A stretch of 64,000 nt of DNA from Kineosporia succinea (GTDB taxonomy: Bacteria > Actinomycetota > Actinomycetes > Actinomycetales > Kineosporiaceae): NCBI RefSeq assembly GCF_030811555.1, contig NZ_JAUSQZ010000001.1, positions 5,763,241-5,827,240 on the forward strand. The letters run 5' to 3'. The notes beneath the pieces are model-generated. The model had not been told where the DNA came from. It saw only the letters and a program-made list of their open reading frames with translations, and searched no databases. Of this stretch, positions 1 through 64,000 are shown in pieces. Both the position numbers and the translations under genes were made by a program. Each line of letters starts with the position of its first letter. Within the stretch, counting starts at the first letter, position 1.

Positions 1-851
1 ATCCGGTCGAGCAGCCCGCCGAACCCGGGAAGCCAGTCACCCGCGTCCTTCACCGACTGCTGACGTTTGAGCATCGACTCCAGCAGGTCACCCGCGATGC
101 CGCCGATCCACACGGCCAGCAGCCAGCCGATCGAGAACGAGTCGCAGGCCAGCAGGATCAGCGTGGCCGCGACGAAACCACCGGCCACCCCGCCCCAGGT
201 CTTGTTCGGTGACAGCGGTGTGAGACCGGCCCGGCCCCAGGCGAACCGTTTGAGCGACGTGCCGCCGACGAACGCGCCCACGTCGGCACAGGCGGCCGCG
301 AACAGGACGACGAACGCGTCGCGCCCCAGCAGCGGCAGGTTGGCCAGAGACCAGCACAGCCAGACGATGCCGAACGAGGTCATCGCGGCCCGCCGGAACC
401 CGTCGACGTGATCGGCGCCGAGCAGCGGGATCGCCGCTCCGCCGAGAATGGCCCACGGCACCCAGCCCGCGATCGGGAAACCCCGGGACGAGAGCGTGGC
501 CAGGGGCATGACCACCGCGCAACCCAGCAGCCAGACGGTGTCGGCGCGCGCCAGCTTCGCCACTCGCGCGTACTCCAGGCTCGCGCCGGCCGCGAGCAGG
601 GTGGCCAGGATCGTGGTGGCGATCCGGCCCGTCCACAGCGGGATCCCGACGACCGGCAGGATCATCGCCCAGGTCTGCCAGCGGGTGCGGATCTCCCCGC
701 CGAGTTTCAGCGCGACCGGGGCCGTGAGCAGCAGCAGCGACGACGCCAGCAGAGCCAGGTACAGACCGCGGCCCTGCAGATCGAGGCCGAGAACGGTGAC
801 GTGCCACGACGGGTCGCCGAACAGGTCGAGACGATCGGTGAGCCAGTTCAT
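1..851 (-). CDS. CdsA-type phosphatidate cytidylyltransferase, 3' end outside the window
   Basis: This is an integral membrane enzyme of the CdsA family, which makes CDP-diacylglycerol from phosphatidic acid and CTP. I translated it from ATG at 851 and about 283 residues are visible. Several hydrophobic helices are followed by the family stretch SPNKTWGG and then the C-terminal signature: LKR, VKDAGDW, and GFGGLLDR running into the window edge. The usual HGG of the signature is FGG here. The ATG overlaps the TGA of the upstream CDP-alcohol phosphatidyltransferase (ATGA at 848-851), so the two are translationally coupled. Whether this is the main CdsA or a paralogue tied to this operon cannot be told from the window. 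Confidence 0.85.
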   Translation of the reverse strand, partial: MNWLTDRLDLFGDPSWHVTVLGLDLQGRGLYLALLASSLLLLTAPVALKLGGEIRTRWQTWAMILPVVGIPLWTGRIATTILATLLAAGASLEYARVAKLARADTVWLLGCAVVMPLATLSSRGFPIAGWVPWAILGGAAIPLLGADHVDGFRRAAMTSFGIVWLCWSLANLPLLGRDAFVVLFAAACADVGAFVGGTSLKRFAWGRAGLTPLSPNKTWGGVAGGFVAATLILLACDSFSIGWLLAVWIGGIAGDLLESMLKRQQSVKDAGDWLPGFGGLLDR

Positions 852-1456
852 GCCGCGGCTCTCAGGGCTGCGTGCCCGGTGCGGAACCGCAGCACCGCCG
901 TGATCAGACCTCCGACGCCGATCAGCGCACAGGCCGCGGCCCAGGGCTCCCACCAGGTGGCGGTCAGCGCGACGAGCACCGTGATCAGGCAGCGTTCGGT
1001 CTTGCCCAGCGGCCCACCGTTGAGCCGCGGGCCCCCGGCTCCGGCCAGGCTCAGCGACGCGAACGTGGGCAGTGTCGATCCGGCCAGACCGATCAGCCCC
1101 CACCAGCCCCCGGCGTAGTGGGCGAGCACGACGATCACCACGAGATCCCCGGCCCGGTCACCGATCTCGTTGAGCACGAAGCCCCACGGCCGGCTGACGC
1201 CCCGGGCCCGGGCCACCGCACCGTCGAGATTCGCCCCGGCCAGGCGCAGGGCCTGCGCCGCGAGGACCGGGAGCGCCCAGAGCGGGTTCGGGTGCTCGGC
1301 CGACAGCGCCAGGAAGCCCGCCGCCACGACCCCGCCGATCACTCCGACGGCGGTGAACACGTCGGGGCTGACGTTCCTGCCCACGGCCCAGCGGATGAAC
1401 ACGCCGAGCCGGGCGGTGTACCAGGCCTTGGCCGCGTACAGACCGGTGCCGCTCAC
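848..1456 (-). CDS. CDP-alcohol phosphatidyltransferase family protein with an altered active-site motif
   Basis: A polytopic membrane protein of about 202 residues. The family motif D-x2-D-G-x2-A-R-x8-G-x3-D-x3-D is recognisable as NLDGAVAR, then RPWG, then FVLNEIGDRAGD. The first aspartate position is Ala and the third is Asn, while the second and fourth Asp, the Gly and the Arg remain. The start chosen is GTG 1456, which overlaps the TGA of the acyltransferase (GTGA, 1453-1456). A longer frame from 1516 would run inside the upstream gene. Between an acyltransferase and a CdsA-like protein it should act in phospholipid head-group transfer, but with key metal-binding residues changed the reaction and even activity are uncertain. 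Confidence 0.8.
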   Translation of the reverse strand: MSGTGLYAAKAWYTARLGVFIRWAVGRNVSPDVFTAVGVIGGVVAAGFLALSAEHPNPLWALPVLAAQALRLAGANLDGAVARARGVSRPWGFVLNEIGDRAGDLVVIVVLAHYAGGWWGLIGLAGSTLPTFASLSLAGAGGPRLNGGPLGKTERCLITVLVALTATWWEPWAAACALIGVGGLITAVLRFRTGHAALRAAA

Positions 1457-2709
1457 CGGTGCTGCTTCCAGCTGCGCACGACCAGCTCGAGCCCGACCGC
1501 GAGACCGACGCCGCACAGCGCCAGCACCCCGCCGTAACTCACCTTCAGCCGGCGCTGCGCGAGCTCACCGGCCGCGGCCGCGGCCAGCCCGACCGGGATG
1601 ATGCGGGAACTGCGGGCCAGCGCCGCCGACGTGATGAGCCGGCCCGGGCTCAGGCGCATCTCACCCGCGGTGCGGGCGTAGACCTTGACCGGGATGCCGT
1701 TGCCGCGCTGCTCCTTGAGGGCGTGCCCCACATCGGCCCTCAGCTGCTGGCGGGCCGTGTCGTGCATCTGCGGGGTGGTGAGCGGCCACGGCACGCGCAC
1801 CCCCTGACGGGCCAGCGTGTAGTTGACCGCGACCCCGGCGACCGACCCGGCGGCGGCCGCGACCACCGCCGGCGCGGCCTTGCGCCCGTGCGCCAGCGCG
1901 ACCGGGATGGTGCCGGTCTCGGCGACGATCGGCCAGAACAGCCCCTCGGCGAAGGCCCACCCGAAGGTCCAGGCCATGCCGCCGCGACCGCGCAGGTTCA
2001 GGCGCGCCCACTCCCACATCGGCGACGGGCTCACCGGGGCTGGGCCGGTGGCGAGCAGGTGCTCCACGTCGTTGCGCAGCTCCTGGCTGATGCGGGCGCT
2101 GTCGGCCTCGGGCGCGACCGTGACCGGGCTGCCGAAGCGCACGCCCAGCGGCGCGGTGCGGGTGCTGCTCAGGTCGGGCAGACGGTTCTTGCCGAAGAGC
2201 TCACGAGTGCCGTGGACGCCCGTGGGCACGACCGGTGCCCCGGTGGCCGCGGCGAGCCGCACGGCTCCGGCGCGGAACCGGCCCAGCGAGCCGTCTCGCG
2301 TGCGCGTGCCCTCGGGGAAGATGACGACCATGCCGCCCTGCGCCAGATGGGCGCCCGCCGCGTCGAGCAGGGCCTCGAACCCGCCGTCGCGCTTGATCGG
2401 CAGGATGCCCACCACGTCGCGGGCCAGCCGGCCCCGCCACCCGTTCCAGTAGTCGCCCCCGGCGACGACCAGCACCGACCCCCGCTTGCCGAGTACGGCG
2501 AGCAGAGCGGCGGTATCGGCGTGGCTGGAGTGGTTGGCGACAACCACGGCGGGCCCCTGGGGCACCTGCCCGCCCACTCCCACGCCGCCGCAGAGCAGAC
2601 GCAGGATCTGGTCCCACGCGACGGCCCGCACCCAGGACGAGGCCCGGGGGATCGTCGGGCGGGCATCGTCGCCGGTGGGCGCGGAAGAAGAGGAGTCCTG
2701 GCCGGTCAC
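1453..2709 (-). CDS. PlsC-type lysophospholipid acyltransferase with a C-terminal extension
   Basis: The first roughly 220 of 418 residues form a 1-acyl-glycerol-3-phosphate acyltransferase domain. The catalytic H-x4-D motif is NHSSHAD (His60, Asp65) and the substrate motif FPEGTR lies near residue 130. The family reaction is acylation of lysophosphatidic acid at sn-2. The remaining roughly 195 residues are Ala/Gly-rich with hydrophobic segments and do not match a domain I recognise; they may be a membrane anchor. It is the first gene of a coupled minus-strand operon with the phosphatidyltransferase and CdsA-like genes, which supports a lipid role. Start ATG at 2709; a Ser-rich stretch precedes the domain. 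Confidence 0.85.
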   Translation of the reverse strand: MTGQDSSSSAPTGDDARPTIPRASSWVRAVAWDQILRLLCGGVGVGGQVPQGPAVVVANHSSHADTAALLAVLGKRGSVLVVAGGDYWNGWRGRLARDVVGILPIKRDGGFEALLDAAGAHLAQGGMVVIFPEGTRTRDGSLGRFRAGAVRLAAATGAPVVPTGVHGTRELFGKNRLPDLSSTRTAPLGVRFGSPVTVAPEADSARISQELRNDVEHLLATGPAPVSPSPMWEWARLNLRGRGGMAWTFGWAFAEGLFWPIVAETGTIPVALAHGRKAAPAVVAAAAGSVAGVAVNYTLARQGVRVPWPLTTPQMHDTARQQLRADVGHALKEQRGNGIPVKVYARTAGEMRLSPGRLITSAALARSSRIIPVGLAAAAAGELAQRRLKVSYGGVLALCGVGLAVGLELVVRSWKQHR

Positions 2710-2793
2710 GGGACGAAACTAGCGGTCCCCACCGACAGCGGACGGGTGAGTAACACCATTGCCGTCCAGAAGATCGCGTGGGATGGTCGCGCG

Positions 2794-3324
2794 ATGGAGT
2801 CCCCTCGTCGCGACCTGTTGCGCTGGCAGTTCGATCTGGCCTGGTCCTTCTTCGAGTACCACCTGGAACGCCTGGAGCCCGAGGACTTCCTCTGGGAGCC
2901 CGGTCCGCTGTGCTGGACCCTGCACGCGCAGGCCGACGGCAGCTGGCTCCCGGACTGGGCCGACAGCGAACCCGATCCCATCCCCACCCCGACGATCGCG
3001 TGGACGAGCTGGCACCTGGGCTGGTGGCTCGGGGCCGCGCTCGACCAGGCCGCCGGTCGCACGCCCCGTGACCCCTCCGAGGTGGCGTTCCCGGGAATGG
3101 GGGACGACGCGGTCACCTGGCTGCGCACGCTCGGCTCCCAGTGGCGGGACGTGCTCGACCAGCTGAGTGACGAGGTCCTGGACAGCCCGTCATCGTTCCC
3201 CTGGCCCCCGGACGCCGAGCGTTCCGTGGCGGACATGGCGGCGTGGGTGAACGCGGAGCTGATGAAGAACGCCGCGGAGATCGGCACGGTCCGTCTGCTG
3301 AAGGCCTCGAGCAAGCCGGCCTGA
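2794..3324 (+). CDS. DinB-family protein
   Basis: A soluble protein of 176 residues with the DinB/YfiT four-helix character. It is rich in Trp and has conserved-looking histidines in FEYHLERL and WTSWHLGWW, the usual metal ligands of this fold. DinB-like enzymes include thiol-dependent S-transferases, but most are of unknown function. The start is ATG 2794 (MESPRRDLL), since the in-frame sequence upstream is antisense to the acyltransferase. No strong ribosome binding site is visible. The stop is followed immediately by a 13-bp tandem repeat. Confidence 0.75.
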   Translation: MESPRRDLLRWQFDLAWSFFEYHLERLEPEDFLWEPGPLCWTLHAQADGSWLPDWADSEPDPIPTPTIAWTSWHLGWWLGAALDQAAGRTPRDPSEVAFPGMGDDAVTWLRTLGSQWRDVLDQLSDEVLDSPSSFPWPPDAERSVADMAAWVNAELMKNAAEIGTVRLLKASSKPA

Positions 3325-3375
3325 GCCGGGGGCCTGAGCCGGGGGCCTGGACCGGGGGCCTGGACCGGGGCCTGA
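3325..3375. repeat. 13-bp tandem repeat directly after a stop codon
   Basis: Four successive units related to gccgggggcctga begin on the base after the DinB stop codon (3322-3324). The third and fourth units vary in the first and last bases and the last is 12 bases long. The end of the DinB gene itself reads gccggcctga, so the array looks like repeated duplication of the 3' end of the gene. Confidence 0.85.
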
Positions 3376-3425
3376 GCTGCGGGCCCGACGGAGGGCTGCG
3401 CCCCGGGCCCGAACGCTCCGTGACG

Positions 3426-3456
3426 GGCGTCGCGCTGGGTTGGTCAGCGCGACGCC
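3426..3456. terminator. 12-bp perfect hairpin upstream of the rRNA operon
   Basis: The arms are GGCGTCGCGCTG (3426-3437) and CAGCGCGACGCC (3445-3456) with loop GGTTGGT. There is no T-run. It lies between the DinB gene and the rRNA promoter and probably ends upstream transcription. Confidence 0.65.
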
Positions 3457-3683
3457 GGAGGCCTGGTAATGTTCTCCAAGGGTTTTTCGCCGGTCACAGC
3501 CGTGAACAGCGAGCGCCGCAGGAGCACCGGACACCAAGTGGCCGGTCCTGGGGCCGTAAACCTTCTTCTTTTGATCAGAGGCATCGGTGAATGTCGCACG
3601 CCTCTCGGGGTGGGCTCTCTTCATGGTGCCTTCCGCATTGAGGGAAGAGCTCTATCTTCGGCTGAATTCGCTGGAAACGCGGA

Positions 3684-3712
3684 TTTGACCGGGGTGCTGG
3701 AAACGCTCTAAT
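3684..3712 (+). promoter_or_regulatory. Main rRNA operon promoter
   Basis: A sigma-70 type promoter: -35 TTGACC at 3685-3690 and -10 TCTAAT at 3707-3712 with a 16-bp spacer, in a locally AT-richer stretch about 240 bp before 16S. A weaker candidate -10 (TAATGT, 3467-3472) lies further upstream with no good -35, so a second start is possible. Confidence 0.65.
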
Positions 3713-3952
3713 GTTTAACACGTCGCCAGGACGGAACGCCGAAAGGCAGGAAGTTCTGAGCGTCCGCTCCTTGAGAACTCAACAGTGCATCTGAACAACC
3801 GATGCCAAATGATTGTCCCGATTGGGATGGTCTCTGGCTAATGGTCTTCGGTTCCGCAGGTCATCGACCCCCGTCGGTGGTCTGGGTAACGGGATCGGAG
3901 TTGTTGGTCAGGATTCTTGCAACACTTCGCTAAAAATCTTCCTAGAAGATTA
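3713..3952 (+). other. rRNA leader with boxA-type element and 16S processing arm
   Basis: The leader holds TTGAGAACTCAACAGTG at 3771-3787, the boxA-like element typical of actinobacterial rRNA operons (antitermination). It is followed by gcatctgaac, which can partly pair with gttcagaggtatgc in the 16S-23S spacer to form the 16S precursor stem. No open reading frame here is convincing. Confidence 0.7.
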
Positions 3953-9046
<5,094 letters not shown>

Positions 9047-9148
9047 CTCACTCGTTGAGTTGAGCGCGTAAAGATTGTTCACGTCCACTATGCGGTTCAC
9101 GGGAAACGACCACGCCCACCCACGAGGGTGGCTGGTTGTGCCGGTAGA
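9047..9148 (+). other. 23S-5S spacer with 23S processing arm
   Basis: Bases 9070-9100 are complementary, with few mismatches, to 5834-5863 before 23S (core GTCCACTATGC against GCATAGTGGAC). They form the long stem that RNase III-type processing would cut to release pre-23S. A short hairpin (cacccacgagggtgg) follows before 5S. Confidence 0.75.
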
Positions 9149-9267
9149 GTTACGGCGATCATAGCGGCAGGGAAACGCCCGGTCTCATTCCGAACCCGGA
9201 AGCTAAGCCTGCCTGCGCCGATGGTACTGCACTGGTTACGGTGTGGGAGAGTAGGACATCGCCGGAC
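9149..9267 (+). rRNA. rrf: 5S ribosomal RNA
   Basis: About 119 nt from GTTACGGCGATC to ATCGCCGGAC, whose ends pair as helix I. The internal block CATTCCGAACCCGGAAGCTAAG is the standard 5S loop B/C region. Confidence 0.95.
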
Positions 9268-9280
9268 AATCATTGAAAGA

Positions 9281-9333
9281 CAGAAGTGGCGGCCCCCGCC
9301 TTCGAAAGAAGGCGGCGCGGGCCGCCACTTCTG
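9281..9333 (+). terminator. rRNA operon terminator
   Basis: A very stable hairpin: cagaagtggcggccc and ccgccttc pair with gaaggcgg and gggccgccacttctg around a GAAA loop, 14 bases after 5S. Only a short T stretch (gttt) follows. Confidence 0.85.
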
Positions 9334-9394
9334 CGTTTGCCCCCCAGGGAGGACGAGGATCGGTGCGTTTGCCTCCAGGGAGAACGAGGATCGG
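9332..9394. repeat. 31-32 bp tandem duplication after the rRNA terminator
   Basis: The two copies run 9332-9363 and 9364-9394 and both contain CAGGGAG, then a base change, then ACGAGGATCGG, differing by a few substitutions and one base in length. They lie in the spacer between the rRNA terminator and the end of the convergent TetR-synthetase gene. No function is evident, and I see nothing else convincing in 9395-9574. Confidence 0.7.
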
Positions 9395-9574
9395 GTGATC
9401 TTGGCGCGGCCAGGCCGCACCAGCATCACCCCGCCCGTCCAGGAAGGCCCCGGAAGGCCGCCGAGGCTCCGTCCGACACACAGCCCATGCCCCGGCCCGA
9501 CGTGATCCGGCCGGCCACAGTGAGCCGAAAAGACCGACGCGACCGACGCGTCCACCATGGGCCCGCGAGCGAAC

Positions 9575-10993
9575 CTACGCCGACGACCCCGGCAACTCGC
9601 GGGCACCAGGCGGCGGAGGCTGCTGCTGTGCCAGGTGCCACAGCTGCTGCAGCAGGGCGCCATCGATGTCGTAGATGCTGGCCTCGGGCCGGTCGGTCGG
9701 CTGACCCACCCCGTGCACCTCGTGATGCAGCTGCTCCATGCGGCGGTCGAGTTGCTCGGCCGCCGCCGCGGCCTCGGTGAGCTCGCGGACCAGGTGGGGC
9801 GGCACCTCGCGGTCGTACTTGTAGAAGATCTTGTGCTCGAGGCTGGCCCAGAAGTCCATGGCGATGGTGCGGATCTGCAGCTCGACGATCACCGGCACCG
9901 GGCCCGTCGACAGAAACACCGGGATCTCGATGATCGCGTGCAGGCTCTTGTAACCGTTGGCCTTGGGGTTGGCGATGTAGTCCTTGGTCTGGATGAGCCG
10001 CACATCGTCTTGCGAGGTGAGGGTTTCCAGCACGCGGTAGGTGTCGGCGATGAAGCTGCAGGTGATGCGCACGCCGGCGATGTCGGTGATGTTCTCGCGG
10101 ATCGACGGCAGGCTGGGGTGGATCCCGCGGCGGGCGACCTTCTCGAGGATGCTCTCGGGCGACTTGAGCCGGGAGTTCACGTGCTCGATCGGGTTGTAGC
10201 GGTGCAGGTGCAGGAACTCCTCGCGCAGCACCGAGACCTTGGTGAGCACCTCGTCGACCGCGAACTGGTATTCCATCAGGAACCGGGTGAAGTCCTCGCG
10301 CATCTGCCGCACGAAGCTCAGCAGCTGCGGGTTGGGCTGGGGTGGCGTCTGGGGCAGGAGCATCACCCCGGTCGAGGCCGAAGGGGCGGCCGGGGCGCGC
10401 CAGAGAGCGGTGACGGTGTCCGTCAGCTGCTCGGCGACCTGATCCCAGCCGGGTTGTGCGGAGGCGTCCTCGGCCAGCAGCCGTTCGTGCCGCATGATCG
10501 CGTCGTCGATCAGGTGCTGCATCATGGCGCGACGCTGGGCGAGCACGTCGGGCGAGAGATGGGGCAGGCAGCGTCCGATGTGCTGGTGCACCAGGTCGGG
10601 CGACTGCGCCAGGTCGGACGACCGCGTCAGGTCGGGCGACCGCGCCAGGTCGGGCGACGTGGCGGCGGGCACCTGCGCACGGAAACGCGCGTACCAGCTC
10701 GGCCGCTCCAGGGCCCGCAGGTGCACGATCACCGAGCTGACCTCGACGTGCACCCATTCGCGCAGGTCGAGCGGATCACGCACGGCTTTGATCAGCTGCT
10801 CCCGCTCGTGGGCGATGTCGCGGGCGTGCCGCTGCACCACGGCTCGCACCAGCTCGTCACGGCTGCCGAAGTGGGCCGTGACGTCGTGCCCGGCGGCCTC
10901 GCTGATGTGCTGCTCGTGCACCGCCTGCACCCCGTGCTCGGCGAAAAGCCGCTCGGCGGCCAGCACCAGGGCATCGCTGGGGTTCTCGCCCAC
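9575..10993 (-). CDS. TetR-family regulator fused to a small alarmone (p)ppGpp synthetase
   Basis: A 472-residue two-part protein. Residues about 5-55 are a TetR helix-turn-helix (AAERLFAEHGV, then AHFGSRDEL), and 60-200 look like a TetR C-terminal helical domain, interrupted by DLARSPDL-type hexamer repeats (113-134). Residues about 225-395 form a RelA/SpoT synthetase domain: NSRLKSPESI, DIAGVRITCSF (Asp304), DYIANPKANGYKSLH (Tyr348) and ELQIRT (Glu371), then WASLEHK. The ATP/GTP-binding and catalytic residues appear present. There is no HD hydrolase domain, so it should only make (p)ppGpp. The GTG start at 10993 has AGGAGG 7 bases upstream. It is convergent with the rRNA operon and divergent from a LacI gene. 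The fusion suggests ligand- or DNA-controlled alarmone synthesis; this is inference. Confidence 0.85.
   Translation of the reverse strand: MGENPSDALVLAAERLFAEHGVQAVHEQHISEAAGHDVTAHFGSRDELVRAVVQRHARDIAHEREQLIKAVRDPLDLREWVHVEVSSVIVHLRALERPSWYARFRAQVPAATSPDLARSPDLTRSSDLAQSPDLVHQHIGRCLPHLSPDVLAQRRAMMQHLIDDAIMRHERLLAEDASAQPGWDQVAEQLTDTVTALWRAPAAPSASTGVMLLPQTPPQPNPQLLSFVRQMREDFTRFLMEYQFAVDEVLTKVSVLREEFLHLHRYNPIEHVNSRLKSPESILEKVARRGIHPSLPSIRENITDIAGVRITCSFIADTYRVLETLTSQDDVRLIQTKDYIANPKANGYKSLHAIIEIPVFLSTGPVPVIVELQIRTIAMDFWASLEHKIFYKYDREVPPHLVRELTEAAAAAEQLDRRMEQLHHEVHGVGQPTDRPEASIYDIDGALLQQLWHLAQQQPPPPGARELPGSSA
10592..10658 (-). repeat. 18-bp in-frame repeat inside the TetR-synthetase gene
   Basis: Three full units and one partial unit of caggtcgggcgactgcgc type encode repeated DL-x-RS/QSP hexapeptides within the TetR C-terminal part. 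The 18-bp period keeps the reading frame. Confidence 0.85.
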
Positions 10994-11120
10994 GCGGGCC
11001 CCTCCTGACGGACTCCGGGGCGGACTCGTCCCACCCTCTTCACTGATTCAAACACGATGCCCCGTGGTTCGGTGCCCCGGGTCAGGATTCGCCCTTTCGG
11101 CACGTGCAAAACTGGGGCGC

Positions 11121-12164
11121 ATGACGACCGGCGTGGACGGGAAGCGCGCACCCCGCGGTGGTAAAGCGGGTCGTATGCCGACGATGGCCGACATCGCCGA
11201 GCATGTCGGGGTCTCGCGTCAGCTGGTCTCCCTGGTGCTGCGGGACGTGCCGGGCCCGAGCGCCGAGTCGCGTGAGCGGATCCTGGCCGCGGCCAGCGAG
11301 CTGGGGTACCGGCCCAACGCCTCGGCCCGGTTGCTGCGCCAGAACCGCACGCATCTGATCGGCGCGGTGTTCGGCATGCGTCATCCGTTCCAGGTGCGGG
11401 TGGTCGAGCGGCTGTTCGTGCGGGCGGCCGAAGAGGGTTTCGGCCTGGTGCTGGGTCCGATCACTCCCGAGCGGGGGACGGACGCGGTGGTCGCCGCCCT
11501 GATGGAGGAGCGGGTCGAGGCGCTGGTCGCGTTCAACCCCGACCCGTCGTCGGACGCGCTGGCCGAGGCCCGTGGGCTGGTTCCGGTGGTGTGGATGGGG
11601 GAGTGGGTCGAGGACGAGTCGGTCGACAACGTGCATGTCGACGAGGTTGAGGGGCTGCGGCTGGCGGTGGAGCACCTGGTCGGGCTGGGGCATCGCGACA
11701 TCGAGTACGTGGGGGCTTTCGCGGGTCGGCTGGGGGCCGACCGCGCCGACGCCTATCGCGCGGCCATGGCGGGAGCGGGTCTGGAGGCCCGGGTGCTGGA
11801 GGCCGACTACACCGAGGAGGGAGGGGCCGAGGCGGCGCGGTGTCTGCTGCGGCGCGAGAAGCGGCCGACCGCGGTGGTGTGTGTGGGCGACCAGTGCGCC
11901 GTCGGCATGCTGGGGGTCTTCGCCCGCTCGGGAGTGGCCGTGCCCGAAGAGATCTCGGTGATCGGTTTCGACGACAGCTATCTGGCGGCGCTGTCGTACC
12001 ACCAGCTGACGTCGGTGCGGCAGAACGTGGAGGCGACGGTGGAGGCCGGCCTGCGCGCGGTGCTCGACCGGCTCGACGAGCCCGGCCGGCCCCGCCGGGT
12101 GACGGCGACGAAGACCGAGCTCGTGGTGCGGAAGTCCACCGGCCCGGTGCGGGCCGCCGGCTGA
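11121..12164 (+). CDS. LacI-family transcriptional regulator
   Basis: A 347-residue regulator. The N-terminal helix-turn-helix reads MADIAEHVGVSRQLVSLVL, followed by the hinge helix (YRPNASARLLRQ) and a periplasmic-binding-protein-like sugar-binding domain ending with the typical ISVIGFDD and LTSVRQN segments. The start is ATG 11121; a run of Gly/Arg precedes the HTH. Its best candidate operators are the tandem palindromes at 12284-12330, just after it and before the Gfo/Idh/MocA operon, which it most likely represses until a sugar-like ligand is present. Confidence 0.9.
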   Translation: MTTGVDGKRAPRGGKAGRMPTMADIAEHVGVSRQLVSLVLRDVPGPSAESRERILAAASELGYRPNASARLLRQNRTHLIGAVFGMRHPFQVRVVERLFVRAAEEGFGLVLGPITPERGTDAVVAALMEERVEALVAFNPDPSSDALAEARGLVPVVWMGEWVEDESVDNVHVDEVEGLRLAVEHLVGLGHRDIEYVGAFAGRLGADRADAYRAAMAGAGLEARVLEADYTEEGGAEAARCLLRREKRPTAVVCVGDQCAVGMLGVFARSGVAVPEEISVIGFDDSYLAALSYHQLTSVRQNVEATVEAGLRAVLDRLDEPGRPRRVTATKTELVVRKSTGPVRAAG

Positions 12165-12283
12165 ACTCCGGGCGCTGCCGGTCAGCATTTCGTCCAGGAG
12201 TTGGTCCGTCGGTGCGGCCGGTGATCACCGCCCCGGAGACAACGGCCAATTTCCGCCCTGCTCGGGGGCAGCGCGATTGGATT

Positions 12284-12330
12284 TTAGCTCGTGCTAAGGT
12301 GCGAACCGCGGTCAACTTAGAACGTGCCAA
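12284..12330. promoter_or_regulatory. Tandem LacI-type operators
   Basis: Two 14-bp near-palindromes with the central CG typical of LacI-family sites: TTAGCTCGTGCTAA (12284-12297) and TTAGAACGTGCCAA (12317-12330). They match each other at 11 of 14 positions and their centres are 33 bp apart, about three helical turns. The ATG of the next gene is 39 bp after the second site, so they probably cover its promoter. Confidence 0.75.
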
Positions 12331-12368
12331 GTGAGGTCCTCCTCAACGACGTCGAAGCGGAGACGCAC

Positions 12369-13415
12369 ATGTTGCCTGAGCATCTGCCCGAACCCGAGCT
12401 GTACGCCGCCGGTTCCGGGGAGCCCTCGCTGCGCTGGGGCATCGTCGGGCCGGGCTGGATCGCCGGTGAGTTCACGAAGGCGCTGAAGGATCACACCCGG
12501 CAGCAGGTGGTGGCCGTCACCTCGCGGAACGCCGAGCGGTCGGGCGCTTTCGCCGCCGAGCACGGCATCGCCCATGCGTTCGGCTCGACCGAGGCCCTGC
12601 TGACACATCCGGATGTGGACGTCGTCTACGTCGCCACCCCGCAGAGCGAGCACCTGGCCATCGGCCTGGCCGCGATCGCCGCGGGCAAGCACGTGCTGAT
12701 CGAGAAGCCCATCGCCGTCTCGGCCGACGAGGCCCGTCAGCTGGCCGTGGCCGCGAAGGCCGCCGGTGTGCTGGTGATGGAGGCCATGTGGTCGCGCTAC
12801 CTGCCGCAGACCTCGGTGATCCGGCGGCTCCTGGCCGACGGGGTGCTCGGTGACGTGCGCGCGGTGCTGGCCGACCATGGCCAGTCGATCGCCTTCGACC
12901 CGAATCACCGCCTGTACCGCCCTGATACGGGCGGTGGCGCGCTGCTCGACCTCGGCATCTACCCGGTGCAGTTCTCCTCGATGGTCTTCGGGGCCCCGCA
13001 ACGCGTCACGGCGGTCGGCGGGATGACCGAGACCGGGGTCGACGCGTACTCGACCCTCACCCTCTCGCACGACAACGGCGGCCAGTCGGTTCTTTTCAGT
13101 ACGATCCGGGCTCGCACCCCGATGGCCGCCACGATCGCCGGCACCGACGCGTCCATCGTCATCGACCGTGGTTTCTACACGCCGACCACGTTCACCCTGG
13201 TGGGCGCCGGGCACTTCGACCCGGAGCTCTGCTGGAGCGACCCCAGCGGCCTCACCCTGTTCGAAGGGCTGTCCTGGGAGGCCACCGCTTTCGCCCGGTT
13301 CGTGGGTGAGGGGCGCGTGGAGTCGCCGGTGCACACCATGGACGAGACCGTCTCCATTCTCGCGACCATCGACGAGGCCCGCGCCCAGATCGCCGAGGAA
13401 GCCGGCCGTGGCTGA
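12369..13415 (+). CDS. Gfo/Idh/MocA-family NAD(P)-dependent oxidoreductase
   Basis: A 348-residue sugar-type dehydrogenase. The Rossmann N terminus WGIVGPGWIAGEF is followed by VVYVATPQSEH and the family EKPIAV motif whose Lys helps catalysis. The C-terminal half is the GFO/IDH/MOCA substrate domain with HRLYRPDTGGGALLDLGIYP. The start chosen is ATG 12369, preceded by GGAG; an earlier in-frame GTG (12324) would sit inside the operator. It is the first gene of a LacI-controlled operon with the next two genes. The substrate is unknown. Confidence 0.88.
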   Translation: MLPEHLPEPELYAAGSGEPSLRWGIVGPGWIAGEFTKALKDHTRQQVVAVTSRNAERSGAFAAEHGIAHAFGSTEALLTHPDVDVVYVATPQSEHLAIGLAAIAAGKHVLIEKPIAVSADEARQLAVAAKAAGVLVMEAMWSRYLPQTSVIRRLLADGVLGDVRAVLADHGQSIAFDPNHRLYRPDTGGGALLDLGIYPVQFSSMVFGAPQRVTAVGGMTETGVDAYSTLTLSHDNGGQSVLFSTIRARTPMAATIAGTDASIVIDRGFYTPTTFTLVGAGHFDPELCWSDPSGLTLFEGLSWEATAFARFVGEGRVESPVHTMDETVSILATIDEARAQIAEEAGRG

Positions 13416-13869
13416 GATCCAGGAACTCGAAGCGCAGGAGGAGGAGCTCGTTCTCGAGTCCTTCGACCACGACGACGCGTGGCGGCTGGGCTCGATCATC
13501 ACCCGCATCGCGCAGGAGGCCGGGCACGGTGTCGGGATCGACATCCGCCGCCCGGGCCTGATCGTGTTCCGTTCCGCCACGCCGGGAATCACCGCCGACC
13601 AGGATGTCTGGATCGGCCGCAAGTCGGCCGTGGTGCTCCGCCTGGAGGCCAGCAGTGCCTTGGTGGACGCGCGGCTCGGCGAGGCGGGGGTCGACGCGGC
13701 GGCGATCGGCTGGCTGGGCCCCGAGTATGCCGTCACCGGAGGATCTTTCCCGATCCGGGTGCGGGGCGCCGGTGTGGTTGCGGCGGCGACCGCGTCGGGT
13801 CTGTCGTCGCAGGAAGACCACGACCTGATCGTGGCCGGGCTGCGGGAGTACCTGAAGGAAACCCGCTGA
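13408..13869 (+). CDS. UPF0303/HbpS-like (DUF336) protein
   Basis: A 153-residue protein of the heme-degrading-domain/HbpS-like superfamily. The visible core is FDHDDAWRLGSII, then IDIRRPGLIVF, WIGRKSAVV and the C-terminal GAGVVAAATASGL, a pattern shared with the YbjQ/UPF0303 group. It starts at GTG 13408, overlapping the oxidoreductase by 8 bases, with GAGGAAG upstream. Members are often found beside sugar dehydrogenases, and their role in these operons is unclear. Confidence 0.8.
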   Translation: MAEIQELEAQEEELVLESFDHDDAWRLGSIITRIAQEAGHGVGIDIRRPGLIVFRSATPGITADQDVWIGRKSAVVLRLEASSALVDARLGEAGVDAAAIGWLGPEYAVTGGSFPIRVRGAGVVAAATASGLSSQEDHDLIVAGLREYLKETR

Positions 13870-14741
13870 ACCGGGAGCTGCGGCCGGGGCAGACCGCGCG
13901 GATCCGGGTCTGGGACCGCGCTTCCGGCCTGCTGAGAGAGGTTTTCGAGGCCACCGACCGCCTGTACGAGGCCCCGAACTGGACCCCGGACGGCCGGCTG
14001 CTGGTGAACGGTGACGGCAGGCTCTGGCTGCTGCCCGCCGACGGCACCGGGCGGCCCCAGGAGATCGAGACCCCCGGCCTGCCCGACGTCAACAACGACC
14101 ACGTCCTGAGCCCCGACGGCGCAACGGTTTACGCCTCGTGCGACGACCGGCACATCTGGCGGGTGCCGGTCGCGGGTGGGGCGGCCGAGCGGGTCACGAA
14201 AGACGACGGTGGGATGCACTTCCTGCACGGGGTCAGCCCGGACGGCTCCCGCCTGGGTTACGTGCGCCTGGTTCCCGAGGGGGACAACTGGTGGGCCTCG
14301 GCCACGATCCACACCGTCGGCACCGACGGCGAGGACGACCGCGCGGTCACCACCCACCCGGGCCCGGCCGACGGGTGCGAGTGGACACCCGACGGCGAGT
14401 GGATCCTGTTCAACACCGAGCAGTTCACCCCGGGGCAGGCCCAGCTGGCCCGGATCCGGCCCGACGGGACGGGTCTCGAGCAGCTCACCTCCGACGAGCG
14501 GGTCAACTGGTTCCCGCACGTCGCGCCCACCGGTGACGTGGTGGCCTACCTCAGCTACCCACCCGGCACGACCGGTCACCCGGCCGACCTGCCGGTGGAA
14601 CTGCGGCTGGTCGAGGTGGGGGCGTGGGGCCGGCCGGCCACGCTGGTGAAGCTGCACGGTGGCCAGGGCACGATCAACGTCCCCAGCTGGGCGCCCGACG
14701 GATCGGCGTTCGCGTTCGTGGAGTACCCGCTCGGCTCCTGA
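13866..14741 (+). CDS. TolB-like beta-propeller protein, apparently starting at CTG
   Basis: About 291 residues of WD40/PD40-type propeller repeats. Each blade carries a WTPDGRLL-, LSPDGATV-, VSPDGSRL- or WAPDGSAF-like motif. It lacks a signal peptide and is probably cytoplasmic; related proteins resemble TolB and oligogalacturonate lyase propellers. No ATG, GTG or TTG lies in frame near the N terminus. CTG 13866 overlaps the previous stop (CTGA) and has AAGGA six bases upstream. A start there gives LNRELRPGQ and then RIRVWD, a plausible complete first blade. The next GTG (about 14002) would delete a blade. It is the third gene of the LacI-regulated operon. Confidence 0.75.
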   Translation: MNRELRPGQTARIRVWDRASGLLREVFEATDRLYEAPNWTPDGRLLVNGDGRLWLLPADGTGRPQEIETPGLPDVNNDHVLSPDGATVYASCDDRHIWRVPVAGGAAERVTKDDGGMHFLHGVSPDGSRLGYVRLVPEGDNWWASATIHTVGTDGEDDRAVTTHPGPADGCEWTPDGEWILFNTEQFTPGQAQLARIRPDGTGLEQLTSDERVNWFPHVAPTGDVVAYLSYPPGTTGHPADLPVELRLVEVGAWGRPATLVKLHGGQGTINVPSWAPDGSAFAFVEYPLGS

Positions 14742-14798
14742 GCCGGGCGCGGTGACGTGGAGCGTCCCCGCCCGGGCAGGGTGTCACGACCGGGCACG

Positions 14799-14827
14799 GC
14801 GGGAGCCGGTCACGTTCCGGCTCCCGC
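14799..14827. terminator. Bidirectional hairpin between convergent genes
   Basis: A perfect 11-bp stem, GCGGGAGCCGG and CCGGCTCCCGC, with loop TCACGTT, between the propeller gene and the convergent arabinofuranosidase gene. There is no T-run. Confidence 0.75.
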
Positions 14828-14835
14828 GATGTCCG

Positions 14836-16395
14836 TCAGCCCAGTCCGGCGGCGACCACCCAGCTCACGTCGTCGGCCCAGAGGTTCGCAGCGTCGAACG
14901 TGTGCGTGCCGCCGTTGCTCGCGATATAGGCGTTGTAGTTGTAGTGCCGCAGGTCTCGCGTGCGGTAGTTGAACGACCGGAACGTGGTGCCCTGACCGTT
15001 CTTCCCGGTCTGCTGGCAGAACGTGGCGTCCTGGTTGAACAGGGCGTTGCCGGCGCCGGAGGCCAGCGTGACCTGGAAGTCGGAGTGCCGCAGGTAGCTT
15101 CCGGGGGTGTCCCTGGACTCGAACGACACGCACTCACCGGCAGCCAGGCCGTTGCGCACGGTGAACGTCGCCTGGGCCCGGGCCGCCGCCGAGCTCGCCG
15201 AGCTCACCTGGGCCAGCGACACGGTCGCACCGGAGTGCGAGACGTAGCGGTCGGTGGCCCCGGCCGTGGTCGCACGCAGTGAGACCGTCGATCCGACCGT
15301 GGGTTTGGTTCCACCGGTGATGGCGGTGGTCCGGTAGCCGGCGGCGGTGATGTTGGCCTGCACCGCGTTCTCGGTGGCGGCGGTGGGGTAGCCGGAGGTC
15401 ATGACGCCCTCGTAGAAGGTGCCCTGGGCGCTGACGCTGTTGTCACCACCGATGCCGAGGATGATCGCGCCCTCCTTGTGCATGGGGTTGTAGCCGGACA
15501 CCGTGGGCCGGGCGCCGTCGTAATACGTTGACAGCGCTCCGGACTGGGCGTTGCCGCCGCGGATCGCCCAGTGGTTCGCCTCGCCCTTCAGCACAGCTGT
15601 GGTGAAGCGGTGGGTGACGGTCGGGTCGGCCGCGTTGTTGCCGGTGGACTGTCCGCTGAACAGGCCGTTCTCGAGGTCGGCCATGATCCACGGGCCGCTG
15701 CCGGCGCCGGATCCCCAAGCGGTGCTGTTGCCGAAGTAGATGGCCTCCATGTGGCCGTTGCCGGTGTCGAGGCTGCTGGTCTCCGCGTTGCCGTAGTCGA
15801 AGCAGCAGCCGGCGTTGTAGTGCGTGCCGTCGATCACCGCGTACATGCCCTCGGGCTGGTCGCCGGTGGCGATGCCGTTGGTGCTGTTGTTGCGGTAACC
15901 CGTTCCGGGAGAGACGAACACGCCGTAGGCCCGGGACCCGCCGACGGTCACCGGCGCGGCGTCGGCCCCGGCCAGGTTGTCGTAGCCGTTGACGTCGGGG
16001 CCGCTGAAACCACCGGGAGGGGCCTGTGTGAGGTGGTTGCCGCGTCCGGACTGGTCGTAGATCTTCGTGATCAGGCAGGTGGTGCTTGCGCAGAAGGAGT
16101 CTTGCGCGGCGGCGTTGGCGACGCCCCCGGCGGCCAGCGGGCGGATGTCGGTGGTGGCTCCGTCGGAGGCCCGTTTCACCTGGTAGAGAGCGCTGTTGAA
16201 GGCGCCGTAGAGGGCCCGGGTGGTGCTGTGCGCGGCCACGCACGGGGTGCCGCCCGTGGTGTAGAGGTCGCACGGGCCGGTGGTGGCGGCGGCGGCCGTG
16301 CCGACGGTGCCCGGTTGGGTGAGGGCGGCGAGGGTGAGAGCGGCGAGGGTGAGGGCGGCCCGGAGCCAGGGGTGTGGTGAGCGCATGATCGGCAT
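14836..16395 (-). CDS. Secreted alpha-L-arabinofuranosidase, GH54 with CBM42
   Basis: A 519-residue secreted enzyme that should release arabinose from plant arabinoxylan or arabinan. After a Sec signal peptide (to about residue 37, with an LTLAALTLAAL repeat) comes a GH54 catalytic domain. The nucleophile fits Glu242 in DLENGLF and the acid/base Asp318 in GIGGDNS. Their spacing of 76 residues equals that of Glu221/Asp297 in the fungal enzyme AkAbfB, and the adjacent cysteines C197-C198 match its vicinal disulfide. Residues about 355-519 are the AbfB/CBM42 arabinose-binding beta-trefoil. The start could be ATG 16395 or 16386. The family is best known from fungi. Confidence 0.92.
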   Translation of the reverse strand: MPIMRSPHPWLRAALTLAALTLAALTQPGTVGTAAAATTGPCDLYTTGGTPCVAAHSTTRALYGAFNSALYQVKRASDGATTDIRPLAAGGVANAAAQDSFCASTTCLITKIYDQSGRGNHLTQAPPGGFSGPDVNGYDNLAGADAAPVTVGGSRAYGVFVSPGTGYRNNSTNGIATGDQPEGMYAVIDGTHYNAGCCFDYGNAETSSLDTGNGHMEAIYFGNSTAWGSGAGSGPWIMADLENGLFSGQSTGNNAADPTVTHRFTTAVLKGEANHWAIRGGNAQSGALSTYYDGARPTVSGYNPMHKEGAIILGIGGDNSVSAQGTFYEGVMTSGYPTAATENAVQANITAAGYRTTAITGGTKPTVGSTVSLRATTAGATDRYVSHSGATVSLAQVSSASSAAARAQATFTVRNGLAAGECVSFESRDTPGSYLRHSDFQVTLASGAGNALFNQDATFCQQTGKNGQGTTFRSFNYRTRDLRHYNYNAYIASNGGTHTFDAANLWADDVSWVVAAGLG

Positions 16396-16706
16396 CCATT
16401 CCTGTGCGGCATTGCATCGGAATGACAGCAGTCACCGGCGTCGCCCGGCCGGGAGCGGCACCGGCCGCGGTCGTGTCAGGGGTCCGCGGCCGATCGATCG
16501 TAACGCTCACATTTCGGGCACGGCGGTCATGTCGGCGCAGATGGCGTCCAGCGGTCTCACGCCCTGTGGTGCGGCTTCATTCAGCGGGAGGACGTGGTGG
16601 CCGGCGTGGTGGTGAACGTTCACTTCCCCGGCGGCCGGGTGAGGCTCCCGCCCGGTTCTCAACCTCCGCCGCGGTGCTGCCGAGGAGACCCCGTGCCGAT
16701 CAAGAG
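16396..16706. other. Divergent promoter region
   Basis: It separates the arabinofuranosidase gene (minus) from the GGDEF-EAL gene (plus). On the minus strand, TGTGAGCGTTACG at about 16498-16510 resembles a LacI-type sugar operator half, but symmetry is poor. No clear -35/-10 pair was found. Confidence 0.4.
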
Positions 16707-19478
16707 ATGGTCAGGCACCGGCGGCGTGCGCCGGTGAGCGGGAGTGACCTGCCCGCCTCCCGGACCTGGGGCCCCGGTCGGCTCCGGGCGAGAGGCTCCT
16801 GGTCCGGTCAGCGGGGGCGACCGGTCTGGCAGTCGCTGGCCGTCCTGACCGTGCTGCCCCTGCTCGCCGCCACGGTGATGGGCGGCGTGCTCTTCGACGC
16901 CGCGGACCGGGCGGCCGACCGCGCGCTGCGCGCCCAGCGGCTGGTCTCGGCGGTGGAGCTGCTCGACGGGGCCCGGCGCGCGGTGGATGCCGAGGTGCTG
17001 CCCACGATGCTCATGCGCGTGGTGGAGGACGAGGACCTCGCCGTCGCGGCCGGTTTCAGCCCGGCCCGCGCCGGTGCGCTGCGCGCGACCCAGGCCGCGG
17101 TGGTGACCCAGGCCCGCGAGGCGACCGACCGGGCGATCGACGCGGCCCGGGCCGGGGCCACCGACCCGGACCTGAAGCAGGTCGTGACCCGTGCCCTCAC
17201 GGCCGTCACGGCGGCCCGGGCGGCGGCCGACGGTACCGGTGAGCCACTCGTGGCGGTCGTCGGCGGCTTCGGGCGGGGCGCCTCCGGGCTGGCCGCCGGC
17301 CAGCGCTGGGCGGGCACGGAGGCGGTCTCGGCCGGGCTCGGCTCGCGCAGCGTGGCGTCGTTGCAGGACCTCACCCAGCTGCTGGCACTCAGCGAGGCGG
17401 CCAGCCGTCAGCTCGGTGAGCTGTTCGCCTCCCGTGTGCTGCCCGCGGCGGACCGGCTGCACGCGCAGAGCGGATGGATCGCGTCGTGGGGCACCTACAC
17501 GAAACTGGCCGAGCAGGCCGACGACTTCGTCACCGAGCCGGTGCGCCAGGACTGGGCCGTCTACACCGACGACGCCGCCGTGGCCGCGTTCTCCGACCTG
17601 ATGACCCGCCAGGCCCTGTCCCCGGGGACGGCGGTGCTGCCGACCGGTGCACTGCCCGCCCTCGGCGAGCGCAGCCGGGCCCGGGACGAGGCGCTGGCGG
17701 TGGTGCTGCAGGACGCGGTCGCGGAGGTGTCGGACGCTTCCGGTGACGATCACGCGGCGGCCGAGCGGCACCGCCGCACGACGCTCGCGATCTGCCTGGC
17801 CCTGATTCTCCTCTCGCTCGCGAACGCGGGCCTGATCGCCCGCTGGCTCACCGCGTCCATGCGTTCGCTGGCGGTCGGCGCCCGGCAGGTGAGCCTGGGC
17901 AACCTGGTCGACGTGGCGCCGCGCGGGCCGCGGGAGCTGCGCACGGCCGCGCACGCGCTGTCGGCGGCGGTGGCGGGGCTGCGGCGGGTGCAGGAGCAGG
18001 CCCGGGCGGTCGTGGACGGCAACGCCGAGGAGGCCCTGCGGCAGAAGCCGCTGCCGGGTCCGCTGGGGGACGTGGTGCACGCCTCGGTGGAGCAGATCGT
18101 GGAGAGTTTTCGTGCCCGGGAGGCGTTGCAGGACGAGCTCGCGCACCAGGCCACGCACGACGCGCTGACCGGTCTGGCGAACCGGGCGCAGATCCTGGCC
18201 ACGTTGTCGCAGCTGCTGGCGGGTGAGCCTCCGGCGCGGACCGGGGTGCTGTTCATCGACCTGGACGGGTTCAAGCTGGTCAACGACACCCACGGGCACG
18301 CGGTCGGTGACCAGGTGCTGTGCGAGGTCGCGGCCCGGCTGACGGGGGCGTTGCGGCCGGCGGACGGGGTGGGCCGGTTCGGTGGGGACGAGTTCGTGGT
18401 CACGGTGGAGGGCGCCCACGACGCGGCGGCTCTGATGGAGCTGGGGCGGCGGCTGATCGGTGCGATCAGTTTCTCGGGGCCGCTGGACGTGGGCGGGACG
18501 ACGGTGCGGCAGGTGCGGATCGGGGCCAGTGTCGGGGTGGCGGTGTCGTCACCGGGCAGTACCGCCGACAGTCTGCTGGCCGAGGCCGACATGGCTGCCT
18601 ACCGGGCGAAACGGCTGGGGCGCGGGCGGGTCGAGATCTTCGACGACGACCTGCGGGCCGAGATCACGGAGCGGGCCGCGCTGGAGGTCGCGTTGCGGGC
18701 CGGGCTGGAGGCGGGGGAGCTGCACCTGCACTACCAGCCGGTGGTCGACCTGCGCACGGGGACGGTGACCGGTTACGAGGCCCTGGCCCGCTGGGACCGG
18801 CCGGGGGTGGGGCCGGTGCGCCCGGACGTGTTCATCGCGGCCGCCGAGGCCTCGAGCTTCGTGTGTGACCTGGGCCGGTGGGTGCTGCACGAGGCCACCG
18901 CGCAGGCCGCGGGCTGGCGGGGTGCCTCGATCGCGGTCAACGTGTCGGGCCGTCACCTCACCGATCACCGTGTGCTCGACGACGTGCGCGACGCCCTGAG
19001 CGCCAGTGGTCTCGCGCCGGCGCTGCTGGTCGTCGAGATCACCGAGACGGTGCTCACCGACGACCCCCGGGCCCGTGAGCACCTGCGGATCCTGCGGGCC
19101 GAGGGGGTGCGGGTGGCGATCGACGACTTCGGCACCGGGTTCACCTCGATCAGTGCGCTGGCCGACACCCCGGCCGACATCCTCAAGATCGACCGCAGTT
19201 TCATCGGCTCGGACGACCCGGGGCACCACCAGCTGGCGACGCTGATCGCCCGGGCCGCGCACACGTTCGACCTGCGGGTGGTCGCCGAGGGCATCGAGAC
19301 CGGCGAGCAGCTGGCCCGGGTGCGCGCGGACGGCTGTGAGGAGGCGCAGGGGTACCTGTTCTCCCGCCCGCTGGCGCCGGAGGCCGTGGAACGCCTTCCG
19401 GCGCAGCTCATCTCACCCGATGTGCACGTCCCCGTCCCCCGAGCCCCCGAGGGAGCCCGCCGTGAGTCTCACGCGTAG
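16707..19478 (+). CDS. Membrane GGDEF-EAL cyclic-di-GMP protein with HAMP domain
   Basis: About 923 residues. Transmembrane helix 1 lies near 42-62, a helical extracytoplasmic sensor spans about 65-355, transmembrane helix 2 is near 360-382, and HAMP follows to about 435. A GGDEF domain follows with an intact GGDEF motif near residue 557, then an EAL domain with YEALARWD, DDFGTGFTS and VAEGIET. Both signatures are intact, so it could both make and degrade c-di-GMP. The start taken is ATG 16707; GTG 16734 is an alternative. Its 3' end overlaps the next gene, a solute-binding lipoprotein, by 17 bases, suggesting that the binding protein delivers the signal to the sensor. Confidence 0.85.
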   Translation: MVRHRRRAPVSGSDLPASRTWGPGRLRARGSWSGQRGRPVWQSLAVLTVLPLLAATVMGGVLFDAADRAADRALRAQRLVSAVELLDGARRAVDAEVLPTMLMRVVEDEDLAVAAGFSPARAGALRATQAAVVTQAREATDRAIDAARAGATDPDLKQVVTRALTAVTAARAAADGTGEPLVAVVGGFGRGASGLAAGQRWAGTEAVSAGLGSRSVASLQDLTQLLALSEAASRQLGELFASRVLPAADRLHAQSGWIASWGTYTKLAEQADDFVTEPVRQDWAVYTDDAAVAAFSDLMTRQALSPGTAVLPTGALPALGERSRARDEALAVVLQDAVAEVSDASGDDHAAAERHRRTTLAICLALILLSLANAGLIARWLTASMRSLAVGARQVSLGNLVDVAPRGPRELRTAAHALSAAVAGLRRVQEQARAVVDGNAEEALRQKPLPGPLGDVVHASVEQIVESFRAREALQDELAHQATHDALTGLANRAQILATLSQLLAGEPPARTGVLFIDLDGFKLVNDTHGHAVGDQVLCEVAARLTGALRPADGVGRFGGDEFVVTVEGAHDAAALMELGRRLIGAISFSGPLDVGGTTVRQVRIGASVGVAVSSPGSTADSLLAEADMAAYRAKRLGRGRVEIFDDDLRAEITERAALEVALRAGLEAGELHLHYQPVVDLRTGTVTGYEALARWDRPGVGPVRPDVFIAAAEASSFVCDLGRWVLHEATAQAAGWRGASIAVNVSGRHLTDHRVLDDVRDALSASGLAPALLVVEITETVLTDDPRAREHLRILRAEGVRVAIDDFGTGFTSISALADTPADILKIDRSFIGSDDPGHHQLATLIARAAHTFDLRVVAEGIETGEQLARVRADGCEEAQGYLFSRPLAPEAVERLPAQLISPDVHVPVPRAPEGARRESHA

Positions 19479-20724
19479 AGCGTTCGTGACCGGAGGGTCG
19501 GCCGCCCTGCTGGCAGGGTGTGCGGCCGGGAGCCGTTCGGCCGGGCGTGGCTCCGGCGACCGGCTGGCGTTCTGGTACTGGGACGGCGCGCTGTCGGAGC
19601 CGGTGGTCGGCAGTGTGCTGGCGGGGCTGCGGCCGAGGGCGCTGATCACGGCCACGGTGGTGCCCGGTGACTTCGGCCAGCGCCTGACCACGACGCTGTC
19701 GTCGGGCCACGGGGTGCCCGACATCACCGGGGTCAAGGGGGAGGACATGCCCACGTTCCTGACCCTGGCCAAGTACTTCCTCGACCTGAACGAGCTGGGG
19801 GCGCGGGACGTCGCGGGCTCGTTCGTGGCGGCCAAGTACGCCCAGGCGACCACGCCCGGGGGCAAGCAGGTCGGGCTGCCCATCGACCTCGGCCCGACCG
19901 CGCTGTTCCTGCGCTCGGACCTGTGGGGGCAGGCCGGGCTGCCGACGTCGGTGGCGTCGCTCGCCCGTGAGATGTCCACCTGGGAGGGCTGGTTCGAGGC
20001 CGCGCGCCGGCTGAAGAACCGGCTGCCGGGCACGTTCGCGGTGCGGAACTCGCACGACGTGTTCGGGGTCGCGCTGTCGCAGGAGCCGGAGACGTTCCTG
20101 GCCCGCTCGGGTGAGTTCACCGGTGACGGCGGCGGGGTGCGCCGGGCCTGGCACCTGGCCGTGCGGGCGATCGCCGAGGGGCTGCAGGCGGGCATCTACG
20201 CGGACGCGGCGTTCGGCGCGGCGCTGAGCGACGGGGTGCTCACCGGTCATCTGGGGCCGGCCTGGAACGGCCTGGACATCGCCGGCGCGGCCCCCGGGAC
20301 GTCCGGGACGTGGCGTGTGGCAGCGTGTCCCGGCGGGCCGGGCAACATCGGCGGCTCGTACCTGACGCTGCCCGCGACGTGCCGCAACCCGGACGTGGCG
20401 TTCGCGTGCATCACGGCGATCCTGTCGCCGGAGAACGAGAGCCGGGCCTTCACCGACGCCGCGGTCTTCCCGGCCGTGACCCAGGCCTACTCGCTGCCCG
20501 GGCTGACGTCGGGGCAGGGCTTCTACGGCGGGCAGTCGACGATCGAGGTCTTCGGGCCCGCCGCCGAGAACCTGCCCGACGTGTACGACGCGCCCGGCAA
20601 CTCCGACATCGCCTCCTCGTACTACACCGAGCTGTCGAACGTCGAGGGCGGCAAGAACCCGGAATCGGCCTGGGCGGACGCGGTCTCGGCCGGTCGGCGG
20701 ACCGCGAAGGCGCTCGCGGGGTAG
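19462..20724 (+). CDS. Tat-type lipoprotein, extracellular solute-binding protein
   Basis: A 420-residue family-1 ABC-type solute-binding protein. The N terminus has twin arginines (LTRRAFVTGG) followed by a lipobox (LLAGC), so it is probably exported by Tat and lipid-anchored. The mature part begins LAFWYWDGALSEPV, and PGDFGQRLTTTLSSG follows, typical of sugar-binding proteins. GTG start 19462 has GAGGGAG upstream and lies inside the end of the GGDEF-EAL gene. No permease or ATPase is next to it, so it may be a sensor subunit for the neighbouring c-di-GMP protein rather than part of an importer. Confidence 0.85.
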   Translation: MSLTRRAFVTGGSAALLAGCAAGSRSAGRGSGDRLAFWYWDGALSEPVVGSVLAGLRPRALITATVVPGDFGQRLTTTLSSGHGVPDITGVKGEDMPTFLTLAKYFLDLNELGARDVAGSFVAAKYAQATTPGGKQVGLPIDLGPTALFLRSDLWGQAGLPTSVASLAREMSTWEGWFEAARRLKNRLPGTFAVRNSHDVFGVALSQEPETFLARSGEFTGDGGGVRRAWHLAVRAIAEGLQAGIYADAAFGAALSDGVLTGHLGPAWNGLDIAGAAPGTSGTWRVAACPGGPGNIGGSYLTLPATCRNPDVAFACITAILSPENESRAFTDAAVFPAVTQAYSLPGLTSGQGFYGGQSTIEVFGPAAENLPDVYDAPGNSDIASSYYTELSNVEGGKNPESAWADAVSAGRRTAKALAG

Positions 20725-20749
20725 GGCCGGGTCCCGGGCGCGGGAAGGC

Positions 20750-22360
20750 TCAGCGCGGCAGGGCTTTCGCCGTCACCGCGTCGCACATCTGCTCGGCCGC
20801 CGTGATCGTCTCCTCCCACTGCGCGGGCAGCGCCCCGGTGGGTTCGCGGCGGGCCTGGGCGGTGGCCCGGCGGGCCTCGCCGAGCTGCTGGTAGGCCGCC
20901 CTCCGCAGCGCGTGCCGCTGGGCCGGCGGGGCTTCGGGCGCCAGGGCCCGGTAGCGCTCGGCGGCGGCGAGCGCGGCCCCGGTCTGGGCCTGTGCCCGGT
21001 CGGAGGCCGAGCGGGGCCAGAACACGAAGTGCACGGCCAGCACCACCACGGCCGCGATCGCGGTGTCGAGGATGCGTGGCAGGTACAGGGCTCGGTGGTC
21101 GCCGAGCAGGTCCAGCAGCACGAAGACCACGCCGGTCAGCCCGGTCGTGGCGACGGCGTAGTGGTGGCGCACGCCGACGGCCATCAGGGCGCCGAAGACC
21201 GCGACCGCGGCGATCAGGGCCCATCGTGCGTCGGTCACCAGCACCACGGCGCCGATGGCGGCCACGCCCGCCACGGTGCCCAGGCAGCGGTGCAGGCTGC
21301 GGCTGAACACCGGCCCGAAGTCCGGTTTGTAGACGAAGGCGACGGTCATCGGCAGCCAGTAGCCGCGGGGTGCGTCGGTGGCGGTCGCGATCAGCTGGGT
21401 GATCAGGACGCAGAGCGCGAGCAGGGACGCGTAGCGCAGGTGGGCGGCGCGGGTCGCCCACGGGCGGGCGGGGGTCTGCAGGGGGACGTCGGCCACCGGT
21501 CCGGTGCCGCTGGCCACGCAGACGGTGGCCAGGGCGCGTTCGCCCGGGGTGCCGGGGGCGAAGTGCGGGGTGGCGGGCAGGGCCTCGGTCCCGGAGAAGA
21601 GGCGCTGCTCCATGCGCCGGGGCGCGCCGGTGACCTCGGGGGTGAGCGGATGGCCTTCCCACAGCAGGGTCGTCACCGCCTCGCCCAGCGGCACGGCCAG
21701 GTGGAAAGCCCGCACCAGTCGCCCGGTCCCGGAGTCCGGCCCGGAGCGGCTGCCGTGGGCCAGGTGGGGTGCCATCACTTCGTGGGCGTGGTCGAGGGCC
21801 TCGCTCAGGTGGCGGCGGGCGTCCTCGGCGCCGGGGGTGCCCGCGCTCTGCAGGGCCCGTGCGGCGCTGCGGTACACGGCGCGCACCGCGGCCTTCTCGA
21901 TCTCGTGGCGGGCCCACAGCCACGGGGTCACGGACATGGCCAGCACCAGCAGGGTCCCGGCGGACAGGGCCAGCGGGGCCTGCCAGAACGGGCCGGGGAC
22001 CGGGATGCCGCTGCCGATGACCGCCCCGAGAAGGAAGTGCATCCCGCCCACGGAGGCCACGCGTCCGTAGGGGCTGACCAGACCCGAGACGAAACCGGCG
22101 GCCACCAGGCAGACCGCGACCACGGCCCCGTGCCCGGTGCGCAGCGCCAGTTCGCCGGCGAGCAGGCCGGCCGCGGCGGCCGCGGCCAGTGCGAGCAGGC
22201 GGTGCGAGCGGGCTCGGTAGGGGTCGGCGCCGTCCTGGCCGACGCCCCACAGCGCGCCGACGGCGGCGATCACGGCCAGGGTGGTCGAGCCGGTCCAGAC
22301 GCCCAGCAGCAGGGGCAGGGTGAGCGCGGCGGCTCCCCGGGCGGCGGCTCCGACGGGCAT
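20750..22360 (-). CDS. FUSC-family membrane protein
   Basis: A 536-residue protein with two hydrophobic blocks (about 10-150 and 325-465) separated by a soluble helical region, the layout of FUSC/aromatic acid exporter (fusaric acid resistance-like) proteins. The second block contains GYWLPMTVAFVYKPDFG and RCLGTVAG, strong family landmarks. It probably exports organic acids, but the substrate is unknown. Start ATG 22360 with AAAGGGGA seven bases upstream. Confidence 0.85.
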   Translation of the reverse strand: MPVGAAARGAAALTLPLLLGVWTGSTTLAVIAAVGALWGVGQDGADPYRARSHRLLALAAAAAAGLLAGELALRTGHGAVVAVCLVAAGFVSGLVSPYGRVASVGGMHFLLGAVIGSGIPVPGPFWQAPLALSAGTLLVLAMSVTPWLWARHEIEKAAVRAVYRSAARALQSAGTPGAEDARRHLSEALDHAHEVMAPHLAHGSRSGPDSGTGRLVRAFHLAVPLGEAVTTLLWEGHPLTPEVTGAPRRMEQRLFSGTEALPATPHFAPGTPGERALATVCVASGTGPVADVPLQTPARPWATRAAHLRYASLLALCVLITQLIATATDAPRGYWLPMTVAFVYKPDFGPVFSRSLHRCLGTVAGVAAIGAVVLVTDARWALIAAVAVFGALMAVGVRHHYAVATTGLTGVVFVLLDLLGDHRALYLPRILDTAIAAVVVLAVHFVFWPRSASDRAQAQTGAALAAAERYRALAPEAPPAQRHALRRAAYQQLGEARRATAQARREPTGALPAQWEETITAAEQMCDAVTAKALPR

Positions 22361-22671
22361 GAGGGCGTCCCCTTTCGCGGTTCGGGCCTCCGCGATGAGG
22401 GACGGGTGGTGTCACCGGAACGGTAACCGACGTGGCCGACCGTCGTGGACGTCCGGAGCGGGAGGCGCTCAGGGTGATCGGCGGAGGTGATCTGCGCCAC
22501 CGCCCGGTCACGGAGGGTCGGCTCCCAACGGGTGAAACTCACGGCGCGTACCTGCGTCTTCGTCCCGAACGGCGGCATGGTTGCCTGGTGTGACCGGGCG
22601 GGCGGCCGAAGGAATACTCGGTCCGTGCCGGCCAGTTGTTGCCAGCACCCGAAGGAAATGAGGTACCACCT
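22361..22671. other. Intergenic region between divergent genes
   Basis: It separates the FUSC gene (minus) from the small DUF7455-type gene (plus). I see no RNA gene, repeat or convincing palindrome; short frames on both strands look like chance. Confidence 0.4.
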
Positions 22672-22983
22672 GTGACCGCCATCGCTCCCGAGATGCAGGC
22701 CCGCACCGCTTCGTCTGCCTTCGACGAGATCCCGGCCCTGACGGCGGCCGACCGCTGCGACGCGACCACGACCACGATCCGTGACGGGTCGGGCAGTGCC
22801 AACCCGCGGGTGGCCTGCGGCGCCCAGGCGTACGTGACCGCGCTCTTCCCCAGCGGCAACTCGCTGCTGTTCTGCGCGCACCACGGTCACGCCTTCGAAG
22901 CCAGCCTGGTCGAGCGCGGCGCCGTGATCCGCGACGACTCGCAGGTGCTGCAGCAGAACACCAAGCCGGGCGCCTCCGCCTGA
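22672..22983 (+). CDS. Small DUF7455-type zinc-ribbon-like protein with an internal insertion
   Basis: A 103-residue protein. It has the actinobacterial DUF7455 pattern: LTAADRCD, then CGAQAYV, then LLFCAHHGHAFE. In the usual form the first two cysteines are close together (RCDRCGAQAYV). Here about 18 residues rich in Thr/Ser/Gly (ATTTTIRDGSGSANPRVA) separate them. GTG 22672 has GAGGT upstream; ATG 22693 is an alternative. Function is unknown; four Cys/His positions suggest zinc binding. Confidence 0.7.
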   Translation: MTAIAPEMQARTASSAFDEIPALTAADRCDATTTTIRDGSGSANPRVACGAQAYVTALFPSGNSLLFCAHHGHAFEASLVERGAVIRDDSQVLQQNTKPGASA

Positions 22984-22990
22984 TCCTGCC

Positions 22991-23027
22991 GGTCGTGCGG
23001 GCGCTCCCGGGGAGGGCCCGCACGACC
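22991..23027. terminator. Bidirectional terminator hairpin
   Basis: The arms GGTCGTGCGGGC (22991-23002) and GCCCGCACGACC (23016-23027) pair perfectly over 12 bp, between the small protein gene and the convergent aldo/keto reductase gene. Confidence 0.8.
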
Positions 23028-23039
23028 CGGTTCCACCGT

Positions 23040-23921
23040 CTAGGCCTCGGGGATCACCCGGTCGAACATCTCCGCCCGCGGCACGTCCGGGTCGGGCCCG
23101 TTGCGCTTGTCGCGGTCGAGGGCGTCGATCGCTTCCAGTTCCGCGTCCGTCAGCTCGAAGTCGAAGACCGCGAAGTTCTCGGCGATCCGGCCCGGGTTGA
23201 CCGACTTCGGGATCGCCGAGCGGCCCTGCTGCAGGTGCCAGCGCAGCATGACCTGCGCCACCGACTTGCCGTGGCGCCCGGCGATCGTGGTCAGCGCCGG
23301 GTCTTCCATGACGTTGACCCGGTCTGGCGCCCAGCCCGGGTAGAACGTGATCCCGCCGATCGGTGACCAGGCCTGCGTCACGATCCCCAGCGACGCGTGC
23401 ATCTTCTGCAGCGCGGGCTGCACGAAGTACGGGTGCAGCTCGACCTGGTTCACGGCCGGCACGATCTCGGTGCGGGCCATCAGGTCCTCCAGGTGCGGGG
23501 GCCGGAAGTTGCTGACGCCGATCGCGCGCACCTTCCCCTCGGCGAGCAGGCGCTCCAGGGCCCGGTAGGCGTCCACCGTCGCCTCGAACCGGTCGGTGGC
23601 GGGCTGGTGCAGGATCAGCAGGTCGAGCTGCTCGATCCCGAGCTTGCCCACGGCCTTGTCGAAGCCGTGCAGCGTGGCGTCGAATCCGTAGTCGCTGACC
23701 CAGATCTTGGTCTCGACGAAGATCTCCGACCGGTCGACCCCGGAGGCGCGGATGCCCTCGCCGACCTGCCGCTCGTTGCCGTAGGCGGCGGCCGTGTCGA
23801 TGTGCCGGTAGCCGGTCTGCAGGGCGGTGCGCACCGCGTCGGCGGTCTCGGCCGGGGCGCTCTGGTACACGCCCAGGCCGAGGGCCGGCATCGTCACACC
23901 GTTGTTCAGAGTGAGCTTCAT
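23040..23921 (-). CDS. Aldo/keto reductase
   Basis: A 293-residue NADPH-dependent reductase of the AKR superfamily. Signatures are GYRHIDTAAAYGNE (catalytic Asp and Tyr), ETKIW (Lys), LLILHQP (His), GVSNF and the C-terminal IPKSVNPGRIAEN cofactor motif. It resembles the 2,5-diketogluconate/AKR5 type; the substrate is unknown. The start taken is ATG 23921 (MKLTLNNG), which fits family N termini better than the GTG at 23945. Confidence 0.9.
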   Translation of the reverse strand: MKLTLNNGVTMPALGLGVYQSAPAETADAVRTALQTGYRHIDTAAAYGNERQVGEGIRASGVDRSEIFVETKIWVSDYGFDATLHGFDKAVGKLGIEQLDLLILHQPATDRFEATVDAYRALERLLAEGKVRAIGVSNFRPPHLEDLMARTEIVPAVNQVELHPYFVQPALQKMHASLGIVTQAWSPIGGITFYPGWAPDRVNVMEDPALTTIAGRHGKSVAQVMLRWHLQQGRSAIPKSVNPGRIAENFAVFDFELTDAELEAIDALDRDKRNGPDPDVPRAEMFDRVIPEA

Positions 23922-24213
23922 GCTCGTCACGCTAGCCCTGGTCACAGCCGCGCAGGAGGGAAGAGCATTACCCCCCCGGGCCCGGAATACCAGCCCCGGC
24001 GGACCGGCGGTCCATCCGGCCGCCGCGGCGCGATCCCCGCACCGGCCGAGCCGATTCCGGCGCCGATGCTGACAATTCGCCTTTGGGTGGTTGTCGCACC
24101 GGCCGTTCGGCTCAATCCGGGCCTCAGGTCCCGACCGGTGAAGCCGGATCGGAATCGGTTGGCACCACGGTTTTTACAGACCTGAAACATCGCCGTGTCG
24201 TGCTCGGAGGAGG

Positions 24214-24242
24214 TTGAATACCGGGACCATTGGCCTTACGGT
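24214..24242 (+). promoter_or_regulatory. Candidate sigma-70 promoter for xdhABC
   Basis: -35 TTGAAT (24214-24219), 17-bp spacer, -10 TACGGT (24237-24242). The predicted start point falls at about 24249-24250, on the ATG of a short frame. Bases 23922-24213 hold no feature I can support. Confidence 0.5.
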
Positions 24243-24249
24243 GACCGCC

Positions 24250-24411
24250 ATGGATCTCCGCTCCCACTCCCACAGCACCGCCTGGGTGCGGGGGCGTATC
24301 GCGCACGGGCACCTCCTCGAGCAGGTCGTCAGCCCGCCGCCGCTACGCCAGAAAGCCGGAGCATGCACACCACCCGAAATGTCACCGTCAACGGCGGCCC
24401 CGTCCCGCTGA
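24250..24411 (+). CDS. Possible leaderless upstream ORF overlapping xdhA
   Basis: A 53-codon frame beginning MDLRSHSHSTAWVRG at the predicted transcription start, rich in His, Arg and Pro. It overlaps the start of xdhA by 49 bases in another frame. Leaderless mRNAs are common in actinobacteria, so it could be a regulatory leader peptide. The case rests only on the promoter position, so it may equally be chance. Confidence 0.3.
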   Translation: MDLRSHSHSTAWVRGRIAHGHLLEQVVSPPPLRQKAGACTPPEMSPSTAAPSR

Positions 24412-25751
24412 CCGGGGTCGCCCCGCACACCTCCGCCCTTGATCTTCTGCGCTCGCAGGGGCTTCTCGGCGCCAAGGAGGGCTGTGCCGAGGGCGAGTGC
24501 GGTGCCTGCGCCGTCCTGGTGGCCCGTCCGGGCGTGGCCGCGGAGACCGAGTGGACCGCGATCAACGCCTGCCTGGTGCCGGCCGCGGATCTGGCCGACC
24601 AGGAGGTCCGCACGGTCGAGGGCCTCGGCACACCCGGCGACCTGCATCCGGTGCAGGCCGAGCTGGCCGGGCGCGGCGGTTCGCAGTGCGGTTACTGCAC
24701 GCCCGGCTTCGTGTGCAGCATGGCCGCCGAGTACTACCGTCCCGATCGCGGCGAGCACTTCGACCTGCACGCGCTGAGCGGAAATCTGTGCCGCTGCACG
24801 GGCTATCGCCCGATTCGTGACGCGGCTCAGGCGCTCGGGCAACCACCGGCGGCGGACGCGCTGGTCGCCCGGTGCGCGCAGGCGCCCCCCACGCTCTCCT
24901 CGCTCGAGCAGGGAGCGTTCCTGCGTCCGGTCACGCTCGAGGCGGCCCTGCGCCTGCTCGCCGAGCGCGACGACCTGACCGTGGTCGCCGGGTCCACCGA
25001 CCTCGGGGTGGACGTCAACCTCAAGGGTTTCCGGCCCGCGGCCCTGCTCTCGATCGCTCACCTCGACGAGCTGCGCACCTTCTCGGTGTCCGGCGAGGCG
25101 GTCGAGATCGGCGCCGCCCTCACCCTGAGCGAGGCCGAACGGCGGCTCGGTGACACGGTTCCGCTGCTGTCGCGGCTCATTCCGCAGTTCGCCTCCCGGC
25201 TCATCCGCAACTCGGCGACGTTCGGCGGGAGCCTGGGCACCGCGTCCCCCATCGGTGACCTGGCCCCGGTGCTGCTCGCCCTGGACGCCACCCTCGTGCT
25301 GGCCTCGGCGCGGGGCACCCGCGAGGTGCCCGTGCGCGACTACTTCACCGGCTACCGCACCAGCGTGCGATCCCGCGACGAGATCATCGCCGCCCTGCGG
25401 ATCCCGCTGCCCGCCCCGGCCCACGTGGCCTTCCAGAAGATCGCCAAACGCAAGTTCGACGACATCTCCAGCGTCGCGGTGGCCATCGCGATCGACGTCG
25501 AGGGCGGGGTGGTCTCCCGGGCGCGCATCGGTCTCGGCGGGATCGCCGCCACCCCGATCCGGGCGCTGGCCACCGAGGCCACGCTGATCGACCGGCCCTG
25601 GAACCGCGAGACCATCGAGGCCGCCGCCCCGGTGCTGGCCGGCGAGGGCACCCCGATGAGTGACCACCGGGCCAGCTCCGCCTACCGCTCGGCCATGCTC
25701 GGCGAGGCCCTGCGCCGGTTCGGCGCCGAAGAGATGCTGGAGGTGTCATGA
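24363..25751 (+). CDS. xdhA: Xanthine dehydrogenase small subunit (2Fe-2S and FAD)
   Basis: A 462-residue fusion of iron-sulfur and FAD domains, as in bacterial XdhA. The first 2Fe-2S cluster uses C41, C46, C49 and C70 (CAEGECGAC), the second C109, C112, C143 and C145 (CGYC and CRC). Residues about 180-350 are the molybdopterin dehydrogenase FAD domain (VVAGSTDLGVDVN, FGGSLGTASPIGD), followed by the CO-dehydrogenase flavoprotein C-terminal domain. It carries electrons from the Mo subunit to NAD. Start ATG 24363; the stop overlaps xdhB (ATGA). Confidence 0.93.
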   Translation: MHTTRNVTVNGGPVPLTGVAPHTSALDLLRSQGLLGAKEGCAEGECGACAVLVARPGVAAETEWTAINACLVPAADLADQEVRTVEGLGTPGDLHPVQAELAGRGGSQCGYCTPGFVCSMAAEYYRPDRGEHFDLHALSGNLCRCTGYRPIRDAAQALGQPPAADALVARCAQAPPTLSSLEQGAFLRPVTLEAALRLLAERDDLTVVAGSTDLGVDVNLKGFRPAALLSIAHLDELRTFSVSGEAVEIGAALTLSEAERRLGDTVPLLSRLIPQFASRLIRNSATFGGSLGTASPIGDLAPVLLALDATLVLASARGTREVPVRDYFTGYRTSVRSRDEIIAALRIPLPAPAHVAFQKIAKRKFDDISSVAVAIAIDVEGGVVSRARIGLGGIAATPIRALATEATLIDRPWNRETIEAAAPVLAGEGTPMSDHRASSAYRSAMLGEALRRFGAEEMLEVS

Positions 25752-27982
25752 CCGTCGGACGGTCCGTCGCCCACGAGAGCGCCGCACTGCACGTCACCGG
25801 AACGGCCCTCTACACCGACGATCTCGTGCACCGCACCGCCCACGTGCTGCACGCCTACCCGGTGTCCGCGCCGCACGCGCACGCCCTGGTCACCCGGCTC
25901 GACGTCACCCCGGCCCACCGGATCGACGGCGTGGTGCGGGTTCTGACGGCCGCCGACGTGCCCGGCGTGAACGACGCCGGGGTCAAGCACGACGAGCCGC
26001 TGTTCCCGACCGAGATCATGTTCCGCGGCCACGCGGTGTGCTGGGTGCTGGGCGAGACGCTCGAGGCGGCCCGGCTGGGCGCGGCCGCGGTCGTCGTGGA
26101 CTACCAGGAACTCCCGGCCGTCATCACCGTGCCCGACGCCATCGCGGCCGGCAGCTACCAGGGCAACACGCTGCTGCTCGAACGGGGCGCCCCGGACTTC
26201 GAGCGCTGCGACCGGGTTTTCGAGGGTGAGTTCGAGTTCGCCGGGCAGGAGCACTTCTACCTCGAGACGCACTGCTCGCTGGCCCTGGTGGACGAGGCCG
26301 GGCAGGTCTTCGTGCAGGCCAGCACCCAGCACCCGAGCGAGACCCAGGAGATCGTCGCGCACGTGCTCGGCCTGAGCAGTCACGAGGTCACCGTGCAGTG
26401 CCTGCGCATGGGCGGTGGTTTCGGCGGCAAGGAGATGCAGCCGCACGGCCTGGCCGCGATCGCCGCGCTCGGCGCCACCCTCACGGGGCGCCCGGTGCGG
26501 TTGCGGCTGAACCGGGCGCAGGACATGGCGATGACCGGCAAACGCCACGGCTTCCACGCGTCCTGGCGGGTCGGTTTCTCCGGCGACGGCGACCTGCTGG
26601 CGCTGGAGGCGACACTGACCTCCGACGGCGGGTGGAGCCTCGACCTGTCCGAACCCGTTCTGTCCCGGGCACTGTGCCACATCGACAACGCCTACTGGAT
26701 TCCCGACATCCGGGTCACCGGCCGGGTCGCGCGCACCCACAAGACCTCGCAGACGGCCTTCCGCGGATTCGGCGGACCGCAGGGCATGCTGGTGATCGAG
26801 GACATCCTCGGCCGGTGCGCACCCCGGCTCGGCATCGCCCCGGAAGACCTGCGGCGCCGCAACTTCTACCGCGAGGGCCAGGACACCCCCTACGGGCAGC
26901 CGGTGCGGCACGCCGAGCGGCTGGGGCGCACCTGGCAGCAGGCGCTCGCGACCAGTCGATGGCACGAACGGCAGCGGGACGTCGCGGTTTTCAACGCCAC
27001 CCACGAACACCGCAAGCGCGCGCTGGCGATCACCCCGGTCAAGTTCGGCATCTCGTTCAACTTCACCGCCTTCAACCAGGCCGGCGCCCTCGTGCACGTC
27101 TACAAGGACGGATCGGTGCTGATCAATCACGGCGGCACCGAGATGGGCCAGGGCCTGCACACCAAGATGCTGCAGATCGCGGCGACCGCGCTCGGCCTCC
27201 CGCTGTCCCGGGTCCGGCTGGCCCCCACCCGCACCGACAAGGTGCCCAACACGTCCGCCACCGCCGCGTCCTCCGGCACCGACCTCAACGGCGGCGCCGT
27301 GAAGAACGCGTGCGAGCAGATCCTCGCCCGGATGGAGGGCGTGCCCGGCGACACCTGGGAACAGCGGGTCTCGAACGCCTACTTCGGGCGTGTCCAGCTC
27401 TCGGCCGCCGGTTACTACCGCACCGAGGGCATCCACTGGGACGCGATGGCCATGCGCGGAAACCCGTTCAAGTACTTCGTCTACGGCGTGGCGGTGGCCG
27501 AGGCCGAGGTCGACGCGTTCAGCGGCGCCTACGAGATCCGCCGCGTCGACATCGTGCACGACGTCGGCGACAGCATCTCGCCGCTCATCGACATCGGCCA
27601 GGTCGAGGGCGGGTTCCTGCAGGGGCTGGGCTGGCTCACCCTCGAGGACCTGCGCTGGCACGAAGAAGACGGGCGTCTGCTCACCGGCGGCGCGAGCACC
27701 TACAAGATCCCGAGCTTCTCCGAGATGCCCGCCGAGTTCAACGTCGGGTTCCTGCAGCAGGCCACCGAAGACGGCGTGGTGCACGGCTCCAAGGCGGTGG
27801 GCGAACCGCCGTTCATGCTCGCGTTCTCGGTCCGGGAGGCGCTGCGGCAGGCGGTCTCGGCGTTCGGGCCCGGTGACGCGCCCGTCGACCTGCCCTCCCC
27901 GGCCACCCCCGAACAGGTGTACTGGGCGATCCGGGCCACGGCGGCCCGCACCGCCGACGTGCGCCTGACCACCATGTCCTGA
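25748..27982 (+). CDS. xdhB: Xanthine dehydrogenase molybdenum-binding subunit
   Basis: A 744-residue molybdenum hydroxylase large subunit. The N-terminal hammerhead domain (GTALYTDDL) is followed by the Mo-pterin domains with RMGGGFGGKE, AFRGFGGPQG, the EMGQGLHTK motif and, near the C terminus, VGEPPFML, which carries the catalytic Glu. The family hydroxylates hypoxanthine and xanthine to urate. It starts at ATG 25748, overlapping xdhA by four bases. The small and large chains are separate, as in the Rhodobacter-type enzyme. Confidence 0.93.
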   Translation: MTVGRSVAHESAALHVTGTALYTDDLVHRTAHVLHAYPVSAPHAHALVTRLDVTPAHRIDGVVRVLTAADVPGVNDAGVKHDEPLFPTEIMFRGHAVCWVLGETLEAARLGAAAVVVDYQELPAVITVPDAIAAGSYQGNTLLLERGAPDFERCDRVFEGEFEFAGQEHFYLETHCSLALVDEAGQVFVQASTQHPSETQEIVAHVLGLSSHEVTVQCLRMGGGFGGKEMQPHGLAAIAALGATLTGRPVRLRLNRAQDMAMTGKRHGFHASWRVGFSGDGDLLALEATLTSDGGWSLDLSEPVLSRALCHIDNAYWIPDIRVTGRVARTHKTSQTAFRGFGGPQGMLVIEDILGRCAPRLGIAPEDLRRRNFYREGQDTPYGQPVRHAERLGRTWQQALATSRWHERQRDVAVFNATHEHRKRALAITPVKFGISFNFTAFNQAGALVHVYKDGSVLINHGGTEMGQGLHTKMLQIAATALGLPLSRVRLAPTRTDKVPNTSATAASSGTDLNGGAVKNACEQILARMEGVPGDTWEQRVSNAYFGRVQLSAAGYYRTEGIHWDAMAMRGNPFKYFVYGVAVAEAEVDAFSGAYEIRRVDIVHDVGDSISPLIDIGQVEGGFLQGLGWLTLEDLRWHEEDGRLLTGGASTYKIPSFSEMPAEFNVGFLQQATEDGVVHGSKAVGEPPFMLAFSVREALRQAVSAFGPGDAPVDLPSPATPEQVYWAIRATAARTADVRLTTMS

Positions 27983-28003
27983 TGTGAGAGCAGGAGGTGC
28001 CCG

Positions 28004-28792
28004 ATGGACTGGCTCCAGGGCGTTCAGCACCTGCGGGAGCACCACCAGCCCGGCGTGCTCGTCACGGTCGCGGCCGTGCGCGGGCACGCACCCCGGGAGG
28101 CCGGGGCCAAGATGGTCGTCGGCCCGCGCCGCACCTGGGGCACCGTCGGCGGCGGCAACCTCGAGGCGGTCGCGATCGAGCGGTCACGAGAGCCCCTGCC
28201 CGGCCCGGAGATGCTCACGATGAGACTGTCCGACAAGGCCCCGCACGAGCACGGCGTGCAGTGCTGCGGGGGAGAGGTCACGCTGCTGCTCGAGCCGCTG
28301 CCGGTGCCCCCGTCCGTCGCGATCTTCGGCGCCGGGCACGTCGGCCTCGAACTGGCCCGCATCCTGGCCCGGCACGACCTCGAGCTGCACCTGATCGACA
28401 CCCGCCCCGGGCAGCTGCACCCCGAAAGACTCTCCGCCCTCGAGGACTCCGAGGCGCGTGTGGTGGTGCACGAGGTGGCCCTGGCCCCCGAGCACGTGCT
28501 CAAGGTCCTCCCGGCGGGCACCCACGTGCTGATCATGACCCACGACCACGCCGAAGACCTGGCCATCTGCGACCAGGCGCTGCGCACGCCCGGCCTCGGC
28601 CCCGTCGGCCTGATCGGCAGCCGGGCCAAGGCCGTCACCTTCACCGCGAAACTGAAGGACGCGGGCCACGCGTCGGGACTGTCGGGCATCCGCTGCCCGG
28701 TGGGGGTCGCGGGGATCGCCGGCAAACACCCGGCGACCGTCGCCCTGAGCATCGCGGCCGAGCTGCTGCCCCTGCTGCTGTCGCCCCGGTAG
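28004..28792 (+). CDS. xdhC: XdhC molybdenum cofactor insertion chaperone
   Basis: A 262-residue accessory protein that sulfurates and inserts Mo cofactor into xanthine dehydrogenase. The N-terminal XdhC/CoxI domain contains GTVGGGNLE and HGVQCCGGEV (paired cysteines); a Rossmann C-terminal domain begins VAIFGAGHVG and contains GLIGSRAK. It lies 21 bp after xdhB, with AGGAGG upstream of ATG 28004, completing xdhABC. Confidence 0.92.
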   Translation: MDWLQGVQHLREHHQPGVLVTVAAVRGHAPREAGAKMVVGPRRTWGTVGGGNLEAVAIERSREPLPGPEMLTMRLSDKAPHEHGVQCCGGEVTLLLEPLPVPPSVAIFGAGHVGLELARILARHDLELHLIDTRPGQLHPERLSALEDSEARVVVHEVALAPEHVLKVLPAGTHVLIMTHDHAEDLAICDQALRTPGLGPVGLIGSRAKAVTFTAKLKDAGHASGLSGIRCPVGVAGIAGKHPATVALSIAAELLPLLLSPR

Positions 28793-28799
28793 AACGCAG

Positions 28800-29732
28800 T
28801 CACACCCCGGCGGCCCGCACCGCCGCGTGGAACGTCGCCGCGTTCTCCAGAAGTTCCTGCACCGACCGCGACGATCCGGCCGCGGTCAGGAACACGTGAT
28901 CCACCCCGACCTCGGCCAGCGCCGCCACGTCCTCGGCGAGCTGGTCGAAATCACCGGTGTAGGGCCGGCGCCCGGCCGACGTCACCCGCTCGAACCCGGC
29001 CACGGTCAGCTGGGCGATGATGCCGACGTCCAGCGGGTCCCGCCCGTACGAGGCCGCCTTCTCACGCAGCGCCGTGAGCGAGGCGCCCATCTGCGCCGCG
29101 GGGGTGGCCACGGGCACCCAGCCGTCGGCGCGGCGGGCGATGCGCTCGAGCACCCGGGGCCCGGCCCCGCCCAGGTACACCGGGATGCGCCCGGCCGGCT
29201 TGGGGCCGAACTCGGACGGGGCCAGGTCCCAGCGCTCGTTGCGGAACCGTGCCGGGTCCGGGCCCCAGGCGGCCGCCGCGATGTCGAGGAACTCGTCGAG
29301 CGCCGCACCCCGCTCGGCGATCGGACGCGGCGCGGCCGCGGCGAACTCGTCGGGCGACCAGCCCGTGCCCAGCCCCGCGATCAGCCGGCCGCCGCTGACC
29401 GCGTCGAGCGAGGCGAGGGTCTTGGCCAGCTGGACCGGCAGGTGCAGCGGGGCGATCAGCACGTTGGTGCCCAGCCGCACGCGGCTGGTCACGGCCGCCG
29501 CGGTGGCCAGCGCGGTCAGGGGCTCGGTGGTGTGACGGTAGCGGTCGGGCCAGGGCACGTCCGGCGCGCCGAACAGCCCGTGCGCCCCGCTCTGGTCGAG
29601 CGGGCGCAGCAGCCGCTCGAACGCCCAGACGCTGTCGAACCCGATCTCCTCGAAACCCGCCGCGGCGGTGGCGATGTCGGTGCCCGCCGCGTACCACTCG
29701 AACTGCGGGAGATTCACACCCAGCTTGATCAC
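28800..29732 (-). CDS. Luciferase-like (LLM class) flavin/F420-dependent oxidoreductase
   Basis: A 310-residue TIM-barrel protein. It has the F420-type LLM pattern: KLGVNLPQFEW, GFDSVWAFERLL, RVRLGTNVLI, then GRLIAGLGTGWSPDEF and PVYLGGAGPRVLERIAR. Such enzymes use F420 or FMN; actinobacteria make F420. The substrate is unknown. GTG start at 29732. It ends 7 bases from the convergent xdhC stop. Confidence 0.88.
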   Translation of the reverse strand: MIKLGVNLPQFEWYAAGTDIATAAAGFEEIGFDSVWAFERLLRPLDQSGAHGLFGAPDVPWPDRYRHTTEPLTALATAAAVTSRVRLGTNVLIAPLHLPVQLAKTLASLDAVSGGRLIAGLGTGWSPDEFAAAAPRPIAERGAALDEFLDIAAAAWGPDPARFRNERWDLAPSEFGPKPAGRIPVYLGGAGPRVLERIARRADGWVPVATPAAQMGASLTALREKAASYGRDPLDVGIIAQLTVAGFERVTSAGRRPYTGDFDQLAEDVAALAEVGVDHVFLTAAGSSRSVQELLENAATFHAAVRAAGV

Positions 29733-29817
29733 GTCCGACGACCCCCTGCGCGATGATGGTCCTGGTCGCCGTAGCCTAACCGGGCAAAAGGGGCAGGTGT
29801 GTGCCCGCGTCCCCCGC

Positions 29818-30600
29818 CTACTTCCTGACCGTCGCCCGGATCCACGTCAGCTGCGGCAGCACCACGCCGGCGCCGACCATGCTGTCGCGGTCGGAGCCGA
29901 AGAAGACCCCCGCCAGGCGCTCCTGGCCCTTCGGGGCGATCGTCATGACCGGGCCGCCGGAGTCCCCGCCGGCCGGCTCGCCCGAGACCCTGGTGCCGCA
30001 GATGTTGATGCCGTCGGTGCCGGCGAAACCGATGCAGCGCTCCCGGTTCCTGCGCACGTCGAGCACCTTCGCGGTGGCCTGCCTGAGCACCTTCGACTGG
30101 CAGTCCAGCTCCTCGCGGTCGGTGCAGGTGGCACCCCAGCCGAGGATGCGCAGCGTCTGCCCGGTCCTCACCTTCTTGACCGAGAGCTTGGCCGGCGTCA
30201 CGTGCTTCATCACCGGCACCTTGATCATCATCATGTCGGCCCCGCCCGGGTTGGCCACCCGGCTGCCCGCGATCGGCCGCAACCTCGTCGCCCGGCGCAC
30301 GTCCTTGCTGCCGACCAGGAACGTGATCCGCCGGTCGGCCACCGGCTGGTCGGGCAGGTCGAAGAAGCAGTGCGACGCGCTGAGGATCCACCGGTCGCTC
30401 ACCGCCGTTCCGGTGCAGTGCGGCTGACCGTCGACCAGCATCCGCACCGCCCACGGGCCGTAGGTGCTGCGCTCGCCGCCGATCACGGCGCTCGCGGACG
30501 AGGGCATCGCGAGCAGCCCGGCCAGCGCCAGCGCCAGGGTCAGCACCGCGGCCCGTCCCCGGCGGATCCGCCGCTGCCACACCGTGTTCCCGGATGTCAT
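29818..30600 (-). CDS. Secreted trypsin-like serine protease (S1)
   Basis: A 260-residue exported protease. The signal peptide has an Arg-rich n-region, a Leu/Ala core and ends ASA before VIGGERS. The triad is His77 (SASHCF), Asp122 (GADMMMI) and Ser214 (GGDSGGP). Cysteines at 62/78 and 201 and nearby suggest disulfides. The mature N terminus VIGG follows the signal cleavage site directly, so there seems to be no activation peptide. Start ATG 30600 is chosen because earlier codons would not fit a signal sequence. Confidence 0.88.
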   Translation of the reverse strand: MTSGNTVWQRRIRRGRAAVLTLALALAGLLAMPSSASAVIGGERSTYGPWAVRMLVDGQPHCTGTAVSDRWILSASHCFFDLPDQPVADRRITFLVGSKDVRRATRLRPIAGSRVANPGGADMMMIKVPVMKHVTPAKLSVKKVRTGQTLRILGWGATCTDREELDCQSKVLRQATAKVLDVRRNRERCIGFAGTDGINICGTRVSGEPAGGDSGGPVMTIAPKGQERLAGVFFGSDRDSMVGAGVVLPQLTWIRATVRK

Positions 30601-30674
30601 CGCTCTGCTCTCCCGTCGTGCCGGCGCACACCGTGTGCGCCGACTGCAAGAGGGTTGATGAGCCCGCACCCGTT

Positions 30675-31208
30675 TCAGTTCGCGACTGTGAGGCACCTCA
30701 CGTCAGGGGCGGCGGGCCGGGGAGAGCCGGCCACCTCGGTCGCCAGGTACTCGGCCCAGGCCCGGGCGTGGTCGAGTTCACGACCCGCGAGCGGGCCGAG
30801 AGTGTCCTGCGTCCAGAAGATCTCGTGCCGCATCAGGCGCATGCCCAGATGGTGCAGACGGAAACCGAGCGGGTTCGTGGGAGCCGCCGGGAACGGCGAG
30901 TGGACGGACGTGCCGAACGAGGCGGCCGGGATCGTCGCGGGCCGCAGCTTCCGCAGCCAGTCGTCCATGTGGACGTCGCCGGAGCGCGCCGGGAGACCGG
31001 CCCGGTGGGCGAGGTCCCGGCCGTGAGAAGTCACGAGCCCGACGGGGGCACCGACGACGAGCAGGCCGACGTCGTCCGGCAGGGCCGCCGGGGCGCTCGC
31101 CACGGTGTGGATGTCGGTGTGCATGACGGTGCCCAGCCCGGCCGCGACCGCCCGGGCCACGGACTCGGTGTTGCCGAACACGGACTCGTAGACCAGCAGT
31201 GCCCTCAT
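30675..31208 (-). CDS. Flavodoxin-family protein
   Basis: A 177-residue protein. The FMN phosphate-binding loop is YESVFGNTESVARAVAAGL near the N terminus, and LLVVGAPV forms the third strand. It is a single-domain long-chain-like flavodoxin and may serve as an electron carrier or FMN-dependent reductase. ATG 31208 has GGTGGGA upstream. It is divergent from the DUF4395 gene. Confidence 0.85.
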   Translation of the reverse strand: MRALLVYESVFGNTESVARAVAAGLGTVMHTDIHTVASAPAALPDDVGLLVVGAPVGLVTSHGRDLAHRAGLPARSGDVHMDDWLRKLRPATIPAASFGTSVHSPFPAAPTNPLGFRLHHLGMRLMRHEIFWTQDTLGPLAGRELDHARAWAEYLATEVAGSPRPAAPDVRCLTVAN

Positions 31209-31376
31209 GACAGTCCCACCTCGATCGAGCTTTTCGGACGGCCCCAGCCTCCCGCCCGGTGCCCTCCGGCGGCGAGGGGCGCAAGTCCCCGTCCGGGCGG
31301 CGACCCGGCCCCCTTCTTTTCTACAGGCGAGGTAGTCATAATGCTGGCCTCGTCATCTGTGTGAAGTGGGTCAGCG

Positions 31377-31910
31377 ATGTCAGGTCAGATCACCCCGGTC
31401 CCGGTGGTTCAGGTGCGCCGGGGCGTGTTCTCGTTCCCCCACCCGGTCAACGAGCTGGCGGCCCGCACGGTCGCGGCCGGGGTCGTCGCGCTCAGCGCCC
31501 TGACGCTCCTGCTCAGCCTCACGGCGGGCGAGGGCTGGCTGTGGCTGAGTGTGCCCCTGGCCTACGGTTTCGTCGCGCGGGTCGCGGCCGGCCCGACCTT
31601 CAGCCCGCTCGGCCGCCTCGCCAGTGACCACATCGCGCCGCGCCTGGGGCCGGCCCGCCCGACGGCCGGGCCGCCCAAGCGTTTCGCCCAGGCCATCGGT
31701 GCGACCGTCACCACCGCGGTCGTGGTGCTGACGGCCTTCGGCGTGACCGGCGTGGCGCAGGGCCTGCTCGGGATGATGATCGTGTTCGCGACCCTGGAGT
31801 CCGCGCTCGGGTTCTGTGTCGGCTGCCGGATCTTCGCCGTGCTCATGCGCCTGGGGGTGATCCCCGACGACGTGTGCGAGGCCTGCGCCGGTCTCCGGCC
31901 GGGGGCGTAG
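31377..31910 (+). CDS. DUF4395 membrane protein
   Basis: A 177-residue protein with about four membrane helices and the DUF4395 pattern: PVNELAART, FVARVAAGPTFSPLGRLA, PKRFAQ, then FCVGCRIFAVLMRLGVIPDDVCEAC. The conserved CxxC and the C-terminal Cys pair suggest a thiol/redox role; in other actinobacteria such genes often sit near thioredoxin-type genes. Function is unknown. Confidence 0.85.
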   Translation: MSGQITPVPVVQVRRGVFSFPHPVNELAARTVAAGVVALSALTLLLSLTAGEGWLWLSVPLAYGFVARVAAGPTFSPLGRLASDHIAPRLGPARPTAGPPKRFAQAIGATVTTAVVVLTAFGVTGVAQGLLGMMIVFATLESALGFCVGCRIFAVLMRLGVIPDDVCEACAGLRPGA

Positions 31911-31968
31911 ACGCCCAGGTCAAAAATGGGTTCCGCCGAGCCGTGCGGACGCGTCATGATCCTCCGCA

Positions 31969-32412
31969 ATGACACACACCACCAGGCGCCGGACGCCACA
32001 GGAGAAGAAGACGCTGAGTCTCACCCGGGACCGGCGTAACGCCTACGGAGAGAACGACAAAGCCTCACGCCGGTGCATCCCCGCGAACAAGCGGCGGGTG
32101 AACCGGGTCAACCGGCGCGTCGAGCGGCACCACCTGAGCGTGGCGCTGCACGGCGACGAGGAGATCCGCGACCGCGCGGAGCAGCGGCTGCTCGCCCACA
32201 CCCGTGAGACCTGGCGCAAGGCAGCGGATCTCCCGCTGGGTGAGTACCAGGCCCGGCAGCGGAACCGCCGTGTGCAGCGGCACGAGTGGCACCTGTTCGA
32301 GCAGTACGTGCACGGTCAGCGGGCGGTGCCCGACGATCTCGACGCGCAGACCGCCCATGCGGTCGGGCTGTTCCAGAACCTCTGGGCGCTGCATTCCCAG
32401 GCTCAGGTCTAG
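31969..32412 (+). CDS. Arg-rich hypothetical protein
   Basis: 147 residues, very basic in the first half: LTRDRRNAYGENDKASRR is followed by KRRVNRVNRRVERHH. I recognise this only as a conserved actinobacterial type of unknown function with an YGENDK motif. No signal or membrane segment. It is convergent with the ATP-grasp gene, one base apart. RNA or DNA binding would fit the charge but is a guess. Confidence 0.7.
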   Translation: MTHTTRRRTPQEKKTLSLTRDRRNAYGENDKASRRCIPANKRRVNRVNRRVERHHLSVALHGDEEIRDRAEQRLLAHTRETWRKAADLPLGEYQARQRNRRVQRHEWHLFEQYVHGQRAVPDDLDAQTAHAVGLFQNLWALHSQAQV

Positions 32413-32413
32413 C

Positions 32414-33232
32414 TCACCGCAACAGTTTTCGCACCAGTTCGTCGCGTAGCGCGGACGGGCAGTCACTGACCTGCCCGTCCCCCAGCTCCACCACCCGCCA
32501 CACGCCGTCGGCGCGCAGGGCGAAGTCCACGGTCACGAACGGCAGCCCCAGACCCCCGATGAGGGACGCGTAGGGCGCAGGATCGAACGGGACCTCCGGT
32601 AACGCCTCGGGGGAGTCCGGATGCGGTCCGGCCACGGCGCACGCGCCGTCGATCCACCAGGTGCGCACCTCGGCCGGCCCGAACTCCTCGAACCGCCGCA
32701 GCACGAACCCGCCGGCGAAACTGTCGTCGCGCAGTTCCCGGAACCGCGCCGCCACCGCCCAGGCCGCCCCGGCGTCCTCCAGCGAGGGGATGAACGCGGC
32801 CTCGTGCCAGTAGTGCTTCATCGACTTGGTCCAGTCCCTCAGCACCGCCGGCCCCGCACCCAGGGCGAGACGAGCGCGATCGAAACCGGCACGTCCGTCG
32901 TCGGACGACCAGAAGGTGGCCGGCGTGATCGACTCGAGCGCCGCATACCACCCGGGCAGCTCGTGCGCCTGCCGGTACTGCGCGGCCGACGTCACCAGCG
33001 CGACGCCCCGGCCCGCCAGGTCCTCGGCGAACCGCGCGTACCCGGGCGCGGTGAGCATCCAGCCGCGATACACGGCGAGCCCGGCCGGAACCCGCCCCAC
33101 CACGGCCCCGTCGCCCGTGTGCTCCACGAGCGCCACCTCGAACCCGGCCTGGCGCGCCGCGGCCGCCTCGGGCGCGAAGTGCTCGTCGGGCCGCCGGGGC
33201 CGCAGCGGGTCGGAGGGCAGCAGAAGAATCAC
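32414..33232 (-). CDS. ATP-grasp domain protein (DUF4343-like)
   Basis: A 272-residue protein. The N-terminal pre-ATP-grasp part has VALVEHTGD. The C-terminal ATP-grasp part has GGFVLRRFEEF, RTWWIDGACA and the metal-binding strand VTVDFALRADGVWRVVELGDGQVSD in two adjoining pieces. ATP-grasp enzymes ligate a carboxylate to an amine or thiol; the substrate here is not apparent. Start GTG 33232 with a weak ribosome binding site. Confidence 0.75.
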   Translation of the reverse strand: MILLLPSDPLRPRRPDEHFAPEAAAARQAGFEVALVEHTGDGAVVGRVPAGLAVYRGWMLTAPGYARFAEDLAGRGVALVTSAAQYRQAHELPGWYAALESITPATFWSSDDGRAGFDRARLALGAGPAVLRDWTKSMKHYWHEAAFIPSLEDAGAAWAVAARFRELRDDSFAGGFVLRRFEEFGPAEVRTWWIDGACAVAGPHPDSPEALPEVPFDPAPYASLIGGLGLPFVTVDFALRADGVWRVVELGDGQVSDCPSALRDELVRKLLR

Positions 33233-33352
33233 GAGAGGCAGTATCTTCCGGCGGCGCGGTCACCCGGATACCGCCCCGTTCTCGCACCCGTTTTCACACC
33301 CGTTGAGGACGACTTGGGCGACCTTGGGTGCGGCGCGCATCCCCGACCGCGT

Positions 33353-33372
33353 AACCTACGTTTCCGTAGGTT
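33353..33372. promoter_or_regulatory. Palindromic operator before the acyl-CoA ligase
   Basis: Perfect 8-bp arms AACCTACG and CGTAGGTT around TTTC, 26 bp before the GTG start. Size and symmetry fit a TetR-type repressor of fatty-acid genes; no such separate regulator is in the window. Confidence 0.65.
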
Positions 33373-33398
33373 CATGATGTCGCGAAGAGGAGTCCGCT

Positions 33399-35105
33399 GT
33401 GCCCGACGAATCGATCTGGGCGGGATCATATGGCCCGGGCGTTCGGCTCCATCTCGAGTACGGCGACGAGACGCTGGTCGACCAGTTCGAGGCCACCGCC
33501 GCGAGGTTCGGTGACCGGCCCGCGCTGGAGTTCCTGGGCCGCCGCACCTCCTACGCGCAGTTCGGGGAGCAGGTCGCCCGGGTCGCCGAGGGCCTGCGCC
33601 GGCTCGGCGTGAAGGCGGGCGACCACGTGGCGCTGCTGCTGCCGACCTGCCCCCAGCACATCGTCGCGTTCCACGCCCTGCTGCGCCTGGGCGTCACCGT
33701 GGTCGAGCACAACCCGCTCTACACCACCGGCGAGCTGCGGGCCCCGTTCGCCGACCACGGCGCCGAGGTGGCCATCGTCTGGGACAAGGCCGTCGGCACC
33801 GTCGAGCCGCTGCGCGCCGACCCGGCGATCGCGCTGCGCACGGTCATCGCCGTCGACATGACCCGCGACCTGCCCCTGGGCAAGCGCCTGGCGCTGCGGC
33901 TGCCGATCGCGAAGGCCCGCACGACGCGCGCCGAGATGACCGCGTCCGTCGACGCCGGCGTCCCCCGGTTCGCCGACCTCACCTCCGCGCCGAGGCTCGA
34001 CCCGGACCACCCGCGTCCCTCGGCCGACGAGGTCGCCCTGCTGCTCTACACCTCGGGCACCAGCGGCACCCCGAAGGGCGTGCCGCTGACCCACCGCAAC
34101 GTGGTCGCGAACTGCATGATGGGCGTGGACTGGGTGCCGGGCGTCAAGCTCGGCCAGGAGGTCTGGCTGTCGTCGCTGCCGCTGTTCCACGCCTACGGCC
34201 TGACCGTCGGCATCCTGTGCGGCATCCGGGTGGGAGCCCTGCTGGTGCTGCTGCCCAAGCCCGACACCACGCTGCTGGTCGACGCGGTGGAGCGCTGCGG
34301 GCCGACGTTCGTGCCGGGGGTACCGCCGATCTACAAGCGCATCCTCGACGAGGCCGAGCGCCGCAACGTGTCGGTCCAGGGCATGAAGTACTCGCTGTCC
34401 GGGGCGATGGCCCTGTCCGGCGCCCTGATCGAGCGCTGGGAGAAGGCCACCGGCGGTCACCTGGTCGAGGGGTACGGGCTGACCGAGACCTCGCCGATCG
34501 TCGTGGGCAACCCGATGAGCGAGGCCCGGCGCCCGGGCTCGATCGGCGTGCCGTTCCCCGACACCCAGGTGCGCGTCGTCGACCCCGAGAAGCCGTCGCA
34601 GGAGGTCCCGCTCGGCGAGCGCGGTGAGCTCGTGGTCAGGGGCCCGCAGGTGTTCGGCGGGTACCGCGACCGGCCCGAGGAGACCGCCGAGGTGCTCGAC
34701 GCCGAGGGCTGGTTCCGCACCGGCGACATCGTGACGATGGCGCCCGACGGTTTCATCACGGTGGTCGACCGGATCAAGGAGGTCGTCATCGTCGGCGGCT
34801 TCAACGTGTACCCCTCCGAGGTGGAGGAGGTGCTGCGCCGCCACCCGAGCGTGAAGGACGCTGCGGTGGTGGGACTTCCGAGCGACGACGGTGACGAGGT
34901 GGTGGCCGCGGTGGTCCCCGCCGACGGTCAGCGGGTCGACCACGAGAAGCTGTCCACGTTCCTGCGCGAGCAGCTCACGCGGTACAAGGTGCCGCGCCGG
35001 TTCGTGCCGGTCGAGGAACTGCCGGTGAACCAGATGGGCAAGGTGCTGCGCCGCGAGGTGCAGGCGCTGGTCGCGAAGATCGAGAACGTCGAGAACAAGG
35101 GCTGA
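33399..35105 (+). CDS. Long-chain fatty acid-CoA ligase
   Basis: A 568-residue AMP-forming acyl-CoA synthetase. It contains the P-loop-like LLYTSGTSGTPKGV, the adenine-binding VEGYGLTETSP, the hinge GWFRTGDIV with VDRIKEVVIVGGFNVYPSEVE, and the catalytic Lys near the end (NQMGKVLRRE). It activates fatty acids for beta-oxidation or lipid synthesis. GTG 33399 has GAGGAG upstream. The palindrome at 33353 indicates single-gene regulation, and a 13-bp hairpin follows the stop. Confidence 0.93.
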   Translation: MPDESIWAGSYGPGVRLHLEYGDETLVDQFEATAARFGDRPALEFLGRRTSYAQFGEQVARVAEGLRRLGVKAGDHVALLLPTCPQHIVAFHALLRLGVTVVEHNPLYTTGELRAPFADHGAEVAIVWDKAVGTVEPLRADPAIALRTVIAVDMTRDLPLGKRLALRLPIAKARTTRAEMTASVDAGVPRFADLTSAPRLDPDHPRPSADEVALLLYTSGTSGTPKGVPLTHRNVVANCMMGVDWVPGVKLGQEVWLSSLPLFHAYGLTVGILCGIRVGALLVLLPKPDTTLLVDAVERCGPTFVPGVPPIYKRILDEAERRNVSVQGMKYSLSGAMALSGALIERWEKATGGHLVEGYGLTETSPIVVGNPMSEARRPGSIGVPFPDTQVRVVDPEKPSQEVPLGERGELVVRGPQVFGGYRDRPEETAEVLDAEGWFRTGDIVTMAPDGFITVVDRIKEVVIVGGFNVYPSEVEEVLRRHPSVKDAAVVGLPSDDGDEVVAAVVPADGQRVDHEKLSTFLREQLTRYKVPRRFVPVEELPVNQMGKVLRREVQALVAKIENVENKG

Positions 35106-35111
35106 GACGGT

Positions 35112-35142
35112 GGACGCCGTCCCGCCCGCCGGGACGGCGTCC
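35112..35142 (+). terminator. Terminator of the acyl-CoA ligase gene
   Basis: A perfect 13-bp stem, GGACGCCGTCCCG (35112-35124) and CGGGACGGCGTCC (35130-35142), loop CCCGC, seven bases after the stop codon. Confidence 0.85.
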
Positions 35143-35189
35143 CCTCCCGCGGTGGTCACCACCGCTCCGGTGCCTGGCATGCTGGTGCG

Positions 35190-36104
35190 ATGACGTCGCC
35201 GTCGGCCCGGTGGGAGGCCCTCGTCCCGGCCGCCGCGCTGCGCGCCGACGACTCCTGGTGGCCCAGGCCCGCGCCGCGCCCGTTCCGGCACGTGGTCGGT
35301 GCGCGCACGCTGGCGCCGGGGGAGTGGCTGAGGCCGCGTCCGCACGACGGGCCGCTGATCGCCTGGCGCCGGGCGCTGCTCGACGAGCAGGGCGCGGCGG
35401 CGTTCGACGCGCTGCCCGGAACCGAGACGGCCGGGCAGGTGGTGCTCGACCTGCTGCGGGCGGAGCACGGCCTGGAGGCGGCGCCGGGTGGGCATCCGCT
35501 GGGCCATCCGCTGGACCGGGCCGGGCGAACGGTCGCGGAAGACCTCTGCCTGGTGGACATCTCGCCCGCGAGTGGTCCGCACCTGGTCGGGGCCAGCCTG
35601 GCGATGCCGAACCGGTGGCTGCTGGCCGAGAAGCTGGGCCGGCCGATGCTCGACATCCACGGTCCGGTGCCGGGCTACGCGCATCAGCTGTCCGGCACCG
35701 TCGACCGGTTCCTGAAAGGCCTGCGCGGGCACCGCATCATGACCCGCGCGAACTGGGCGATCACCGACGACTCCCGACTGTTCCAGCCCGCGGCCGACTC
35801 CCGCGCCCGGCCGGGGGCCCGGAACGGCACGGCGGCGGACGCTCTGTACGTGCGCGTCGAGTACCAGACGCTGCGCCTGCTGCCCGAACCCGCCCGCGAC
35901 AGCGTGCTGTTCACGATCCGCACGGCCCACGAACCCCTGTCGGCGCTCGCCGACCGTCCGCCGGTAGCCGGGGACCTCGCGTCCACCATCGAGGTCATGC
36001 CCGACGCCGACCTCGACTACAAGGGCGTGCTGCCGTACCGCGACGCCGTGCTCGACCTGCTGCGGGCCTACGCCCGCGGCGACACCGAAGAGGAAAAACC
36101 ATGA
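35190..36104 (+). CDS. DUF3445 (heme-dependent oxidative N-demethylase-like) protein
   Basis: A 304-residue protein with the DUF3445 landmarks EDLCLVDI, then LVGASLAMPNRWLLAEKLG, then MLDIHGPVPGY, and later RANWAI and VRVEYQTLRLLP. The family includes the heme-dependent oxidative N-demethylase subunit that removes methyl groups from amines such as dimethylamine. The partner subunits of that enzyme are absent here. It overlaps the next small gene (ATGA). Confidence 0.8.
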   Translation: MTSPSARWEALVPAAALRADDSWWPRPAPRPFRHVVGARTLAPGEWLRPRPHDGPLIAWRRALLDEQGAAAFDALPGTETAGQVVLDLLRAEHGLEAAPGGHPLGHPLDRAGRTVAEDLCLVDISPASGPHLVGASLAMPNRWLLAEKLGRPMLDIHGPVPGYAHQLSGTVDRFLKGLRGHRIMTRANWAITDDSRLFQPAADSRARPGARNGTAADALYVRVEYQTLRLLPEPARDSVLFTIRTAHEPLSALADRPPVAGDLASTIEVMPDADLDYKGVLPYRDAVLDLLRAYARGDTEEEKP

Positions 36105-36409
36105 GTGACACCTGGTTCGGGGTGCGCTGCCTGTTCCGGCTGCCCGACCTGTCCGTCTACGAGGAACGCGTCACGGTCTGGAACTGCGACTCCTCCGACG
36201 CGGCGATCGCCGCGGCCGAGGAAGAGGCGCGCGAGTACGCCGAGACCGTCGGCGGCGGTTACGTCGGTCTGGCCCAGTCGTACGCCCTGTTCAGCGCGCC
36301 CGAGCACGGCTCCGAGGTGTTCTCGCTGATGCGCACGAGTGACCGGGCGGCCGACGACTACGTCGAGCGGTTCTTCGTCACCGGCGACGAGCATCAGGGC
36401 ACGGTATAG
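36101..36409 (+). CDS. Small DUF4288-like protein
   Basis: A 102-residue acidic protein, MSDTWFGVRCLFRLP then YEERVTVW, with an Ala/Glu-rich helix (AAIAAAEEEAREYAE). It resembles the DUF4288 pattern; I am not certain. It starts at ATG 36101, overlapping the DUF3445 stop by four bases, so the two are probably made together. Its 3' end overlaps the convergent GGDEF gene by 16 bases. Confidence 0.65.
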   Translation: MSDTWFGVRCLFRLPDLSVYEERVTVWNCDSSDAAIAAAEEEAREYAETVGGGYVGLAQSYALFSAPEHGSEVFSLMRTSDRAADDYVERFFVTGDEHQGTV

Positions 36410-37887
36410 GTCACCGGGTCGGCGGACGACTGGAACACCGTGCGGTCGCGGCCCGTTCGCTTCGCCTCGTAGAGGGCGTCGTCGGCGCGGTGCAGCACGG
36501 CCGCCGGGGTCTCGGTACCGTCCCACCGCGCGACCCCGATCGAGCAGGACTGGCCGAACGGCACCTGGGTGCGCAACGCGTCCAGAACGGTGAGCCCGGA
36601 CCCGACGTCGGTGCAGTGCAGCGCCACCGCGAACTCCTCGCCGCCCCAGCGGGCGACCCGGCCACCGGCGCCGATGCCCAGGCTCCAGGCCTGCGCGGCC
36701 TCGCGCAGCAGGTCGTCACCGGCCTGGTGCCCGTGGGTGTCGTTGTACTTCTTGAAGTGGTCCAGGTCGAGCAGCCCGACCAGCAGCACGCCGGCGTTCT
36801 GGCGTGCGGCGGCCAGGCTCCGGTCCATCTCGAAGTCCCACGAGCGACGGTTGGCGACGCCGGTCAGCGGGTCGGTGCGGGCGACCTCGGCGAGCTGGTC
36901 GGCCTGCCGGTTCAGGGCGCGCAGCAGGTCCCAGATCCGGGCCATCAGCATCGACAGCAGCACCAGCGAGCCCACGCCCAGCGAGAGCGTGCGGTTGCGG
37001 TCGCCGAACGACACCAGGGTCACGAGCAGCACCGACGGGATCATCGCGGCGACCGCCAGCACGGCCAGGCGCCCACCGGCCAGACCGCTCGAGGCGTCGT
37101 CGGTGCCGGCCTCCTCGGCCGCGCCCCTCACGACCGGTTCCTCGGACGTGGGGTCGCGCACCGCCCGGACCACGGCCAGGCCCAGGCAGACGTAGAGCAG
37201 CGTCCAGAGCAGGTAGAGCCAGCGCGGCACCGTGGTGTCACCGCCCAGCAGCAGCACGTTGTTCACGGTGTCGCCGACGAGGGTGCACGACAGCGCCGCG
37301 ATCAGCCACCACAGTGACTCCCCGCGCCCGCCCGGCGCGATGAGCATCCGCGCCACCAGGAACACCAGGAGCACGTCGACCAGGGGATAGGCGCTCGCCA
37401 CGGCCTTGGCGGTCAGGCTCAGGTCGTCGGCCGTGGCCACCGGCAGCACCAGGAAGACCATGGCCAGCACGCCGGCGCTGGAGGTGACGATGAGGGCGTC
37501 GAGCAACCCGCCGAACGCCGCGCGCCGTTGCCGGTCGAGCAGGTACACGCCGACGGCGAGGGGCAGATACCCCGCGACGAGGAACGCGTCGGAGGGGTTC
37601 GGGTTCACCCCCGGCTGCCAGGTGCGGTAGTACGTGAAGACGAACTCGCCGGCCAGGAAGATCAGCGTGGCGCCGAAGACGAGCCGGAACGGGCGGCGGC
37701 TGCGGGGCGGCACGTCGGGCAGGGCCAGGCCCATGAACAGCACCGACAGCACGACCGAGGTCACGTGCACGACGGCCTGGGCCGGGCTGACCGGGCGGGG
37801 CAGCACGTTCGCGACGGCGGTGACCAGGGCGGCGGCCGCGAGCAGGCGCACGGCAGCGCGGCGTGTGCGGTGGGGCTGCCCGGTCAC
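36394..37887 (-). CDS. Membrane diguanylate cyclase (GGDEF)
   Basis: A 497-residue protein. About nine hydrophobic helices fill residues 10-330, then a GGDEF domain begins at ARTDPLTGVANRRSW. The active-site motif is GGEEF (RWGGEEFAV), an active variant. DLDHFKKYNDTHGHQAGD is the substrate-binding segment. No EAL domain and no clear RxxD inhibitory site. It is the second c-di-GMP protein in the window. Its membrane sensor is of an undefined type. Confidence 0.88.
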   Translation of the reverse strand: MTGQPHRTRRAAVRLLAAAALVTAVANVLPRPVSPAQAVVHVTSVVLSVLFMGLALPDVPPRSRRPFRLVFGATLIFLAGEFVFTYYRTWQPGVNPNPSDAFLVAGYLPLAVGVYLLDRQRRAAFGGLLDALIVTSSAGVLAMVFLVLPVATADDLSLTAKAVASAYPLVDVLLVFLVARMLIAPGGRGESLWWLIAALSCTLVGDTVNNVLLLGGDTTVPRWLYLLWTLLYVCLGLAVVRAVRDPTSEEPVVRGAAEEAGTDDASSGLAGGRLAVLAVAAMIPSVLLVTLVSFGDRNRTLSLGVGSLVLLSMLMARIWDLLRALNRQADQLAEVARTDPLTGVANRRSWDFEMDRSLAAARQNAGVLLVGLLDLDHFKKYNDTHGHQAGDDLLREAAQAWSLGIGAGGRVARWGGEEFAVALHCTDVGSGLTVLDALRTQVPFGQSCSIGVARWDGTETPAAVLHRADDALYEAKRTGRDRTVFQSSADPVTYTVP

Positions 37888-38037
37888 CTCCAGGCCATCG
37901 GCCGGGGCACACGGTTCGTTTCACACCGGAACTCCAGGGGAACCGGTTCGGATCATCAGGGACCCGCCGGTGTCACCCAGCGTGATGGCGCTCGGTGTCG
38001 CCGTGCCGGGCGCCGGGAGCGCTGGGACGATACCGGC

Positions 38038-38760
38038 ATGACGACCTCACCGGAGTTCTCACCGCACGGCGACCTGCTGATCGTCGAGGACCTGATGCTG
38101 CTCCTGCTCAACGACGAGAAGGGGGTGCCGGCGGGCGAGAGCATGCTGCAGTACACGCTGGGTGGTGCCGTGCTGGTCGAGCTGGCGCTGCTGGAGCGGG
38201 TGGCCCAGGAGGAGAAGAAGTCGGTCTTCACCGGGCACCGGGTGATCACGGTGGGCGAGGGGCCGCTGCCCGACCCGCTGCTGCAGGAGGCGTTCGACAA
38301 GCTGTCCGACAAGCCCCGCAGCGCGGCGTCGGCCCTGTCGCGGATCGGCAGCGGGCTGAACAAGAAGGTCCCGGCCCGGCTGGTCGAACAGGGACTCGTG
38401 CGCCAGGAGAAGAAGCACCTGCTGGGCGTCATCCCGCGCACGGTTCATCCCGCGGTGGACACCACCTACGAGGCCGGGGTCCGTCAGAAGGTGCGGGGCG
38501 TCCTCGCCGACGGGCTCACGCCCGACCCGCGCACCGCGTCCGTCATCGCCCTGCTGTCGGCCGGGCAGGTGCTCAAGGCCGCGCTGAAGGACATGGACCC
38601 GCCGCTGAAGATGTCCTCGGACATCCGGAAGCGGGCGAAAGAGGTCCAGGAGGGCAACTGGGGCGCGAGCGTGGTCAGCGACGCGGTGCGGGCGGCCATG
38701 GCGTCGATCGCGGCGGCGGCCGGGGCGGCGGCGGCCGCGGGAGCGGCTTCGGCAGGCTGA
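38038..38760 (+). CDS. GPP34 (Golgi phosphoprotein 3-like) family protein
   Basis: A 240-residue soluble protein: LLIVEDLMLLLLNDEKG, LGGAVLVELALLERV, then VPARLVEQGLVRQEKK. This is the GPP34 fold that in eukaryotes binds phosphatidylinositol-4-phosphate. Bacterial members are common in actinobacteria and are not understood. The C terminus is an Ala tail. The stop codon is inside the first unit of a 17-bp tandem repeat. Start ATG 38038. Confidence 0.88.
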   Translation: MTTSPEFSPHGDLLIVEDLMLLLLNDEKGVPAGESMLQYTLGGAVLVELALLERVAQEEKKSVFTGHRVITVGEGPLPDPLLQEAFDKLSDKPRSAASALSRIGSGLNKKVPARLVEQGLVRQEKKHLLGVIPRTVHPAVDTTYEAGVRQKVRGVLADGLTPDPRTASVIALLSAGQVLKAALKDMDPPLKMSSDIRKRAKEVQEGNWGASVVSDAVRAAMASIAAAAGAAAAAGAASAG

Positions 38761-38912
38761 CGGCTTCGGCAGGCTGACGGCTTCGGCAGGCTGACGGCTT
38801 CGGCAGGCTGACGGCTTCGGCAGGCTGACGGCTTCGGCAGGCTGACGGCTTCGGCAGGCTGACGGCTTCGGCGGGGTGACGGCTTCGGCGGGGTGAGGGT
38901 TCGGCGGGGTGA
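38744..38912. repeat. 17-bp minisatellite spanning a stop codon
   Basis: Seven perfect units of cggcttcggcaggctga (38744-38862) are followed by two units with gcggggtga in place of gcaggctga and a shorter degenerate unit. The first unit contains the last codons and TGA of the GPP34 gene. No spacers, so it is not CRISPR. The period is not a multiple of three and no gene runs through it. Confidence 0.95.
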
Positions 38913-38975
38913 GGGTTGCGCGGGGGGCCGGAAACCCGCGCGACAGGAGGCCTGCGGTACCGGTTGGGTGGGGGG

Positions 38976-39359
38976 ATGACTTCTGCGCTGCGCCACCTCA
39001 CGATCGACTGCGCCGACGCCTGGGCCCTGGGCGAGTTCTGGCGGCAGGTCACCGGTTACACCGGGGACCCGGCCAACCCCAACGAGCCCGGTGACGACGA
39101 GTACCTGATCGTGCCGCCCGCCGGGGGCCTCGGCCTGCTGTTCATCCCGGTGCCCGAGGGCAAGTCCGGGAAGAACCGCCTGCACCTGGACATCGCCCCC
39201 GACGACCGCACCCGCGACGAGGAGGTCGAGCGCCTGCTCACCCTGGGCGCCAGTGTGTTCGAGGACCACCGCCGCCCCGACGGCACCGGCTGGGTGACGA
39301 TGCGCGACCCGGAGGGCAACGAGTTCTGCGTGGAGCGCAGCGCCGCCGAACGGGCCTAG
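38976..39359 (+). CDS. VOC-family glyoxalase-like protein
   Basis: A 127-residue protein with the paired beta-alpha-beta modules of the vicinal oxygen chelate fold: LRHLTIDCADAWALGEFW, then NRLHLDIAPDD, then WVTMRDPEGNEFCVE. It fits the Glyoxalase_6 type common in actinobacteria. Start ATG 38976 (GGTGGGGGG upstream). Substrate unknown. Confidence 0.8.
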   Translation: MTSALRHLTIDCADAWALGEFWRQVTGYTGDPANPNEPGDDEYLIVPPAGGLGLLFIPVPEGKSGKNRLHLDIAPDDRTRDEEVERLLTLGASVFEDHRRPDGTGWVTMRDPEGNEFCVERSAAERA

Positions 39360-39373
39360 GAAAGGGCCTGGTG

Positions 39374-39973
39374 TCAGGCGTCGCGGCTCAGACGGAACGC
39401 CGAGACCAGGTACAGGACCGCGCCGCCGACCGCGTACCCGGCCAGGCCGGTGAGAGCGATGTCCTCGCGGCCGGCCTGGGCGAGGAACGTGAGCCCGATG
39501 ACGCTCGACAGGCCGCCGCTGAGGATCATCGGCCACTGCCCACGCAGCCCCCGCCGCGACCGGCCGACCGCCAGGGCCAGCTGGATCACGCCGGTCAGCA
39601 CGGCCCAGGCCCCGTAGACACGCAGCACCGGGGCCGGTCCGTCGAGGGCCGCGATCGTCACCGCGACGGCGGTGACCGTGCTGATCGCGGCGTTGGTCAG
39701 CTGTCCGCGCACGGTGCCCGGGCGCCCGGCGCGGTGCTGGGTGCGGGCGTCGGCCAGCGAGGCGGCCACGTCGAGCACGGGGTAGAGGATCAGCAGGACG
39801 ACCGCGAGCACGGGCAGGTCGGACGCGGCGTTCAGGGGCCCCGCCGGTGACTGGGCCGACGACAGGGTGGCGGCCAGCAGACCGGCCCACAGCAGGGCCA
39901 GAACGGCGCGGGCCAGGTAGAGCCGCCCGGTGAGGGTGGTCTCGGGGGTGATAGGCGTTGCCAGGGCGGACAT
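39374..39973 (-). CDS. DUF308-like membrane protein
   Basis: A 199-residue protein with six likely membrane helices and an HdeD/DUF308-like layout. AGAGGA lies upstream of ATG 39973. It is divergent from a NarL-type two-component system, with an 18-bp palindrome between the two, and so may be a target of that system. Function unknown. Confidence 0.7.
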   Translation of the reverse strand: MSALATPITPETTLTGRLYLARAVLALLWAGLLAATLSSAQSPAGPLNAASDLPVLAVVLLILYPVLDVAASLADARTQHRAGRPGTVRGQLTNAAISTVTAVAVTIAALDGPAPVLRVYGAWAVLTGVIQLALAVGRSRRGLRGQWPMILSGGLSSVIGLTFLAQAGREDIALTGLAGYAVGGAVLYLVSAFRLSRDA

Positions 39974-40035
39974 GTGAGTCCTCTCGAATCGCAGGGGATG
40001 GTCGTTCGAGTCTGGGAGCGGGCCGGGCGGGGCGT

Positions 40036-40053
40036 GTACTTCGAGCGAAGTAC
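40036..40053. promoter_or_regulatory. 18-bp palindrome in a divergent promoter
   Basis: GTACTTCG and CGAAGTAC flank a central AG. It lies between the DUF308-like gene and the histidine kinase gene, and is a good candidate site for the NarL-type response regulator, controlling both directions. Confidence 0.65.
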
Positions 40054-40086
40054 TTGTCCCGGGTGCGCGTGCCCGAGGATTGGGGC

Positions 40087-41256
40087 ATGGCAACGCACCT
40101 GGACGACGGGCCCCGCGCGCCCTGGTGGATCCGCCGCCCGGAGCTGGTGAACCGGCTGGCCTACGCGGCGGCCGGGCTGGTGTTCGCCGGGCAGGTCGTG
40201 GCGCTGGTGGGGCGGGACGCGGACCGGCGGGTCGTGCTGTCGGTGCTGCTGGCCGGGGCGGGCACGGTGCTGTCGTGGTGGAGGCCGTGGGCCGGGCTGG
40301 CGGTCACGAGCGCGGCGTCGTTCGCGGTCACGGCCGTCGGCAACGACCCGCTGTCGGTCTGGATGACGGCGGTCCTCGTGCTCTTCTCCGTCGTCTTTCG
40401 CGGTCTGCCCGCACCGGCGGCCACGGCGCTCGTGGCGGTGTTCTTCCTCGGGGCGTTCATGACGGTGGGCGGGTTCCGCGGGGGTGCGGTCGTCGGGGCG
40501 GCCGCGCTGTTCTCGGCGATCGCCGGGGGAGCCGGCGGAGCCGCCGCCCGCATCCAGGGCGAGCAGTGGTGGATGCTCGCGGAACGCGCGGCCCGGGCCC
40601 TGGCCACCCGCGAGGCCGAGGCCACCCGGCGGGTGAGCGAGGAACGCCTGCGTATCGCCCGCGACCTGCACGACGTGATCGGGCACCAGGTGGCGATGCT
40701 GAGCATGCACCTCGGGGCCGCCGAGATCGGGCTGCCGGACGATGCCGCGGCCTCCCGCCGGGCGCTGGACTCGGCCCGCTCGAGCGCGCGCACGGTGATC
40801 ACCGAGACCCAGCGGATCCTGGTGCTGCTGCGTCGCGGCGATGACACCGCCCTGGACGAGACCCGGCGGCCGACACCGTCACTGAGCGGTCTGGGCGGGC
40901 TGATCGCGTCGTTCGAGAGCATCGGGCTGAAGGTCGATCCCGACATCGGCGTCCCGGCCGGGCGGGTCGAGCCCGGCGTCGGGGTGACGGTCTTCCGGGT
41001 GGTGCAGGAGGCCCTGACGAACGCCCATCGCCACGGTGACGGATCGGTGCGGGTCGTGGTGCGCGAGCACGACCGGCGCCTGCGGGTGAGTGTCGAGAAC
41101 CGGGCCACGCCGGGTTCGGACACGGGCGGTGGTCTGGGGCTGATCGGGATGCGAGAGCGGGTCGAGTCCTCCAACGGGCAGCTGAGCATCGACCGCGCCG
41201 ACGGGTGGTTCCGGGTGCGCGCGGAGTTCGTCCCGGCCGGGGAGGTGATCGTGTGA
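40087..41256 (+). CDS. Sensor histidine kinase, NarL-system type
   Basis: 389 residues. Four to five membrane helices (about 22-155) are followed by a HisKA_3 dimerisation domain with the phospho-accepting His in ARDLHDVIGHQ, then a HATPase domain (EALTNAHRHG, GGGLGLIGMRERV). No extracytoplasmic sensor domain of size; it may sense the membrane state. The stop overlaps the response regulator start (GTGA). Confidence 0.9.
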   Translation: MATHLDDGPRAPWWIRRPELVNRLAYAAAGLVFAGQVVALVGRDADRRVVLSVLLAGAGTVLSWWRPWAGLAVTSAASFAVTAVGNDPLSVWMTAVLVLFSVVFRGLPAPAATALVAVFFLGAFMTVGGFRGGAVVGAAALFSAIAGGAGGAAARIQGEQWWMLAERAARALATREAEATRRVSEERLRIARDLHDVIGHQVAMLSMHLGAAEIGLPDDAAASRRALDSARSSARTVITETQRILVLLRRGDDTALDETRRPTPSLSGLGGLIASFESIGLKVDPDIGVPAGRVEPGVGVTVFRVVQEALTNAHRHGDGSVRVVVREHDRRLRVSVENRATPGSDTGGGLGLIGMRERVESSNGQLSIDRADGWFRVRAEFVPAGEVIV

Positions 41257-41912
41257 CGCGGATCCTGATCGTCGACGACCAGGATGAGGTCCGTGCCGGC
41301 ATCCGCGCCCTGCTCGCGCTCGACCCGGCCCTGGTCGTGGTCGGTGACCTGTCCGACGGGCTCCAGGTCGTGCCGTTCCTGCGCGAGCACCCGGTCGACC
41401 TGGTGCTCATGGACATCCGGATGCCCGGCATCGACGGGGTGGAGGCCACCCGCCGGATCCGGGCCGGGCACGCCGGTGAGCAGGTCCGGATCATCGTGCT
41501 GACCACCTTCGACCAGGACGAGAACGTGCTCGCCGCCCTGCGGGCCGGGGCCGACGGGTTCCTGAGCAAGACCGTCAGCCCGGGCGAGCTCGTCGCCGGG
41601 ATCGCGGAGGTGGTCAACGGCGGCGGTGCCCTGTCCGCGCGGGCGGCCGCCGCGCTGATCGGCCACATGGCGCACAACCCGCCCCCGGCGATCGACCGGG
41701 AGCTGCTCGACCGCTTCGCCGTGCTCACGCCCCGGGAGCGGGAGATGAGCATCCTGGTGGCCCGGGGCCTGAGCAACGACGAGATCGCCGCCCAGATGTT
41801 CGTGTCCCCGTTCACCGTCAAGACCCACGTGGTGCGCGCGATGACCAAGATCGGGGCCCGCGACCGGGCGCAGCTCGTCTCGTTCGCCTTCCGGGCCGGG
41901 CTCGACCGATGA
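41253..41912 (+). CDS. NarL/LuxR-type response regulator
   Basis: 219 residues: a receiver domain (ILIVDDQDEV; phospho-Asp in LVLMDIRMPG; Lys in FLSKT) and a C-terminal LuxR helix-turn-helix (LTPREREMSILVARGLSNDEIA). It pairs with the preceding kinase by operon overlap. The palindrome at 40036 is its probable target. Confidence 0.92.
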   Translation: MTRILIVDDQDEVRAGIRALLALDPALVVVGDLSDGLQVVPFLREHPVDLVLMDIRMPGIDGVEATRRIRAGHAGEQVRIIVLTTFDQDENVLAALRAGADGFLSKTVSPGELVAGIAEVVNGGGALSARAAAALIGHMAHNPPPAIDRELLDRFAVLTPREREMSILVARGLSNDEIAAQMFVSPFTVKTHVVRAMTKIGARDRAQLVSFAFRAGLDR

Positions 41913-41974
41913 GTTCTCGCCCCGGTCCCGGTCCATGACGACGTAAGCCGACGACCTACCCCCTGGAGCTCACC

Positions 41975-42400
41975 GTGACCACGCCCTCGCACCCCGGCCG
42001 CACCCTGTTCGTGAACCTCCCCGTCGCCGACCTCGGGCGCAGCACGGCGTTCTTCGCGAAGCTGGGCTTCACCTTCAACCCGGCGTTCACCGACGACACG
42101 GCCGCCTGCATGCTGATCGGCGAGGGGGCCAGCGTCATGCTGCTCACCCACGAGAAGTTCGCCGAGTTCTCCCCGCTGCCCCGGGCCGACGCCCGCACCC
42201 ACGCGCTCGCGCTGTACTGCTTCAGCGTGGCCTCCCGCGAGGAGGTCGACTCCGTCACCGACGCCGCGCTCGCGGCGGGTGCCGAGGAGGTCGACAAGAT
42301 GCAGGACCACGGGTTCATGTGCTCGCGCAGCTTCTTCGACCTGGACGGGCACGGCTGGCAGGTCATGTGGATGGACGCGTCGGCGATCCCCGCCTCGTGA
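41975..42400 (+). CDS. VOC-family protein
   Basis: A 141-residue protein of the VOC superfamily: LFVNLPVADLGRSTAFFAKLGF, then FFDLDGHGWQVMWMD. It resembles the lactoylglutathione-lyase-like group often seen near PhnB-type proteins. GTG 41975. Probably separate from the upstream two-component system. Substrate unknown. Confidence 0.8.
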   Translation: MTTPSHPGRTLFVNLPVADLGRSTAFFAKLGFTFNPAFTDDTAACMLIGEGASVMLLTHEKFAEFSPLPRADARTHALALYCFSVASREEVDSVTDAALAAGAEEVDKMQDHGFMCSRSFFDLDGHGWQVMWMDASAIPAS

Positions 42401-42412
42401 GCGGCGGCCGGG

Positions 42413-44302
42413 TCACGGGCACCAGTCGGGTCGTGGCTGGTGCCCGGCCCGGGCCCGGCTGAGATTCCAGGCGTACCAGGGGTGCTCGTCGTGCGTGCCC
42501 GGCATCGCGCACGCCCGCACGTCGTCGGGCAGGCGGGTCAGGGCGGGCACCGCATCGGCCGAGAGCTGCGACAGGTAGAAGGTGTCGATCTCGCCGGTGT
42601 CCTCGTAGCGCTGCACGTTCGCGGAGGCCACCACCGCGTCGGGCCCGGCGAGCGCCACGACGAGCAGGCCCAGGCCGGCCGAGCCCGCCGCGAAGCGGGG
42701 CAGCAGCGCGGTGCGCCCAAGGCGCCACGCGGCAGCCACCGCCGCCAGCAGCACCATCACCCACAGCTCGAACGCCCCGGCGCCGAAACGGGCCACGGTC
42801 CAGCCGAACTCGTTCATGTAGAGCCACAGCCGCTGCAGGGCCGAGAGTGCCAGCAGCAGCGTGAGGGCGAGCAGGGTGCCGCCGCCGCCCGCGAGGAGCC
42901 GGCGGTGGGCCGGGCCCGCGGAGCGTCCGGCCCAGCCGATGAGCAGCAGCACGAGCACGGTCACCGCGATCAGCTGGCCGAAACCCTCACGCGCGCGGGA
43001 GGCGTGGCTCGTGGTGGCCGCGCCGAGGTCGACGGCCAGGAACGCCCCGATCGTCGCAGCCACGAGCACCAGCGGGGTGAGCCACTCGGCGGGGTGACGT
43101 TCGCGGGGCGGGGCGTCGGGCCGGTTCAGGCGTGAGGACGCCGCGAACCCGAGAGCGAGCACGAAACCGGTTGCGGCGGCGAACAGGACGAGCCGGGCGA
43201 TCACCTCGTCGGTCGCGGGCACGTCGAGCGTGATCCAGCCGAACACGTGGCCGAGGACGTCGGCGAACGTGGCATCGGCGCTGGCCAGCAGCGCGCCGAC
43301 GACCACCGTGCAGACCAGTCCCGAGCCCAGCCCGGTCAGCGCCGGCGCCGAGAGCACGGCCGGGCGGCGGCGCGGCCGGCGGCGCCGCGCGGTGGTGGCG
43401 GCCCAGGGCAGGGCTCTCGCCAGCGACGCCGGCAGGAGCGGAACGGTCGACAGCAGCGTGCTCCAGCGCCGGGCGCCCAGGGCCGTGGCCGCGCCGAGCA
43501 TGATCGCGGCCAGAAGACAGCCGACGACGAGCCATTCGCTGGCCCGCACCGCCGCCACGGTGCTGAGCAGCAGCGCGATCACCGTCAGGGCGACGGAGTC
43601 GCGGCCGGGCCGGTCGTCGCGGGCGCCGTGGTCCGGCCGGGAGCCGGTGTTGGCGCGAGCACCGGTGTTGGCGCGAGCACCGGTGTTGACGCGAGCACCG
43701 GTGTCGGCACGGCCGCGGGCCCGGGCCCGCACCGACAGCACCACGCTCGCCGCGATCACCCAGGCCACCACCGTCACGTTCACGCCGAGGTGCAGCCCGG
43801 GCAGCAGCACAGCGGCCACCACCCCGCTCACGACCGCGGCCAGCAGCAACCGCAACCGGGGTGGCGCGGCCGGCGTCCACGTCACCCGCACCGGCCAGAG
43901 CAGTTCCGGTTCGCGCGGTGCGGGCGTGGTCGCGAGGGCTCCCGGGGCCACCCCCGCACCGACCGGTTCCCGTTCCCGGGACCCCCAGGACGGCGCGGCT
44001 TTCGTCCCCGTCCCCGCGGCGGTCCCCGCCCTCGTCCCCGCGACCGTCCCCGAGGCCGGCACTGCCCCCGCGGACGTCTCGCCGGGCGTCCCCTCCGGCC
44101 GGCCGACCGGCGTCCCCGCGGGCGCGGTCGGGCCCTGGGAGGTGGTCGGGCCCTGAGGGGTGGTCGGGCCCTGAGGGGCGGTCGGGCCCTGAGAGGTGGT
44201 CGGGCCCTGAGAGGCGGTCGGGCCCTGAGAGGCGGTCGGGCCCTCAGAGGCGGTGGGGCCCTCGGGCGAGGTCGGGCCCTCGGGCGGTGTCAGCTCGCTC
44301 AT
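42413..44302 (-). CDS. DUF4153/DUF4173 membrane protein with Pro-rich repeat N terminus
   Basis: A 629-residue polytopic protein with about 12 membrane helices and the DUF4153/4173 C-terminal pattern (LWLYMNEFGWTVARF, then ANVQRYEDTGEIDTFYLSQLS). The first 60 residues are GPTASQ-type repeats, and a loop near residues 200-225 has NTGARA repeats; both come from 18-bp tandem arrays. It follows an OmpR-type response regulator and kinase on the same strand, so it is probably part of that unit. Function unknown. Confidence 0.8.
   Translation of the reverse strand: MSELTPPEGPTSPEGPTASEGPTASQGPTASQGPTTSQGPTAPQGPTTPQGPTTSQGPTAPAGTPVGRPEGTPGETSAGAVPASGTVAGTRAGTAAGTGTKAAPSWGSREREPVGAGVAPGALATTPAPREPELLWPVRVTWTPAAPPRLRLLLAAVVSGVVAAVLLPGLHLGVNVTVVAWVIAASVVLSVRARARGRADTGARVNTGARANTGARANTGSRPDHGARDDRPGRDSVALTVIALLLSTVAAVRASEWLVVGCLLAAIMLGAATALGARRWSTLLSTVPLLPASLARALPWAATTARRRRPRRRPAVLSAPALTGLGSGLVCTVVVGALLASADATFADVLGHVFGWITLDVPATDEVIARLVLFAAATGFVLALGFAASSRLNRPDAPPRERHPAEWLTPLVLVAATIGAFLAVDLGAATTSHASRAREGFGQLIAVTVLVLLLIGWAGRSAGPAHRRLLAGGGGTLLALTLLLALSALQRLWLYMNEFGWTVARFGAGAFELWVMVLLAAVAAAWRLGRTALLPRFAAGSAGLGLLVVALAGPDAVVASANVQRYEDTGEIDTFYLSQLSADAVPALTRLPDDVRACAMPGTHDEHPWYAWNLSRARAGHQPRPDWCP
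43639..43710 (-). repeat. 18-bp in-frame repeat (NTGARA)
   Basis: Four units of gagcaccggtgttggcgc type in the DUF4153 gene, giving repeated NTGARA in a cytoplasmic or extracytoplasmic loop. Confidence 0.9.
44127..44288 (-). repeat. 18-bp in-frame repeat (GPTxSQ)
   Basis: Nine consecutive 18-bp units of gtcgggccctgagaggcg type at the 5' end of the DUF4153 gene encode a Pro/Thr/Ser/Gln hexapeptide repeat. Units differ at one to four positions. Confidence 0.95.
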
Positions 44303-44341
44303 ACCCGTGAAGGTAGGAGCCCGGCCCGGAGTGTTCTGTGG

Positions 44342-45448
44342 TCAGGGTGTGGAGGTTTCGTGAAGATCGCCGCGGGCGGGGATCTCCACCCGGATCCGGC
44401 ACCCGCCGCCCTCGGCCGGCACCACCGCGATCCGGCCGCCGTGTAGCACGACGGCCCAGCGGGCGATCGCGAGCCCGAGCCCGGTGCCGCCGTCGAGCCG
44501 GGTGCCGCCCGGGACAGCGGCGTCCGGGCCGGAGGCGAAGCGCTCGAACACGCTGGTCCAGCGGTCGGGCGGGATGCCCGGCCCGTTGTCGGTCACCTCC
44601 AGCACCAGGCTTGAGGACGCGTCGGGCACCTCCGCGGTCAGTGTCACCGCAGGGGCGTCCCCGGCGGGGGAGAGCACCGCGTGCCGGGCCGCGTTGTCGA
44701 GCAGGTTCGTGAGCACCTGCGCGAGCCGGTCGGGGTCGGCGTCCACGATGAGCCCGGGCGGAACGTCGACCGTGATCGTGGCACCCGGCCGGGCGGCGCG
44801 GATCTCGGCCACCACCGGGTCGACGAGCGCGCGCACGTCCACGCGCCGGCGCTCCAGCCGCTGCGCCCCGCCGTCGGCACTGGCCAGCTGCAGGAAGTGG
44901 GTGAGCCGGTCACCCAGCCTCTCGACCTGGGCCAGCACCTCCCCGAGGGCCTGCTCGTCCGGGGTGCGCACCCCGTCCACCAGGTTCTCGACCTGGGCCC
45001 GCAACGCCGCGACGGGCGTCCTCAACTCGTGCCCCACGTCCGCCAGCAGTTGCCGTCTCTGCTGGTCGGCCACCGCGAGCTCCGCGGCCATCGCCGTGAA
45101 CGCCCGCGCCAGCTCACCGACCTCGTCACGGCTGTTGGTCTGCAGGCGGGGGGCGGGCCGGCCGGCCGCGAGTTCCCGCACGGCGGCGGTCATCTGGCGC
45201 AGCGGAAGGGTCATGCCGTGCCCGATGATCTGGCTCACGGCGAGCACGATCAGGCTGGCGATGATCATCCCGTAGCGCACCCGCCAGCCCAGGACGTAGT
45301 TCGCGTACCAGGTGACCCCGGCCGTCAGCACCAGGTTCAGCGTCACCAGCATCGCGAACTTGAGCTTGATCGAGGGCACCGGGTCGAGGGGACGCCAGCG
45401 GTCCCAGAAGCGCACCACCGCGTCCCACGCCCGGGCGGCCCGGCTCAC
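44342..45448 (-). CDS. Sensor histidine kinase with HAMP domain
   Basis: A 368-residue kinase: two membrane helices close together (about 28-50 and 57-75, almost no extracytoplasmic loop), HAMP, HisKA with DVGHELRTPVAAL, then HATPase with NLLDNAARHA, DNGPGIP and GTGLGLAIAR. GTG 45448 overlaps the regulator stop (GTGA). It may respond to membrane or internal signals given the tiny sensor. Confidence 0.92.
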   Translation of the reverse strand: MSRAARAWDAVVRFWDRWRPLDPVPSIKLKFAMLVTLNLVLTAGVTWYANYVLGWRVRYGMIIASLIVLAVSQIIGHGMTLPLRQMTAAVRELAAGRPAPRLQTNSRDEVGELARAFTAMAAELAVADQQRRQLLADVGHELRTPVAALRAQVENLVDGVRTPDEQALGEVLAQVERLGDRLTHFLQLASADGGAQRLERRRVDVRALVDPVVAEIRAARPGATITVDVPPGLIVDADPDRLAQVLTNLLDNAARHAVLSPAGDAPAVTLTAEVPDASSSLVLEVTDNGPGIPPDRWTSVFERFASGPDAAVPGGTRLDGGTGLGLAIARWAVVLHGGRIAVVPAEGGGCRIRVEIPARGDLHETSTP

Positions 45449-46137
45449 GAGGAGCCCAGGGCGTAGCCGACGCCGTGCACGGTGCGGATCCGGTCGGGCC
45501 CGAGCTTACGGCGCAGAGCCTTGACGTGGGTGTCGACGGCGCGGGAGGCGCGGGCCGCGGCGTCGGGCCACTCCCAGACCTCGGCGAGCAGTTCCTCGCG
45601 CGGCACGACCTCACCCGGGCGGCGGGCCAGGGTGTGCAGCAGGTCGAACTCGGTGCGGGTCAGGTGCACCTCGTGCCCGGCGAGCTCGACGCGACGGGTG
45701 CCCACATCGAGGGTGAGCCCGTGCCCGAGGTCCAGCGGACCGGCCGCGCGCACCCGGCGCCGGGCCAGCTCCTCGGCCCGTTCCACCCGCCGCAGCAGGG
45801 CTTTCACCCGGGCGACGAGCTCGCGCGGGCTGAACGGCTTGGTCAGGTAGTCGTCCGCGCCGACGCCGAGCCCGATGATCCGGTCGGCCTCGTCGGCGCG
45901 GGCGGTCAGCATGAGCACCGGCACGGGACGCACGGCCTGCACCCGCCGGCAGACCTCGAGCCCGTCCAGGCCGGGCAGCATGACGTCGAGCACGAGCAGG
46001 TCGGTCTGCTCGCCGAACGCGTTCACGGCGGCGTGCCCGTCGTGCGCCACGTCGACGGCGTACCCCTCCTTCTGGAGGCGGCGCGCCACCGCGTCCGCGA
46101 TCACCAGATCGTCTTCCACCACGAGAACCCGTTGCAC
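45445..46137 (-). CDS. OmpR-family response regulator
   Basis: 230 residues: receiver domain (VLVVEDD, DLLVLDVMLPG, Lys in YLTKPF) and winged-helix DNA-binding domain (VHLTRTEFDLLHTLARRPGEV, VDTHVKALRRKLG). It leads a three-gene unit with its kinase and the DUF4153 protein. GTG start at 46137. Confidence 0.93.
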   Translation of the reverse strand: MQRVLVVEDDLVIADAVARRLQKEGYAVDVAHDGHAAVNAFGEQTDLLVLDVMLPGLDGLEVCRRVQAVRPVPVLMLTARADEADRIIGLGVGADDYLTKPFSPRELVARVKALLRRVERAEELARRRVRAAGPLDLGHGLTLDVGTRRVELAGHEVHLTRTEFDLLHTLARRPGEVVPREELLAEVWEWPDAAARASRAVDTHVKALRRKLGPDRIRTVHGVGYALGSS

Positions 46138-46208
46138 GAGAACGAAGTTACGCCAATCACGGCACCGCGGGCCTCCACCGGCGTCATCCGGCCGACATAA
46201 TCCGGCGC

Positions 46209-47117
46209 ATGGTTTCTTCCGGGCAGATCACCCGCCGCGTCCTGCTGGCCGGGGCCGCGGGCGTCGCGCTGTCCGGCGCCGCGGTCGGTGGTTCCCTGGC
46301 CGGCGTGCTGCCCGGGCGTGCGCACCTGCGCCGCACGCTGGACATCGGGCAGGTGGTGGCCGGGGCCCCGGAGGCGGGCGGCGACGAACCCACCTACGCC
46401 ACGTTCGCGTCGAGGGCCCGCGGCACCGACGTGACCTGGGGCTGGGTGACACCGCCGGACCTCGACCCGGACGGCCTGCCGGTGGTGCTGTCGCTGCACG
46501 GGCGGGGCGACGACGCGCACTCGTCGTTCGAGGCCCTGGGCCTGCACCAGTTCCTGGCCCAGCACGTGCGTGACGGTGGTGCCCCGTTCGGGGTCGTGTC
46601 GGTCGACGGCGGCGAGACCTACTGGCATCCCAGGGCTTCCGGCGATGATCCGATGGCGATGATCGAGGACGAGCTGCTCGCCCGGGTGGGTGCCCTCGGC
46701 TTCTCGACGGCGCGGGTGGGCGTGCTCGGCTACTCGATGGGTGGTCTCGGGGCGCTGCTGCTGGCCCGCGAGGCCTCGCACGGGCGGTTCGGGGCCGCCG
46801 GGCAGGTCGTGGCGGCGGCCGCGTCGAGCCCGGCCCTGTTCGCGAGCGCGGGAGCGACGTCGGCCGGGTCGTTCGACGACGCCGGGGACTTCGGGCGTTA
46901 CGGGGCGCTGTCACGGGAACCGGGTGTGGCCGAGGGGTTTCCGCTGAGTGTGTCGTGCGGCGTGGACGACCCGTTCCGCGCGGAGACGGAACGCTACCGG
47001 GGCGCGTGTGTTCCGATGCCGGAGGGCTCGATCGGTGACGGCGCGCACACGATGGACTACTGGCGCAGCCAGATCCCGGCCCAGTTCCGTTTCCTGGCCG
47101 GGCATCTGGCGGCCTGA
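46209..47117 (+). CDS. Tat-exported alpha/beta hydrolase (esterase-like)
   Basis: A 302-residue protein with a twin-arginine signal (ITRRVLLAGAAGVAL). The hydrolase core has LSLHGRGDD (oxyanion region), GVLGYSMGGLGAL (nucleophile Ser in GYSMG) and a C-terminal GDGAHTMDYWR with the likely catalytic His. It resembles the esterase D/putative esterase group. The last codons and stop lie in a 21-bp tandem duplication. Confidence 0.85.
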   Translation: MVSSGQITRRVLLAGAAGVALSGAAVGGSLAGVLPGRAHLRRTLDIGQVVAGAPEAGGDEPTYATFASRARGTDVTWGWVTPPDLDPDGLPVVLSLHGRGDDAHSSFEALGLHQFLAQHVRDGGAPFGVVSVDGGETYWHPRASGDDPMAMIEDELLARVGALGFSTARVGVLGYSMGGLGALLLAREASHGRFGAAGQVVAAAASSPALFASAGATSAGSFDDAGDFGRYGALSREPGVAEGFPLSVSCGVDDPFRAETERYRGACVPMPEGSIGDGAHTMDYWRSQIPAQFRFLAGHLAA

Positions 47118-47138
47118 GCCGGGCATCTGGCGGCCTGA
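47097..47138. repeat. 21-bp tandem duplication spanning a stop codon
   Basis: Two perfect copies of gccgggcatctggcggcct followed by ga, the first containing the TGA (47115-47117) of the hydrolase gene. Confidence 0.95.
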
Positions 47139-47148
47139 CCGGCTGCGC

Positions 47149-47511
47149 TCAGTCGAGCGGTGACACCCGGATCAGGTTGCCGTCCGGGTCGGCGATCACG
47201 AAGGTGCGGCCGAACACGTCGTCGAAGGGTTCCTCGACCACGGTGACGCCCTTGGCGCTCCACTCGGCGAAGATCCGGTCAACGGCCGACCCCGACCCCG
47301 GCACCATGAGCCCGACCTCGGACGTGCGCGGGACCTGCGGGGTGACCTGCTCGGCACGTCCGCTCCAGAGGGCGAACAACACGCCGGGGGCGACCTCGAA
47401 CGGCACGTAGCGCGGCGTCAGCATGGCCGGCTCCAGGTCGAAGAGGTCACGGTAGAAGGCGGTGGCCCTCTCGACGTCGGTGACGTAGACGAGGAACAGG
47501 TTCGGCTTCAC
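47149..47511 (-). CDS. VOC-family protein
   Basis: A 120-residue VOC protein: LFLVYVTDVERATAFYRDLF, then EVGLMVPGSG, then TFVIADPDGNLIRV. Possibly a glyoxalase or bleomycin-resistance-like protein. ATG 47511 with AGAAGGAGAA upstream. It is the third of several VOC genes in the window. Confidence 0.85.
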   Translation of the reverse strand: MKPNLFLVYVTDVERATAFYRDLFDLEPAMLTPRYVPFEVAPGVLFALWSGRAEQVTPQVPRTSEVGLMVPGSGSAVDRIFAEWSAKGVTVVEEPFDDVFGRTFVIADPDGNLIRVSPLD

Positions 47512-47668
47512 GATCGGTTCTCCTTCTCATCGGCTGTCCCCCGCAGCCTGCCGCGCGAACATGACACGTCCCGTCAGGTAATGCGGGCACTTCCGTCCCG
47601 GTGCGGGAGCCGGCTGCGGCGCGACCCGGACGAAGGAGACCGACGCACCGCCACGTCCGCCATTGACC

Positions 47669-48334
47669 TCAGAAACCGCCCAGCCGCTGGTAGGCGACCA
47701 GGAACGTGGCCGCGAACACGGCCGTGAGGCCCAGGGCCAGCGTGATCGAGACCGAGTCGTGCAGCCGCCTGAGCACCGTCCAGCCCACCAGACCTGCACC
47801 GCCCAGACCGACGATGCTCCAGTAGACCGGGCTGGTGCTGTCGGCGATCACGGTCAGGCCGTAGAGCGCCTCGCCGATCCCGATGCCCGACAGCACGGCG
47901 GTGGCCAGGGCCGCGCGCAGGCCCTGCTCGCGCAGCCACGCGGTGGCTAGGCCGACGACCGGGCCGGCGACGACACCGACCAGGCCGAAGAGGGTCGGGT
48001 CGTAGGTGTGACCGCGCAGCCCGGAGGCCATCGTGTAGCCGAGCGTGAGGAGCACGAAGCTGACGGCGCCGAGCACCATGGCCGCCGGGGGACGCGCCCG
48101 CACCGACCAGAGCAGGGCGACGGTGACGATGGTCCAGCCGCTGGCGGAGTTGGCCACCGGACCGATGGCCTCGGGCAGGAAGCCCTGGGCGTAGGCGGTG
48201 AACCCCCCGATCAGGAAACTCAGGGCCGTGACCTCGGCCACGGCGCCGAACCGGTGCTGACGGGGCACACCGGGGGTTTCACGGAAGCGGTCGGGGGCGG
48301 AGCCGGGCGCGGTCAGGTCGGTCATGGTGTCCAT
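47669..48334 (-). CDS. DUF6518-like membrane protein
   Basis: A 221-residue protein with about six or seven membrane helices. GFLPEAIGPVANSASGWT and the layout suggest the DUF6518 group; this is from memory. ATG 48334 or 48325 may be the start. Function unknown; it is divergent from thymidine kinase. Confidence 0.65.
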   Translation of the reverse strand: MDTMTDLTAPGSAPDRFRETPGVPRQHRFGAVAEVTALSFLIGGFTAYAQGFLPEAIGPVANSASGWTIVTVALLWSVRARPPAAMVLGAVSFVLLTLGYTMASGLRGHTYDPTLFGLVGVVAGPVVGLATAWLREQGLRAALATAVLSGIGIGEALYGLTVIADSTSPVYWSIVGLGGAGLVGWTVLRRLHDSVSITLALGLTAVFAATFLVAYQRLGGF

Positions 48335-48458
48335 GGTGGACGCGCAGGGTGACGGGACGCGTCGGTCTCAGGTACCAGGCGCGTCATCCCGGGGGATGAT
48401 CCGCGCTCGCGGTGCGTTCCGGGACGGGAAGGGTCTGAGGGCCTGGCAAGATGTCCCG

Positions 48459-49109
48459 GTGTCCGAACTCGTTTTCTTTTCCGGGACGATGGACTGCGGC
48501 AAATCGACCGTAGCCCTGCAGACCGATCACAACCATCGCATCCGTGGCCGCCGGGGTCTGCTGTTCTCCCGGTTCGACCGCTCCGGCGAAGCCGTGATCT
48601 CGAGCCGTATCGGTCTGTCCCGTCCCGCGATCGAGGTCCACGACGACACCGACCTCCTGGCCTTCGTCTCCGGCCGTATCGCCGCCGGTGAGACGGTGGA
48701 CTACCTGGTCTGCGACGAGGTGCACTTCTACACCCCGGCCCACGTCGAGCAGCTGGCCCGCCTGGTCGACGACCACGACATCGACGTGTTCGCCTTCGGC
48801 CTGCTGTCCGACTTCCGCACCCGCCTGTTCCCCTCGTCGGCGCGCTTCATCGAGCTGGCCGACCGCATCGCCGGCTCCCAGGCCGAGGCCCTGTGCTGGT
48901 GCGGCGCCCGCGCCACCCACAACGCCCGCACCCTCGACGGCGTCATGGTGGTGGCGGGGGAGCAGGTCGTCGTCGGCGACGTGGCCTCGGGCGCGACCGG
49001 CGCCGTGGCCTACGAGGTGCTCTGCCGGCGGCACCACATGCGCCGCGAGACGGCGGCCACGGCGGTCGATCTGCGCGGCGGTGAGCTGCAGACGGTTCCG
49101 ATCGCGTGA
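48459..49109 (+). CDS. tdk: Thymidine kinase (type II)
   Basis: A 216-residue salvage enzyme that phosphorylates thymidine with ATP. The P-loop reads FFSGTMDCGKST, the Walker-B-like strand YLVCDEVHFY, and the lasso region carries the zinc-binding Cys residues (CWCGARATHNAR, then LCRRHH). GTG 48459 is the start because it precedes SELVFFSG by one codon. Single gene, followed by a low-GC orphan. Confidence 0.9.
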   Translation: MSELVFFSGTMDCGKSTVALQTDHNHRIRGRRGLLFSRFDRSGEAVISSRIGLSRPAIEVHDDTDLLAFVSGRIAAGETVDYLVCDEVHFYTPAHVEQLARLVDDHDIDVFAFGLLSDFRTRLFPSSARFIELADRIAGSQAEALCWCGARATHNARTLDGVMVVAGEQVVVGDVASGATGAVAYEVLCRRHHMRRETAATAVDLRGGELQTVPIA

Positions 49110-49155
49110 GTGGAGGTTTAGGGTCGAGGCGACATCTCTACCTAGGAGGATGGAA

Positions 49156-49941
49156 ATGTTGCCAGGCCCGGGGGAGCAGGCCGAAACTTCCGACAACCTG
49201 GACGGGGGCGCCGAGCAGCCCACGAATCCAGCGTCGCGTCTTCACGACTTCCTGACGCGTGCTGTCAAGAAAACCGAGAGTCTCAGCCGTGACGAGTGGC
49301 TCACGAAGCAGGGCATTGATCCGACTGATCAGTCGGCCATCAGAGAGTTTGCTTTGCAAGTGATTGCGACAACCAATGAGGTTCGGACAAGTATTGATCT
49401 CTTGCCCCCGTCGGGTATTCAGAGCCTCCTGGGGCGGCACCTCACTCAGGTCGACGAATACATTACTCGAGTTGCGTTTGCCGTGAACCGCCGTATACCC
49501 CATGAACAAGTGTCTACCGAGGTGCTGTTCTCTCTAGAGTTGTGCTCCGCATTATTCAGTGAGCACGGCATTGTCGATGAGAAGCTTGAGTCGGGAACCA
49601 CCGATCGCCTCCTCAAGCTGATTCACACCTTGATTGAGGAAGTCAAGGGAGATACGTCGATTCCGGCTGCGGGTCGCTTGTACCTCTTGGAACGCCTGCA
49701 AGAGGTAGAAAGAGCTCTGCTGCGCATCGACCTACTAGGTGTTACATTCGTTCAGTCGACGGTGGACCGACTCATTGGCGGGGCAATTGCATACCCGGAG
49801 ATTCGCAAGAAGTCCTTCTTGGAAAGATTGGCCAATCTCTGGCACGGCGTTCACAGCAATGCGGGTGGAGTGCAGGAGATTTCGGCAGCTGCCAGCTCGG
49901 TGATTGATCTTGCGCATTCCATCACGGGTCCTACCCGATAG
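49156..49941 (+). CDS. Low-GC orphan protein of unknown function
   Basis: A 261-residue, mostly helical protein with no signal or clear membrane segment; the N terminus is acidic and the end is amphipathic (AAASSVIDLAHSITG). I recognise no domain. AGGAGG (49144-49149) lies six bases before ATG 49156. Two 60-base rows counted by hand have 30 and 28 G+C, against over 70% in neighbours, and codon use includes many A/T-ending codons. This indicates recent transfer. The same bias continues to about 50040. Confidence 0.8.
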   Translation: MLPGPGEQAETSDNLDGGAEQPTNPASRLHDFLTRAVKKTESLSRDEWLTKQGIDPTDQSAIREFALQVIATTNEVRTSIDLLPPSGIQSLLGRHLTQVDEYITRVAFAVNRRIPHEQVSTEVLFSLELCSALFSEHGIVDEKLESGTTDRLLKLIHTLIEEVKGDTSIPAAGRLYLLERLQEVERALLRIDLLGVTFVQSTVDRLIGGAIAYPEIRKKSFLERLANLWHGVHSNAGGVQEISAAASSVIDLAHSITGPTR

Positions 49942-50035
49942 AATTCTTGCTCGCCGCTGTGCGGGGGGCGATTCCTAGAAGGTGACTCGTGGGAGTTTGC
50001 TGAAAGAATCACACCGTGGAGCTCGGGCTTTTGAG

Positions 50036-50683
50036 TCAGACTGGCGTCGCCCCGCCCTGATTCGCGTGCCGGTCGGTCAGGTGACGCCGCATCAGCATCG
50101 CCGCCAGCTCGGCGTCGCCCTCGACCGTGGCCCGGATGATCGCGGCGTGCTCGTCCCACGAGGGGCCCACCGCCGCGCTCATGCCGCCCACCAGGTGATG
50201 TGCCTGGTTGCGCACCGCCCGCAGGGTCTCGGTCAGGAAGTGCGAACCGGCGCCCTCGGCCAGGAGCTCGTGGAACTGCTCGTTCAGCGCCGACAGGGCC
50301 GCGCGGTCGTCGGTCTCGGCCGCTGACCGGCCCCTCTCCAGCGAGTCACGCAGCGCCTGCATCACCGTGGGGTCGTTGCGTTCCACGGTCTTGTTCACCG
50401 CGATCACCTCGAGCGCCATGCGGATCTCGCGCACGGTCGCGAGCTCGTTGCTGTCGAGCTCGGCCACCCGCACGCCCCGCCGCGGGATCGACACCAGGAG
50501 GCCCTCGGCCTCGAGCCGGCGGAAGGCCTCGCGCACCGGCAGCCGGGACACGCCCAGCCGCTGCGAGATGCTCAGCTCGCTCAGGCGCTCGCCGGGCCCG
50601 ACCTCGCCGCTGAGGATGAGGCGGCGCAACTCGTCCACCGTCTCGTCGCGGAGCGAACGGTGACGCGAGCCGATCGTGTTCAT
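50036..50683 (-). CDS. GntR-family regulator, FCD type
   Basis: 215 residues from ATG 50683 (a GTG at 50725 is possible). Winged helix: LRDETVDELRRLILSGEVGPGERL, LSISQRLGVSRLPVREAFRRLEAEGLL. The C-terminal FCD ligand domain has LNEQFHELLAEGAGSHFL, WDEHAAIIRA and the final RRHL with metal-ligand histidines. It is divergent from the VOC-GGT-AspDH-M20 operon. GGATAC-type sites at 50704, 50889, 54773 and 54879 are its probable operators, and an organic acid or amino-acid-like ligand is likely. Confidence 0.88.
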   Translation of the reverse strand: MNTIGSRHRSLRDETVDELRRLILSGEVGPGERLSELSISQRLGVSRLPVREAFRRLEAEGLLVSIPRRGVRVAELDSNELATVREIRMALEVIAVNKTVERNDPTVMQALRDSLERGRSAAETDDRAALSALNEQFHELLAEGAGSHFLTETLRAVRNQAHHLVGGMSAAVGPSWDEHAAIIRATVEGDAELAAMLMRRHLTDRHANQGGATPV

Positions 50684-50703
50684 CGTGGAGACCGTCCTGG
50701 CTA

Positions 50704-50716
50704 CTGGATACCGCAG
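50704..50716. promoter_or_regulatory. GGATAC-type site before the GntR gene
   Basis: CTGGATACCGCAG shares GGATAC with the three sites below and has CTG/CAG outer symmetry; the second half-site is weak. It lies 20 bp before the GntR ATG, suggesting autoregulation. Confidence 0.5.
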
Positions 50717-50888
50717 ACGAGGCACGCGCCCGGATCGCGGGCACCCTCGCTGATCATCAGCCGGTCGTCAGCTGATCTTCACAGCGTGCCCGACGGCAAA
50801 GCCGGGTTCAAGCCGGGTGACGGGCATTTACGTCACAGCGCCGATCGAAACGTGACGTTCACGGGGCGGGACTGACGTGGAAATCATT

Positions 50889-50905
50889 CTGGATACAAAA
50901 TCCTG
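50889..50905. promoter_or_regulatory. GntR operator at the VOC operon promoter
   Basis: CTGGATACAAAATCCTG, with GGAT and ATCC half-sites. It overlaps a candidate -10 (TACAAA, 50894-50899) whose possible -35 is CTGACG (50872-50877), and ends one base before the ATG at 50907. Confidence 0.65.
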
Positions 50906-50906
50906 C

Positions 50907-51350
50907 ATGACCATCACCTACTCGCACACCCCCGCCCCGACGGCGGGCGTCGTCAGCGTCCAGCAGATCGACCACATCGTTCTGCGGGTCAAGGATCCCG
51001 AGGCCTCGGTGCGCTGGTACGTCGAGAAGTTCGGCTTCCTGGTGCACCGCCTGGAGGAGTTCCGGGCCGGCACGGTGCCCTTCCCGTCGGTCGAGGTGTG
51101 CCCCGGCCAGATCCTCGACCTGGACGCCCGCGCCGAGGCCACCGGCAAGAACGTCAGCCACTTCTGCATCGTGATCGAACCGACCGACCTGGTCGCGCTC
51201 AAGGAGTCCGGCGTGTTCGAGACCATCGGCGGCCCGTTCCGCCGCTGGGGTGCGCTGGGGCCCGCCGACCTGGTCTACGTCGACGACCCCGACGGCAACA
51301 CCATCGAACTGCGCCACTACGGCCCCTCGCAGGTCGAGCCGCAGGCGTGA
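50907..51350 (+). CDS. VOC-family protein, extradiol-dioxygenase-like metal site
   Basis: A 147-residue single VOC unit. His23 (QQIDHIVLRV), His85 (NVSHFCIVI) and Glu134 (GNTIELRHYG) fall at the positions that bind metal in type I extradiol dioxygenases and other VOC enzymes. Ring cleavage or a related reaction is possible. ATG 50907 has no ribosome binding site and would be leaderless if the proposed promoter is right; the GTG at 50877 is the alternative but would put the operator inside the gene. It overlaps the next gene (GTGA). Confidence 0.75.
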   Translation: MTITYSHTPAPTAGVVSVQQIDHIVLRVKDPEASVRWYVEKFGFLVHRLEEFRAGTVPFPSVEVCPGQILDLDARAEATGKNVSHFCIVIEPTDLVALKESGVFETIGGPFRRWGALGPADLVYVDDPDGNTIELRHYGPSQVEPQA

Positions 51351-52732
51351 GAACCCTCCTCGCCCGTCGCTCGGTGGCCACCGGCACCCTCGGTGCCGTG
51401 GCCGCCGGGTCCCGTGTCGCCGCCGGCATCGGCCTGTCCGCCCTGCTCGAGGGGGGCAACGCCTTCGACGCCGTGGTGGCCGCCGGTCTCGCCGAAACCG
51501 TCGCCCTGCCGTCGAAGTGCGGCCTGGCCGGTGACGTCGTCGCGATCTACACGAGGGCCGGTGACAGCACGCCCACGTCACTGATCGCCCTCGGCGGGGC
51601 GGCTGCGGGCCTGCACGACGCGGCCGCCGCGCGGGGCTGGGACGTCCCGGCGACGGGCGGGCTGTCGGTCGGGATCCCGGGCGCACCGGCCGGTTACGAC
51701 CGGCTCGGTGATCTGGGACGCCTCGGCCGCCCCCGCCTCACGGCTCCGGCCCGGGCGCTGGCCTCCCGGGGCATCGTGTGGTCACCCCTGAGCGCGTTAC
51801 TGGCGCACGAGGCTCGTGACCTGCTCGCCGAACACCAGCCCGGCGGTAGCGTTTTCGCCCCGGCAACCGGCCCGATCGAGCCGGGTGCCGTCGTCCCCCT
51901 GCCCGGTATGGCCCGTCTGCTCGATGAATTCGCCGAGCGGGGAGCACAACTGAACGGGGGACGCGTCGGTGAGGCCATCGTGCGCCGCGTCACCGCCGCG
52001 GGTGGTTGCCTCACCCTCGAAGACCTCACCACGGTCACCGTCGACGAGGCCCCGGCCCACCGCGTCGACACCGCCCACGGCCCGCTGTGGGCCACGAACG
52101 CCCCGACCTACGGACGGGCCCTGACCGAGGTCTTCGCCGACGGCGAGGCGTCGCCGGCCGGCCCCGACCGGGTGAGAGAGGTGCTGGCGCGGCAGGCCCG
52201 AGGTGCCCTGGCGCTCGCCGGGGAAGGAACCTCGACCGTCGCCGCCGTCGACCGGGAGGGCAACGCCGTCGTGGTGGTGCATTCCAACTCGTTCCCGCAG
52301 TTCGGCAGCGGCCTGGTGGTGGAGGACTACGATCTCGTGCTGAACAACCGGGCCGGCCGGGGCTTCGCCTTCGAGCCGGGCCATCCCAACGCCCCCGTCG
52401 CCGGACGCCGCCCCCTCACCACCCTGCACGCCTGGGCCACCCGCCACACCGGGGGCTGGGTGCTCGGCGCCACCCCGGGCGGCGAGCAGCAGGTGCCCTG
52501 GAACGTGGCGCTGCTGAACGGTCTGCTCCCCACCGACCGCACCGAGAACGACCTGGGACAGGCCCTGGTCACGCCGCGCTGGCAGATCGGCCCCGACGGC
52601 ACCGCGCGCACGGAGGGCACCGAACTCCCGGCCTTCGGCGCCCGCAGCTCCCACGTGCTCGTGCGCACGGGCACCGACCGGGCCACCGCCGCCGCGGACC
52701 CCCGCTGGGACGGCGCGGCGGTGTCCGCATGA
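51347..52732 (+). CDS. Gamma-glutamyltransferase-family protein
   Basis: A 461-residue Ntn-hydrolase-type protein, shorter than typical GGT (about 550-580). It has RVAAGIGLSALLEGGNAFDAVVAAG, SVGIPGAPAGYDRL and, near residue 294, the candidate processing/nucleophile Thr in GTSTVAAVDREGNAV, followed by NRAGRGF. No signal peptide is seen, so it is likely cytoplasmic, unlike classic periplasmic GGT. The family cleaves or transfers gamma-glutamyl groups; in this operon it may remove an amino-acid conjugate. GTG 51347 overlaps the VOC stop, and its own stop overlaps the next gene. Confidence 0.82.
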   Translation: MRTLLARRSVATGTLGAVAAGSRVAAGIGLSALLEGGNAFDAVVAAGLAETVALPSKCGLAGDVVAIYTRAGDSTPTSLIALGGAAAGLHDAAAARGWDVPATGGLSVGIPGAPAGYDRLGDLGRLGRPRLTAPARALASRGIVWSPLSALLAHEARDLLAEHQPGGSVFAPATGPIEPGAVVPLPGMARLLDEFAERGAQLNGGRVGEAIVRRVTAAGGCLTLEDLTTVTVDEAPAHRVDTAHGPLWATNAPTYGRALTEVFADGEASPAGPDRVREVLARQARGALALAGEGTSTVAAVDREGNAVVVVHSNSFPQFGSGLVVEDYDLVLNNRAGRGFAFEPGHPNAPVAGRRPLTTLHAWATRHTGGWVLGATPGGEQQVPWNVALLNGLLPTDRTENDLGQALVTPRWQIGPDGTARTEGTELPAFGARSSHVLVRTGTDRATAAADPRWDGAAVSA

Positions 52733-53603
52733 CCGGGACGCCGGCCGCGGCCGTGAGCACCCCGGAAACCTCCCGGCCCGGGCGCCGGACCGTCGTGACG
52801 GTGGCCGGCACCGGCAGCATCGGCCGCACGGTCGCCGAGGCCGTCACCCGCGGCGACCTCCCGGGCTGCACCCTGCTGACCGTGATCGACTCGTCCACCC
52901 CGAAAGACGAGGTGCGGCAGGCGGTCGCCGCGTCCGACGTCCTGGTCGAGGCCACCACCGTCGAGGCCGCCCGCCACCTCGTCCCCACCGCCCTCGCCCT
53001 GGGCACCGACGTGGTCGTCTGCTCCTGCGGCATCCTCGCCGAACCCGGCGCGCTGACCCTCCCCGACCCCGACCGGGACGCCGTCCCGAACCCGCCCGCG
53101 TCCACCGGCACCGCCGCGCCGTCCCGGCCCCGCCAGGGTCGCGTCCTGCTCCCCGCCGGCGCCATCGGCGGCTTCGACGTCCTCGCCGCCGCGGCCCGCG
53201 CCGGGCTCGGCCGGGCGCACGTCCGCCACACCACCACCAAGAGGCCGGCCGCGCTGGGCGTCGACCACGACGTCCTCCATCCGCTCGAGGTGTTCCGCGG
53301 CACCGCCCGCGAAGCGGCCCGCCGCTACCCCCGGACCTCCAACTCCTCGGTCGCCCTGGCCCTGGCCACCACCGGGCTCGACGAGGTCGAGGTCGTCGTC
53401 ATCGCCGACCCCGCCGCGACCGTGACCCGGCACGAGGTGGTGTGCACGTCGTCCCTCGGCACCTACCGCCTCGCGTTCGAGAACGCCGTCGACCCGGCCT
53501 CCGGCGGGCGCACCTCGGCCATCACCGCCTGGTCGGTCGTCGATCTCCTGGCCGGCCTGCACCGCGGTGTCGGGCCCGGCGTCGTCGTGCTGGACGGTGT
53601 CTC

Positions 53604-53607
<4 letters not shown>
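52729..53607 (+). CDS. Aspartate dehydrogenase-like (NadX/DUF108) protein
   Basis: A 292-residue Rossmann enzyme: VVTVAGTGSIGRTVAEAV, EATTVEAARHLVP, then LPAGAIGGFDVLAAA and NSSVALALATTG. This matches L-aspartate dehydrogenase, which oxidises Asp to iminoaspartate with NAD(P). A Pro/Ala-rich insertion lies near residues 115-140. ATG 52729 overlaps the GGT stop. Here it may oxidise the amino acid released by the neighbouring hydrolases; the actual substrate is untested. Confidence 0.8.
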
Positions 53608-54801
<1,194 letters not shown>

Positions 54802-54878
54802 GAGATCCGTGCGCCACGTCGAAAACCTCGACAACGAAACACCATTGAAACGAGACCGTCCGGCCCGTGAAAAGTGCG

Positions 54879-54895
54879 CTGGATACAACATTCAC
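54879..54895. promoter_or_regulatory. GntR-type site before the ABC operon
   Basis: CTGGATACAACATTCAC keeps GGATACAA but has a weaker second half. It lies 35 bp before the GTG at 54930 and 92 bp after the stronger site, allowing cooperative binding. Confidence 0.55.
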
Positions 54896-54929
54896 AGATC
54901 GGCCCCCGGATGAGGACAGGACGCACATC

Positions 54930-55745
54930 GTGACCGCTGAACCCATCACCAGCACACCGAGCGCGGAACCCGAGACCGACCGCGTCCGCCTCCAGGACGT
55001 CTGCATCGTCCACGGGCGCGGCCGCGACGCGGTGGTCGCCGTCGAGGGCGTCGACCTGACCGTGCGTCCCCGCGAGATCGTCTCCATCGTGGGGCATTCC
55101 GGCTGCGGCAAGTCCACCCTGCTGCGGGCCCTGGCCGGGCTCCTGCCGCACGCCTCGGTGCAGGGCGGCCTTTCGATCCTGGGCCGCACCCCGGAGGAGG
55201 CCCGCCGGTCGGGACTTCTCAGCATGGTCTTCCAGGACGCGGTGCTCGCCCCCTGGCGCACGGTCGAGGGCAACATCCGGCTGCCGCTGCAGGTCGCCCG
55301 GGGCCGCACCCGTAAGCCCGCCAAGACGGTCAGCGAGCAGCTCGAGGTGGTCGGGCTCGGCGGCTACGAGAAGCGCTACCCCAAGCAGCTGTCCGGCGGT
55401 CAGCGGCAGCGGGTCTCGCTGGCCCGGGCCCTGATGATGGAACCGCGCGTGCTGCTCATGGACGAGCCGTTCGGCGCGCTCGACGAGATCACCCGCGACG
55501 AGATGCACACCGAGCTGCTGCGCATCTGGGGCACGACCGACGCGTCCATCGTGGTGGTCACGCACTCGATCCCGGAGGCGGTGTTCCTGTCCGACCGGAT
55601 CGTGGTGATGGCCGCCCACCCGGGCCGGATCGCCGACGTCATCGACGTCGACTTCCCCCGTCCCCGCGGCAACGACCTCAAGGACACCCCCGAGTTCGCC
55701 CGTATCGCCCACCGGATCCGCGCCGCCCTGGAGGAGAACCGATGA
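54930..55745 (+). CDS. ABC transporter ATPase, NitT/TauT type
   Basis: 271 residues. Walker A GHSGCGKST, Q-loop FQDAVLAPW, signature LSGGQRQR, Walker B VLLMDEPFGALD and switch His in VVTHSIPEA. It is close to nitrate/sulfonate/taurine-type importers. GTG 54930 is preferred to GTG 54867, which would put the operator inside the gene. It overlaps the permease (ATGA). First gene of the transporter-Rieske operon. Confidence 0.9.
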   Translation: MTAEPITSTPSAEPETDRVRLQDVCIVHGRGRDAVVAVEGVDLTVRPREIVSIVGHSGCGKSTLLRALAGLLPHASVQGGLSILGRTPEEARRSGLLSMVFQDAVLAPWRTVEGNIRLPLQVARGRTRKPAKTVSEQLEVVGLGGYEKRYPKQLSGGQRQRVSLARALMMEPRVLLMDEPFGALDEITRDEMHTELLRIWGTTDASIVVVTHSIPEAVFLSDRIVVMAAHPGRIADVIDVDFPRPRGNDLKDTPEFARIAHRIRAALEENR

Positions 55746-56575
55746 CGACCACCGAGGCCGGTACCGACGTCAAGCAGCCGGTTCGCGCCGTCATCCCGCC
55801 CGAGAGCCGCGCCGGCGTCCTGCTCAAGAGCTTCCGCGCCACCCGGGCCTGGCTGGCCCTGACCGTCGCCGTGCTGCTGTGGGAAGGGCTGGTGCGGGCG
55901 CTCGACACCCCGAAGTACGTGCTGCCCGCGCCCACCGCCATGATCGAGCAGTTCACCGAGCACCACGAGCTGTTCCTGAACGGTCTGTGGGCCACCACCC
56001 GCATGTCGCTGTACGGGCTGGCCGCCGCGATCGTCATCGGCGTGGTGCTGGGGGTGGCGATGGGCCGCAGCGCCCTGTTCGAGGAGCTGGCCTTCCCGTT
56101 CCTCAACATCATCCGGGTCATGCCCACCGTCGCGATCGCCCCGCTGCTCATCATCTGGTTCGGCCGCGGGGGCGTGCCGATCGTGATCTGCTCGTGCCTG
56201 ATCGCGGTGTTCCCGATCATCGTCGATGTCGCCCACGGCCTCACCTCGGTCGACGAGGATCTGGTCAACATGATGAAACTGGCCAACGCCAGCGAGCTCT
56301 CGATCCTGCTGCGGGTGCGTATCCCGAACGCCCTGCCCTACCTGTTCTCCTCGTTCCGGGTCGCCGCCCCCGGCGCCGTCGTCGGGGCCCTGCTCGGCGA
56401 GTACATCGGCTCCCGCGAGGGTCTCGGCTACCTCATCACCGTCTACAGCGCCCAGCTCAACACCGCTGCCGTGTTCGTGCTGGCGCTGCTGTCCTGTCTG
56501 GTCGGCCTGGTCTTCTTCAACGTCTGCGTCTGGCTCGAGAAGATCCTCGTGCCCTGGAAGACCGTCGTGCGCTGA
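55742..56575 (+). CDS. ABC transporter permease, NitT/TauT type
   Basis: 277 residues with six membrane helices. The EAA-like loop (HGLTSVDEDLVNMMKLANAS, then LRVRIPNALPYLFSSFRVAAPGA) is typical of SsuC/TauC permeases. It partners with the preceding ATPase and following binding protein. Confidence 0.9.
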   Translation: MTTTEAGTDVKQPVRAVIPPESRAGVLLKSFRATRAWLALTVAVLLWEGLVRALDTPKYVLPAPTAMIEQFTEHHELFLNGLWATTRMSLYGLAAAIVIGVVLGVAMGRSALFEELAFPFLNIIRVMPTVAIAPLLIIWFGRGGVPIVICSCLIAVFPIIVDVAHGLTSVDEDLVNMMKLANASELSILLRVRIPNALPYLFSSFRVAAPGAVVGALLGEYIGSREGLGYLITVYSAQLNTAAVFVLALLSCLVGLVFFNVCVWLEKILVPWKTVVR

Positions 56576-56594
56576 CCGCGCCCCCCTGAATCTG

Positions 56595-56631
56595 CCCGTC
56601 CGGTACCCCTGCCCCGGAAGTACCGGACGGG
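56595..56631 (+). terminator. Intra-operon hairpin before the binding-protein gene
   Basis: A perfect 12-bp stem, CCCGTCCGGTAC (56595-56606) and GTACCGGACGGG (56620-56631), 13-base loop, no T-run. It may attenuate transcription or protect an mRNA end, setting different levels of permease and binding protein. Confidence 0.65.
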
Positions 56632-56665
56632 AAACAACGTCACCCCGTCGGAAGGTCACACCGTC

Positions 56666-57661
56666 ATGCGTACCCGAGCCTTTGCCGTCTTAGGTCTCAG
56701 CACCGCCCTCGCCCTGTCCGCCTGCGGTTCCGGCTCCGAGGGAGCCGTCGAGAGCGGCGGCCTCACCCCCGTCAACATGGCCTTCGAGTGGACGTGCGAG
56801 GGCACCTGGGCGCCCGTGTACTCCGGTATCGAGCAGGGCATCTTCGAGAAGAACGGGGTCGAGCTGAGTTACGACCGCGGCCAGGGCGGCTCGGACACCG
56901 TGCCGCTCGTGGCCACCGGTGAGTTCGACGTCGCCGAGCTGTCCGCCCCGCCGGTGATCATCGGTGCCGGCGAGGAACTCCCGCTCACCGTGATCGGCGC
57001 CGCGTCCACGGTCGGCCCGGTCACCATCCTGGCCAAGGAGGGCATCACCGAGCCGAAGGACCTGGAGGGTCACTCGCTGGCGGTGCAGACCGACCAGTTC
57101 GAGGGCGGCGTGTGGGACGCGTTCGTCAAGGCCACCGGCATCGACGAGAGCAAGGTCGACGTCATCCCCTCCGACGACGCGACCACCACCGAGTTCCTCG
57201 GCGGCAAGATCGACGCGATGGTGATCTTCTACAACACCGCCTCGACCAAGGAGATCCTCGACACGCTGCCCGATCTCGAGGTGATCCCGATGCAGAAGTA
57301 TGTGCCGACCTACGGGCACACCATCGTGGCGAACAACCAGTGGCTGGGCGAGAACAAGACCGCGGCCAAGGGTTTCATGACGGCGTTCGCGGAGTCGACC
57401 AAGTGGGTCGTCGACAACCAGGCCGAGGCGCTGAAGACGCTGCAGGCCAAGTGCGCCGAGGTCGACCCGGAGGCCCTGGAGTTCAGCCTCGACGCGTACG
57501 TGGCGAACTGGAAGGAGTCCACCGGCGGCTACGGCAGCTTCACCGAGCAGGGCCTCACCGACACCCAGAAGGTGCTGGTGGACGCGGGTCTGGCCACGCA
57601 GGTGCCGGTCACGGACTTCAGCTCCCAGGACTACCAGCCGGATTCGCCGGTCCTGCCCTGA
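56666..57661 (+). CDS. NMT1/THI5-like solute-binding lipoprotein
   Basis: 331 residues. Lipoprotein signal with lipobox ALSAC, then an NMT1/SsuA-type domain: FEWTCEGTWAPVYSGIEQGIFEKNGV, then GGSDTVPLVATGEFDVAELSA and GKIDAMVIFYN. This family binds sulfonates, pyrimidine precursors, aromatic or amine compounds. ATG 56666 with GGAAGG upstream. Confidence 0.88.
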   Translation: MRTRAFAVLGLSTALALSACGSGSEGAVESGGLTPVNMAFEWTCEGTWAPVYSGIEQGIFEKNGVELSYDRGQGGSDTVPLVATGEFDVAELSAPPVIIGAGEELPLTVIGAASTVGPVTILAKEGITEPKDLEGHSLAVQTDQFEGGVWDAFVKATGIDESKVDVIPSDDATTTEFLGGKIDAMVIFYNTASTKEILDTLPDLEVIPMQKYVPTYGHTIVANNQWLGENKTAAKGFMTAFAESTKWVVDNQAEALKTLQAKCAEVDPEALEFSLDAYVANWKESTGGYGSFTEQGLTDTQKVLVDAGLATQVPVTDFSSQDYQPDSPVLP

Positions 57662-57685
57662 TCTTCGAGTCTGTGAAGGAGTGAC

Positions 57686-58921
57686 ATGAGTAAACGACCG
57701 CTGAGCCGGCAGGCCCTGGAAGCGGCCCGCCGCGTGCTCGCCGACGTCGAGGGCTGTACCGATCCGGTGGCCACCGCGCGGCTGCTGCCGCCGGAGGTGT
57801 ACACCGGGCAGGACTTCTGGGAGTTCGAGAAGGAGGCGATCTTCGGGCGGGAGTGGCTGTGCATCGGCCACGTCAACGAGATCCCCGAACCGGGTGACCA
57901 GCTGCCGCTGACCGTGCTCGACGAGCCGATCGTGATGCTGCGTGACCAGGCCGGTGACGTGCGCGTGATGTCGGCCGTGTGCCAGCACCGTGGCCAGCCG
58001 CTGTTCGGCGGCCTGGCCGGGGAGGGACGCGACATGGCCTCACCCTGCCTCAACGGCAAGGTGATGAAATGCCCCTACCACAACTGGACGTTCGACCTCG
58101 AGGGCCGGCTCGCCGCCGCCCCCTCGATGACCGAGACGGTGCCGGTGAACCGGCTGCGCGAGACCATCCGCCTGCCCCAGATCCGGCACGAGATCTTCCA
58201 CGGCATGGTCCTCATCAACTTCGACGACAACGCCGAGCCCCTGGGCCTGGGGGTCAGCCGGATCGACGAGGAGCTGTCCACGTTCGGCCTCGACGAGCTG
58301 GTGCCGATGCCCGCGTTCGTGTTCGAGAACCAGCAGTGGAACTGGAAGATCCACCACGACAACGCCCTTGAGCCGTACCACACCAGTTACGTGCACCGGG
58401 GCGTTCACGAGGCGGCCCCGGCCAAGAACGCGCGGTTCTACCCGTTCGAGCCCGGCGACAACCAGGTCATGCACCCGACCTACCTGGTCGACGAGAACGC
58501 GGGCCTGGCCTCGACGGACGGCAAGCGGACCACCGCGATCATCCCGGGCCTGACCGACGAGCAGCGCAGGCGGGTCATGTTCGCGTCCATCCCGCCGATG
58601 CTGTTCTCCATCCTGCAACCGACGTTCGTTCAGCTGGCCTTCATCTACCCCAAGGGACCGGGCGCTTTCGACCTGCGCCGGGTGAACCTCTACCCGAAGT
58701 CGGCGGTGGAGGAGCCCGGATTCCACGAGGCCTACGAGAAGTTCATGGAACGCAAGGCTCTCGCGATCCACCAGGACGCCGTCACCACCGCGGCCCTGCA
58801 GCAGGGGCTGGGCTCGCGGTACGCGCCCCGGGGTCCGCTGTCGTGGATGGAGTCGAACATCCCGCAGCTCAACCAGTGGCTGATCGAGCGTTACCGGAAG
58901 GCGGTCACCGTCGATGTCTGA
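57686..58921 (+). CDS. Rieske non-heme iron oxygenase, alpha subunit
   Basis: 411 residues. The Rieske 2Fe-2S ligands are C99, H101 (CQHRG), C129 and H132 (CPYHNW), with about 27 residues between the pairs, longer than the usual 16-17. The catalytic domain has the mononuclear iron site NALEPYHTSYVH (His232, His237) with a conserved-looking bridging Glu229. It should hydroxylate an aromatic ring or oxidise an amine or methyl group. AAGGAG precedes ATG 57686. No ferredoxin or reductase gene is near. Confidence 0.88.
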   Translation: MSKRPLSRQALEAARRVLADVEGCTDPVATARLLPPEVYTGQDFWEFEKEAIFGREWLCIGHVNEIPEPGDQLPLTVLDEPIVMLRDQAGDVRVMSAVCQHRGQPLFGGLAGEGRDMASPCLNGKVMKCPYHNWTFDLEGRLAAAPSMTETVPVNRLRETIRLPQIRHEIFHGMVLINFDDNAEPLGLGVSRIDEELSTFGLDELVPMPAFVFENQQWNWKIHHDNALEPYHTSYVHRGVHEAAPAKNARFYPFEPGDNQVMHPTYLVDENAGLASTDGKRTTAIIPGLTDEQRRRVMFASIPPMLFSILQPTFVQLAFIYPKGPGAFDLRRVNLYPKSAVEEPGFHEAYEKFMERKALAIHQDAVTTAALQQGLGSRYAPRGPLSWMESNIPQLNQWLIERYRKAVTVDV

Positions 58922-59405
58922 GATCGATGCCCTGATGGCCCGTCTCGACCTGCTCGAGTCCCGTGAGGCCTGCCTGGGCCTGATGACGAGTTACATGGCC
59001 GCCACCGACGCCGAGACCGGCAAGGGGGAGAAGGTCGCGGCCCTGTTCACCGACGACGGCCAGTGGGAGTCCATCGGCCCGAACGGCAATCCGGGCTGGG
59101 CCGCCCAGGGGCACGCGGCCTTGATCACGAAGTTCGACCGCAACGTCGAGCGGATGCCGTTCTCGGCGCACTTCGTCACCAACGCGGCCGTCGAGGTCAC
59201 CGGCGACACGGCCACCGGGCAGTTCATGTACTTCCAGGCCTGCACCTACCGTGGAGACCAGCCGCTGTGGATCGCGGGCAAGTACTTCAACGACTTCCGC
59301 CGGGTCGAGGGCCGCTGGCTGCTGTCGTACATGCGTGTGCACAACTTCTTCACCACCCCGTTCGATCAGGGATGGGTGAAGGTCCCCCACATGAAAACGC
59401 CTTAG
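58914..59405 (+). CDS. NTF2/SnoaL-fold protein, possible beta subunit of the Rieske oxygenase
   Basis: A 163-residue protein: SREACLGLMTSYMAATDA, then VAALFTDDGQWE, HFVTNAAVEVTGDTATG and FNDFRRVEGRWLLSYMRV. Ring-hydroxylating dioxygenase beta subunits share this fold and size, and the start overlaps the alpha-subunit gene by 8 bases. It could also be a SnoaL-like isomerase or dehydratase. Confidence 0.78.
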   Translation: MSEIDALMARLDLLESREACLGLMTSYMAATDAETGKGEKVAALFTDDGQWESIGPNGNPGWAAQGHAALITKFDRNVERMPFSAHFVTNAAVEVTGDTATGQFMYFQACTYRGDQPLWIAGKYFNDFRRVEGRWLLSYMRVHNFFTTPFDQGWVKVPHMKTP

Positions 59406-59415
59406 GAGCACTGCT

Positions 59416-59730
59416 GTGAAGACCTACCGCCACCAGGTGCTGCGCAACCTGAAGTTCGGCACCCTGCCCACGTTCATGGCGGCCCAGCGCACCAAGAACG
59501 AGCTGCTCGTCGCGGCCGGCCTGACCCCGTACGCGGTGTACGCGCCGGCCTTCGGGGGCCTGCACCACATGGTGCTCGAGGCGTCGTTCGAGTCGATGGC
59601 CGCGTTCGAGGCCGAGCACCTGGCCACCAAGAAGATCGAGGGCATGGCCGCTCTCAACGCCGAGCAGCTGGAGTGCACGATCCCGGGCACCGCGCTCGAC
59701 CAGCTGCAGCGGCTGGGCCTGCCGGCGTGA
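59416..59730 (+). CDS. Small NIPSNAP/EthD-like protein
   Basis: 104 residues: VLRNLKFGTLPTFMAAQRT, then AGLTPYAVYAPAFGGLHHMVLE and FEAEHLA. The order of strands and helices suggests a dimeric alpha-beta barrel of the NIPSNAP type; the family assignment is uncertain. GTG 59416 has TAGGAG upstream, and its stop overlaps the next gene (GTGA). Confidence 0.65.
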   Translation: MKTYRHQVLRNLKFGTLPTFMAAQRTKNELLVAAGLTPYAVYAPAFGGLHHMVLEASFESMAAFEAEHLATKKIEGMAALNAEQLECTIPGTALDQLQRLGLPA

Positions 59731-60443
59731 TCGAGGACCTGCTCGAGGAGGACGAGCACGAGCACGACGAGGAGTACGACCGGCACAGTGTTCCCGGCCG
59801 TACGAGCGGTGCCACCCTCACCGAGCAGGGCTGGTACTCCTGGCACGCCCCGTACGACGACCTGGAGTCGGAGCAGACCGACCGGCTCGGGGCGGTCCAG
59901 GACCAGCTGGTCGCCTTTCTCGACGGTGCCCGGCCGGGGGAGCTGCGGGCGCTGAGCGTCTGCTCGGGCCAGTCCCGCGACCTGCTGCCGATTCTCATCG
60001 CGCACCCGCGCGGGGCGCAGGTGCGGGCCACGATGCTCGAGCTCGATCCGCTCAACGCCTCGTTCCTGCACGGTGCCCTCGGTTCCACCCGCCTCTCGAC
60101 GGTGGACGTGGTGGTCGCCGACGCGGGGACCACCGACTCCTACGAGGGTAGGGTTCCGGCGGACCTGCTCCTGCTCTGCGGTGTCCTGGCGAATGTCGCC
60201 CCGGCCGACGCATTCACGCTCCTCGACGCCCTGCCCATGCTCTGCGCGGCCGGGGCGACGGTGGTGTGGAGCACGTACGGTGCCTCGCTGGAGGATGCCG
60301 ACGCGGTGATCGAGCACCTGGAAGGTGGCTCGTTCGAACGTCTCTCGGTGCTCCGGGAGCCCGGCTACGTCGTCGGGGCCCACCGCTTCACCGGCGAACC
60401 CGGCCCGCTGGAACCGGGCCGCCGGCTGTTCAGCTTCCGCTGA
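59727..60443 (+). CDS. SAM-dependent methyltransferase-like protein
   Basis: A 238-residue protein with an acidic, His-rich N terminus (EDLLEEDEHEHDEEYDRH). It then has YSWHAPYDDLESEQTDRLG, LRALSVCSGQSRDLLPIL as motif I, MLELDPLN as the acidic strand-2 end, and LLLLCGVLANV. It fits an actinobacterial methyltransferase-like family; the SAM loop is CSGQSRD rather than GxGxG. Last gene of the Rieske operon. Confidence 0.75.
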   Translation: MIEDLLEEDEHEHDEEYDRHSVPGRTSGATLTEQGWYSWHAPYDDLESEQTDRLGAVQDQLVAFLDGARPGELRALSVCSGQSRDLLPILIAHPRGAQVRATMLELDPLNASFLHGALGSTRLSTVDVVVADAGTTDSYEGRVPADLLLLCGVLANVAPADAFTLLDALPMLCAAGATVVWSTYGASLEDADAVIEHLEGGSFERLSVLREPGYVVGAHRFTGEPGPLEPGRRLFSFR

Positions 60444-60848
60444 TCAGTGCTCCCGCTGCCATCGGCGGGTGATGGTCATGCGGGTGATGCGCCAGCCGTC
60501 GGCGGTGCGCACGGCGATCGACGAGGAGCGCAGACCGGCGGACGTGTGCGGGGGTTCGCCGTCACGGTAGAAGTACACGAGCTGGTTGGCGGTGGCCTCG
60601 GCCCGGTCGCCGTCGACCCGGACCTGGATGTCGCCGTGCACGTGCTGGGTGCGGACGTCGGCCGGGGAGGTCGCGGACAGGCGGGTGATCACGGTCTCGA
60701 GGCCGTGCAGGTCGCCGCGGGGTGAATGTACCTCCACGGACGGGTGATACACGGTGCCGGCGTCCTCGAAGCGGCGTTCGTCGAGCAGGTCGGACAGACG
60801 CGCGAACAGGTCGCCGACGTCGAGCCGGTCCTGGAGGGCCTGGGTCAT
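60444..60848 (-). CDS. NTF2-like (SnoaL-type) protein
   Basis: 134 residues: DVGDLFARLSDLLDERRFEDAG, then VEVHSPRGDLHG and ADGWRITRMTITRRW. It is a cone-shaped fold protein of unknown substrate. ATG 60848 has GAGGAG upstream. It is divergent from a MarR regulator with two shared palindromes and so is its likely target. Confidence 0.8.
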   Translation of the reverse strand: MTQALQDRLDVGDLFARLSDLLDERRFEDAGTVYHPSVEVHSPRGDLHGLETVITRLSATSPADVRTQHVHGDIQVRVDGDRAEATANQLVYFYRDGEPPHTSAGLRSSSIAVRTADGWRITRMTITRRWQREH

Positions 60849-60868
60849 GAGCGACTCCTCGCATCGAG

Positions 60869-60913
60869 TGTTGGTGCGACCAACATTAGGTCATGATGTT
60901 GGTCGTGCCAACA
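60869..60913. promoter_or_regulatory. Twin MarR operators
   Basis: Two 17-bp palindromes: TGTTGGTGCGACCAACA (60869-60885) and TGTTGGTCGTGCCAACA (60897-60913), same TGTTGG/CCAACA arms, centres 28 bp apart. They fill the divergent promoter between the NTF2-like and MarR genes. Confidence 0.85.
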
Positions 60914-60929
60914 CCTATAGGCTGGCGAC

Positions 60930-61379
60930 ATGGACGAGATCCCCGACCGCCTGGCGAGCCGGCCGACCTGGCTGATCGGGCAGCTGACCCTGCACGGCCG
61001 GCGCCTGCTGGCCGAGGGGTGGGCCGAGGCCGGGGTGAAGGGGTACCACTACCGCCTGCTGGCGACCCTCGAGGAGTTCGGCCCGGCGAGTCAGGCGCAG
61101 CTCGGGCGGCGTTCCCGGATGGACCGCAGTGATGTCGTCGCCGCCGTGAACGCCCTCGAAGAGCTGGGTTTTGTGCACAAGACCCCCGATCCCGACCACG
61201 GCCGGCGCAACCGGGTGATGCTGACCGCAGCGGGCGCGGCTCAGCTGCGGCGTCTGGATCCCGTCGTCGACCGGGTGCAGGACGAACTGCTCGGGCCCCT
61301 GTCCGCGGCGGAGCGGGCGACCCTCGTGCGCCTGCTCGGCCAGGCCCTGCGCCATCACGAGCCCGGAGAAGGGGAATGA
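60930..61379 (+). CDS. MarR-family regulator
   Basis: 149 residues with a winged helix: YHYRLLATLEEFGPASQAQLG, RRSRMDRSDVVAAVNALEELG, then DPDHGRRNRVMLTAAG (wing). It probably represses itself and the divergent NTF2-like gene through the twin palindromes until a phenolic or similar ligand binds. A -10-like TATAGG lies at 60916-60921, so the mRNA may be nearly leaderless. Confidence 0.9.
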   Translation: MDEIPDRLASRPTWLIGQLTLHGRRLLAEGWAEAGVKGYHYRLLATLEEFGPASQAQLGRRSRMDRSDVVAAVNALEELGFVHKTPDPDHGRRNRVMLTAAGAAQLRRLDPVVDRVQDELLGPLSAAERATLVRLLGQALRHHEPGEGE

Positions 61380-61431
61380 GCCCGGAACGCCGGGGCTGAG
61401 GGGCGCTTGCCGTTGTGTGGTCCCGGGCTGC

Positions 61432-61521
61432 GAGGAGGTGCCGGGCCGCGAGGAGGTGCCGGGCCGCGAGGAGGTGCCGGGCCGCGAGGAGGTGCCGGGC
61501 CGCGAAGAGGTGCCGGGCCGC
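61432..61521. repeat. 18-bp tandem repeat in a convergent spacer
   Basis: Five units of gaggaggtgccgggccgc, the last with one substitution, in the spacer between the MarR gene and the panB end. No gene I can support runs through it. The rest of 61380-61764 holds the palindrome and terminator listed next. Confidence 0.9.
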
Positions 61522-61570
61522 GGAGGCCGGCCGTCGTCCTGCCCCTGCGGGCTGAGTACACAGACACCCG

Positions 61571-61589
61571 CTATACCCGATCGGTATAG
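61571..61589. promoter_or_regulatory. Orphan palindrome CTATACC-N5-GGTATAG
   Basis: Perfect 7-bp arms around CGATC, flanked by C- and G-rich stretches (cacccg before, ggggtggg after). The form recalls CsoR/CstR-type operators, but no gene starts nearby on either strand. Confidence 0.5.
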
Positions 61590-61679
61590 GGGGTGGGTCT
61601 GCTCCCCGCGGAAGGGACATGGGGGTGCGGCGCAGTGGGCGGATCGCCGTGGCGTCCGGGCTGCCGTTTCAGCCCGCCG

Positions 61680-61725
61680 GGTGACAGTCTGTGTGTCCGA
61701 AACGACCGGAGAACAGACCGTCACC
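61680..61725. terminator. Long bidirectional hairpin
   Basis: GGTGACAGTCTGT (61680-61692) pairs, with one mismatch, with ACAGACCGTCACC (61713-61725); inner TCCG and CGGA also pair. It lies between the convergent MarR and panB genes. Confidence 0.75.
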
Positions 61726-61764
61726 CCTGGGCGTCACCGCACCACCACGTCCACCATCGGGGTT

Positions 61765-62607
61765 TCAGAAGGTGTGCTCGGGCGCGGGGAACGTGCCCGC
61801 CTTGACGTCGGCGGTGTAGGCCGCCACCCCCTTGAGCAGCTCGCCGCGCAGGTCGGCGAACTGCTTCACGAAGCGGGGGAGCTTGCCGGTGTTCAGGCCG
61901 AACGCGTCCTGCCAGACCAGCACCTGGCCGTCGGTGCCGTTGCCCGCGCCGATGCCGATGGTCGGGATGTCCAGCTCGGCGGTCACTTTCGCGCCGACCT
62001 CGGCCGGCACCATCTCCATCAGCACGCAGAACGCACCGGCCTGCTGGGCGGCCAGGGCGTCGGCGAGCACCCGCTCGGACGCGTCGCCGCGGCCCTGCAC
62101 CCGGTAGCCGCCGAGCGCGTGCTCGTACTGCGGGGTGAAGCCGATGTGCGCGCAGACCGGGATGCCGCCGTCGGTCAGGCGTTTGATCTGGGGGGCCATG
62201 GCGGCGCCGCCCTCGAGCTTGACCGCGGCCACCCCGGCCTCTTTCATGAACCGGGCCGCGGTGTCCCAGGCCTGCTCGGGGGAGCCCTGGTAGGAGCCGA
62301 ACGGCAGATCGCCCATCACCAGCGCACGTTTCGCGTTCTGGGCCACGGCCCGGGCCAGCGGGATCAGCTCGTCGACGGTGACCGGCAGGGAGGTGCGGTG
62401 GCCGTAGACGTTGTTGCCCGCGGAGTCTCCGACGAGCAGCACGTCGATGCCGGCCTCGTCGAAGATCTGCGCGGTGTACATGTCGTAGGCGGTGAGCATC
62501 GTGAACTTCTCACCGCGGCGCTTCATCTCGCCCAGGTGGTGGGTGCGCACCCGCTTCGGGACCGGCCGGGTGCTTCCGTAGGGGGTGGGTTCTTCGGTGT
62601 TCGCCAT
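61765..62607 (-). CDS. panB: 3-methyl-2-oxobutanoate hydroxymethyltransferase
   Basis: 280 residues; the first step of pantothenate synthesis (alpha-ketoisovalerate to ketopantoate with methylene-THF). PanB motifs: MLTAYDMYTAQIFDEAG, LLVGDSAGNNVYGH, GDLPFGSY, VKLEGG, AHIGFTPQ, then TIGIGAGNGTDGQVLV. The metal-binding Asp and catalytic Glu (MEMVPAEV) are present. ATG 62607, 14 bp from the upstream GntR gene, so probably co-transcribed with it. Confidence 0.95.
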   Translation of the reverse strand: MANTEEPTPYGSTRPVPKRVRTHHLGEMKRRGEKFTMLTAYDMYTAQIFDEAGIDVLLVGDSAGNNVYGHRTSLPVTVDELIPLARAVAQNAKRALVMGDLPFGSYQGSPEQAWDTAARFMKEAGVAAVKLEGGAAMAPQIKRLTDGGIPVCAHIGFTPQYEHALGGYRVQGRGDASERVLADALAAQQAGAFCVLMEMVPAEVGAKVTAELDIPTIGIGAGNGTDGQVLVWQDAFGLNTGKLPRFVKQFADLRGELLKGVAAYTADVKAGTFPAPEHTF

Positions 62608-62621
62608 CGAAACAGTCTTTC

Positions 62622-63359
62622 CTAGCGGGATTCGTCGTCGAGCGTGGGCAGGAGGCGCTCGGTCGCGGAGGTCATGTGCCGGCGCATCGCCTCGGCCGCG
62701 GCGATCGGGTCGTGGGCCTCGAGGCCGGCCAGGATCGCGCGGTGCTCGGCCAGGGTGAGCCGGGCGTGGTCGTCGTCGTTGAGGGCGCGCTCGACCCAGA
62801 CCCGGATGAGGGAGCGGACGCTCTGGAGGGTGTCGCGCAGCAGGACGTTGTCGGCGCCGGAGGCCAGTTCGTGGTGGAAGAGCATGTCCGCGGTGACGAA
62901 ACGGTGGTAGTCGCCGAGGCTGTTCTCCATCGTCTCGGTGTGCTCGCGCAGCGCTGTCAGTGACGTGTCGCTGATGCGCGTCGCGGCCAGCAGCGCCGCC
63001 TGCGTCTCCAGGCCCTGACGGACCTCGATGAGCTCCCGGGTCTTGTCCGAGTGCAGCAGGATTCCCCAGGACAGGGTCTGGGGGAGCAGCTCGGACGTTC
63101 CGCCGGACAGGTACGTTCCCGAGCCCGGGCGCACCGTGACGATGCCCAGGATCTCCAGCGCCGCCAGGGCTTCCCGCACCGCCGAGCGCCCCACGCCCAT
63201 GTGCGTGGCGAGCTGACGCTCGGGAGGCAACCTGTCACCCTCGGCCAGCGAACCACTGGCTATGTAGTCCAGAAGGCGTCTTGTGACTTCGGCCATCGCC
63301 GTGGAGCTCTTGATCGTGCCCCCGAACGCGGAATCCAGTCCGCGTGAGTTGTCAACCAC
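62622..63359 (-). CDS. GntR/FadR-type regulator (FCD domain)
   Basis: 245 residues: LLDYIASGSLAEGDRLPPERQL, GVGRSAVREALAALEILG, TVRPGSGTYL, then an FCD domain with FHHELASGADNVL, AEHRAILAGL and the final MRRHM. GTG start at 63359. It is divergent from an MFS transporter, and both promoters carry CAACCGGTTG palindromes, so it is the likely regulator of the transporter, itself and perhaps panB. Confidence 0.88.
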   Translation of the reverse strand: MVDNSRGLDSAFGGTIKSSTAMAEVTRRLLDYIASGSLAEGDRLPPERQLATHMGVGRSAVREALAALEILGIVTVRPGSGTYLSGGTSELLPQTLSWGILLHSDKTRELIEVRQGLETQAALLAATRISDTSLTALREHTETMENSLGDYHRFVTADMLFHHELASGADNVLLRDTLQSVRSLIRVWVERALNDDDHARLTLAEHRAILAGLEAHDPIAAAEAMRRHMTSATERLLPTLDDESR

Positions 63360-63372
63360 GCACGGAGCCTAT

Positions 63373-63406
63373 CAACCGGTTGTCCAAAATTGGTCAACCG
63401 GTTGAC
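63373..63406. promoter_or_regulatory. Paired GntR operators in a divergent promoter
   Basis: CAACCGGTTG at 63373-63382 and GTCAACCGGTTGAC at 63393-63406, centres 22 bp apart. Between them TTGTCCAAAATTGGTCAA is itself a palindrome. TTGACA (63402-63407), an exact -35, overlaps the second site; a -10-like CACGAT lies 17 bp on, toward the MFS gene. Confidence 0.8.
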
Positions 63407-63480
63407 AGGTGGACCGGACAGCACCACGATGTGCCAAGTCCGCAGATGCCCGCCCCCTGCGCCCTCATAGGAGAGGCTCG

Positions 63481-64000
63481 ATGACGACGACGTCTTCCGA
63501 TCAGTCGCAAAGCGACGTGGCCAAGTCGGCCATCAAGAAGGTCACGGTCCGGCTCGTGCCGTTCGTCGCCGTGATGTTCTTCATCAACTACCTGGACCGG
63601 TCCGCGATCGGCTTCGCCGGCCCCAACGGCATGGAAGCCGACCTGGGCCTGACGGCCGCGCAGTACGGATTCGCGTCCGGGATCTTCTTCGTCGGGTACA
63701 TCCTGCTGGAAGTCCCCAGCAACATGGCCCTGCACAAGTTCGGCGCCCGGGTCTGGCTGGCCCGGATCATGATCACGTGGGGCATCGTCGCGGTGCTGTT
63801 CACCTGGGTGAACTCCTACGCCCAGCTCTCGTGGCTGCGGTTCGCCCTCGGTATCGCCGAGGCCGGGTTCTTCCCCGGCGCGATCCTGTACCTGAGCCTG
63901 TGGGTGCCGGCCCGTTACCGCGCCCGCACGCTCGGCCTGTTCTACCTGGCCCAGCCGCTCACCAGCATCATCGGCGCCCCGCTGGCCGGCTGGCTGATGA
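63481..64000 (+). CDS. MFS transporter (anion:cation symporter type), cut by the window end
   Basis: 173 residues visible from ATG 63481 with AGGAGAGG upstream. FINYLDRSAIGFAGP in helix 1, GFASGIFFVGYILLEVPSNM in helix 2 and FALGIAEAGFFPGAILYLSLWVP in adjoining segments are typical of the ACS family (tartrate, hexuronate, phthalate transporters). Controlled by the divergent FadR-type regulator. Confidence 0.9.
   Translation, partial: MTTTSSDQSQSDVAKSAIKKVTVRLVPFVAVMFFINYLDRSAIGFAGPNGMEADLGLTAAQYGFASGIFFVGYILLEVPSNMALHKFGARVWLARIMITWGIVAVLFTWVNSYAQLSWLRFALGIAEAGFFPGAILYLSLWVPARYRARTLGLFYLAQPLTSIIGAPLAGWLM

Follow-up and report, generated by a model that had tools for sequence, protein, structure and literature searches.

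Control of small alarmone synthetases is mostly attributed to gene expression and to nucleotides or metals. According to an excerpt of Atkinson et al. (PMC3153485), small RSH proteins are in general single-domain, and some actRel members have an N-terminal DUF429. Dual-domain forms are described as well: RelZ (MS_RHII-RSD) of Mycobacterium smegmatis is an actinobacterial synthetase whose extra N-terminal domain is an RNase HII (excerpts of PMC7591505 and PMC3153485), while Tde-SAS of Treponema denticola is a two-domain small alarmone synthetase with C-terminal TPR repeats (excerpt of PMC10434055). The SAS of C. glutamicum is the subject of a further paper (PMC5566576, in excerpt).

Here we describe a gene of Kineosporia succinea in which a TetR-type regulator stands in one frame with an alarmone synthetase. 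The gene lies in a stretch of 64,000 nucleotides, referred to below as the window. The encoded protein resembles RelZ in having an extra N-terminal domain, but this domain is of the TetR type, and in contrast to the C-terminal repeats of Tde-SAS it precedes the enzyme. A full-text literature search, covering few subscription papers or preprints, gave among the matches listed no TetR-alarmone synthetase fusion by title or abstract opening, and papers holding both the whole word TetR and 'alarmone synthetase' likewise included none on such a fusion, judged in the same way. We could not find this architecture in print, which agrees with a sequence-only reading of the window that had regarded the N terminus as undescribed among small alarmone synthetases. 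If the model favoured below is true, a built-in drug-sensor domain would feed a chemical signal directly into (p)ppGpp and would tie xenobiotic sensing to growth control in a testable way.

Architecture of the fusion protein

The fusion gene occupies positions 9575..10993 of the minus strand and encodes 472 aa from a GTG start, with zero internal stops over its 472 codons. It was delimited by its open reading frame, by Pfam and by full-length homologues in two genomes, G003 of the genus Kineosporia and G052 of another family (G000 denotes the window's own genome, G001-G005 the other Kineosporia genomes). A Shine-Dalgarno sequence, AGGAGG (11001..11006, minus strand), is located 7 nt 5' of the GTG. 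The TetR half comprises residues 1-205 (10379..10993), followed by a Pro/Ala-rich linker of residues 206-225 (10319..10378), recognised by alignment, and by a RelP/YwaC-like synthetase core of residues 226-430 (9704..10318), assigned by Pfam, PDB match and alignment; all are on the minus strand. Across the three codon positions of the TetR half the GC fraction is 0.80/0.45/0.91, a coding-DNA pattern. The two-part architecture is well supported: the alignments and both homologues show that the fusion of TetR DNA-binding and ligand domains to a RelA/SpoT synthetase, perceived already from the letters, is real. A missed stop or a sequencing error behind it was considered and rejected, as two independent in-frame homologues lack stops, and these also contradict the idea of separate genes.

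The Pfam RelA_SpoT domain covers residues 274-395 with 116.7 bits (cut-off 27). The catalytic residues named in the sequence-only reading, D304 (codon 10082-10084), Y348 (9950-9952) and E371 (9881-9883, all minus strand), are invariant together with R275, K277, R309 and K344 in 36 aligned sequences, consisting of the window protein and 35 of 80 synthetase loci from titled genome records, with five TetR-neighbour rows that aligned to the wrong half left out. The closest solved structure is YwaC of B. subtilis (6fgk; E 3e-58, 200.9 bits), with RelQ/YjbM behind it (134 bits, E about 7e-38); the top NCBIfam model is the YjbM one, at 187.9 bits under its cut-off of 320. In the comparison with toxSAS/CapRel, all PDB matches to E 0.01 are named GTP pyrophosphokinase or RelA/SpoT-type, and the divergently adjoining gene is of the LacI type. 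Hydrolase, TGS and ACT domains are absent, a Pfam scan to E 1 giving, besides RelA_SpoT and TetR_N, no more than a chance SPDY match, and no Pfam match in the protein corresponds to the RNase HII domain of RelZ.

The synthetase half thus aligns with RelP/SasA (YwaC) over its whole length and keeps the catalytic residues, but known RelPs are single-domain. Since the fusion has 472 aa with a TetR half, against about 200-230 aa in a single-domain RelP, we regard it as a variant of the RelP-type synthetase. Judging by its intact catalytic residues, this predicted (p)ppGpp synthetase of RelP type should make ppGpp. The same genome, a single contig of 8.07 Mb, has three further RelA_SpoT domains; the open frames that hold them are 885, 765 and 613 aa long.

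For the regulator half, the lack of a TetR profile match within the first 60 residues had been named as a refuting observation, and the protein comes close to it. Pfam TetR_N aligns to residues 12-52 with 22.5 bits, slightly below the cut-off of 24; the shortfall comes from the loss of the recognition helix and not from non-homology. Both fusion homologues score above the cut-off, G052 with 44.5 bits and G003 with 25.6 bits, the latter match spanning only profile positions 2-30 of 47. The TetR assignment is independent of this match, and stands on end-to-end sequence homology with free-standing TetRs: residues 7-204 align with them throughout, at up to 45% identity and E 4e-39 in a sample of the class, and a profile of the subfamily gives the window protein 236 bits, although the 36 rows of the profile include this protein itself. 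By the same alignments, residues 54-205 (10379..10834, minus strand) form the ligand/dimerisation domain, 48% identical to that of the G052 fusion. PSWYARFxAQ is among the conserved ligand-domain segments kept in the window protein, and by eye one loop of the domain contains a short SPDL-type repeat.

Xenobiotics and natural products are frequent substrates of CYP105 enzymes. The free TetRs related to the window protein frequently adjoin CYP105-like P450 genes, and they are free-standing, whereas the TetR of the window is enzyme-fused and eroded in its DNA-reading strip. A P450 open frame occurs within the fetched stretch at 21 of 33 free TetR loci and is missing from 12, although the loci are not independent, as many come from one genus. 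For the two P450s tested from these loci, CYP105Q4 was the best or second-best solved relative. A mycobacterial TetR-P450 pair is known from the excerpt of PMC4482099, in which Rv1255c belongs to a putative operon with cyp130. In the window itself, one open frame gives a weak, partial P450 match (17.5 bits, E 4.9e-5). By analogy with the P450, MFS and oxidoreductase genes beside its relatives, the ligand of the TetR half would be hydrophobic.

Distribution and descent

The full protein, used as a query at E 1e-3, matched somewhere in 57 of 58 genomes (own included), and full-length matches besides the own genome were confined to G003 (57% identity over residues 7-456) and G052 (58% over 7-458). 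In a sample of the order (396 genomes, at most four candidates scored per genome), 149 genomes matched at E 1e-60, with the TetR half covered in G000, G003 and G052 only; eight further matches aligning from before residue 200 lacked it (best profile E 2.9), and a redrawn order sample of largely the same genomes gave no new fusion at E 1e-108. Within the genus the synthetase is present in six of six genomes, fused in two and free in four (G001, G002, G004 and G005), and the TetR half is therefore dispensable. No synthetase was found at E 1e-30 in the seven other genomes of the family sample. Four of the 57 genomes of the G052 genus matched at E 1e-98, and the TetR half was covered in G052 alone. 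With the TetR half as query, 70 of 394 genomes of the class sample matched at E 1e-12, and at the 30 loci inspected a synthetase was in frame with TetR only in the own genome. Viral contigs searched with the TetR alignment yielded neither a fusion nor a TetR relative. Inspection by eye of the 900 bp upstream of the four free Kineosporia synthetases showed no TetR remnant, and profile searches up to 3 kb from the synthetase at 132 loci gave nothing besides separate TetR genes.

Such separate genes deserve a mention of their own. At no fewer than 5 of the 80 titled loci, a lower bound as they were looked for with one TetR subfamily profile only, a TetR gene of another subfamily is located directly upstream of a free synthetase and in the same direction, so the TetR-synthetase pairing exists as a two-gene arrangement too. 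The pairs are found at L079 (TetR 5276-5968, synthetase from 5974 on), L111 and L114 (Bacillaceae), and L091 and L097 5260-5895 (Rhodococcus). Other TetR genes lie within 3 kb of the synthetase at L082 (divergent), L041 and L070. Directly downstream of the G003 fusion (locus L007, 716-1405, minus strand) there is another TetR gene, separate from it, whose C-terminal domain is of the MftR type.

The two halves of the fusion give different trees. The fused TetR halves, three in all, group as a single clade (97/93); their end branches measure 1.29 for the window, 1.51 for G003 and 0.33 for G052, and the program flags the meeting of two long branches there. Without G003, the window and G052 are still grouped (99/96); without the window, G003 and G052 stand apart in the best tree, the clade not being rejected (p-AU 0.366). 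For the synthetase halves, one clade of the fused forms is rejected (p-AU 7.8e-5; 62 of 124 collected sequences). Here the partners of the window are the free genes of G001 and G004, those of G003 are the free genes of G002 and G005, and the G052 fusion is joined by a free gene of a MAG titled Yaniella; the end branch of the window is 0.046, compared with 1.29 for its TetR half. G052 also possesses a free synthetase, which groups with those of its family, a pattern suggestive of horizontal acquisition of its fusion. The combined trees are explained by one old fusion followed by repeated TetR loss, or by TetR exchange between synthetase genes, and fit both. Each Kineosporia lineage may instead have gained its TetR independently, but the TetR halves group together (97/93), even if the two Kineosporia rows are long.

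Between the window and G003, fourfold sites are identical at 39 of 63 positions in the TetR half (random 0.47) and at 46 of 74 in the synthetase half. Being equally diverged at these sites, both halves are probably of similar divergence age. At the amino acid level, identity amounts to 86 of 190 residues (45%) in the TetR half and 158 of 205 in the synthetase half, and both Kineosporia TetR halves have indels in the ligand domain. With 45% of amino acids kept while fourfold sites are not far above random, the comparison suggests some selection on the TetR half, which appears constrained, much less than the enzyme half.

DNA-reading residues, operators and role of the TetR half

Departures of the TetR half from its free relatives are concentrated in a strip of residues 26-42 (10868..10918, minus strand), predicted to contact DNA by analogy with TetR regulators in general. 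The consensus of the free proteins in this strip is SNRQ..EAAGQ.NN.AV.YH. The window protein has HEQH in place of SNRQ and AHF in place of YHF, both its turn and its recognition helix are shorter, and the conserved SNRQ, N and Y are gone; the helices on either side of the recognition helix are retained. In G003 the turn contains an insertion and the strip has QLF, while the strip of G052 is canonical. Counting columns that 90% or more of the free members conserve (15 in the strip, 49 elsewhere in the TetR half), the window keeps 6/15 in the strip and 38/49 outside it, G003 8/15 and 40/49, and G052 15/15 and 45/49. Free TetRs (n = 33, leave-one-out) depart at 0-3 strip columns, never at more than three. 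Fisher p for strip erosion is 0.010 in the window and 0.041 in G003, values that refer to a strip defined after the alignment had been seen. Loss of the predicted DNA-reading residues in the window protein is well supported.

Candidate operators point in the same direction. The k-mers enriched upstream of free TetRs, with fusions left out, spell AAGTCAAGC/GCTTGACTTA and occur at 16 of 33 loci, about one being expected. The sites are dyads, TAARTCA-N6-TGAYTTA or TAARTCA-N2-TGAYTTA, exact upstream of 18 of the 33 free TetRs. Allowing two mismatches, a dyad is present at 25 of 33 (control mean 0.017 loci in 60 simulated sets), a figure that is a description and not an independent test, because the consensus was drawn from the same loci and the N2 form was set after G052 had been seen. 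These dyad-bearing upstream regions belong to loci L149-L177 except L150, L152, L165 and L168. The dyad is apparently the operator of this TetR subfamily, often adjoining CYP105-like P450 genes.

Genome-wide counts of the N2 form are the better test. The 4.4-Mb genome of G052 has three N2 sites with at most one mismatch and none of the reverse-pattern control; two are in the fusion promoter and the third precedes a paralogous TetR gene. Both promoter dyads (L138, 11524-11539 and 11568-11583) lie inside the 134-bp gap from the ATG of the fusion to that of a divergent MFS gene. Behind the MFS gene at this locus (L138, 11480-16079) come SDR, alpha/beta hydrolase and FAD monooxygenase genes, all divergent from the fusion, and the set is likely an operon for detoxification or efflux that the fused regulator controls. 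DNA binding by the G052 homologue is plausible from its intact strip and these sites. Elsewhere in Kineosporia, two N2 sites precede a TetR gene in G004, G002 and G003 have one each at a P450 gene start, and G001 and G005 have none genome-wide. The single genome-wide N2 near-match of G000 is inside a GC-rich, terminator-like inverted repeat. Within two mismatches neither spacing of the dyad occurs in the 64-kb window, and within three mismatches it is absent from the 300 bp upstream of the fusion in G000 and G003. Of the earlier proposal that sensing or DNA binding could be tied to (p)ppGpp production, the presence of a TetR-type ligand domain is borne out, and DNA binding is not supported for the window protein, whose reading residues are eroded and for which no family operator is found in the window.

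The reading we prefer, to which we give an even chance, is that of a ligand sensor wired to the synthetase, which would still read DNA in G052 and probably serves only as an allosteric or assembly domain in the window protein. A TetR-type ligand-binding and dimerising domain, from a subfamily often adjoining P450 genes, would be tethered by the short Pro/Ala-rich linker to a RelP-type synthetase. In the G052 form a single polypeptide is probably the repressor of its own gene and of the divergent efflux, SDR, hydrolase and flavin-monooxygenase set and also carries the alarmone synthetase, so that one hydrophobic ligand could both relieve the detoxification genes of repression and alter alarmone production. 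In the window form, with its eroded DNA-reading helix, the TetR half would most likely be a ligand-responsive or assembly-controlling domain and not a transcription factor. We infer that the TetR half senses a hydrophobic compound and controls the synthetase, either directly or through its assembly. The model agrees with a fusion that is in frame in three genomes, with a full-length TetR half and invariant catalytic residues, and with losses concentrated in the strip while ligand-domain columns are largely kept. A narrower version, which we hold only tentatively and rather doubt, is a one-component ligand-gated synthetase with a xenobiotic-sensing TetR, in which a specific chemical and not starvation would set the alarmone, the protein also repressing efflux and oxidation genes in G052 and being purely allosteric in Kineosporia. 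The long Kineosporia TetR branches and the ligand-domain indels, however, also suit decay, the TetR half is dispensable in four of six genomes of the genus, and there are only three examples of the fusion.

Several of these observations feed the main rival, in which the TetR half was fused once and is now, in Kineosporia, a decaying remnant on a self-sufficient synthetase. Repeated TetR loss would suit TetR halves that group together while the synthetases do not form one clade, as well as the four free synthetases of the genus, the long TetR branch beside a short synthetase branch, the damaged recognition helix and the many indels. Decay is harder to reconcile with 86 of 190 amino acids kept between the window and G003 despite near-saturated fourfold sites, with damage centred on the strip while most conserved ligand-domain columns are retained, and with the strong Shine-Dalgarno sequence at the start codon that precedes the TetR half; we consider it a distinct but lesser possibility. 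That the window protein, too, is a working ligand-controlled transcription factor and alarmone maker, acting at a different DNA site, is improbable. Its flanking helices are kept and the G052 version is intact with two operator-like sites, but against this stand the shortened turn and recognition helix, the lost SNRQ, N and Y, TetR_N under its cut-off, the absence of a family operator within two mismatches in the window, and the terminator-like setting of the sole N2 near-match in G000. The TetR half might also dimerise and only set the oligomeric state of the synthetase, without any ligand. TetR regulators are dimers, and the linker is short. The excerpt of PMC10434055 reports RelP, RelQ and Tde-SAS to be homotetramers, which would fit such a scaffold. 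Yet the free sister synthetases do without a TetR half, and the kept PSWYARFxAQ-type segments would exceed the obvious need of dimerisation alone; we consider the scaffold unlikely.

The series running from G052, with DNA reading apparently intact and operator-like sites, through Kineosporia, where reading is predicted to be lost, to the TetR-less sisters forms a natural comparison set, addressing how a domain of a transcription factor comes to serve as an enzyme regulator or decays from that role.

Neighbourhood of the fusion gene

A 16S-23S-5S rRNA operon (3953..9267, plus strand) is the convergent neighbour of the fusion gene, which lies 307 bp past the 5S gene. The convergence noted in the sequence-only reading is correct, and its proposed connection with (p)ppGpp control of rRNA is not borne out: Rfam detected no rRNA in the 16-20 kb round the synthetase gene of G052, G003, G001, G002, G004 and G005, nor at loci L035/L036. 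When all open frames of at least 100 aa in the initial 30 kb of the window were compared with the loci of these six genomes at E 1e-15, no common protein emerged besides the fusion gene and frames overlapping it. Meaningful rRNA synteny, for which the sequence-only reading had proposed a survey of homologues, was discarded, the operon not being conserved beside the relatives.

On its other side the fusion is flanked by a divergent gene for a LacI-family regulator (11121..12164, plus strand; Pfam LacI and Peripla_BP_3), lying outside the fusion. Further along the plus strand, positions 16404-20724 hold a 1024-aa frame that by eye is GGDEF/EAL cyclic-di-GMP-like, followed by an ABC solute-binding-like frame.
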